Source of the DNA: Verrucomicrobiota bacterium JB024
GTDB lineage: Bacteria > Verrucomicrobiota > Verrucomicrobiia > Opitutales > Cerasicoccaceae
DNA length: 33,424 nt
Direction: 5' to 3'
Assembly: GCA_030673825.1 (NCBI GenBank)
Contig: JAUTCS010000039.1
Location: 1-33,424 of the forward strand
Positions 1-33,424 of this stretch are shown one piece after another. The notes under the pieces are model-generated. The model was given only the letters and a program-made list of their open reading frames with translations. It made no database searches and was not told the DNA's origin. Both the position numbers and the translations under genes were made by a program. How positions within the stretch are numbered: the stretch's first letter is position 1; every line of letters starts with the position of its first letter.

Positions 1-143
1 AGGTTCTTGTTTTTATCGTAAAATCTATTGATGGTGCTGATCCTGGTGGCCACCATTAATAGCCATCCTACAAATGTGCCCAAAAAGCCATATTTGTCCA
101 GATGGATAACTTTTGCCACCTCTTTAGCCGTAACCAAGCCCAT
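1..143 (-). CDS. Partial acyltransferase-like protein (N-terminus only)
   Basis: An ATG at 141-143 (minus strand) opens a frame with no stop to the window edge, giving 47 residues that begin MGLVTAKEVAKVIHLDKY and continue GFLGTFVGWLLMVATRIS. From memory this resembles the N-terminus of flavobacterial lysophospholipid-acyltransferase/hemolysin-type (PlsC-like) proteins, often found near aspartate kinase. The catalytic HxxxxD motif lies outside the window, so the product is an inference. It lies 77 bp downstream of the aspartate kinase stop on the same strand and could share its transcript. Confidence 0.62.
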   Translation of the reverse strand, partial: MGLVTAKEVAKVIHLDKYGFLGTFVGWLLMVATRISTINRFYDKNKN

Positions 144-220
144 AAAAATAATATTTAGCTACGGTAAAGATAGAAAATTAAGCCTATTGCCCTCAGCGAC
201 CCAATATTATCCCCAAAGGT

Positions 221-1471
221 TTATTTAACAACAAGTTGAACCGTTTCCTTGCCTCTTTGCTCCACCAATACGGATTTCCCATTCTGCAACGATTTGACCG
301 AATCACTGTTAAAATGACGTATGGTGTATAGGGAAACATCTTCGTGGCACACGACTTTGAACTTGCGTTTTAATTCTTCCAACAATGGCTGAAGCCCACG
401 GAACTTGTTGTCCAAGCAGACAGAGAAGCTAATGGCAGAATTCTGGATAAGATCTACCTTAAGTCGATGATCGTGGAAGAGCTTAAAAATTTCACTGATA
501 TTATCCTCAACAATAAAAGAAAAGTCGAGAGACGACAGTTTTAACAAAACCTGGTTCTTTTTTACAATAAAGCATGGGATCTTTGGCTCTATACCGTTCC
601 CTTTTCCAACTATGGTACCGTTATCCTTGGGCTTTACAAACGATTTAACCTGTAAGGGTATTTCTTTTCTTTGTAAAGGTTGCAGGGTTTTTGGATGAAT
701 TACAGAGGCCCCGTAAAAGGCAAGCTCAATAGCTTCGCGATACGAAATTTTTTCCAAGAGATGTGTTTCCTCAAAATTCCGGGGGTCCGCATTCAAAACC
801 CCGGGAACATCTTTCCAAATAGTCACCGATTCGGCATTAAGGCAATATGCCAAAATTGCTGCCGAGTAATCGGAACCTTCCCGGCCCAAGGTGGTTGTAA
901 AGTTATTGTCGTCGCTACCTAAAAAACCTTGGGTTATGTTCAATTTGGAGCGATCGACCAAAGAATCCACCTGTTCTTGGGTGCGCTCCCAGTTTACCTG
1001 TGCATCCCTATAATTGGTATCGGTTTTTATCAAAGTACGAACATCCAACCATGTATTGGCAATACCTATCTCATTTAAATAGGCACTCACTATTGTTGTA
1101 GACAATAATTCGCCATAGCAGACAACTTGATCGTACACGAATGCATATTTGGGTGATTTGTTCCAAGTTAAAAAACCTGTAACCTCATCGAACAACACTT
1201 TTAATTTCCCATATACCGGATGTTCTGGATTTTTAAACAAGTCCGATACAATGGTATGATGATACTCGATAACTTCTTGAATGGTCTCCTTTACATTTCT
1301 TTTATCGTTAAAATAGGATTCCACCACTTTTTCCATGGCATTGGTCATTTTTCCCATGGCCGATACCACTACCAAGGTATCCTTATGGCCAACCTCTTGC
1401 AATACGTTGACCAAGTTTTTTACCGCATCGGCATCTTTTACGGATGCTCCTCCAAACTTAAATATCCTCAT
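221..1471 (-). CDS. Aspartate kinase (monofunctional)
   Basis: It phosphorylates L-aspartate with ATP, the first step towards lysine, threonine, methionine and diaminopimelate, in the cytoplasm. The 416-residue protein has the amino-acid kinase signature KFGGASV (residues 5-11), the substrate loop LGREGSDYSAA (about 195-205) and WKDVPGVLNADPR (about 219-231). The last ~115 residues fit paired ACT regulatory domains. Length fits monofunctional LysC-type enzymes; no homoserine dehydrogenase domain is fused. The ATG at 1469-1471 is 25 bp after the stop of the GNAT gene, so the two are probably cotranscribed. The ACT region suggests feedback control, but the effector cannot be read from sequence. 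Confidence 0.95.
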   Translation of the reverse strand: MRIFKFGGASVKDADAVKNLVNVLQEVGHKDTLVVVSAMGKMTNAMEKVVESYFNDKRNVKETIQEVIEYHHTIVSDLFKNPEHPVYGKLKVLFDEVTGFLTWNKSPKYAFVYDQVVCYGELLSTTIVSAYLNEIGIANTWLDVRTLIKTDTNYRDAQVNWERTQEQVDSLVDRSKLNITQGFLGSDDNNFTTTLGREGSDYSAAILAYCLNAESVTIWKDVPGVLNADPRNFEETHLLEKISYREAIELAFYGASVIHPKTLQPLQRKEIPLQVKSFVKPKDNGTIVGKGNGIEPKIPCFIVKKNQVLLKLSSLDFSFIVEDNISEIFKLFHDHRLKVDLIQNSAISFSVCLDNKFRGLQPLLEELKRKFKVVCHEDVSLYTIRHFNSDSVKSLQNGKSVLVEQRGKETVQLVVK

Positions 1472-1496
1472 GTACTTTATCTTCTAGTTTTCTGGT

Positions 1497-1979
1497 CTAG
1501 TCCAGACGCTCCAAATAATTTTTGATTCCTTCTTCGTCCAAATGCACCACATCCCAATCCCGCAGTACATTGGCTCCTTTTTTCTCATAAAAATCGATGG
1601 CCGGTTCGTTCCAATCCAACACTTCCCAACTGATTCGTTTTACACCGAGTTCGGCCCCATACTTGACCACTTGATCTAATAATGCAGTTCCCAGTCCAGT
1701 TCCTCGCATATTCTCGGAAACAATAAGGTCCTCCAAATGGATTACGGGACCTTTCCAAGTAGAATACCTTGGGTACACCAATGCTATGCCGACAATTCCT
1801 TTTTCGGTTTCTGCAACAAAACATTGAAACATTTTTTGTTCACCAAAGCCATCCTTGATCAAATCGCCTTTGGTCACTTCTACAGCATCCGGTTCTTTCT
1901 CAAAATCAGCTAGTTCCTGCACCAAATTCAGTACCTGTTCCATATCCTCGATGCGAGCCTTCCTTATTGTATATTCCAT
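1497..1979 (-). CDS. GNAT-family N-acetyltransferase (diamine/SSAT-like)
   Basis: This is a 160-residue acetyl-CoA-dependent N-acetyltransferase. The acetyl-CoA loop is [11 protein letters not shown] (about 91-101), and the C-terminal signature [13 protein letters not shown] has the usual Tyr (about 131). The N-terminal [11 protein letters not shown] stretch is typical of the spermidine/spermine N1-acetyltransferase-like subgroup, so a polyamine or thialysine-type amine is the likeliest substrate; that is family inference. It is the first gene of a probable two-gene unit with aspartate kinase and is divergent from fructose-1,6-bisphosphatase. Confidence 0.9.
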
Positions 1980-1998
1980 AATTGTTACAAATAAAACT

Positions 1999-2006
1999 CA
2001 AAGTTA
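1999..2006 (-). promoter_or_regulatory. Candidate Bacteroidota -7 element for the GNAT/aspartate kinase unit
   Basis: On the minus strand TAACTTTG matches the Bacteroidota -7 consensus TAnnTTTG and lies about 20 nt before the GNAT start at 1979. I did not find a good TTG -33 element at the usual distance, so the call is tentative. Confidence 0.35.
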
Positions 2007-2038
2007 TAAAAATACACAATTAAAGATTCTCGAAAACG

Positions 2039-2067
2039 TTGTAGTTTCACAAAATGCCCGATATTTG
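2039..2067 (+). promoter_or_regulatory. Candidate Bacteroidota promoter for fructose-1,6-bisphosphatase
   Basis: TTG (2039-2041), an 18-nt spacer and GATATTTG (2060-2067) resemble the -33/-7 pair TTG-N19-TAnnTTTG with one mismatch. The fbp ATG follows 24 nt later. Confidence 0.35.
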
Positions 2068-2091
2068 TCCTTAAATAAAACATCCTTTCCT

Positions 2092-3099
2092 ATGTTTGAC
2101 AAACAACGGCTCACCATGGGTGAGTTCATCATCGCCAATCAAGAATCTTTTCAATACACTTCTGGGGAATTATCAAGACTGCTCAACGGTATTCGTTTAG
2201 CCGCCAAAGTAGTTAACCACGAAGTAAACAAGGCCGGTCTCGTGGACATTATCGGTGCTGCGGGAGAAACGAATATCCAAGGGGAAAATCAACAAAAATT
2301 GGATGTACTTGCCAACGAAAAATTTATAGAAACACTAAAGAATAGAGAAATAGTTTGTGGTATAGCGTCGGAGGAAGAGGACGACTTTATAAGCATAAAC
2401 AGTTTTGACAAACAACACCAGAACAAGTATGTGGTTCTTATAGATCCTTTGGACGGTTCTTCCAATATTGATGTAAATGTATCGGTCGGAACCATTTTTT
2501 CAATTTATAGAAGGGTAACTCCTGTGGGCACTCCGGTTACTTTGGAGGATTTTCTGCAACCCGGTAAAAACCAAATCGCTGCCGGTTACATAATTTATGG
2601 CACCTCTACCATGTACGTGTACACTACCGGACATGGGGTAAATGGATTTACCTTGAATCCTGCCCTTGGAACTTTTTACCTATCGCATCCCAACATGCAA
2701 TTCCCGGAAACAGGACAGATCTATTCTGTGAACGAGGGAAACTACATTCATTTTCCGCAAGGGGTTAAAGACTACATAAAATATTGCCAAATGGAAGAAG
2801 GCGACCGCCCATACACCTCAAGGTACATTGGCTCATTGGTTTCCGATTTTCACAGAAATATGATCAAAGGGGGAATTTATATGTACCCTAAAAGCAGCAA
2901 GGCGCACAACGGAAAGCTACGTTTATTGTACGAGTGCAATCCAATGGCGTTCTTGGCCGAACAAGCCAATGGCAAAGCAAGTGATGGCTTTAGAAGAATC
3001 ATGGACATCCAGCCCACGGAGTTGCACGAACGGGTACCATTTTTCTGTGGAAGTAAAAAAATGGTTGAAAAGGCAGAAGAATTTATGGCCAATTACTAG
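2092..3099 (+). CDS. fbp: Fructose-1,6-bisphosphatase class 1
   Basis: It hydrolyses fructose 1,6-bisphosphate to fructose 6-phosphate in gluconeogenesis. The metal-binding signature [11 protein letters not shown] lies at about residues 117-127, preceded by the acidic loop ASEEEDDF (about 92-99). The C-terminal active-site segment [19 protein letters not shown] is also present. The open frame extends upstream to 1855, but that part is antisense to the GNAT gene and unlike the family. Starting at the ATG at 2092 gives 335 residues, the usual length. The stop TAG overlaps the stop of the convergent TerB-like gene within a single CTAG. Confidence 0.96.
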
Positions 3100-3524
3100 C
3101 TATCTCTCTTCACCAATTCGTGATGATCCTCAAACGGAATTTTTCCGGTAAAAATCTTGATGGATTTATCGATGATGTTAGCAGCGGTCTTTGGAGAAAA
3201 GCCCAAGCCTACCGCATACTTTTCCACTATTCTTCGCTCTTCATCATCAATATCGTGATCGGAGAAAATAATTTGAAAAAATTCAAATAGCCTTTTGTAC
3301 CTCTTTTCACCACTGTGCGGAGTTTCGATAGGGTATTTATTTTCCTTCTTCATTACCTCCTTAAATTCCTGATCGCTGATATTTAGCTTAAAGGCAAACT
3401 TTTTAAGGACTTCCATTTCCTTCTCATTGATTTCTCCATCAACAGCAGCCAAACTTGCCAAAGTGGCAAAATGGGCCAGGTTTTTTCTTTTTTCCCCGTG
3501 CTCGTAAAGATCTAAAATTGGCAT
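3096..3524 (-). CDS. TerB-like (tellurite-resistance/DjlA N-terminal type) protein
   Basis: An all-helical acidic protein of about 142 residues. The segment [20 protein letters not shown] is typical of the TerB/DjlA-N fold, with a second acidic helix pair [18 protein letters not shown]. Cellular role is unknown; TerB-like domains are thought to bind metal or act as membrane-associated scaffolds. I chose the ATG at 3522-3524 ([10 protein letters not shown]) over 3545 because a -7 element (3543-3550) overlaps the upstream choice. It is divergent from the helicase, where exonuclease and ligase genes often sit in relatives. Confidence 0.75.
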
Positions 3525-3542
3525 ATCTGAAATTTTGTGGCA

Positions 3543-3550
3543 CAAATATA
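3543..3550 (-). promoter_or_regulatory. Candidate -7 element for the TerB-like gene
   Basis: Minus-strand TATATTTG is an exact match to TAnnTTTG and lies 19 nt before the ATG at 3524, the same spacing as before the GNAT and PdeM starts. Confidence 0.4.
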
Positions 3551-3622
3551 AATCTTATCGCAAAATTGAAGGCACAAACCCAGTAAAGAAATTCGTATTT
3601 TTCAATCCAAAGCATCTCACCA

Positions 3623-6085
3623 CTGAAAGAATCCGATCTGTTCCATATAGCCGAAAAATGGTTCCAAGAACAAACATGGCAGCCGTTCCCTTTTCAAAAA
3701 GAAACATGGAAAGCCTTTTTGAAGGGCAAGCACGGTCTGTTAAATGCCCCGACCGGAAGCGGAAAAACCTATGCCCTTTGGTTTCCGATCGTACTCAATT
3801 ACATCAAAAACAACCCAGAGTATAAAACCACGCACAAGAAAGGTCTAAAAGCTATCTGGATTACTCCATTGCGAGCGCTCTCGCAAGAAATCAAACAATC
3901 GGCAGAACGGATAACCCAAGACCTGGGCACACAAATGAGCGTCGGTATCCGAACCGGGGACACTTCGGCAAAGGATAGGGCAAAAATGAGGACCAACATG
4001 CCCGATCTTTTGATCACCACTCCCGAAAGCCTACAGCTTTTACTTTCATCCAAAGGGTACGCCAAAACTTTTAAAAACTGCTCTGCTATTGTGGTGGACG
4101 AATGGCACGAACTTTTGGGCACCAAACGAGGGGTGCAAATGGAACTGGGCATTTCCCGATTGAAAACCGTATGCAAGGCATTGCGTATTTGGGGCATATC
4201 GGCGACCATAGGTAATTTGGAACAAGCACGGGAAGTATTGTTGGGCCCTTCTACACCCGAACTAGACAATTCGATATTGGTAAAGGCAGACCTCAACAAA
4301 AAAATTACGGTAAAAAGTATTGTTCCCAAAGAAATGGAAACCTTCCCGTGGCGCGGACATTTAGGGTTGCATTTATTGGATGATGTGATACCCATTATCA
4401 AAAAAAGTAAGACCACGTTACTTTTTACCAACACCCGAAGCCAATGTGAAATCTGGTTTCAGAAAATATTGGAAAAATATCCCGAATTCGCCGGGGAAAT
4501 AGCCATGCACCATGGCAGCATAAACAAAGAAACCAGACTCTGGGTAGAGCAGGCCATTCGGAACGAGAGTCTCAAAGCCGTTGTCTGTACATCGAGTTTG
4601 GACCTTGGCGTGGATTTTGCCCCTGTGGAAACGGTGATCCAGATTGGAGGACCAAAAGGGGTTGCCCGTTTTTTGCAACGCGCCGGGCGGAGCGGACATC
4701 GACCTGGAAAAGAAAGTGTTATCCATTTTTTGCCCACGCACGCGATTGAACTGGTGGAGGCTTCGGCCATGCAAAAAGCAGTACTCAACAATGCTGTGGA
4801 AGATCGCATCCCTTACCTGAACAGTTTTGATGTCCTACTTCAATATTTGACCACCTTGGCCGTTTCCGATGGGTTTTATCCTGATGAAATCTATCCCGAG
4901 ATACAACAAACGTTCTGTTATCAGAGCCTATCGGAAGAACAGTGGCAGTGGCTACTCAATTTTTTGGTAATGGGCAGCCAAAGCCTAAAGAACTACGACG
5001 AATACAAAAAAGTTGAAATTGAAACAGATGATAAATTTAAAGTAAACAGTAGGGCCGTTGCCATGCGCCATCGTTTCCAGATCGGAACCATTGTTGGGGA
5101 CGCAACCATATCGGTCCGCTATCAAAAGGGAGGGTATATCGGTAGTATTGAAGAGTACTTTATCTCCAAATTGAGTCCTGGGGATGTTTTTACCTTTGCT
5201 GGTCGAAATTTGGAGTTTATTCGAATAAAGGGGATGTCGGCACACGTGCGCAATTCCAAAAAAAAGACCAACAAAGTACCCAGTTGGATGGGTGGAAGAC
5301 TGAGCTTTTCAGCAAAAATGTCCGAACTATTACGGCAAGAACTCTACACGGCCGAGTTGGAGTCTTCAAAACAATCGGAGGAAATCCGGGCATTGCAGTC
5401 AATGTTCACCAAACAAAGGGAAGAAAGTCTAGTGCCCCAACCGCATCAATTTTTGATAGAAACCTTTGAGACACGAGATGGTCATCATCACATGTTTTAT
5501 CCGTTCGAAGGCAGGGCCATCCACGAAGGCATGAGCAGCCTGTTGGCATACCGTATCAGTTTATTGAGCCCGATTACCTGCTCCCTGGCCTTTAACGACT
5601 ACGGTTTTGAATTACTTTCGGACAGGAAAATCGATATTCAGGAGATTCTGGACAATAACCTTTTTACGCCGGAACATATGTTGTCCGATCTTCAAAAGAG
5701 TTTAAATTCCAACGAAATGGCGCGTAGAAAATTTAGAGATATTGCCGTAATCAGCGGGATGGTCTTTACGGGCTACCCCGATAAAGGAATAAAAATGAAA
5801 CACCTGCAAAGTAGTTCAGAATTACTTTTTGATGTTTTCCGTGATTTTGAAGACGATAATTTGTTGTACCAACAAGCTTTCACCGAAACTTTTGAGCATC
5901 AATTGGAGGAAGGAAGATTACGTTTGGCACTGGAACGGATCACACAGCAAAAAATAGTCTGGAAAAAATGTTCTCAACCAACACCACTATCTTTCCCGAT
6001 CATTACAGATCGGTTGCGGGAGAAACTGTCCAATGAAAAATTGGCAGATCGCATTAAACGAATGGTGGAGAAATTGACCAAATAA
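3623..6085 (+). CDS. Ligase-associated DEXH-box DNA helicase (Lhr-like)
   Basis: A superfamily 2 ATP-dependent helicase of the Lhr-related group that travels with an ATP-dependent DNA ligase, an exonuclease and PdeM, presumably in DNA repair. Motifs: Walker A APTGSGKT just after 3740, DEWH box VVVDEWHELLG (about 4092-4125), ISATIGN (about 4196-4217), and motif VI QRAGRSGHRPG (about 4676-4710). The only ATG/GTG/TTG start in frame is a TTG at 3719, inside the conserved N-terminal region. The frame is open back to 3587 and encodes FHIAEKWFQEQTW plus PFPFQKETW, both conserved. I place the start at CTG 3623, about 20 nt after a -7-like TATTTTTC (3596-3603). This gives about 820 residues, the expected length. 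Start is uncertain; identity is not. Confidence 0.9.
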   Translation: MKESDLFHIAEKWFQEQTWQPFPFQKETWKAFLKGKHGLLNAPTGSGKTYALWFPIVLNYIKNNPEYKTTHKKGLKAIWITPLRALSQEIKQSAERITQDLGTQMSVGIRTGDTSAKDRAKMRTNMPDLLITTPESLQLLLSSKGYAKTFKNCSAIVVDEWHELLGTKRGVQMELGISRLKTVCKALRIWGISATIGNLEQAREVLLGPSTPELDNSILVKADLNKKITVKSIVPKEMETFPWRGHLGLHLLDDVIPIIKKSKTTLLFTNTRSQCEIWFQKILEKYPEFAGEIAMHHGSINKETRLWVEQAIRNESLKAVVCTSSLDLGVDFAPVETVIQIGGPKGVARFLQRAGRSGHRPGKESVIHFLPTHAIELVEASAMQKAVLNNAVEDRIPYLNSFDVLLQYLTTLAVSDGFYPDEIYPEIQQTFCYQSLSEEQWQWLLNFLVMGSQSLKNYDEYKKVEIETDDKFKVNSRAVAMRHRFQIGTIVGDATISVRYQKGGYIGSIEEYFISKLSPGDVFTFAGRNLEFIRIKGMSAHVRNSKKKTNKVPSWMGGRLSFSAKMSELLRQELYTAELESSKQSEEIRALQSMFTKQREESLVPQPHQFLIETFETRDGHHHMFYPFEGRAIHEGMSSLLAYRISLLSPITCSLAFNDYGFELLSDRKIDIQEILDNNLFTPEHMLSDLQKSLNSNEMARRKFRDIAVISGMVFTGYPDKGIKMKHLQSSSELLFDVFRDFEDDNLLYQQAFTETFEHQLEEGRLRLALERITQQKIVWKKCSQPTPLSFPIITDRLREKLSNEKLADRIKRMVEKLTK

Positions 6086-6209
6086 AGTTCGAACGCACAC
6101 ACTTGGTTCGGGCATTTAGCGTAGTCGAAGAGGCAAAACACCGCATCTGATCGATAATTTTTAAAATAGTTTCCGCACTTGCCCCTCTCGTTTCAAAATT
6201 ACAATTGGT

Positions 6210-6217
6210 TAAATTTG
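6210..6217 (+). promoter_or_regulatory. Candidate -7 element for pdeM
   Basis: TAAATTTG matches TAnnTTTG and lies 13 nt before the PdeM ATG. The 145-bp gap after the helicase stop therefore seems to carry a separate promoter. Confidence 0.35.
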
Positions 6218-6230
6218 TTGCTTCGTTAGA

Positions 6231-6863
6231 ATGATCGAAAAAATCCAAATACAAGGCCAAGAATTTCATCTACACCCTTTGGGTGGATTGTTTTGGGTTA
6301 AAAAATCCATATTGCTGATCAGTGATGTACATTTGGGGAAAGTATCCCATTTCCGGAAATTTGGCGCCGCCGTTCCTCGAAAGGCAATCCATAAAAATTT
6401 TATCCTTTTAGATCAAATCGTGGCCGATTTTCAACCCTTTCAAATCTGTTTTTTAGGAGACCTCTTCCATTCTTCGTTGAACAAGGAGTGGGAGTTGTTT
6501 GAAAACTGGGTGGGCAAAACACCTTCGGAAGTTGTGCTGATTACAGGAAACCACGATATTATCGCCCCCGAAAAATTTCAAAACGTGAATGTCTCCCAAT
6601 TTCAGGAGCTTGCCATTGATTCGTTTTTTTTTACACACCATCCGGAAGATCGCAAAGGGCTCTTTAATTTTTGTGGACATATACATCCTTCCATAAAACT
6701 AAAAGGGCCAGGGCGGGATTACGTTAAGTTGCCTTGCTTTTTTAAATCCGAGAACAAAATGATATTGCCCGCTTTTGGACAATTTACTGGAACCCATGAC
6801 CTAAAACCTAAAAAAAGCGATGATGTTTACGCCATTGCAGACGACTGTATATTCAAAATTTGA
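6231..6863 (+). CDS. pdeM: Ligase-associated metallophosphoesterase PdeM
   Basis: A calcineurin-like two-metal phosphoesterase of 210 residues that accompanies the ligase-associated helicase. All metal-binding motifs are visible in order: SDVHLG (31-36), GDLFH (76-80), GNHD (106-109), THHPE (135-139) and GHIHP (149-153). The protein is probably cytoplasmic, as no signal peptide is seen. Natural substrate is uncertain; DNA ends or cyclic phosphodiesters are suggested for the family. The ATG at 6231 gives the usual length. Confidence 0.9.
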   Translation: MIEKIQIQGQEFHLHPLGGLFWVKKSILLISDVHLGKVSHFRKFGAAVPRKAIHKNFILLDQIVADFQPFQICFLGDLFHSSLNKEWELFENWVGKTPSEVVLITGNHDIIAPEKFQNVNVSQFQELAIDSFFFTHHPEDRKGLFNFCGHIHPSIKLKGPGRDYVKLPCFFKSENKMILPAFGQFTGTHDLKPKKSDDVYAIADDCIFKI

Positions 6864-6910
6864 AAACCTCATCAAAAAATTACCAAAGTAGTGGGTAAGC
6901 TATTAAAGGA

Positions 6911-8395
6911 TCAGAACCTTTTTTTATGCACTTGCAATCCGTCTTCATCATAATAACGCCATGTGCCCACCTGTTCATCTTTACGAAAACGACCGCGAAT
7001 TTTTCTTGTACCGTTGGTGTAGAACTCTTCGTACTTGCCATGTTTTAAACCATCCTTGAGCTCCACTTGGAACCTAACGTTTCCGTTGTTGTATTTTTTT
7101 ATAAATGTCTTCGCATTTAAATCGTTCGGATATATGGGTTTCAGGTTAAAAATCGCATCTGTTGTCTGGGCCGTCGCAGTATTTTTACTTTTAGATGTTA
7201 CATTGTTACCGGTTATTGGCAAGACCTGGTGTTTTTTCACCTTCTCAACATCCTCATACTTTAGCACCAATCTATTTTCGAACAAATCATCTTTCGGCGA
7301 TAATTGTAATCCAATCTGCGGAAAACAAATGATAAAATCCTTGTTCTTGCGCATTTTCTGTTTGGTTGGCGCATCGGCCAAAGCATACATATTATCAAAC
7401 AGCAAAGGCACATTACTATATATAAAAACAGAAGATTCGGGATCGAATTTCTGATTAAAATCAATGTACTCACTGGAAGTTGCCAAAATTTCGCCTTCGG
7501 TAACCTTTTCTATTATGCCCTTTAGGGTATTTGGGCTATCGCTAAAGACCACATAATCATCGATTTGGGTAAAGTAGGGTTTATCGAACTCATTAAATCT
7601 GCCGCCCAGTAGCATTTTAAAAAATCCTTTGATGGACAAAAAATTAATTTCGTACCCCTTGTAATTTACAGCTTTGAACTTTACCGGTGTTTTTTTACGG
7701 ACCTGCTCCACCACAAAATCCAAGTTGGTCCTAGCCTTATCGGCATTATTGGTTTTAAGGACAAGCGCTAGATCATTTTTGCCTTTGGAAATGTGAGATT
7801 GTATCTGAAGTAAGGCCACCTCGTCCCCTATCCAGCTCACAAAATTTTCCTTGATATCGATTTTTAGGAACTTTTCCACTTTGGCTATGCCCTTTTGGTA
7901 ACTTTCAAACTGTTCGGGGTCGCTTTGCTGGACCATCTCAAAATTTTTGTAGAACTCGGAAAAGCTATCAAAACCATAGCTAACATAAAGTGCTGTGCTA
8001 TTTGGGGCAACTTCTGGTATGGAACGTTTTGCCTTTCCCGATTTTTGAAGTGCCTTAAGGTAATATTCGTTTACCGAACTTATGTTGGTATATCCGTTGG
8101 CGGTCAGTGTGCTGTTCTTGTCCAAATCAAAATAGAACCCAGAAAACAAAAAGTTTTCACTTACGCGCATTACCCAGTCGGAGGGCCGGTCGGAATACAT
8201 TTTAATGTAATCGTCAAAAAAATGGTATTGTACATACAACCGGAACAGGTCCTCGTGCCCGACTTTTTGATTGATTTCCAAAAAATTGAGGTTTCGCCCC
8301 AACACCGGCTCCATATATTGATCTATTGAAGCTTCTACCAAAGTGTGCGTGTAAGAGGCCACCACCTGACCGGTCTCATCTTTCAACCCCAGTAT
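6911..8395 (-). CDS. 5'-truncated DUF3352-like protein with C-terminal MORN-like repeats
   Basis: About 490 residues of a flavobacterial protein are present. The central part (for example SWIGDEVALLQIQ and YVVFSDSPNTLKGIIEK) resembles DUF3352-type extracytoplasmic proteins. The C-terminus (GNVRFQVELKDGLKHGKYEE, then YTNGTRKIRGRF and GTWRYYDEDG) forms MORN/YwqK-like repeats. The 5' end is missing: past about 8345-8398 the frame runs into the antisense strand of a GC-rich PEP-CTERM gene, so an apparent start at 8878 is spurious. Function is unknown. The gene is cut by the junction described separately. Confidence 0.7.
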   Translation of the reverse strand: MLGLKDETGQVVASYTHTLVEASIDQYMEPVLGRNLNFLEINQKVGHEDLFRLYVQYHFFDDYIKMYSDRPSDWVMRVSENFLFSGFYFDLDKNSTLTANGYTNISSVNEYYLKALQKSGKAKRSIPEVAPNSTALYVSYGFDSFSEFYKNFEMVQQSDPEQFESYQKGIAKVEKFLKIDIKENFVSWIGDEVALLQIQSHISKGKNDLALVLKTNNADKARTNLDFVVEQVRKKTPVKFKAVNYKGYEINFLSIKGFFKMLLGGRFNEFDKPYFTQIDDYVVFSDSPNTLKGIIEKVTEGEILATSSEYIDFNQKFDPESSVFIYSNVPLLFDNMYALADAPTKQKMRKNKDFIICFPQIGLQLSPKDDLFENRLVLKYEDVEKVKKHQVLPITGNNVTSKSKNTATAQTTDAIFNLKPIYPNDLNAKTFIKKYNNGNVRFQVELKDGLKHGKYEEFYTNGTRKIRGRFRKDEQVGTWRYYDEDGLQVHKKRF

Positions 8396-8398
8396 CCT
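8345..8398. other. Junction between AT-rich flavobacterial and GC-rich verrucomicrobial sequence
   Basis: To the left a minus-strand flavobacterial gene loses its N-terminus. To the right a PEP-CTERM gene begins at its ATG (8399) with no Shine-Dalgarno or promoter-like sequence. Base composition, codon use and gene families change abruptly here. The exact breakpoint cannot be fixed by eye. Confidence 0.85.
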
Positions 8399-9328
8399 AT
8401 GAAACGTTCCCTCCTGATCTCCTTCGTATCCGCGGCGGCCCTGACCGCCTCCACCTATGCCAGTACGGTTGATTTTTCGGCCTATTCCACACCGACCACA
8501 TTGGGAACCAGCGTTGTCGTGGGCAGCGGCGTATCCAGCGCTGTTCTTCAAGATGCCAACGGCGACACCGAGTTCACCTATTATCAGGGGTTCGGTGGTG
8601 GCACTGGTAACACCGCCACGTACAGCGGTGTTGTCCTGGGCTCTGGCGGCAGCAGCAACTACCTGCAGATGCAGGCCGTAAAAAATGACGGTGGTGGTCA
8701 GCCCTGGGGACAGGTCAGCACGACGAACGCCTTTAATACGGCACTCAGCGGTCAGGCGATGTCCTGGAACAGCACATTTACCATCTCGCAAATCGGCACC
8801 AACGGCTCGCTGAAGACCGGGCTCTTCGCCTACAGCGCGATGGGATCGGCTGGTAACTATACCCTGGCTCAGGACCAACAGACGCCTGGCAGTGCTATCG
8901 GGCTCTCAGTGGTTTTTCAGTCCAACAGTGAACTGCAGATCATGCGGACAAACTCGGATGGTAGCCGCGAATTCTGGAGCGGATCGAGCTGGGGCGGCAG
9001 CCTGGGGACCTATACCTGGGCGGAGGACGTGGGCTACAGTGTCACGCTGACCGCCGATTCGACGACGGATATCCTGACCCTTGAAGTCGTCAGGCTCGAC
9101 ACGGACACCGTGGTTGCCAGTGCCCAGACGGACCTGGCAGATCAGAACGCCTCTGCTTACGATGGTGGGCTGCGCTTCAGCACCGGTAATCTTGAGAGCA
9201 ATTCGTCCAGTGGTTGGACCCTGGATCTGGACAGCGTCTCGGCCAACGTCATCCCCGAACCTGCCGAGTACAGCCTCATGCTGGGCGCGGTGATCGTTCT
9301 GGGCGCGTGGCTGCGCCGCCGTCGCTAA
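8399..9328 (+). CDS. PEP-CTERM sorting-domain secreted protein
   Basis: A 309-residue exported protein of unknown function. It has a signal peptide MKRSLLISFVSAAALTASTYA, then a Gly/Ser/Thr-rich domain of beta-sandwich type (VDFSAYSTP...SVSANV). The C-terminal sorting signal is IPEPAEYSLMLGAVIVLGAW followed by a basic RRRR tail. In this family the exosortase system cleaves the tail and the protein goes to the surface or matrix. The frame is open from 8345, but the signal peptide starts at ATG 8399 and the upstream sequence belongs to the other genome. Confidence 0.88.
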   Translation: MKRSLLISFVSAAALTASTYASTVDFSAYSTPTTLGTSVVVGSGVSSAVLQDANGDTEFTYYQGFGGGTGNTATYSGVVLGSGGSSNYLQMQAVKNDGGGQPWGQVSTTNAFNTALSGQAMSWNSTFTISQIGTNGSLKTGLFAYSAMGSAGNYTLAQDQQTPGSAIGLSVVFQSNSELQIMRTNSDGSREFWSGSSWGGSLGTYTWAEDVGYSVTLTADSTTDILTLEVVRLDTDTVVASAQTDLADQNASAYDGGLRFSTGNLESNSSSGWTLDLDSVSANVIPEPAEYSLMLGAVIVLGAWLRRRR

Positions 9329-9410
9329 GCTCGCCCCGGCGAGGATGATTGCCTGAGCGATATAACTTCACCCTTTTCCGAAAAAGCAAGACAGACGTCA
9401 TTACACTTAA

Positions 9411-9473
9411 AAATCCGCTCCCAGTTGGTCGTTTTATTAGGGATGAGATAACGATCGGCAAAGGAGCGGATTT
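9411..9473. repeat. Long-loop inverted repeat with terminal T-run
   Basis: AAATCCGCTCC (9411-9421) pairs perfectly with GGAGCGGATTT (9463-9473) across a 41-nt loop, followed by more T. It could terminate the PEP-CTERM transcript or be a small structured RNA or element end. It lies in a 350-bp gene-free stretch (9329-9678). Confidence 0.5.
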
Positions 9474-9592
9474 TTTTGTGCCGGTATTTCAGGGGAGGCG
9501 CGATACTCACCTCTGCTCGGGAGGGATGCTGAGCGTAAGATGGACAAAGCCGGATGGGTCTTCGCTGGGCAAGGTTCCTGCGAAGGCGTACC

Positions 9593-9628
9593 AAAAAGAC
9601 CCGGAAGCGCCAGCTTCCGGGTCTTTTT
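9593..9628. terminator. Bidirectional Rho-independent terminator
   Basis: A perfect 16-bp stem (AAAAAGACCCGGAAGC and its complement) closes a GCCA loop, with an A-run on one side and a T-run on the other. It can stop transcription from both directions and lies 50 bp after the end of the minus-strand glycoside-hydrolase-like gene. Confidence 0.9.
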
Positions 9629-9678
9629 GTGTACCCGAGTGGCTGATCAGCTTGACCAACCTTTGGGCGAAAGTGCCT

Positions 9679-12153
9679 TTAGGGCTTGGCTATCGAGATG
9701 AGGAGCGTGCCGGTCACCTTGCGCTTGGTTTCCAGAATCAGACCCGACGGGGAATCGATCCGGTGCAGCGGTTCATCCTCACCCGTGATGTACGGGTGGA
9801 GCGGGTTCATCCACAGACTGACGGGGCCGCAGCCCGCAGGCGGGAAGAAGCGTACGGTAGCGTCTTTAAGGCCGTGGACGAACATCCGCCGGGCGACGCC
9901 GATCTGCCCGGGCAGGTGCTCGATGTGCTTGAGCCAGCCTTCGGGCTGATCAACGAAGACGCGGCACTCGTTGCGCCACCCGCGCGGCTGACGGTAGGTG
10001 CTGGAGCCGTCGTGGAGTTGGGTTTCCTTGCCCAGTAGCAGCGGTGCGCCCCAGGGCGTCCGCAGGGACAGGCCGACGGTTTCGTCGGGCGTGCAGCCGG
10101 AGAAGAACCAGCCGTTGTCGTGGCGGTGGACCGTCAAGAGGCTGTTGCGCTGGGTGACGTGGCGGTTGACGAGTAAGGTGCTGTTGCTCTGGGTGAAGCT
10201 CTCGCCGCCGAATCCGATTTGCCAGCCGAACTCGGCCAGGAGTCGCCGCACGGCCTTGGCGAACGCGAAGACCGTGCCCGGTTCGTCGGGGTAGGGCAGG
10301 TGCCCGCCCTTGGCCAAGGTCATGGGCAGCGGCGCGCGCAGCCACTTCAGGCGTCCGCCTGCGGCCGAGGTGTAGCTGGCGGCGAGGGCGCGGCTCTGGT
10401 CGCCCTGATGGGCGCTCATGCCGAGGTCGGCGTCGTCTGCGGCGATCTCCTTGAGTGCTCCGGCTGACATGAGCGGGCGGTGCTCGTAGCGCAGGCACTC
10501 CTCACCCGGTTGGCCGAGGTTGTCCAGCTCGGGCAGGGGTGCGTCTAGAGAAATTTGCATCTCGCCATGGAGGGGGGAGGCGGTGGACAGGCGCAGTTTT
10601 TCGCGTAGGCGGGGGGCGTCGGTTAGCGGCCCGTACACGATGGCGTCGCCGCCGGCCTCGATCCAGTCGATCAGCCGCCGGTCAGCCTCGTCGTTGTAAG
10701 GGGCGGGACTGAGCAGGATGCGCCCGGCGATCGCGCTGCGGGTGTCGCCGTCGAGCGCGTTAAAGGCACGGGTGCTGATGACGGTGTTGACGGGGACGCC
10801 CGCGTTGATGATTTCGCGCACGAACCAGTCGTTGTGAAAGAGTCGCTCAGGGCGGCGGGGTTCCTCGAACATCGCGTCGTGCAGCTCGTCGAAGGGGTAG
10901 AGCCACACAATTGGCCCGGCGGCGTCGGCCCGCTCGCGCCAGGCCCGCTGAAGGTGTGGGGTGGACTCGGCGGGCACGGCCTCGGGCATCTCCCCGTAGC
11001 TGTCGTCGAGGGTGAGGAGGTTAAGCGTGTCGGGGGCGTGGGCGCGGCCCTGGTCGTCGATTCGCGCCGTAGCCATGGGCATGTAAATGTCGTGCGGCTG
11101 GCGTTCGTAGCGGTCGAGCCACGGGCTGTTCAGCCACCACGGGTCGTGGATGTAGAAGCGGAAGGGGATGGGCTTGCCTGCGGGGCCTTCGACGATGCGG
11201 CTGAGGTACCCGGCGATCTCGATTCCGAAGTCGCTGTTAATCGAGGCCCATGGCGAGTTGGGCGGCGGGGCGAAGTCGAACCCGCCCGCGTAGAGCTCGC
11301 GTAGCGGGGTGGCGTCGCTGGCCAGGTCGGTGCCGGTCCCGAGGTTGGTCCCCCGGGTCTCGATACCCAGCTCGGGGCACTCGCGGCGGAAGTCCCGCCA
11401 AAAGCCCAGAATGCGGTCGCGGGTGGCGGGGGCTTGCTCGGGATAAAAATGCTCGCCGTCGAAAAGCGGCCCCTCCGACATCCATGTCTCCATCCCGAAG
11501 CCGAAGCCGTTGGAGAACCAGATGTAGTCCAGCCCGATGTCCTGCGCCAGGCACTGGAACTGCCGCCCAAGGAACGTGCCGAGGCTTGTGCCGGACGGGA
11601 TCCCTTCCGGGAAGCCTGCGTACGCGCGCTTATCCCCATCGAGCACGCCGTAGCAGCAGACGAAGCTGGCGCTGCCCATGGTATGGGCCAGGCAGATTTC
11701 GCGGTGGCGTTTAAACTTGAACTCAGAGGGGGCGAACTCGCCGCCGGGGTCGAAGGCCAGCCCGATGCGTGGCTTCAGCCCGGTACTGGCAATGGCCTCC
11801 CGCAGGCATTCGACGATCTCCGCCAGCCGGCGGTAGGTCAGCAGTTCGGCTCCTGGCCGGTACAGGTTGCGGCTGGTGTGCAGGCTCTTGCGCTCGGGGT
11901 CGCCGGGCAAATTGAAGTCCGGGTGCGGGTTGGCATTGCCGATGTACCGTGCCCACTCCATCGGGCTGTCCAACTGGCCGTCGTACTCCAGAATCTCCGA
12001 GCCGTCGGAGGCCCACAGGAGAAAGGACAGTTCCTCGGCATGGCGGATGAGAAGCTTCCAGTCCTCGATGATGTGGAGGCAGAGCTCGGCGGTGGCCGCC
12101 CGGTCGAGGCCGTAAAAGGGTTTTAGGGAAATTTCGAGATTCAGTGCTTTCAT
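9679..12153 (-). CDS. Large glycoside-hydrolase-like protein, family not recognised
   Basis: An 824-residue protein without an evident signal peptide. It begins MKALNLEISLKPFYGLD, followed by a long region of barrel-like character with Trp/Tyr- and Asp-rich segments (RFYIHDPWWLNSPWLDRYE, LTLDDSYGEMPEA). A middle segment, DRRLIDWIEAGGDAIVYGPL, resembles the trimerisation domain of GH42-type galactosidases. The C-terminal part looks like beta-sandwich. I infer a carbohydrate-active enzyme but cannot name the family, substrate or catalytic residues. The frame is open to 12237, but ATG 12151-12153 gives the clean N-terminus. A bidirectional terminator follows. Confidence 0.72.
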   Translation of the reverse strand: MKALNLEISLKPFYGLDRAATAELCLHIIEDWKLLIRHAEELSFLLWASDGSEILEYDGQLDSPMEWARYIGNANPHPDFNLPGDPERKSLHTSRNLYRPGAELLTYRRLAEIVECLREAIASTGLKPRIGLAFDPGGEFAPSEFKFKRHREICLAHTMGSASFVCCYGVLDGDKRAYAGFPEGIPSGTSLGTFLGRQFQCLAQDIGLDYIWFSNGFGFGMETWMSEGPLFDGEHFYPEQAPATRDRILGFWRDFRRECPELGIETRGTNLGTGTDLASDATPLRELYAGGFDFAPPPNSPWASINSDFGIEIAGYLSRIVEGPAGKPIPFRFYIHDPWWLNSPWLDRYERQPHDIYMPMATARIDDQGRAHAPDTLNLLTLDDSYGEMPEAVPAESTPHLQRAWRERADAAGPIVWLYPFDELHDAMFEEPRRPERLFHNDWFVREIINAGVPVNTVISTRAFNALDGDTRSAIAGRILLSPAPYNDEADRRLIDWIEAGGDAIVYGPLTDAPRLREKLRLSTASPLHGEMQISLDAPLPELDNLGQPGEECLRYEHRPLMSAGALKEIAADDADLGMSAHQGDQSRALAASYTSAAGGRLKWLRAPLPMTLAKGGHLPYPDEPGTVFAFAKAVRRLLAEFGWQIGFGGESFTQSNSTLLVNRHVTQRNSLLTVHRHDNGWFFSGCTPDETVGLSLRTPWGAPLLLGKETQLHDGSSTYRQPRGWRNECRVFVDQPEGWLKHIEHLPGQIGVARRMFVHGLKDATVRFFPPAGCGPVSLWMNPLHPYITGEDEPLHRIDSPSGLILETKRKVTGTLLISIAKP

Positions 12154-12193
12154 GTGATCAGTATATCTAAACGAGGGGAGTTCTGTTTTATAA

Positions 12194-12207
12194 AGCCAGT
12201 ATTGGCT
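12194..12207. promoter_or_regulatory. Candidate operator upstream of the glycoside-hydrolase-like gene
   Basis: AGCCA-GTAT-TGGCT is a perfect inverted repeat about 40 bp before the minus-strand start at 12153, a suitable position for a repressor. The regulator is unknown. Confidence 0.35.
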
Positions 12208-12421
12208 GAAAATAACGACTAAGCAAATAAAAATCATTCATCGATGTCACTTTTTGGTGTGTGGCGGGAAGTCTTGTTCATTTATGCTGAACGAATGGAT
12301 CGGGGCAGAAGCGTCAGTACGCAAGTGAAGCGACCGGGCGTTTAGTTTACTCATGGGGCGAGACCGCATCTCATTAGCAAATGCCAGTTATGAGCATCTC
12401 ATGCTGGAACATTGTAGGCCC

Positions 12422-12444
12422 TTATGCTTAATTATTACGCATAA
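12422..12444. promoter_or_regulatory. Inverted repeat upstream of the small Cys protein
   Basis: TTATGC (12422-12427) and GCATAA (12439-12444) flank an AT-rich 11-nt spacer, ending 20 bp before ATG 12465. It may be an operator or part of the promoter. I see no gene in the 12154-12464 gap. Confidence 0.35.
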
Positions 12445-12464
12445 CTTCAACCTAGGGATCACTT

Positions 12465-12662
12465 ATGGAAAAGACGATGACCGCCAACGCCACCTGCAGC
12501 AAATGCGCCTACTGGAAGGGCCTTTCCAGCGAGAAGGGCGAATGCCGCCGCAACGCTCCCCAATCCGTCGTGTTCGCGGTGGATGAAGACACGCGTTTCG
12601 AAACGCACTTCCCCGAAACCGCCGCCGCCGACTGGTGCGGTGAGTTTTCCGCCAAGGCTTAA
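12465..12662 (+). CDS. Small four-cysteine hypothetical protein
   Basis: A 65-residue protein with an ordered motif: CSKCAYWKG, then GECRRNAP, then FPETAAADWCGEF. The spacing Cx2C...Cx~35C looks like a metal or iron-sulfur site. I recall similar short proteins in varied bacteria but no established function. ATG 12465 is used; the in-frame ATG at 12477 would also keep all four cysteines. A strong terminator follows at once, so this is a single-gene transcript. Confidence 0.78.
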   Translation: MEKTMTANATCSKCAYWKGLSSEKGECRRNAPQSVVFAVDEDTRFETHFPETAAADWCGEFSAKA

Positions 12663-12684
12663 CGACTGTATTCAACCTTCTGAG

Positions 12685-12720
12685 AGCGCCCTGTCCACGA
12701 TGGCCAGGGCGCTTTTTTTT
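12685..12720 (+). terminator. Rho-independent terminator after the small Cys protein
   Basis: AGCGCCCTG (12685-12693) pairs with CAGGGCGCT (12705-12713), followed by a run of eight T. It starts 22 bp after the stop codon. Confidence 0.9.
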
Positions 12721-12785
12721 GTAAAAATTGACCGTGTCGCATTTTATTCTTGCGATTGGGTCTCATTGGCAACTAGATAGCCTCC

Positions 12786-13175
12786 ATGAGCGCCGAATTT
12801 TTGCATGAGGTCCTGGTGCCGCTGAGTGACGCCTTTTACAAGCAGGCAGATGCGATTCTCGATCTGCGTGAGTATGCCTTGAGCAAGCAAAATCCGGGGC
12901 GCTGCGTTTCGTGCTACTTTAAGCTCTTCAGTGCCGCCCGCGGGGACAAGGTCCGCCGCCTGCACGCCCTGCGCAAGTGGCTGGAGACGAACCTCGTCGT
13001 CATCGCCAAGGACGAGCAGGACCGCCTGCTGGAAAGCATCCCGGTCAACCTCGACGAGGCCGACCTGGAGTCCTTCTGTCAGCGGATGCTGCAGGAGGTG
13101 ATGAACAACCGCGTGTACGGCGGCAAGCGGGTCGAGTTGCGCTTCGCCTTCAAGGGTGGGGAGCTCGCCGCCTGA
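12786..13175 (+). CDS. Hypothetical protein upstream of the Fur-family gene
   Basis: A 129-residue, mainly helical, soluble protein, not recognised. It contains LSKQNPGRCVSCYFKLFSAA with a Cx2C pair, a basic stretch RGDKVRRLHALRKWL and an acidic C-terminal half. Its stop TGA (13173-13175) is only 2 bp before the Fur ATG, so the two genes are almost certainly cotranscribed and translationally coupled. A role in metal or redox regulation is guilt by association only. Confidence 0.75.
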   Translation: MSAEFLHEVLVPLSDAFYKQADAILDLREYALSKQNPGRCVSCYFKLFSAARGDKVRRLHALRKWLETNLVVIAKDEQDRLLESIPVNLDEADLESFCQRMLQEVMNNRVYGGKRVELRFAFKGGELAA

Positions 13176-13177
13176 GG

Positions 13178-13687
13178 ATGGCCGAGGCCCCTGACACTCC
13201 CGCGGATGCCCTGATCGCCCAGGCCTACGCCTACTGGCGGACCAAGGGCAGCTCTGTCACCGTTGTGCGCAAGATCATTTGCGACGTCGCCCTGCGCGCC
13301 ACGGACGCCTTTGACGCGGAAACGCTTCTGGCGCGTTGCCGCCGCGAGGACAGCCAGATTTCCCTCTCCACGGTGTACCGCACGCTTGGGCACCTCGTTG
13401 AGGCGCAAGTGCTCTACGAGGTGCAGGGGGTGGGCGAGAAAAAGTGTTACGCCCCCGCGCTCACGCCCCAGGCCGGTCAGAGCCACGTTGTCTGCCAGGA
13501 CTGCAAGCAGGTCTTCCCGCTGGAGGACCCCTGCCTCGTCTTGCGGGAAGGTGCGCTTGCCCGCCAGCAGGGATTCAGCCCGAAGAACATCAGCCTGCGC
13601 TTGGAGGCGAGTTGCGACCAGTTGACTCAACTCGGCATCTGCGACCGCAAGAAGGACGAGGCGAAGGGCAAGAAAACCGACGCCTGA
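13178..13687 (+). CDS. Fur-family transcriptional regulator
   Basis: A 169-residue DNA-binding metalloregulator. The N-terminal winged helix contains the recognition helix ISLSTVYRTLGHLVEAQVLY (61-80). The structural zinc site has HVVCQDCKQVF (Cys 106, 109) and a second pair CDQLTQLGIC (Cys 146, 155). The usual HxHxxC stretch is reduced to one His before the first Cys, so whether it senses iron, zinc or peroxide cannot be told. The open frame extends upstream, but the ATG at 13178 matches the family N-terminus and couples to the preceding stop. Confidence 0.88.
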   Translation: MAEAPDTPADALIAQAYAYWRTKGSSVTVVRKIICDVALRATDAFDAETLLARCRREDSQISLSTVYRTLGHLVEAQVLYEVQGVGEKKCYAPALTPQAGQSHVVCQDCKQVFPLEDPCLVLREGALARQQGFSPKNISLRLEASCDQLTQLGICDRKKDEAKGKKTDA

Positions 13688-13805
13688 AGTGAGATCTTCG
13701 AAGAAGCGATAAGGCGTTGGCTCATCAGGAGGGCGTTCTTTTTTTGTGCAGACAGGGGGATTGGCGGGGGCTATGCTGGCTGCACTGCATTAGCCTGCTA
13801 CCGCC

Positions 13806-14651
13806 ATGCTCTACTTCAGCGACGACGAAATCGACCAGCTCATCCGCGAGGACCTGCCGTACCTTGACCTGACCTCGACTCTGCTCGGGGTCGGCTCCCA
13901 ACCGGGGCGTATCCGCTTTCGGGCCCGCCACCACACGGTGGTTTGCGCGACCGAGGAGGCTCGTCGTATTCTGGAGAAACTCGGGCTGCGCGTGGGTACG
14001 TGCCTGCCTTCGGGCGAGACCGTCGAGCCCGGTGATTTATTGCTGGAGGCCGAGGGGCCGGCGGCGGCCATCCATGCCGCCTGGCGGGTCACGGTCAACC
14101 TCTTGGAGCACGCCTCGGGCGTGGCCACACGCACGCGGGCCATGGTGGACAAGGTCCACGCCGTCAACCCCGCCGCCCAGGTCGTGACGACGCGCAAGAG
14201 CATTCCCTTCGCCCGCAAGCTCACGATCAAGGGCATCGTGGTGGGTGGGGCACTGCCGCACCGGCTCGGCTTGTCCGAGAGCGTGCTGGTCTTCGACGAG
14301 CACTTGCGCTTCACCGGCGGGCGGGCGGCCTTTTTGGAAAGTATACCGCAGTTGAAAACCCGTCTGGGCGAAAAGCTCATCGCCGCCGAAGCGCACGATG
14401 TCGGGGCTGCGTTGGAGTTGGCGCGGGGTGGGGTGGACCTTGTCCAGCTCGACAAGCTCAGCCCCGCCGACACCCGGCGCGTGGTCGAGGCCGTCCGTGC
14501 CGGGGGCCTGCCCGCCAAGGTCACCATCGCCGGTGGTGTCAACCTCGACAATTGCGCCGACTACGCTGCCACCGGGGTGGATATGCTCGTGACGAGCGCC
14601 CTGTACTTCGGCAAGCCCGCCGACATCAAAGCCGAGATCGAGGCGCTCTGA
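13806..14651 (+). CDS. modD: ModD-like pyrophosphorylase (NadC homologue)
   Basis: A 281-residue member of the quinolinate phosphoribosyltransferase fold. The opening EDLPYLDLTSTLLGVG and the segment TTRKSIPFARKLTIKGIVVG are the ModD signatures, distinguishing it from true NadC. The C-terminal AGGVNLDNCADYAATGVDML is the phosphate-binding end of the barrel. ModD genes often accompany molybdate transport genes, but the enzyme's reaction is not established. No molybdate transporter is present here; the upstream neighbour is a Fur-family regulator. Confidence 0.83.
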   Translation: MLYFSDDEIDQLIREDLPYLDLTSTLLGVGSQPGRIRFRARHHTVVCATEEARRILEKLGLRVGTCLPSGETVEPGDLLLEAEGPAAAIHAAWRVTVNLLEHASGVATRTRAMVDKVHAVNPAAQVVTTRKSIPFARKLTIKGIVVGGALPHRLGLSESVLVFDEHLRFTGGRAAFLESIPQLKTRLGEKLIAAEAHDVGAALELARGGVDLVQLDKLSPADTRRVVEAVRAGGLPAKVTIAGGVNLDNCADYAATGVDMLVTSALYFGKPADIKAEIEAL

Positions 14652-14683
14652 GCGCATTTCTCTGTCAGTCTTGATCGAATTCA

Positions 14684-14769
14684 TTTTAACCACGGATTTC
14701 ACGGATGACACGGATGCCTGGACGCGATCTCATCCTTATCTGTGTCATCCGTGAAATCCGTGGTTAAAA
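14684..14769. repeat. Perfect 28-bp inverted repeat of the AACCACGGATTTCACGGATG type
   Basis: The arm 14684-14711 is perfectly complementary to 14742-14769, around a 30-nt loop in which GGATG (14712-14716) and CATCC (14731-14735) can also pair. It lies between modD and the arsR gene and could act as a terminator. A divergent relative lies at 22792-22859 and a single arm of that type at 20436-20466. Confidence 0.9.
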
Positions 14770-14838
14770 ATCTTCAGGTCGAAGGCCGAAGCCATTTTCG
14801 CTGATTTTTTTCGCGAACACGCTTGACCTTTTATCATT

Positions 14839-14856
14839 TATCGTAAATTTACGATA
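14839..14856. promoter_or_regulatory. Palindromic operator of the ArsR regulator
   Basis: TATCGTAAATTTACGATA is a perfect 18-bp palindrome ending 17 bp before the arsR ATG, followed by a further half-like ATATACGATTT. The form and position fit ArsR/SmtB autoregulation. Confidence 0.75.
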
Positions 14857-14873
14857 TACGATTTAGCGAAGCC

Positions 14874-15203
14874 ATGCCATTTCATAATCACGATGAATTC
14901 ACCCCCGAGCAGGTCGCCCTGGCGGACTTTGCGCGTGCGCTTTCGCACCCGGCGCGGATCGCCATCCTGACTTTTTTGCAGGAGCATGGGCAGGCGTCCT
15001 GCGGCCAGATTGTCGAGGCCCTGCCGCTGGCCCAGGCGACGGTTTCTCAGCACCTGCGGGCCATGCGCGAGGCCGGGCTGCTCATCGCCGAGAGTTGCGG
15101 CCCCCGTGTGTGCTATTCGCTCAATTGCGACAACATCAAGTCCTTCTGCCACAGCTTCCAGTGCACCCTTGGCACCGCGCCCGCCGCCCAGGTCGAGGCA
15201 TGA
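14874..15203 (+). CDS. ArsR-family repressor, possible persulfide sensor
   Basis: A 109-residue winged-helix regulator. ALSHPARIAILTFLQEHG (22-39) and the recognition helix AQATVSQHLRAMREAGLL (53-70) are typical of ArsR proteins. It is unusually cysteine-rich: Cys 43 in the second helix region and Cys 75, 80, 85, 92 and 97 towards the C-terminus. Persulfide sensors such as BigR/SqrR use one Cys near position 41 and one near the C-terminus, and the gene downstream handles sulfane sulfur, so a persulfide-sensing role is a reasonable inference. Metal sensing is the alternative. Confidence 0.88.
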   Translation: MPFHNHDEFTPEQVALADFARALSHPARIAILTFLQEHGQASCGQIVEALPLAQATVSQHLRAMREAGLLIAESCGPRVCYSLNCDNIKSFCHSFQCTLGTAPAAQVEA

Positions 15204-15316
15204 CGCTTTTTGCCTGTTCGTCAGCGCCTTTTACCGAATGTCAGAAACAGGAAACTAACCGCCTTTAACTGAGTACTAAGAACCAAGCACAAAGAACTTT
15301 TAAACGACCTAAAGCC

Positions 15317-17863
15317 ATGAGTGAACAAGCCAAGACCCCCTCTGCAAATAAACTGCGCCTCGTCATTGTCGGCGGGGTGGCCGGTGGCGCGTCCGCCGCG
15401 GCCCGTGCCCGTCGCCTGAACGAGGACGCGGAGATCATCCTGCTTGAGCGCGGCCCGGACGTGTCGTTCGCCAACTGCGGGCTGCCGTACCACATCGGCG
15501 GCGAGATCCAGGACCGCAGCAAGCTCGCCGTCCAGACCCCCGAGTCGCTCAAGAGCATGCTCCGCCTCGACGTGCGCAACCTGACCGAGGCGCTCGATAT
15601 CGACCGCGAGGCCCACACCGTGCGCGTCCGCGACCTCAAGACCGGGGACGAGCAGGACCTCGCCTACGACAAGCTCATCCTCTCGCCCGGGGCTTCGCCG
15701 CTGACGCCCCCGCTGCCCGGCATCGACCTGCCCGGCATCTACACCCTGCGCAACCTTCAGGACATGGACCGCATCAAGGAGGCCGCTGCCGACGCCCGGC
15801 ACGTGGCCATCATCGGGGCGGGCTTCATCGGTCTGGAAATGGCCGAGCAGCTCGTGCACCTGGGCAAGGAAGTCGCGCTGGTCGAACTGGTGGATCAGGT
15901 CCTGCCGCAGATGGACAAGGACATGGTCCAGGCCGTGCAGGAAGAGCTGCGCGAGAACGGCGTCGAGCTCGTCTTGGGCGACGGCATCGACGGCTTTGAA
16001 AAAATGTCCGACGGTCTGCGGGCCAAGCTCAAGTCCGGCCAGAAGCTGGAAACGGACATGGTCATCCTCTCCATCGGGGTGCGCCCCGAGAACGCCCTGG
16101 CCAAGGCCGCCGGGCTCGAACTGGGCGCGCGCGGCCACATCGTGACCAACGGCTACATGCAGACCAACGACCCCGACATCTACGCCATCGGCGACGCCTC
16201 CCAGACGGTGGACCCGATCCTGGGTGGGCCGACGGCCATCGCCCTCGGGGGCCCTGCCAACCGCCAAGGCCGCACCGCCGCCGACCACATTTTCCTCGGG
16301 GACACGGCGCAGCCTTACCCCGGCTCCATCGGCACCTCCATCGTGCGCGTCTTCGACGTGGCCGCGGGCGTGACCGGCTTTACCGAAAAGCGCCTCCAGC
16401 AGGCCAAGGTCGCCTACGGCAAGACCATCGTGAGCGACTTCAACCACGCGGGCTACTACCCGGGCGCGACGCACCTGACGCTCAAAGTCCTCTGGAACGA
16501 GGCCGACGGGCGCATCCTCGGCGGGCAGGCCTTCGGCCCCGACGGCGTGGACAAGCGCCTCGACGTGCTCGCCACCGCCATCAAGGGCAAGCTCACCGTC
16601 GAGCAGCTTGAGCACCTGGAGCTGGCCTACGCGCCGCCCTTCGGCTCGGCCAAGGACCCGATCAATGTGGCTGGTTTCTCCGCCGGTAACATCCGCCGCG
16701 GCTTCGTCAAGCCCGTGTATTCACTTTCCGATACACCGGCCGGTTCGCAGGTCGTGGACGTGCGCCCGACCGAGATGGCCGCGCTCAAGGCCATCCCCGG
16801 CGCGGTCAACATCCCCTTCCCGCAGTTGCGCGCCCGTCTCGGCGAACTCGACCAGTCGAAGCCCGTGGTGACGATCTGCGCGCTGGGCAAGACCAGCTAC
16901 TTCGCAGCCCGCGTGCTCGCACAGAAGGGTTTCGACGTGTACGCCCATGTCGGCGGGGCCAAGGTCGAGCCCGCCTTCCAGCAGGTGGACAAGCAGACTG
17001 ACTCCGTCGATCCGACCGAGCCCGCCCGCGCCGCTTCCGCCCCGTCGTGCTGCTCTACACCCGTGTCCCCGTCCGTGACAGCTCCGGCAGCCGATGGCGA
17101 GGTGGTCAAGCTCGACGCCACCGGCCTGGCCTGTCCGGGACCGATCCTGCGCGTGAAGGACGCGGCCCAGGCCCTCAAGCCCGGCCAGGTGCTGGAGGTC
17201 TCGGCCTCGGACGCCGGGTTTAAAAACGACCTGCCCGCGTTCTGCCGCGCCAACGGCTACGAGTGCCTGAGCGTGGCCAAGGAAAAGGGCGTCGTCATCG
17301 GTCGCCTGCGCCTGTCCACCGATGTGCTGCCCGCCGGCTGGCGGCCCGCGTCGGCCTCTGCTCCGCGTGGCGGCAGCTCCTCCGGCCCGCGCAACGGCGC
17401 GACCCTCGTGTGCTTCTCCGGCGACCTGGACAAGGCCATGGCCTCGTTCATCATCGCCAACGGCGCGATCGCCATGGGCGGCAAGGCCACGATCTTCTTC
17501 ACCTTCTGGGGCCTGAACGTCCTGCGCAAGGACCCCGCGCCCGCCGTGGAGGGCAAGAGCTTCATGGATAAAATGTTCGGCTGGATGCTCCCGCGCGGCG
17601 CGGACAAGCTCCCGCTCTCGCAGATGCACATGGCCGGCATGGGCACGAAGATGATGAAGGACCGCATGAAGGCCAAGAACCTGCCGAACCTCCCCGGCCT
17701 CATGGCCGAGGCGAAAAAGAACGGCGTGCGCCTGGTGGCCTGCACCATGTCGATGGACGCCATGGGCATCCGCGCCGAAGAGCTGATCGACGGTGTCGAG
17801 CTCGGCGGCGTGGCGGAGTTCCTCGGAGCCTCCGGCGACACCGGCACCAACCTGTTCATCTGA
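15317..17863 (+). CDS. CoA-disulfide reductase fused to rhodanese, TusA and DsrE domains
   Basis: An 848-residue cytoplasmic flavoprotein for reduction and transfer of sulfane sulfur. Domain 1 (1-460) is an FAD/NAD(P)H pyridine nucleotide-disulfide oxidoreductase with IVGGVAGGASAAARARR (17-33), the CoADR active-site SFANCGLPYHIGG (Cys 54) and the FAD motif DIYAIGDA. Domain 2 (about 474-560) is a rhodanese with loop CALGKTS. Domain 3 (about 594-665) is TusA-like with LACPGPILRVKDA. Domain 4 (about 692-848) is DsrE2-like. Together they suggest persulfide reduction with onward relay of sulfur. The ArsR gene 113 bp upstream with its operator is the likely regulator. Confidence 0.93.
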   Translation: MSEQAKTPSANKLRLVIVGGVAGGASAAARARRLNEDAEIILLERGPDVSFANCGLPYHIGGEIQDRSKLAVQTPESLKSMLRLDVRNLTEALDIDREAHTVRVRDLKTGDEQDLAYDKLILSPGASPLTPPLPGIDLPGIYTLRNLQDMDRIKEAAADARHVAIIGAGFIGLEMAEQLVHLGKEVALVELVDQVLPQMDKDMVQAVQEELRENGVELVLGDGIDGFEKMSDGLRAKLKSGQKLETDMVILSIGVRPENALAKAAGLELGARGHIVTNGYMQTNDPDIYAIGDASQTVDPILGGPTAIALGGPANRQGRTAADHIFLGDTAQPYPGSIGTSIVRVFDVAAGVTGFTEKRLQQAKVAYGKTIVSDFNHAGYYPGATHLTLKVLWNEADGRILGGQAFGPDGVDKRLDVLATAIKGKLTVEQLEHLELAYAPPFGSAKDPINVAGFSAGNIRRGFVKPVYSLSDTPAGSQVVDVRPTEMAALKAIPGAVNIPFPQLRARLGELDQSKPVVTICALGKTSYFAARVLAQKGFDVYAHVGGAKVEPAFQQVDKQTDSVDPTEPARAASAPSCCSTPVSPSVTAPAADGEVVKLDATGLACPGPILRVKDAAQALKPGQVLEVSASDAGFKNDLPAFCRANGYECLSVAKEKGVVIGRLRLSTDVLPAGWRPASASAPRGGSSSGPRNGATLVCFSGDLDKAMASFIIANGAIAMGGKATIFFTFWGLNVLRKDPAPAVEGKSFMDKMFGWMLPRGADKLPLSQMHMAGMGTKMMKDRMKAKNLPNLPGLMAEAKKNGVRLVACTMSMDAMGIRAEELIDGVELGGVAEFLGASGDTGTNLFI

Positions 17864-17936
17864 GCCGGTTCAGTCGCGGCGAAGAACAGCTTTCGCTTTG
17901 GCACACTCATATTCTGGTTGGTTCCAGAAAAAAGCA

Positions 17937-17966
17937 GGGGGGCGTTTTAGCCCCCCTTTGTTTTTT
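17937..17966. terminator. Bidirectional Rho-independent terminator
   Basis: GGGGGGC (17937-17943) pairs with GCCCCCC (17950-17956) around GTTTTA. The plus strand continues TTTGTTTTTT and the minus strand reads TGCTTTTTT, so it can end both the CoA-disulfide reductase and the convergent sulfatase transcripts. Confidence 0.88.
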
Positions 17967-17973
17967 ATAATTC

Positions 17974-19455
17974 TCAAACCGGCAGCTTGCCGTCCCACCA
18001 GGGCGGGTCCTGGAAGATCAGGTTCGCGTCCGGGTCGGCGGGCATCTGCTTGACAGGGTAGGGCTTCCACTGGCCGTCGGCGTTCACCTCGTCGGTCTGG
18101 CCAGTGCCGCGGATCCACGCTTGGCAATCCTTGCGCAGGCGGGCCAGTTGCGGGTGGTCGGGTTGGCGGGTGGCGAGGTTGACGGTTTCGAGCGGGTCGG
18201 CCTGAAGGTCGAAGAAATACTCCTTCTGGTCCGGGGCGCTGTAGATGAATTTCCAGTCGCGCTCGACCGCCATGTAGAGCCCGTCACCACCGCATTGGTA
18301 CTGCGAGTACACGCGCTCACGTGAGGCGGTACCGTCCGCGAGGTCGCGCAGGCTGATGCCGTCGTACTGGCCGTCCTCGACACTCAGGCCCGCGGCCTGG
18401 GTAAAGGTCGGGGCCAGGTCCACGAGGCTGGCGGGGCTTTCGCAGCGCTGCCCGGCCTGGAAGCCGTCGGGCCAGCGCACGATCATGGGGACGCGGGCGG
18501 AAACGTCGTGCATCCCGCGCTTGCCGAAGCAGCCGTAGTCGCCGAGGTACTCGCCGTGGTCGGCGGAGTAGAGGATGAGCGTGTTGTCGAGCTGCCCCGA
18601 CTCCTCCAGCGCCTTCAGGATGCGCCCGACCTGCTGGTCGATGAAGCTGATGCACGCATAGTAGTAGGCGCGCTGGCAGCGCACGAGGTTGATGTCGAGC
18701 CCGCCGTTGTCGCGGTACTTGTAGCGGTTCTGGTGGCGGTTAATGAAAAAGGTCAGGTCGTCTTTATCCTCGGGCAGGCGCGGCAGCGGCATGTCCGGGG
18801 CGCGGTAGAGCTTGTGCCACGGCACCGGCGGGGCAAAGGGCGGGTGCGGGTGGATGAAGCTGCCGTAGAGGTACCAGGGCTCGTCGGTGCTGGCGTTTTG
18901 GATAAAGTCCACCGCGCGATCTCCGATCCAGTGGGTCGGGTGCTCATGCGGAGGCAGCACGCTGGGCTGGGGGATGTAGTACATCTCGCCGCGGATGCCG
19001 TGCGGCTCCAGTAGCCAATCGTAGCCGTGCTCGACCAAGCCGCGGGCGTAGTCGTCATCCTCGCGCCGCTTGGGGATCTCCTCCTGGTGTTCGCGGGTGC
19101 TGAAGCCACGCCCCTCGTACGCGTCGGGGGTGAAGTGGCACTTGCCGATGCCGTGCGTGCGGTATCCGGCCTGCGTCAGGCCCTCCATGAACGAAGGCTG
19201 CTCGGTGTTGGCGGGCATCGCGTAGCCGTTGCAATAGCAGCCGGTGCGGCCCGGGTAGTGACCCGTGATCATGCACGAGCGCGCCGGGACGCACTCCGGG
19301 CTGGGCGAATAGGCTCGGGTAAAGGCCAGCCCTTCGTTGACGAGACGGTCCAGGTTGGGCGTCTTGATCAGCGGGTTACCCAGCGCCGCGATCGTGTCGA
19401 AGCGCTGCTGGTCCGAGAAGAGGTGAAGGATATTGAGGGGGCGGTTTTTTGCCAT
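17974..19455 (-). CDS. Type I sulfatase (formylglycine-dependent)
   Basis: A 493-residue arylsulfatase-superfamily enzyme that removes sulfate esters, probably from algal polysaccharides given the lineage. N-terminal metal-binding ILHLFSDQQRFDT is followed by the active-site signature CVPARSCMITGHYPGRTG; Cys 55 in CxPxR would be converted to formylglycine by a sulfatase-modifying enzyme. YSADHGEYLGDYGCFGKRG carries the second metal/substrate motif. No signal peptide is visible, so it is predicted cytoplasmic unless export is unusual. It is divergent from an IclR-type regulator with 98 bp between the starts. Confidence 0.93.
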   Translation of the reverse strand: MAKNRPLNILHLFSDQQRFDTIAALGNPLIKTPNLDRLVNEGLAFTRAYSPSPECVPARSCMITGHYPGRTGCYCNGYAMPANTEQPSFMEGLTQAGYRTHGIGKCHFTPDAYEGRGFSTREHQEEIPKRREDDDYARGLVEHGYDWLLEPHGIRGEMYYIPQPSVLPPHEHPTHWIGDRAVDFIQNASTDEPWYLYGSFIHPHPPFAPPVPWHKLYRAPDMPLPRLPEDKDDLTFFINRHQNRYKYRDNGGLDINLVRCQRAYYYACISFIDQQVGRILKALEESGQLDNTLILYSADHGEYLGDYGCFGKRGMHDVSARVPMIVRWPDGFQAGQRCESPASLVDLAPTFTQAAGLSVEDGQYDGISLRDLADGTASRERVYSQYQCGGDGLYMAVERDWKFIYSAPDQKEYFFDLQADPLETVNLATRQPDHPQLARLRKDCQAWIRGTGQTDEVNADGQWKPYPVKQMPADPDANLIFQDPPWWDGKLPV

Positions 19456-19528
19456 CGTGAGGTCAGCGTAGCGCGTCCTATCCGCGCCCGGCGAGCCCGC
19501 CTTTTTTCAAAGCGATTGCAGGCTTGAG

Positions 19529-19550
19529 AAAGTCCAGAAAATTGGACTTT
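19529..19550. promoter_or_regulatory. Inverted-repeat operator between sulfatase and IclR genes
   Basis: AAAGTCCA (19529-19536) and TGGACTTT (19543-19550) form a perfect inverted repeat with a 6-nt spacer. A consensus -10 hexamer TATAAT follows at 19550-19555. The position suggests control of the divergent promoters by the IclR protein. Confidence 0.7.
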
Positions 19551-19553
19551 ATA

Positions 19554-20345
19554 ATGGGCATGGGCCAGCTCTCTCGCGCACTTACCGTCATGCGGCATCT
19601 CCGGCATCAGGGCTCCGCCCGCTTCGAGGAGCTGGCGGCGTTGCTGGCTCCGGCCTCGCGGACGACGGTCTCCGGGCTCCTGCGGGAGCTTGAGCGCACC
19701 GGCGAGATCGAGCACCGGGGCCGCTTCTACCTGCCCGCGCAGGGGAACCTGTTCGGGGCCGGGACGAACATCTACGAGTTGCCGACGGCCTTGCGCGCCC
19801 GCACGCACCCGGTACTGGAACGCCTCTGTGCCAACACGGGGCACGCCAGCGCGCTCTTTGCCCGGGTGGGGGTGGCGACAATGAAAATCATGGACGAGCA
19901 CCGCCCGCAGGAGTCGGATTGGCGCTTCTTGCCCGCAGGAGTCGAGTGGCCGCTGGTGCCCTTCCACGGTTTTGCCAAGGTCTTCATCGCCTACGCCAGC
20001 GAGGATCACGCCCGGCAGTGCTATGGCCGCTGGCGGCGGCACCTGCGCCCCGAATTGTGCGAGAAGGACTGGGACGCCTTTGCCCGGCAGTTGGAGACGA
20101 TCCGGCGGCGCGGCTACGCTCTCGAGTATCAGGAGGAACTGGCAGCCATCCTGCGCCTGGCGGTGCCGGTTTTTCTCTCCGGACCGGGACCGGTGTGCTT
20201 TACCGTGGGGCTGGTGGCGCGGTTCATTCACCTGCTCGACGTGGAGGGCTGGCTCGGCTACCTGCGTGCAGCCGCCGACGAGCTCCGCGAAATCCTCGAC
20301 GGGCGCGTCCCGGCCTTCCGCTTCGCCATCGAGAAGCGAAAATAG
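19554..20345 (+). CDS. IclR-family transcriptional regulator
   Basis: About 263 residues. The N-terminal winged helix contains ALTVMRHLRHQGSARFEELA and SRTTVSGLLRELERTGEIEH. It is followed by a larger effector-binding domain of IclR type (NIYELPTALRARTHPVLERL, then FHGFAKVFIAYAS). It is divergent from the sulfatase gene and probably controls it. An in-frame TTG at 19524 would put the operator inside the coding region. ATG 19554 overlaps the TATAAT hexamer and the next ATG is 19560, so a leaderless start at 19560 is also possible. Confidence 0.8.
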   Translation: MGMGQLSRALTVMRHLRHQGSARFEELAALLAPASRTTVSGLLRELERTGEIEHRGRFYLPAQGNLFGAGTNIYELPTALRARTHPVLERLCANTGHASALFARVGVATMKIMDEHRPQESDWRFLPAGVEWPLVPFHGFAKVFIAYASEDHARQCYGRWRRHLRPELCEKDWDAFARQLETIRRRGYALEYQEELAAILRLAVPVFLSGPGPVCFTVGLVARFIHLLDVEGWLGYLRAAADELREILDGRVPAFRFAIEKRK

Positions 20346-20435
20346 TCAGCGGGGAAAAAGCGAGGCGACTATAAACTCAGCCGTGCATGCGCACCGATGA
20401 AACGCGGCCACGTTCCCCCGTTTCCCTTCTCCTCT

Positions 20436-20466
20436 TCCTTTGTGTCTTTGCGCCTTTGTGGTTAAA
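20436..20466. repeat. Single arm of the AACCACAAAG-type repeat
   Basis: On the minus strand the segment starts TTAACCACAAAGGCGCAAAG and runs on to GACACAAAGGA, a relative of the right arm at 22832-22859. I found no partner arm beside it. It lies in the gap between the IclR and cupin genes. Confidence 0.6.
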
Positions 20467-20494
20467 TATCTCTCACCTCAAATACGCTGCGCCC

Positions 20495-20971
20495 TCACTC
20501 TTCCCCCGCGTAGTAGTCGAGGGTCTCGCGGAAGCACAGGCGTCCGGGCTTGGCCATCCATTTGCCGGTCCGGGGGTAGTGGACGAGGTCGCTCAGCGCG
20601 TTGTTGGCGATAACGAGGTAAACCAGCTCGGCGTCCGCCGACGGGTTACGCAGGGCGTGCGCGTGCCCCGGCTCGCACATGAAAAAGCTCCCCGGCCCGA
20701 TGGGCGTCTCCTCCGTCTCGGTCACGAGCACGCCGTCACCGGACTCGATCAGGTAAAACTCCCACTGCGAGGCGTGGCTGTGCAGCGGCCAGTTTTGCTT
20801 GCCGGCGGGGACGCGCGTGCGCTCCACCGCGAAGGGGTGCCCGCCGCTTTCGGGCGGGGCGTCGGGAGCGGCTCCGAGGGCGGCTGAGAGATCGAGCCGC
20901 TCGACGGCGAACGTGCCCCCCGGCGACTCGCGCCGCCGGAGCTGGAGGTCTTTGAGGTTAACGATTTTCAT
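20495..20971 (-). CDS. Cupin-domain protein
   Basis: A 158-residue single-domain cupin. Motif 1 is HSHASQWEFYLIESGDG with likely metal ligands His 64, His 66 and Glu 71; motif 2 is PGHAHALRNP with His 103 or His 105. Substrate and reaction are unknown; such proteins bind sugars, amino acids or act as isomerases or dioxygenases. Its start may be coupled to a short upstream frame (20958-21155). It is divergent from a MocR-type regulator, which may control it. Confidence 0.85.
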   Translation of the reverse strand: MKIVNLKDLQLRRRESPGGTFAVERLDLSAALGAAPDAPPESGGHPFAVERTRVPAGKQNWPLHSHASQWEFYLIESGDGVLVTETEETPIGPGSFFMCEPGHAHALRNPSADAELVYLVIANNALSDLVHYPRTGKWMAKPGRLCFRETLDYYAGEE

Positions 20972-21155
20972 GGTCGGGACGGTTCACGATGATGCACCGG
21001 CTCGCGCACAAGACGAGTCGTTTCCGCCGTGGCAGCAGGCGCAACTGCGCCGGATCGCCCACGCCCTCGATGAGCGGGGCGGGCGTACCCGGCGGGCGCG
21101 GGCGTTCGTCGGACAGCGGCTTGCCAAAAAAAAGACGTGCGAGAAGGGAACTCAT
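20958..21155 (-). CDS. Possible small protein upstream of the cupin gene
   Basis: A 65-residue frame from ATG 21153-21155, beginning MSSLLARLFFGKPLSDERP and rich in Arg and Pro. It overlaps the cupin start by 14 bp, the arrangement expected of coupled genes. No family is recognised and it may simply be the cupin leader. It fills most of the otherwise gene-free 20972-21309 gap. Confidence 0.3.
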   Translation of the reverse strand: MSSLLARLFFGKPLSDERPRPPGTPAPLIEGVGDPAQLRLLPRRKRLVLCASRCIIVNRPDHENR

Positions 21156-21242
21156 GATGCGCTCCATTATCGCGAAAAACCCACGACCCGCACAGCCGCA
21201 GCCGGATGGAAAAGCGAACAGCACAGATGGCGGGCGGATAAA

Positions 21243-21283
21243 ACTGTTATGGTCGAATTTTACTAAAACTGTAACTGTACTGT
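21243..21283. promoter_or_regulatory. Clustered ACTGT repeats ahead of the MocR-type gene
   Basis: ACTGT occurs at 21243, 21268, 21274 and 21279, the last three as ACTGTaACTGTACTGT. Tandem direct repeats between divergent genes are the typical binding pattern of MocR/PdxR/GabR regulators. Confidence 0.5.
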
Positions 21284-21309
21284 TTGGTGAAATCTGCTAG
21301 GGTGGGGAC

Positions 21310-22776
21310 ATGCCGAGCGAAGTGGCCGAGGAGGAATTTCTGTACGAGCGTATCGCCCGGCAGCTCGACGCGCAGATCCAGGAAGGGGTCTTCCGCGTGG
21401 GCGAGCGGCTGCCCTCGGTCCGCCAGCTGTGCGCGAGCGAGCGTGTCAGCCCCTCCAGCGCCATGCAGGCGCTCTCGCTGCTGGAGGCCCGCGGCCTGAT
21501 CGAGGCCCGTCCGAAATCCGGCTTTTACGTGCGCAACCGGCGGGCGGACAGCACGCCGCAGCCCCGGCCCTCGCGCTGCGCCCTCAAGCCCGCTCTGGTC
21601 GGCGTGTCCGACATCGTGGGGCAGGTATTTAAACAGGCCGGCGACCCGCGGATGGTCCCGCTGGGCGCGGCTCTGCCGTCTCCGGCCCTGCTGCCGAACG
21701 ACCGGCTCTCACGCTGCCTCGCACTGGCCGCCCGCAGCGAACCCGAGTGCATGGGCCGCTACGACGTGCGCCCCGGCCACCCGGAGCTGCTGCGGCAGCT
21801 GGCCCGGCGTTTCGCCGCCTGCGGCTGCACCGTACCGCAGGACGAGATCGTGGTGACCTTCGGGGCGATGGAGGCGCTGAATGTCGCGGTACGCGCCGTC
21901 ACGCGGCCGGGCGACATCGTTGTGGTCGAGTCGCCGTGCTACTTCGGCATCCTCGAAGTGCTGGAGAGCCTCGGTCTGCGCGCCCTGCCCATCCCCGGCA
22001 CCTGCGAGGAGGGGATCGACCTCGACCTGTTGGAGACGGCTATCGAGCGTCATCGGGTCAAGGCCGTCGCCCTCGTGCCCAGCTTTAACAACCCCAACGG
22101 CAGCTGCATGAGCCAGCCCCGGCGCGAACGCCTGATGGCGCTGCTGGCCGACCACGGCATCCCGTTGATCGAGGACGACATTTACGGTGACCTGCACTTC
22201 GGCCCGGAGCGCCCGCTCCCGGTCAAGGCCCTCGACCGGGACGGCCTCGTGCTCTATTGCGGCTCGTTCTCCAAGACCCTTGCGCCCGGCCTGCGGGTGG
22301 GCTGGGTGGCGGCGGGCCGCTACACCGAGCAGGCGAGACGGCTGAAGTTCATCTCCAGCACGACGACCCCGTCCATCAACCAGCTCGCCATCGCCCGCTA
22401 CCTGGAGTCGGCGGCGATGGACCGTCACCTGCGCGGGCTGCGCCAAGCCTTCCGCACGCAGGTGGCGCAGATCAGCGAAGCCATCGTGGAGTCGTTCCCG
22501 TCCGGCACCGCGCTGAGCCAGCCGACGGGCGGTTTTTACCTGTGGGTGCAGCTCCCCGAGGGCGTGGACGCGCTCGACCTGCACCGCCTCGCCGCCGAAG
22601 AAAATATCTACATCGCCCCCGGCCAGATATTCTGCCCGCACACGGACATCCGCAACCGCATCCGCATCAGCTGCGGTTATCCCTGCGACGCGCGTATCCG
22701 AAAGTCAATACACACGCTCGGTCAGCTCGTGCGCAAGCTGGAGGCGCACAGCCTGCGTCCGGGCCAGCGCGGCTGA
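21310..22776 (+). CDS. MocR-type GntR regulator with aminotransferase-like domain
   Basis: A 488-residue fusion. Residues about 8-80 form a GntR winged helix (LYERIARQLDAQIQEGVFRV, then LPSVRQLCASERVSPSSAMQ). The rest is a fold-type I PLP aminotransferase domain with FNNPNGS (259-265), IEDDIYGD (287-294) and the PLP-lysine segment SFSKTLAPGLRVGW (Lys 322). Such proteins mostly act as PLP- or amine-sensing regulators. ACTGT repeats precede the ATG, and a cupin gene lies divergent. Target is not known. Confidence 0.92.
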   Translation: MPSEVAEEEFLYERIARQLDAQIQEGVFRVGERLPSVRQLCASERVSPSSAMQALSLLEARGLIEARPKSGFYVRNRRADSTPQPRPSRCALKPALVGVSDIVGQVFKQAGDPRMVPLGAALPSPALLPNDRLSRCLALAARSEPECMGRYDVRPGHPELLRQLARRFAACGCTVPQDEIVVTFGAMEALNVAVRAVTRPGDIVVVESPCYFGILEVLESLGLRALPIPGTCEEGIDLDLLETAIERHRVKAVALVPSFNNPNGSCMSQPRRERLMALLADHGIPLIEDDIYGDLHFGPERPLPVKALDRDGLVLYCGSFSKTLAPGLRVGWVAAGRYTEQARRLKFISSTTTPSINQLAIARYLESAAMDRHLRGLRQAFRTQVAQISEAIVESFPSGTALSQPTGGFYLWVQLPEGVDALDLHRLAAEENIYIAPGQIFCPHTDIRNRIRISCGYPCDARIRKSIHTLGQLVRKLEAHSLRPGQRG

Positions 22777-22791
22777 CGGCAGAGGCTGCTC

Positions 22792-22859
22792 TCCTCAGTG
22801 TCTTCGTGTCCCTGTGGTGAAAACAGAATTAACCACAGAGGACACAAAGACACTGAGGA
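22792..22859. repeat. Imperfect inverted repeat of the AACCACAGAGGACAC type
   Basis: The 27-nt arm at 22792-22818 pairs with the 28-nt arm at 22832-22859 with one mismatch and one unpaired base, around a 13-nt loop. It lies 15 bp after the MocR stop and may serve as its terminator. Confidence 0.88.
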
Positions 22860-23002
22860 TTTTCTATAGGGATAAGCCCTGAGTCATTCTCGCGCTTCTT
22901 GGTGTTTTTGTGGCTACGATATTCCTTAGGACGCCTTGTTGCCGGAGTGTGGCGCTTCTCGTTCTTCCCGGCCTTCCTGTTAAACTTCTACGACAAAGCG
23001 TT

Positions 23003-23509
23003 TCAGTTCACCACATGCTTGAGCAGGGAGCCGCCGATGCCCAGGAAACGGTCCCGCAGGCGCAGGTTTGCACCGCAGGATTTCAGGTAATCGACCACCT
23101 CGCGCTGGCCGAACATCGCGGCGAAGGACAGGGGCGTCATGCCCCCGCCGTTGTCCGCCTGGATGTTTGCGCCGTGCTCGACCAGGAGCTTGACGATCTC
23201 AAGGTAGCCCTTGAAGGCGACGCCGCCGAGCGGGGTCTGGCCCCGGTCGTTGCGGCGGTCCACCTCCGCGCCCAGCGCGAGCAGCATCCCGGTTGTCTCC
23301 AAGTTGCCGTTGTAGCTGGCAAGCATAAGCAGGGACTGGCCCTTGTGGTCGCAGAGGTTGACCGGCAGCCCCGCTTCGACCATGAGCTGGAGCGTTTCGG
23401 TCTCGCCGTGACGGGCGAAGTCGAGCGCCTGCCGCTGAAGCTCCGCGTAGCGGGCTTCCTCGGCTTCGGTCAGGACGGTCTGGGCGGGGTTGTTGGTTGT
23501 CGCATGCAT
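23003..23509 (-). CDS. Ankyrin-repeat protein cotranscribed with catalase
   Basis: 168 residues with about four ankyrin repeats (LQLMVEAGLPVNLCDHKGQS, TTGMLLALGAEVDRRNDRGQ, IVKLLVEHGANIQADNGGGM, VVDYLKSCGANLRLRDRF). No signal peptide, so cytoplasmic. It starts 52 bp after the catalase stop on the same strand. Catalase-ankyrin pairs are known (katB-ankB in Pseudomonas; Cj1386 beside katA in Campylobacter, where the ankyrin protein helps load haem). A similar role is inferred. ATG 23507-23509 is chosen because the upstream extension lies in the catalase 3' end. Confidence 0.9.
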   Translation of the reverse strand: MHATTNNPAQTVLTEAEEARYAELQRQALDFARHGETETLQLMVEAGLPVNLCDHKGQSLLMLASYNGNLETTGMLLALGAEVDRRNDRGQTPLGGVAFKGYLEIVKLLVEHGANIQADNGGGMTPLSFAAMFGQREVVDYLKSCGANLRLRDRFLGIGGSLLKHVVN

Positions 23510-23561
23510 ATGGCAGAGGACTTGTGTAGTGAATTTTTGAATACGTGGGCGCGATCTGGTG

Positions 23562-25010
23562 TCAGGCCGGGACACTCAGGCCGACGGCCTTGGCCACGCC
23601 CTCGCCGTAGGCCGGGTCGACCTTGGCGAAGTGCGCGATCTGGCGCAGCTTGATCTCATCGGGCACGCCATCCATGGCGGCAGCGATGTTGGAGAACAGG
23701 CGCTCTTTCTGCTCGTCGTTGAAGAGGTTGAAAAGCGCGCGCGGCTGCGAGTAGTCGTCGTTGCCCTCGCGGTGGTTGTAGCGCTCGGCGTCACCGCTGA
23801 TGCGCAGCGGCGGCTCGGCCACGGACGGGTCTTCCTGCGGGCCGCCCATGGAGTTGGGCTCGTAGTAGGCGTCCGGGTTTTCGTTGAAGTTGTCAAAGAA
23901 GCGCATGAGCCCGTCCTTGTGGTAGTGGTGCACGGGGCACTTCGGGCGGTTGATCGGCAGGGCCTCGTAGTGCGTGCCCAGGCGGTAGCGGTGCGCGTCG
24001 GCGTAGGAGAAGACGCGGGCCTGGAGCATCTTGTCCGGCGAGTAGCTGATACCGGGCACGATGTTCGAGGGGGAGAAGGCCGCCAGCTCGATCTCGGTAA
24101 AATAGTTCTCCGGGTTGCGGTTGAGCTCCAGTACGCCGACATCGATCAACGGGTAGTCGCCGTGCGGCCACACCTTGGTCAGGTCGAAGGGATTGTACGG
24201 CGTCTTCTCGGCGTCCTTTTCGGGCATGATCTGGACCTTCACGTCCCACTTGGGGAACTGCTTGTCCTCGATCGCGCCGTAGAGCGCTTCCTGATAGCTC
24301 TCGCGGGTCTTGCCGATGAGCTCTTCGGACTCGGCGTTGGTGAAATGCTTGTGTCCCTGCTGCGTCTTGAAGTGGAACTTTACCCAGAAGCGTTCGCCCT
24401 TGTCGTTCCAGAAGCTGTATGTGTGCGAGCCGTAGCCGTTCATGTGCATGGGCGAGATCGGGATGCCCCGGTCGCTCATCAGGATGGTGACTTGGTGCAG
24501 GCTCTCGGGCGAGAGCGACCAGAAGTCCCACATGGCGGTGGGGGAGCGCAGGTTCGTGCGCGGGTGCCGATTCTGCGTGTGGATGAAGTCGGGGAACTTG
24601 TACGCGTCGCGCACAAAGAACACGGGCGTGTTGTTACCCACGAGGTCCCAGTTGCCCTCCTCGGTGTAGAATTTCAACGCGAAGCCGCGCACGTCGCGCT
24701 CGGCGTCAGCCGCGCCCATCTCACCGGCCACGGTGGAGAAGCGGGCCAGCATCTCGGTCTGCTTACCCACCTCGGAGAAAATCTTCGCGCGGGTGTACTT
24801 GGTGATGTCGTGGGTGACGGTAAAGGTGCCGTGCGCGCCCCAGCCCTTGGCGTGGACCACGCGCTCGGGGATGCGTTCGCGGTTCTGGTGGGCGAGCTTT
24901 TCCAGCAGCTGGTAGTCCTGCATGAGCAGCGGGCCGCGGGGCCCGGCGGAGAGCGAGTTCTGGTTGTCGGCGATGGGATTGCCGGCGGTAGTGGTCAGTC
25001 GATGGGCCAT
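23562..25010 (-). CDS. katA: Monofunctional haem catalase
   Basis: A 482-residue small-subunit catalase that breaks down hydrogen peroxide in the cytoplasm. The distal His segment is [14 protein letters not shown] (His 53), the distal Asn segment VGNNTPVFF (Asn 126), and the proximal haem Tyr lies in [15 protein letters not shown]. Length and the absence of a flavodoxin-like C-terminus place it with clade 3 enzymes. ATG 25008-25010 ([12 protein letters not shown]) gives the usual N-terminus; the frame is open to 25070. An OxyR-type site lies upstream and oxyR is divergent. Confidence 0.95.
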
Positions 25011-25097
25011 AAGGTTGAGCAGAATGCGTTGAGGTTGATCAATGGCGGTGGGTTTAAACGTCCCCGGCATTGTAGCGAATAATCTTCCATTGGGGAA

Positions 25098-25134
25098 ATA
25101 TATAGTTACTATGCTTACGATAGTTTAGGCCTAT
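25098..25134. promoter_or_regulatory. Full-length OxyR binding site between katA and oxyR
   Basis: The pattern ATAT-N7-CTAT-N7-ATAG-N7-CTAT spans 37 bp and matches the E. coli OxyR consensus ATAG-N7-CTAT twice with a 7-bp spacer, with one mismatch in the first box. It ends 1 bp before the oxyR ATG, which suggests that OxyR represses its own gene while activating katA. Confidence 0.82.
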
Positions 25135-25135
25135 T

Positions 25136-26029
25136 ATGGAAATGCATCAGCTGCGCTACTTCGTCGAGCTGGCCCGGCAGGGGAATTTCTCCCGGGCGGC
25201 GGCGGCGTGCTACGTATCCCAGCCCTCGCTCAGCCAGCAGATCATGAAGCTGGAGGACGAGCTCGGCCAGCCTCTGCTGCATCGCACCCGCAAGGGGGCG
25301 CGGCTGACGCACTTCGGCGAGGCGATGCTGCCGCGCGCGCGGCGCATCCTGCTGGAGGCCGAGTGCATCCGCGACGAGGCCCAGGCCCAGAACGACGCCG
25401 CTTGCGGCAAGGTCAATCTCGGCGCCATCCCGACCATCGCCCCCTTTTTACTGCCCGGGCTGATGGAGCGTTGCCTGACGAAGTACCCGCAGATGCAGCT
25501 TTCCCTCGTCGAGGATACGACAAGCGACCTCGTCACCCAACTGCGCAACGGGCGGCTGGACTTTGCCCTGATGAGCCGGCCCTATCCCTGGGAGGACGAG
25601 GTGGAGGCGGTGACGCTGTGCGAGGACGAACTGCTCGTCACCCTGGCCGCCAAGCACCCCCTGAACAAGCGTCGCCGGATCAAGCTGGAAGACCTCGCCG
25701 AGTACCCGATGATCGTGATGAAGGACATGCACTGCCTCGGTCGTCAGAGTATCTCCCTGTGCGAATCTTCCGGCCTGAGCCCGAAGGTTTCCATCGAAAG
25801 CTCGCAACTGGAGACGGTGGTCTCACTCATCGAGGGCGGGCTCGGCTTTTCCTTTATCCCGAAAATGGCCGCTACGCAGATGGCGCACCGGCGGGTGGGC
25901 TTCCACTCCGTGGCGCCTGCCCCGGTCAAGCGCGACATCGTGCTGGCCTGGGCTAACGCCGGCAGCCTGACCCGCACCCAGCGGGCCTTCCGTGACGAGG
26001 CAGCGGCCTTCTGCGGCGAGAGAAAGTGA
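25136..26029 (+). CDS. oxyR: LysR-family peroxide sensor OxyR
   Basis: 297 residues. The N-terminal HTH is MHQLRYFVELARQGNFSRAA followed by VSQPSLSQQIMKLEDELG. The effector domain contains MKDMHCLGRQSISLC, in which Cys 200 and Cys 209 have the same nine-residue spacing as the peroxide-sensing Cys199/Cys208 of E. coli OxyR. This, with the divergent catalase and the operator, supports OxyR rather than a generic LysR protein. The second Met (25142) is an alternative start. Confidence 0.93.
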   Translation: MEMHQLRYFVELARQGNFSRAAAACYVSQPSLSQQIMKLEDELGQPLLHRTRKGARLTHFGEAMLPRARRILLEAECIRDEAQAQNDAACGKVNLGAIPTIAPFLLPGLMERCLTKYPQMQLSLVEDTTSDLVTQLRNGRLDFALMSRPYPWEDEVEAVTLCEDELLVTLAAKHPLNKRRRIKLEDLAEYPMIVMKDMHCLGRQSISLCESSGLSPKVSIESSQLETVVSLIEGGLGFSFIPKMAATQMAHRRVGFHSVAPAPVKRDIVLAWANAGSLTRTQRAFRDEAAAFCGERK

Positions 26030-26040
26030 CCGCCGAGCCC

Positions 26041-26063
26041 GGTGTCGGAGCGCACCCGACACC
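26041..26063 (+). terminator. Hairpin after oxyR
   Basis: GGTGTCGG (26041-26048) pairs with CCGACACC (26056-26063), 12 bp after the oxyR stop. There is no T-run, so it is a weak terminator candidate or an attenuating structure ahead of the next gene. Confidence 0.4.
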
Positions 26064-26086
26064 TGACGGGATAGGGAGAAGACTCC

Positions 26087-27319
26087 ATGCTTGCGGTCTG
26101 GGTGTTTGCCTGCATGCTTCGCAGTATGATGCGACCCTTTTTGCTCTCTCTCTCCCTGGCTCTGCTGTTTACGTCCGCTATTTCGGCAGCGGGCGAAGAG
26201 TCCTTTCAGATCAACACCGTGGTGATCCCCTCGCGTAACCACACGCGCATGCAGCCGGAGATCTTTTACGCCTTCCGCACCGCGGCCAAGGAGTTCACGC
26301 CGGACATGAAGATCAACTTCACCCTGTTCAACCCTTTTCAGGCCAAGTTCACCGGCAAGACCAAAGAGTCGCAGACCGAATTGCTCCAGTTATTGGAGGC
26401 GAGCGTGCCCGAGGTCGTGGCGGTCAAAAAAGCACACCCGGAAGACGACTACCTGCTCGACGACTTGCACGCCTACATGGAGTCGCACCCGGATTCGTCC
26501 CTGGCTCAGACCTACAACGGCATTTACGCGTTCATGGAGCCGTTCCAGTTTCTCATCATTGAGTCGAGCGACACCTACGGGGCGCACCCGATGTTTTACA
26601 AAGCGGGCGTGACCGAGATCGACACTCCCGACGGAGCCAACGAAATGGACATCATCGAGACCGTTTACGGCCTCTTCTTTATCGATGCGGCCTTTGCGCA
26701 GGACAAGATGGTCTGGGGCACCTGCCACGGCTCTCAGATCGGCTACATCCACGCCGGGGGCCATCTCGGGCGGCTCTTTGACTTCAAGGACGGCGGCTAC
26801 GACGACGTCGAGCTGAAGATCAGCAAGGGCGCGGGCTGCCCGATCCCGGAGGAGACCTGGCGTATCGGCAAGCACCTCTACACGCAGGACAAGGGTTCGG
26901 ACTACAAGGACTACAAGATCGTCGCCTACGAGGTGCCCGAGGAGTTCGCCGAGGGCCGGGATGTGTCGGACAAGTACATCAACAAGGACTTCCAGCACTC
27001 GCTGGCGCTGGTCGAGCCCATCCCCGAAACGATTGAAGTCATCTCCTATCACCCACTCTCCAACTACGCCGAGCGCGTCAGCAGTGGCGAGGCCGAGGCG
27101 AGCGAACATTTTTCCGACGTGCTCAAGGACCAGCGCATCGTGGATGCCTATAAGTACAACAACATGATCGGCACCCAGTACCACCCGCAGTACACCTACG
27201 ACGACTTGGATACCTACATCTTCTTCGAGTACCTGGTGGACCAGCTCCATGACCGCTATGCCCCCGCGCCCAAGGTGCAGCTGCCCGCCGGTCCGCCTGC
27301 CAAAGCTGCCGGACAGTAA
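26087..27319 (+). CDS. Secreted class I glutamine amidotransferase-like (C26-type) hydrolase
   Basis: About 410 residues with an N-terminal signal region ending in LSLALLFTSAISAA. The fold call rests on a nucleophile elbow WGTCHGSQIGYIHAGG (Cys 213) and a C-terminal GTQYHPQYTYDD (His 366), matching the Cys and His of gamma-glutamyl hydrolase/GATase-I enzymes. The usual HPE acidic residue is Gln here, so catalysis is uncertain. ATG 26087 is chosen for its upstream AGGGAGAAG; 26126 and 26129 give a shorter signal peptide. A periplasmic peptidase or amidase role is inferred. Confidence 0.72.
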   Translation: MLAVWVFACMLRSMMRPFLLSLSLALLFTSAISAAGEESFQINTVVIPSRNHTRMQPEIFYAFRTAAKEFTPDMKINFTLFNPFQAKFTGKTKESQTELLQLLEASVPEVVAVKKAHPEDDYLLDDLHAYMESHPDSSLAQTYNGIYAFMEPFQFLIIESSDTYGAHPMFYKAGVTEIDTPDGANEMDIIETVYGLFFIDAAFAQDKMVWGTCHGSQIGYIHAGGHLGRLFDFKDGGYDDVELKISKGAGCPIPEETWRIGKHLYTQDKGSDYKDYKIVAYEVPEEFAEGRDVSDKYINKDFQHSLALVEPIPETIEVISYHPLSNYAERVSSGEAEASEHFSDVLKDQRIVDAYKYNNMIGTQYHPQYTYDDLDTYIFFEYLVDQLHDRYAPAPKVQLPAGPPAKAAGQ

Positions 27320-27373
27320 GCGGGCGTTGGACGCAGTGGACGCGGCGGCCCTTGTGTGCTATTATACGCGTCT

Positions 27374-28090
27374 ATGGACGCGAGCCTCTCACCCATGATC
27401 CTGCGCCGCGCGGGCGACCGCGGCCACGCCGACCACGGCTGGCTGAATTCGTACCACACGTTTTCCTTCGCCGACTATCAGGACGCGAAGCAGATGGGCT
27501 TCCGGGCGCTGCGGGTCATCAACGACGACCGTGTCGCCCCGGGCAAGGGCTTCGGGATGCACCCGCACCGCGACATGGAGATTTTCAGCTATGTGTTGGA
27601 GGGCCAGCTGGAGCACCGCGACAGCCTCGGCAACGGCAGCGTCCTCACGCCGGGGCAGGTCCAGCTGATGAGCGCGGGCAGCGGGATCACGCACAGCGAG
27701 TTCAACCCCAGCCCGGGCGAGCCGGTGCACTTTCTACAAATCTGGATCCACCCGCGCAAGCACGGGCTCGAACCCGGCTACACCGAGTGGCAGCCCAGGG
27801 CCGAACACGCCGACGCGCCCAAGGTGCTCCTGATCTCGCCCGACGGGCGCGAGGGCTCGGCCATTATCCATCAGGAGGTGGATATCTACCGACTTCGCCT
27901 CCAGCCCGGCCAGAGCGTGACGCACGCGCTGGCGGACGGCCACGGAGCCTGGCTGCACGTGGCCGAGGGCGCGCTCGCGGTGGGTGGAGAGCCTCTCGTG
28001 ACCGGTGATGGCGCGGGCCTGATCCGGTCCGGGGAGTGGACCTTTACCGCGACCGAGCCAACCGAGGCCCTGCTCATGGATTTCGCCTGA
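27374..28090 (+). CDS. Pirin-family protein (bicupin)
   Basis: About 238 residues. The signature RVINDDRVAPGKGFGMHPHR and DMEIFSYVLEGQLEHRDSLG carry the N-terminal cupin metal ligands (His-x-His and a Glu). SAGSGITHSEFNPSPGEPVH and FLQIWIHPRKHGLEPGYTEW follow, as in pirins. Some family members have quercetin 2,3-dioxygenase activity; the physiological role is unclear. ATG 27374 is used (MDASLSPMILRRAG); 27395 is an alternative. Confidence 0.92.
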   Translation: MDASLSPMILRRAGDRGHADHGWLNSYHTFSFADYQDAKQMGFRALRVINDDRVAPGKGFGMHPHRDMEIFSYVLEGQLEHRDSLGNGSVLTPGQVQLMSAGSGITHSEFNPSPGEPVHFLQIWIHPRKHGLEPGYTEWQPRAEHADAPKVLLISPDGREGSAIIHQEVDIYRLRLQPGQSVTHALADGHGAWLHVAEGALAVGGEPLVTGDGAGLIRSGEWTFTATEPTEALLMDFA

Positions 28091-28222
28091 GGTCAACCGC
28101 ATGTCTCGCCGTGCGGCGAGGGCAGGGGAGGGTATAGGCTGTTTCCCGCCTTGCGATGGGGCCGCAACACAGGTTGAGGCGGGGGATCTTTTTCTTGCCC
28201 AAGTGCTTGCGTGTGGGGAGGT

Positions 28223-29530
28223 ATGCATCACCTTACGCGGATGTTCCCTTCTCTCTCCCTGAAGTGCCGCGCCCGGTGTATGGGCAGCGGCCTGATGATT
28301 ATTGGCTGTTTGTGGGCCGGTTCTGTATCGGCCTCCCCGCAGAGCGACATCGACGCGATCATCGACCAGTTTTACAACGACCCGGGCCACCCGCAGATCC
28401 CCGGCATGCTGGTCGGAGTGTGGGAGGGGGACTCGGCGGTCACCGTGACCCGCCGTGGCTACGGCAACCTCGACCTCAACGCCAGCGGCATACCCGGCCC
28501 ATCGCCGACGGCGATGGAGTTCAGCGACCAGATGCGCATCGCCAGCATCACCAAGACCTTTACCGTCACGCGTATCCTCCAGCTCGCCGCTGAGGGAAGC
28601 CTCAGTCTGGACGACCCGATCTCCAAGTACGACGGCATGGGCGCGATCTCGCTCGCGAACCTGAACGTCGCCCCGCGTTTCAGCGAGTCGAACCCGGTCA
28701 CGCTGCGCGACCTCGCCCGCATGACCAGCAGCCTGGCCGACTACTCCAACTCTCCCGGCATGATGGCGGGCCTGCAAAACGACATCACCACCAGCTACAC
28801 TGAGGCGCAGCTGCTGGACTTCGCCCGTGGGCTGGACTACACGCCCTCCACCTGGACCTACTCGAACACCAACACGCTGCTGTTGGGCATGATTGTGGAG
28901 GCCGTGACGGGCAATCCGCTCGGGACCGAGCTGCAAAACCACATCTTCGATCCCGCCGGGCTTTCTTCCTCAACCTATTACCCGACAACGAACACCTTTA
29001 CCGGAGGCCATGCACACGGCTACGGCCCGGACGGGGAGGGCATCTACGAGGACTTCACCGACGCCAGCCCGACCATTGCGGCGGGTGCGGGCGGCATGAT
29101 CTCAAGCTTCGAGGATCTGAAAGCCTGGGCACAGATCGTGGCGACGGGCATTCTCACGGACGGTACCTCGCTCTACGGCCCCGGCGGCGAGGCCATCCAG
29201 GCCGAGCGTCTCGCCATGGTGGTCGCGGATGGCCCTGGCCCGGAGTATGACCTGTACGGCCTCGGCTTGGGCGAGATCGAGGAGTGGCTCGGCCACAGCG
29301 GGGAGTTTCTCGGTTACCAGCACATCATGATGTACGACCCCGAGACGGACCGCACAGTGGTCATCATGATCAACATGGCCGGCTTCGAAGACGGCTCGCA
29401 CATCCCCACGGAGCTCTTTATCGATATCGCCGACTATTACGCGAATATCCCGGAGCCTTCGACGGTGGCCTTTCTCGCGCTGGCCGGGGTGGCGCTGATC
29501 GTCGTTCGTCGCCGCGCTAAACGGGCGTAA
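28223..29530 (+). CDS. Serine beta-lactamase-like hydrolase with PEP-CTERM anchor
   Basis: About 435 residues, exported. Signal peptide ends in MIIGCLWAGSVSA. The class C beta-lactamase/D-alanyl-D-alanine carboxypeptidase motifs are visible: SITK (Ser 108, Lys 111), TYSNTN and GHSGEFLGY (in place of KTG). The C-terminus NIPEPSTVAFLALAGVALIV plus RRRAKRA is a PEP-CTERM sorting signal. Esterase, peptidase or beta-lactamase activity are all possible. The ATG is only 2 nt after a strong GGGGAGG, so the start is uncertain (28241 is an alternative). Confidence 0.85.
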   Translation: MHHLTRMFPSLSLKCRARCMGSGLMIIGCLWAGSVSASPQSDIDAIIDQFYNDPGHPQIPGMLVGVWEGDSAVTVTRRGYGNLDLNASGIPGPSPTAMEFSDQMRIASITKTFTVTRILQLAAEGSLSLDDPISKYDGMGAISLANLNVAPRFSESNPVTLRDLARMTSSLADYSNSPGMMAGLQNDITTSYTEAQLLDFARGLDYTPSTWTYSNTNTLLLGMIVEAVTGNPLGTELQNHIFDPAGLSSSTYYPTTNTFTGGHAHGYGPDGEGIYEDFTDASPTIAAGAGGMISSFEDLKAWAQIVATGILTDGTSLYGPGGEAIQAERLAMVVADGPGPEYDLYGLGLGEIEEWLGHSGEFLGYQHIMMYDPETDRTVVIMINMAGFEDGSHIPTELFIDIADYYANIPEPSTVAFLALAGVALIVVRRRAKRA

Positions 29531-29976
29531 GTCACAAATTTTTCCTGCGCAGTCGAAACGACAATGGGTAGGTGCGCAGCACCGTAGGGGCCATGCCCCT
29601 CAATCGGATCAAACGCCGAGCGTTTGTGGCGGAGAGGGAGGGGTTTTGAAATCTCTACATATTAAATATAAATATTTGAATATGAATAAATTAAATATTT
29701 CCTAAAAGGCGGCGTTCAGGACTTTTGGGCTGATTTCTACGTATTTTCCCGCTGAATTTTTCTGAATGTTTGTCGCTTCATTCTGACGATAGCGACCGCA
29801 CTTCCCAATCTGGTTCAGTCGATATATCCCTTCCAGAGTGGAAGGCGTTAATCGATATCCCTTTGTGGCGAGTTTACAAGCCGCGATAAACCACCGCAGG
29901 CGAAGTATACCGCATCGGACAGCATTGCCCGACAAGACTTGCCAAAAGGGCTGAATTTGCCGATATTACAGGCAGC
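29531..29976. other. 446-bp gene-poor transition into the accessory region
   Basis: Three short hairpins lie here: AGGGGC-CAT-GCCCCT (29586-29600), CAAACGC-CGA-GCGTTTG (29610-29626) and CCTTCCA-GAG-TGGAAGG (29829-29845). A strongly AT-rich stretch at 29655-29702 lies between the second and third. A minus-strand frame at 29702-29935 (77 residues, TTG start) is not recognised and I do not call it a gene. Confidence 0.6.
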
Positions 29977-30162
29977 ATGAATGCCGTGGAAGTCATTGAG
30001 CAGTACAAGCGCCTGCCCCGCCAGGAACAGGGCAAGGTTGCCGAGTTTATCCGTCAGGGGCTCTCGGATAAGGTGAGTTATGCCGACGACAAGCGCGCGC
30101 AGGCTGCCGCAGAGACGGTGTTTGACGAACACCCCGAGCTCTTCCGTAAGCTGGCTCAATGA
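29977..30162 (+). CDS. Antitoxin of a Doc-type toxin-antitoxin pair
   Basis: A 61-residue acidic/basic mixed helical protein (MNAVEVIEQYKRLPRQEQGK, then VAEFIRQGLS). Small proteins of this type precede Doc toxins and neutralise them, usually also repressing the operon. Its stop TGA overlaps the toxin ATG as ATGA (30159-30162), indicating translational coupling. It is not a classical Phd protein; the family is inferred from its partner. Confidence 0.75.
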   Translation: MNAVEVIEQYKRLPRQEQGKVAEFIRQGLSDKVSYADDKRAQAAAETVFDEHPELFRKLAQ

Positions 30163-30542
30163 ACGAACCGGTTTTTCTGACCACGGATCTGGTGGAGATT
30201 TTCCACCGGCGGGCGTTGGAACTTTTTGGCGGGATGGACGGACTCCGGGATCGCTCTGCCTTGGATGGCGCGGTCACGCAAGCCCTGAACGTGTATTGGT
30301 ATGAGCAAGGAGACCTCTTTGATATTGCCGGTGCCTTCTGTTTTCACATCGCCCAAGCTCAGGCCTTCTTGGACGGGAACAAGCGCACGGCGGTGGTTGC
30401 GGCATTGGCGTTTCTACGACTGAACGGCGTGGACACGTGCCCGGAACTGACGCGTCCACTCCACCAAGCTATGCTGGATGTGGCTAAGCATCGGCTTGAC
30501 CGTATAGGACTCGCCGCCTTGTTGCGACAGCTTTTAGGCTGA
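30159..30542 (+). CDS. doc: Doc/Fic-type toxin (death-on-curing family)
   Basis: 127 residues. The Doc core ALELFGGMDGLRDRSALDGA (19-38) and the Fic-type motif QAFLDGNKRTAVVAALAFL (68-86) are clear. Asp 72, Asn 74, Lys 75 and Arg 76 are kept, but the usual catalytic His of HxFxDxNKR is Gln 68. Doc proteins phosphorylate EF-Tu; whether the Gln version is active is not known to me. It is paired with an overlapping antitoxin. Confidence 0.85.
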   Translation: MNEPVFLTTDLVEIFHRRALELFGGMDGLRDRSALDGAVTQALNVYWYEQGDLFDIAGAFCFHIAQAQAFLDGNKRTAVVAALAFLRLNGVDTCPELTRPLHQAMLDVAKHRLDRIGLAALLRQLLG

Positions 30543-30576
30543 TACGGTACTCCACCACGCCTTGTATGTTTACGCT

Positions 30577-30927
30577 CTAATAGCGTTGCTGCTCGTAATC
30601 TTCGAGGTCGTGTTCGAGCCGTTTGAAGCTGAACAGCAAGGTGTGCCCTTTGCCGTTGGGAATCTTGTAGCAAGAGATTAGCCGTTCGCTGACCCATCGG
30701 CGGATTGTGTCCTGTTATTTGCCAAAATACTGAGCGACCTGCTCGATCCCCACCAGCGGGCACTGAATGGCGTTGAGGTCGTACAGTTCCTTCTGAATCT
30801 CAGCCAGCCTGTCCTTGAGCATCGTCAACTCCTCCCGAAGGTGCAAATCTTCCGTCTCCCGATGTTCCGATTCGGAAACCTCGCTGTCGGGGAACGGGAG
30901 AAGGGAAACTGGCTGCTGTATCAGCAT
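30577..30927 (-). pseudogene. Helix-turn-helix (excisionase/MerR-type) gene with an in-frame stop
   Basis: The frame reads 70 residues ending IEQVAQYFGK, then a TAA (30715-30717), then continues for 45 codons as QDTIRRWVSERLISCYKIPN and FSFKRLEHDLEDYEQQRY before a TAG (30577-30579). The two parts together form one HTH_17-like DNA-binding domain, so the stop splits the domain just before its recognition helix. Either a recent nonsense mutation or a sequencing error explains it. Start at ATG 30925-30927. Confidence 0.75.
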
Positions 30928-31086
30928 GCCTGCATTATAGCAGGCAAATCGAAATGAAATAGGGAAAGGTGATGATGAGATTTTTCCCTAATTGCAATGG
31001 GATGGGATTACCCGTCCCTAGTCCAGCTTCTAGGCCAGTAACAATCAGGCCCAATTACTGTCTCTCGACTGTCAATCGACAGCAAT

Positions 31087-31112
31087 CGGCTGTCCGCTTT
31101 GGCGGGCAGCCG
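31087..31112. repeat. Hairpin in the gap before the plasmid-like gene pair
   Basis: CGGCTGTCCGC (31087-31097) pairs with GCGGGCAGCCG (31102-31112) with one G-T pair, around TTTG. It lies 24 bp after the end of the minus-strand gene at 31137 and may be its terminator, though no T-run follows. Confidence 0.45.
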
Positions 31113-31136
31113 ACGTTGAAAACAGTCCAGACCGTT

Positions 31137-31538
31137 TTATTCTCCGTCCTCGTCGGGCCGGGATTCCTGCCACCGTTCAAAGATGTCCTCGGCTTCCCGG
31201 TTATACCAGTCGGCTACCTGCTGCTCGATGTAACAGTAGAGGGCGCTCATGCCGTTGTTTTCCAGCGGATTGTCCCCGTATCCGGCCTGTTTGTATGCCT
31301 CTTCCAACTCTGCCTGATAGAGGAACCACAGCCCTTTGATTTCAGCGGTGTAAACCGGCACAGCGCCATCAATGATGTCGTGCACGCCTCCGCGATAGTC
31401 CAAATCGCCGTACAGGTCGGGCAAGGCGCTGATGTCCAGGTTGTCATTGAGGTAGTCGCGCAAGCGTTCCTCCACTTCCTCAATGGCGGTGTCAATGCGC
31501 TCCTGTAAGGTGTCGTCAATTTCAATGGTGCGTTTCAT
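31137..31538 (-). CDS. Acidic hypothetical protein, plasmid/island type
   Basis: 133 residues, strongly acidic, opening MKRTIEIDDTLQERIDTAIE and containing SALPDLYGDLDYRGGVHDII. The N-terminus resembles ribbon-helix-helix-like openings of plasmid proteins, but the family is not identified. Its ATG overlaps the TGA of the preceding gene as ATGA (31535-31538), so both are translated together. Function unknown. Confidence 0.75.
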   Translation of the reverse strand: MKRTIEIDDTLQERIDTAIEEVEERLRDYLNDNLDISALPDLYGDLDYRGGVHDIIDGAVPVYTAEIKGLWFLYQAELEEAYKQAGYGDNPLENNGMSALYCYIEQQVADWYNREAEDIFERWQESRPDEDGE

Positions 31539-31786
31539 GGGTCAGGCTCCTTTACGAATGAGTTTGAGCAGGCGGAGGGAGACACGCGCCAGTAGTCGGC
31601 CACGTGCATTAAGCGGATCGCGCTGAGGCGTCCGCGCCGAAGCTGCCGGGCGGCCTCGGTCAAGCGCTGGCCGTTGAACTCGGATTCCCCGGTCAACTGG
31701 TTGCCAACGGCACCGGAAAAACGCCCCTTCTTGTCAGTCAGACCAACCAAGAGATCAGGACGGCGGTAATAGGCATTCGGTTTCAT
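31535..31786 (-). CDS. Basic hypothetical protein, plasmid/island type
   Basis: 83 residues starting MKPNAYYRRPDLLVGLTDKK, then GRFSGAVGNQLTGES and a basic RQLRRGRLSAIRLMHVADYW. The longer frame reaching 32107 is antisense-like GC-rich sequence, so I use ATG 31784-31786. Not recognised. It forms a coupled pair with the acidic protein downstream and looks like mobile-element cargo. Confidence 0.65.
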   Translation of the reverse strand: MKPNAYYRRPDLLVGLTDKKGRFSGAVGNQLTGESEFNGQRLTEAARQLRRGRLSAIRLMHVADYWRVSPSACSNSFVKEPDP

Positions 31787-32068
31787 GATGCTTGGTGGGT
31801 TGCGGCCACTCTTCATTGATGCGGCCTGCTTTCCCCTGCCAAGCGGCGAGCGAGCGAGAGCGTGCCCGGAACGAGGGCCGTAGGCCGCCGTCCAGGTGGA
31901 GATTTTTGCGCCGAGCGCGGAAGCGAGAAGCCCGCGACGAAGCTGCACAAGCGAACGCGAAAATACGACCTTTACGGCTGGGAGTGGAGGGCTGGCATCA
32001 TCCCCTTTCCTGCGGGCAGGAAAGCAGGCTGCGATCTTGCCGGGGTCACCCCGTCTGACCTGTCGGTC
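31787..32068. other. GC-rich leader region without genes
   Basis: The segment between the plasmid-like pair and the antitoxin promoter contains repeated GCGAG units (near 31846-31860) and no convincing coding frame. Similar GC-rich stretches occur on plasmids and integrative elements, but I could not match it to one. Confidence 0.45.
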
Positions 32069-32105
32069 TTGACAGAATGCCCATAGGTGGACTATTGTAG
32101 TCCAC
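32069..32105 (+). promoter_or_regulatory. Promoter and operator of the Phd/VapC-type pair
   Basis: A perfect -35 TTGACA (32069-32074) and a -10 TATTGT (32093-32098) with an 18-bp spacer. GTGGACTA (32087-32094) and TAGTCCAC (32098-32105) form a perfect inverted repeat with a 3-nt centre that covers the -10, as expected for antitoxin autorepression. A strong GAAGGAGG ribosome site follows at 32115-32122. Confidence 0.8.
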
Positions 32106-32131
32106 ATCTATTTTGAAGGAGGCATTTTTGC

Positions 32132-32395
32132 ATGAATACTCAATCCGATACCGTCTGGACCGTTCGTGAAGCCAAAAGCAGGCTCTCCGAGATCCTGCGC
32201 CGGGCGCGTAAAAGCGGCCCGCAATACATCGGTAAGCACGACCAGTGCGTATTGATTTCCCGTGAGGAGTTGGAGGCTCATCTGGAGCCGCAAGAAAGCC
32301 TGTCCACCTGGCTGGTGAATCATGCTCCCAAAGTGGATATGCCACTTCCCCGGCGCGGTGAAAGCGCCTCTCGCCCGGTTCCCTTTGCGGAGTAG
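32132..32395 (+). CDS. Phd/YefM-type antitoxin
   Basis: 87 residues. VWTVREAKSRLSEILRRARK and GPQYIGKHDQCVLISREELE are the Phd/YefM DNA-binding and dimer core. The C-terminal part (PKVDMPLPRRGESASRPVPF) should wrap the toxin. It has an excellent Shine-Dalgarno (GAAGGAGG, 9 nt before ATG), so it is made in excess of the toxin. The operator overlaps its -10. Confidence 0.9.
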   Translation: MNTQSDTVWTVREAKSRLSEILRRARKSGPQYIGKHDQCVLISREELEAHLEPQESLSTWLVNHAPKVDMPLPRRGESASRPVPFAE

Positions 32396-32401
32396 TTCTC
32401 C

Positions 32402-32818
32402 ATGCGCCTGCTACTGGATACCAACATCCTGTCGGAAACGATGCGTCCCCGGCCTGATGCCCATGTGATTGCATTTCTGAACCGGGGCTTGCCCAGCTAT
32501 CTCTCGGCACTGACGCTGTATGAACTGCAGCATGGTGCCGAATTGCTCAAAGAATCGGCCCGACGCAGGAAGATAATCGCTTGGGTGGACTCGATCCGCA
32601 CCCGCTACGAGACGCATATCCTGCCCATGACAGCGGACATTGCGGAAACCGCAGGCATCTTGCGGGCGAAGGCCAGCCGCAAAGGCCGTACCCTTCATAT
32701 CGAAGACGCGATCATCGCTGCGACCGCGCTTGAACATAAGCTGACTCTGGTGACGCGCAACTCCTCGGATTTTGAAGTGACCGATGTGGCTCAGATAAAT
32801 CCCTGGGAGGAGCGCTGA
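32402..32818 (+). CDS. VapC-type PIN-domain ribonuclease toxin
   Basis: 138 residues. PIN motifs: LLLDTNILSE (Asp 6), LTLYELQHG (Glu 41), IEDAIIAATALEHKLTLVTR (Asp 102) and NSSDF (Asp 123). These are the four acidic metal ligands of a VapC/FitB-like RNase; targets in the family are tRNA or rRNA. It begins 6 bp after the antitoxin stop. Confidence 0.93.
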   Translation: MRLLLDTNILSETMRPRPDAHVIAFLNRGLPSYLSALTLYELQHGAELLKESARRRKIIAWVDSIRTRYETHILPMTADIAETAGILRAKASRKGRTLHIEDAIIAATALEHKLTLVTRNSSDFEVTDVAQINPWEER

Positions 32819-32854
32819 CGTTTCCCGAGAAGCTTCACGAAGATAAACAGAAGA

Positions 32855-32871
32855 GCTGCCGTAGTGGCAGC
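32855..32871 (+). terminator. Hairpin after the VapC-type toxin
   Basis: GCTGCC-GTAGT-GGCAGC is a perfect 6-bp stem 36 bp after the toxin stop, with only a weak T content after it. Terminator function is possible. Confidence 0.45.
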
Positions 32872-33036
32872 ACTTTGTATTCTCAGTCTAGGTGGATGTA
32901 TTGCAGATTTCTCGCGTGCAGCGAGACATCGCTCATTAATAATTGTTGTCCAACGCCCCTCACGGGGCAAGCGATCATGCGCCTAGATGGAGCGAATGCT
33001 GCGGGAGTTGGTTCGATTTTTTCGCAGATTCTCTAA

Positions 33037-33066
33037 CCGGAGGGAGGATGTCGCTCCTCCCTCCGG
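33037..33066 (-). terminator. Strong 12-bp hairpin
   Basis: CCGGAGGGAGGA (33037-33048) pairs perfectly with TCCTCCCTCCGG (33055-33066) around a 6-nt loop. It lies just beyond the end of the minus-strand frame at 33074. No T-run is present, so it is a terminator or RNA-stabilising structure. Confidence 0.5.
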
Positions 33067-33073
33067 CTATGCG

Positions 33074-33277
33074 TCAGTGATTATTGCGCCGTGAAACTTC
33101 GTCGCGCCAGAGCTTGCGGGCTACCGGCGTCAGCTCACTCGGCTTGATCCACATCAGTTCTTTCTCGGGTACCCGCCGGTAGGTTTCACGCAGGGTGTCC
33201 TCGCGGTAGTGCTGGTTTTTTTGTGGCGAAACATTGCTTTTGGAAGCGACTTCGTTTGTATCAACCGCGGATTCCAA
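33074..33277 (-). CDS. Short hypothetical frame, possibly a gene remnant
   Basis: 67 residues from a TTG at 33277, ending KELMWIKPSELTPVARKLWR DEVSRRNNH. No ATG lies near the 5' end, and the IS transposase tail sits directly upstream. It could be the 3' remnant of a gene cut by that insertion sequence. Not recognised. Confidence 0.4.
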   Translation of the reverse strand: MESAVDTNEVASKSNVSPQKNQHYREDTLRETYRRVPEKELMWIKPSELTPVARKLWRDEVSRRNNH

Positions 33278-33313
33278 CTTCTAAGGAATCATTTTTGTGC
33301 TGGGTTGAGGTGG

Positions 33314-33424
33314 TCAAGCTGCGAGGTGTAGTTTGAGGTTGTTGGGTGAAAGGACGCATAGGGTTTTGCGTGGGCGTTGGTTGAGTTGGGCTTCGATGTG
33401 GGCGAGCCTAGGCTCGCCCACATC
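33314..33424 (-). mobile_element. IS30-like transposase C-terminus (partial)
   Basis: The minus-strand frame is open to the window edge and ends with TGA (33314-33316), giving 36 residues. LAHIEAQLNQRPRKTL is the conserved LNxRPRKxL end of IS30-family DDE transposases. The rest of the element lies outside. The family is recognised from this single motif. The outer IS end should lie within 33262-33313, but I could not define the terminal repeat. Confidence 0.7.
33395..33424. repeat. 30-bp perfect palindrome at the window edge
   Basis: The sequence is its own reverse complement, centred on CCTAGG at 33409/33410, with no loop. It lies inside the transposase frame at the very end of the window, where a fold-back assembly end is a likely cause. 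Confidence 0.9.

Follow-up and report, generated by a model that had tools for sequence, protein, structure and literature searches.

The window, which is the whole of contig C39 (33,424 bp) in a genome bin of 4.60 Mb and 163 contigs, is almost certainly an inter-species chimeric contig formed as an assembly artefact. This reading is preferred because each side has its true continuation elsewhere, the flavobacterial side in the related genome G059 and the host side in contig C119 of the same metagenome-assembled genome (MAG). The MAG is 95.14% complete and 1.99% contaminated, values at which the usual quality limits would be passed. The features are listed in Table 1.

Table 1. Features on the two sides of the joint in C39, and two further seams in the MAG
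Feature	Position	Strand	Basis
Foreign arm, from the chromosome of a Muricauda/Flagellimonas-group flavobacterium	1–8364		~0.8% divergence from G059
Aspartate kinase (foreign)	221–1471	−	PF00696, 3.6e-44; TIGR00657, 3.9e-79, above cut-off
GNAT acetyltransferase (foreign)	1497–1979	−	PF00583, 1.1e-20
Class I fructose-1,6-bisphosphatase (FBPase; foreign)	1855–3099	+	PF00316, 4e-78
Lhr-type DEAD/DEAH helicase (foreign)	3719–6085	+	PF19306, PF08494, PF00270
Metallophosphoesterase (foreign)	6231–6863	+	PF00149, 1.6e-7
DUF3352-like gene, ~484 of 660 codons, N-terminal part removed by the joint	6911–8364	−	PF11832, 2.2e-15; longer relatives
Joint read as false, blunt	8364–8365		8364 follows G059, not C119; 8365 follows C119, not G059
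Host arm, the MAG's own genome DNA	8365–33424		GC and tetranucleotide profile C119-like; G001-collinear block
99-bp block equal to the first 99 bases of C119, reversed	8365–8463		Exact identity; interpreted as a k = 99 node
PEP-CTERM-type protein P0002 (presumed label), host MAG, 309 aa, intact	8399–9328	+	34-bp native leader; tandem paralogue on C119
Probable second chimera, C36 (L111)	1–873 vs 874–972		874–972 is the start of C81, 99 bp exact
Possible third chimera, C72 (L146)	13207–13325 vs 13326–14243		13207–13325 is the start of C114, 119 bp exact

Composition and gene content of the two arms

The GC content is 0.414 to the left of the joint and 0.624 to the right, and the tetranucleotide profile switches at the joint. 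Four 2-kb blocks in 1–8000 correlate with G059 at 0.92–0.94 and with the host contig C119 below 0, whereas 8365–10364 correlates with C119 at 0.84 and with G059 at −0.20. Among 1,632 2-kb windows at 1-kb steps, taken from 119 of the 163 contigs (the first 20 kb only of the larger ones, four N-containing windows being excluded), only eight are below 46% GC, and all of them lie at the start of C39. The preliminary description, made from the letters alone, had set an AT-rich arm with Bacteroidota-type genes against a GC-rich arm with sulfatase and PEP-CTERM genes. Composition, Pfam families, and the likeness of the left arm to G059 bear out this division, the PEP-CTERM label being presumed from a motif. 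The claim of "−7" elements on the left is weak, with two sites there against 0.9 expected (none against 0.3 on the right).

The right arm contains a sulfatase, a nadC-type QRPTase, a beta-lactamase-family protein with a weak PEP-CTERM motif, and other families detected with Pfam. The block at 13.8–17.9 kb is collinear with G001, a genome of the same genus, with protein identities of 78–87%. The 852-aa protein encoded at 9679–12237 belongs to no Pfam family at E 0.001. It is present in three copies in the MAG (C39, C15, and C115), and matches are found in five of the 53 other genomes searched (G001, G005, G007, G008, and G009). As for the ends of the contig, positions 1–200 have no second match elsewhere in the MAG, and the sole MAG match of 33225–33424 is C88, with 90% identity. 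The resemblance between the final 124 bp (33301–33424) and the end of C88 is likewise 90%, and the last 30 bp form a palindrome that matches itself on the opposite strand.

Flavobacterial source of the left arm

All 8364 of the 8364 bp in the left arm align on one G059 contig (C1, 3.73 Mb) with 99.22% identity, 65 mismatches, and no gaps. The agreement breaks off at 8365, with 31 of the following 100 bases being equal in an ungapped comparison, which is near chance. Judging from this gapless, full-length alignment and the loss of agreement at 8365, 1–8364 is an ordinary chromosome stretch of a marine-type flavobacterial strain near G059. In the genus of G055, matches to 6800–8364 are present in 64 of 71 genomes, and G059 alone matches at 99% over the full length.

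The DUF3352-like gene next to the joint has its reading frame cut there. Relatives of its product are found at 28 loci, 26 close and two more distant. The close loci are mostly titled Muricauda, Allomuricauda, or Flagellimonas, the three others being titled Algicola, Flavobacteriaceae, and Bacteroidia. The preliminary description had stated that this gene lacks its N-terminus and had proposed searching for the missing part. The longer N-terminus is present in all 26 close loci (L024 itself ends at a contig end) and absent from the window; gauged on L009, the loss amounts to ~176 of 660 residues. DNA alignments to the 26 flavobacterial loci (L007–L032) end at 8359–8369, and beyond 8364 the G059 contig runs on into the missing part. 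The DUF3352 gene of G059 (L153) has an in-frame stop in its N-terminal part, where the relatives read ...PVESW..., possibly owing to gene decay in that genome or to a sequencing error.

In 22 of the 26 related loci, the helicase, metallophosphoesterase, and DUF3352 genes follow the same order, the latter two being separated by additional DNA. Relative to these loci, ~5 kb is absent from the window between the metallophosphoesterase and DUF3352 genes. In L009, the counterpart of the absent part is, as we take it, an mfd-like gene and a serine-hydrolase-like gene, and the mfd identity is supported by PF03461. An rRNA operon was considered as the content of this part and rejected, Rfam being blank on L007 9500–18000. 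The mfd gene lies near the DUF3352 gene in three tested relatives (G054, G055, and G072) and is absent at window positions 6864–6910. G059 shows the same gap, and its mfd gene is ~1.16 Mb distant on the same contig; the displacement of mfd is a real relocation in the species of G059. A second misjoin at this gap is ruled out, because G059 is also without the part at that place.

SusD gives no match in the bin, whereas two flavobacterial genomes related to the left arm give 25 and 16. The contrast in this single marker suggests that the left arm stands alone in the bin as a foreign piece and is not a portion of a flavobacterial genome, with no sign of broad flavobacterial contamination. The 27,975 bp that follow on in G059 as the native continuation have no match in the part of the MAG that was read (119 of the 163 contigs, the larger ones by their first 20 kb).

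The joint and its host continuation

The preliminary description had two genomes meeting at a single point within 8300–8420, and the alignments to G059 and C119 fix that point at 8364|8365. At 8364, the window and G059 have A where C119 has T; at 8365, the window and C119 have C where G059 has A. No bases are common to both parents across the joint, and the break falls in mid-frame. A 17-mer across the joint is found in five of 197 loci, all five being from contig C39, and a 27-mer across it in none of the viral contigs. No integrase or transposase family is detected in the 28 ORFs scanned (Pfam, E 0.001) at the one border seen, in agreement with the earlier observation of no integrase or IS at this point, and no tRNA was found. 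The left arm has no match among 72,556 plasmid records (megablast), nor does 8200–8540 among 50,697 phage records (blastn).

The first 99 bases of C119 (124,176 bp), read on the other strand, are identical to 8365–8463 of the window. Past this block, C119 differs from the window, with 23 of 100 bases equal, and holds the end of a paralogue of P0002 (54% identity) in tandem arrangement. C119 terminates 21 codons into the P0002 gene, and C39 alone in the MAG carries the remainder. C119, reversed, is the true left neighbor of 8365, because the exact 99-bp overlap runs into the P0002 gene, which only C39 continues in the MAG. C119 displays the host site uninterrupted, without the insert. The earlier claim that the right-hand gene had lost its whole leader up to the ATG does not hold, as the 34 bp upstream of the ATG (8365–8398) are native and match C119. 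P0002 has no Pfam match; we assume it to be of the PEP-CTERM type from a motif in its C-terminal letters.

Synteny in host relatives was also considered as proof of the adjacency of C119 and C39 and was of no help. The gene order across C119 and C39 is not seen in these relatives. G001 conserves the nadC block, yet the 60 kb read there has no match to any ORF in the initial 20 kb of C119. P0002 has weak matches in three of four host relatives and none in G001.

Trace of the assembler and two further seams

MEGAHIT usually runs through k = 21, 29, 39, 59, 79, 99, 119, and 141, while k in SPAdes stops at 127. Overlaps of contig ends were searched in 119 of the 163 contigs, the larger ones by their first 20 kb only, giving 170 usable ends. 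Twelve pairs of these ends overlap each other reciprocally, end to end, by exactly 141 bp. Six end-to-interior overlaps of 60–135 bp are also found, three of which equal a k value (99, 99, and 119) and three of which do not (71, 98, and 108). The chance figure of 0.001 for three k-value overlaps in six is post hoc and omits a cluster of 136–140-bp repeat overlaps. In a passage of PMC10914622, a published MEGAHIT run has the k list given above, and contig ends are described as overlapping by maxK in MEGAHIT and metaSPAdes. Since the 141-bp end overlaps match this published list, in which 99 is an intermediate k, the assembler was likely MEGAHIT with a maxK of 141. The exact 99-bp contig-end overlap between C119 and C39 is an assembler fingerprint.

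The other two k-value overlaps lie in C36 and C72 (Table 1). In C36, positions 1–873 have a GC content of 0.439 against 0.61 and encode a signal peptidase I severed at the seam. When C81 and C36 are rejoined, a stop-to-stop frame of 581 aa is obtained, compared with 339 in the assembled C36. This seam is probably another false join. In C72, the DNA beyond 13325 has a GC content of 0.605 and holds a fragment whose MFS match is sub-threshold (E 0.0096), as well as an ORF presumably having a Tat-like signal. At the seam between C114 and C72, one gene ends and an intact 471-aa ORF then begins; we take this ORF to be glucuronate isomerase. Rejoining C114 and C72 was rejected as evidence by itself, as only an antisense frame of 529 codons was obtained. 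The C72 seam is possibly another false join, with less certainty than that in C36.

All three k-value end-to-interior overlaps in the MAG thus lie at seams with a foreign-looking side or a severed frame, C39 being well supported, C36 strong, and C72 weak. We tentatively propose, with slightly less than even confidence, that an exact end-to-interior overlap of an intermediate k (99 or 119) in multi-k assemblies of the MEGAHIT type may mark an inter-species false join, which could be detected from contigs alone, without reads or taxonomy. Among the matches listed in a shallow literature search, no title concerns the use of intermediate-k end-to-interior overlaps to recognize chimeras, a statement about those titles and not a claim of absence from print.

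Discussion

The two sides of C39 come from different organisms, judging from the identity to G059 on the left and from the host composition and G001-collinear block on the right. Each side also has its native continuation elsewhere from the same point, G059 past 8364 and C119 up to 8365. Misassembly was favored over gene transfer in the preliminary description, and the two continuations together with the 99-bp overlap support that preference. We would refine it with respect to the seed. Because the joint is blunt, with no bases common to the parents, it could hardly be produced by a k-mer graph alone, and a chimeric read or library molecule is probably the likelier origin.

The following course of events is the likeliest. 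A chimeric read or library molecule, or a local-assembly step of the assembler, would join the two DNAs without homology. The 99-mer at 8365–8463 would then gain two predecessors in the k = 99 graph, which would be why C119 halts there, at precisely 99 bases beyond the joint. For lack of spanning reads, the true branch to C119 would be dropped at k = 119 and 141, and the false branch would survive to the final contig. The binner would then place the hybrid contig with the host, because three quarters of C39 is host DNA.

A variant of the artefact reading has no chimeric molecule, the false link being made by the local-assembly or contig-extension step of the assembler itself. We consider this variant unlikely, though deserving some weight. 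The presence of three seams with the k-value signature in one MAG is in its favor, as is one mock-community benchmark, a section of which reports 22.15 chimeric contigs per genome for megahit and 2.63 for SPAdes (PMC11261854). However, a blunt joint without common bases would be hard to derive from shared k-mers alone. A real insertion polymorphism, in which only some members of the host population have the flavobacterial DNA and C119 stems from the others, is very improbable. It would yield intact and interrupted sites, C119 showing the intact one, and presumably a fork at the same 99-mer. However, it requires a homology-free insertion without a mobile element, and it leaves unexplained the two further k-value seams (99 and 119), of which that in C36 lies next to an AT-rich piece and that in C72 next to a piece of ordinary GC content. 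Least credible of all, to a degree that we scarcely entertain it, is that at least 8.4 kb of a flavobacterial chromosome recently entered the host genome by horizontal transfer: 99% identity would be expected from a recent event as well, and the left border of the insert would be invisible because C39 begins inside the foreign DNA, but on C119 the site is intact and has the same 99 bases, the searches described above gave no mobile-element family, tRNA, plasmid match, or phage match, the composition is unadjusted to the host, a gene is severed in mid-frame at the break, and the overlap length is an assembler k.

On the reading of C39 as an inter-species chimera, the left-arm genes should not be attributed to the host genome, because the left arm was joined falsely in metagenome assembly. 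Otherwise, a flavobacterial FBPase, which is a gluconeogenesis enzyme, an aspartate kinase, and an Lhr-type helicase would wrongly be counted among the functions of the MAG. To conclude that FBPase was gained by gene transfer would be wrong, since the single PF00316 match in the MAG lies inside the foreign arm and none of the nine family relatives of the host match this family, which covers class I only. The k-value overlap test may serve to screen other MAGs.

Window positions 1–8364 match G059 in sequence and the loci L007–L032 in part in gene content and order, all of these being chromosomes of the Muricauda/Flagellimonas group, but C39 ceases to be flavobacterial at 8365. C39 resembles the inter-reference chimeric contigs of short-read metagenome assemblies, as they are described in part of PMC11261854, in that one contig contains two genomes with a single breakpoint and no biology there. 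Unlike the chimeric contigs in that description, C39 has both true continuations available, and the length of the overlap suggests an intermediate k and not the final one. The rejoining of contigs by maxK end overlaps in COBRA, as outlined in PMC10914622, likewise treats exact overlaps of an assembler k as graph adjacency, and the 12 pairs with 141-bp overlaps in the MAG are of that kind. In contrast to the overlaps outlined there, the one between C119 and C39 is end-to-interior and 99 bp long, and here it is the sign of a false route through the other contig.
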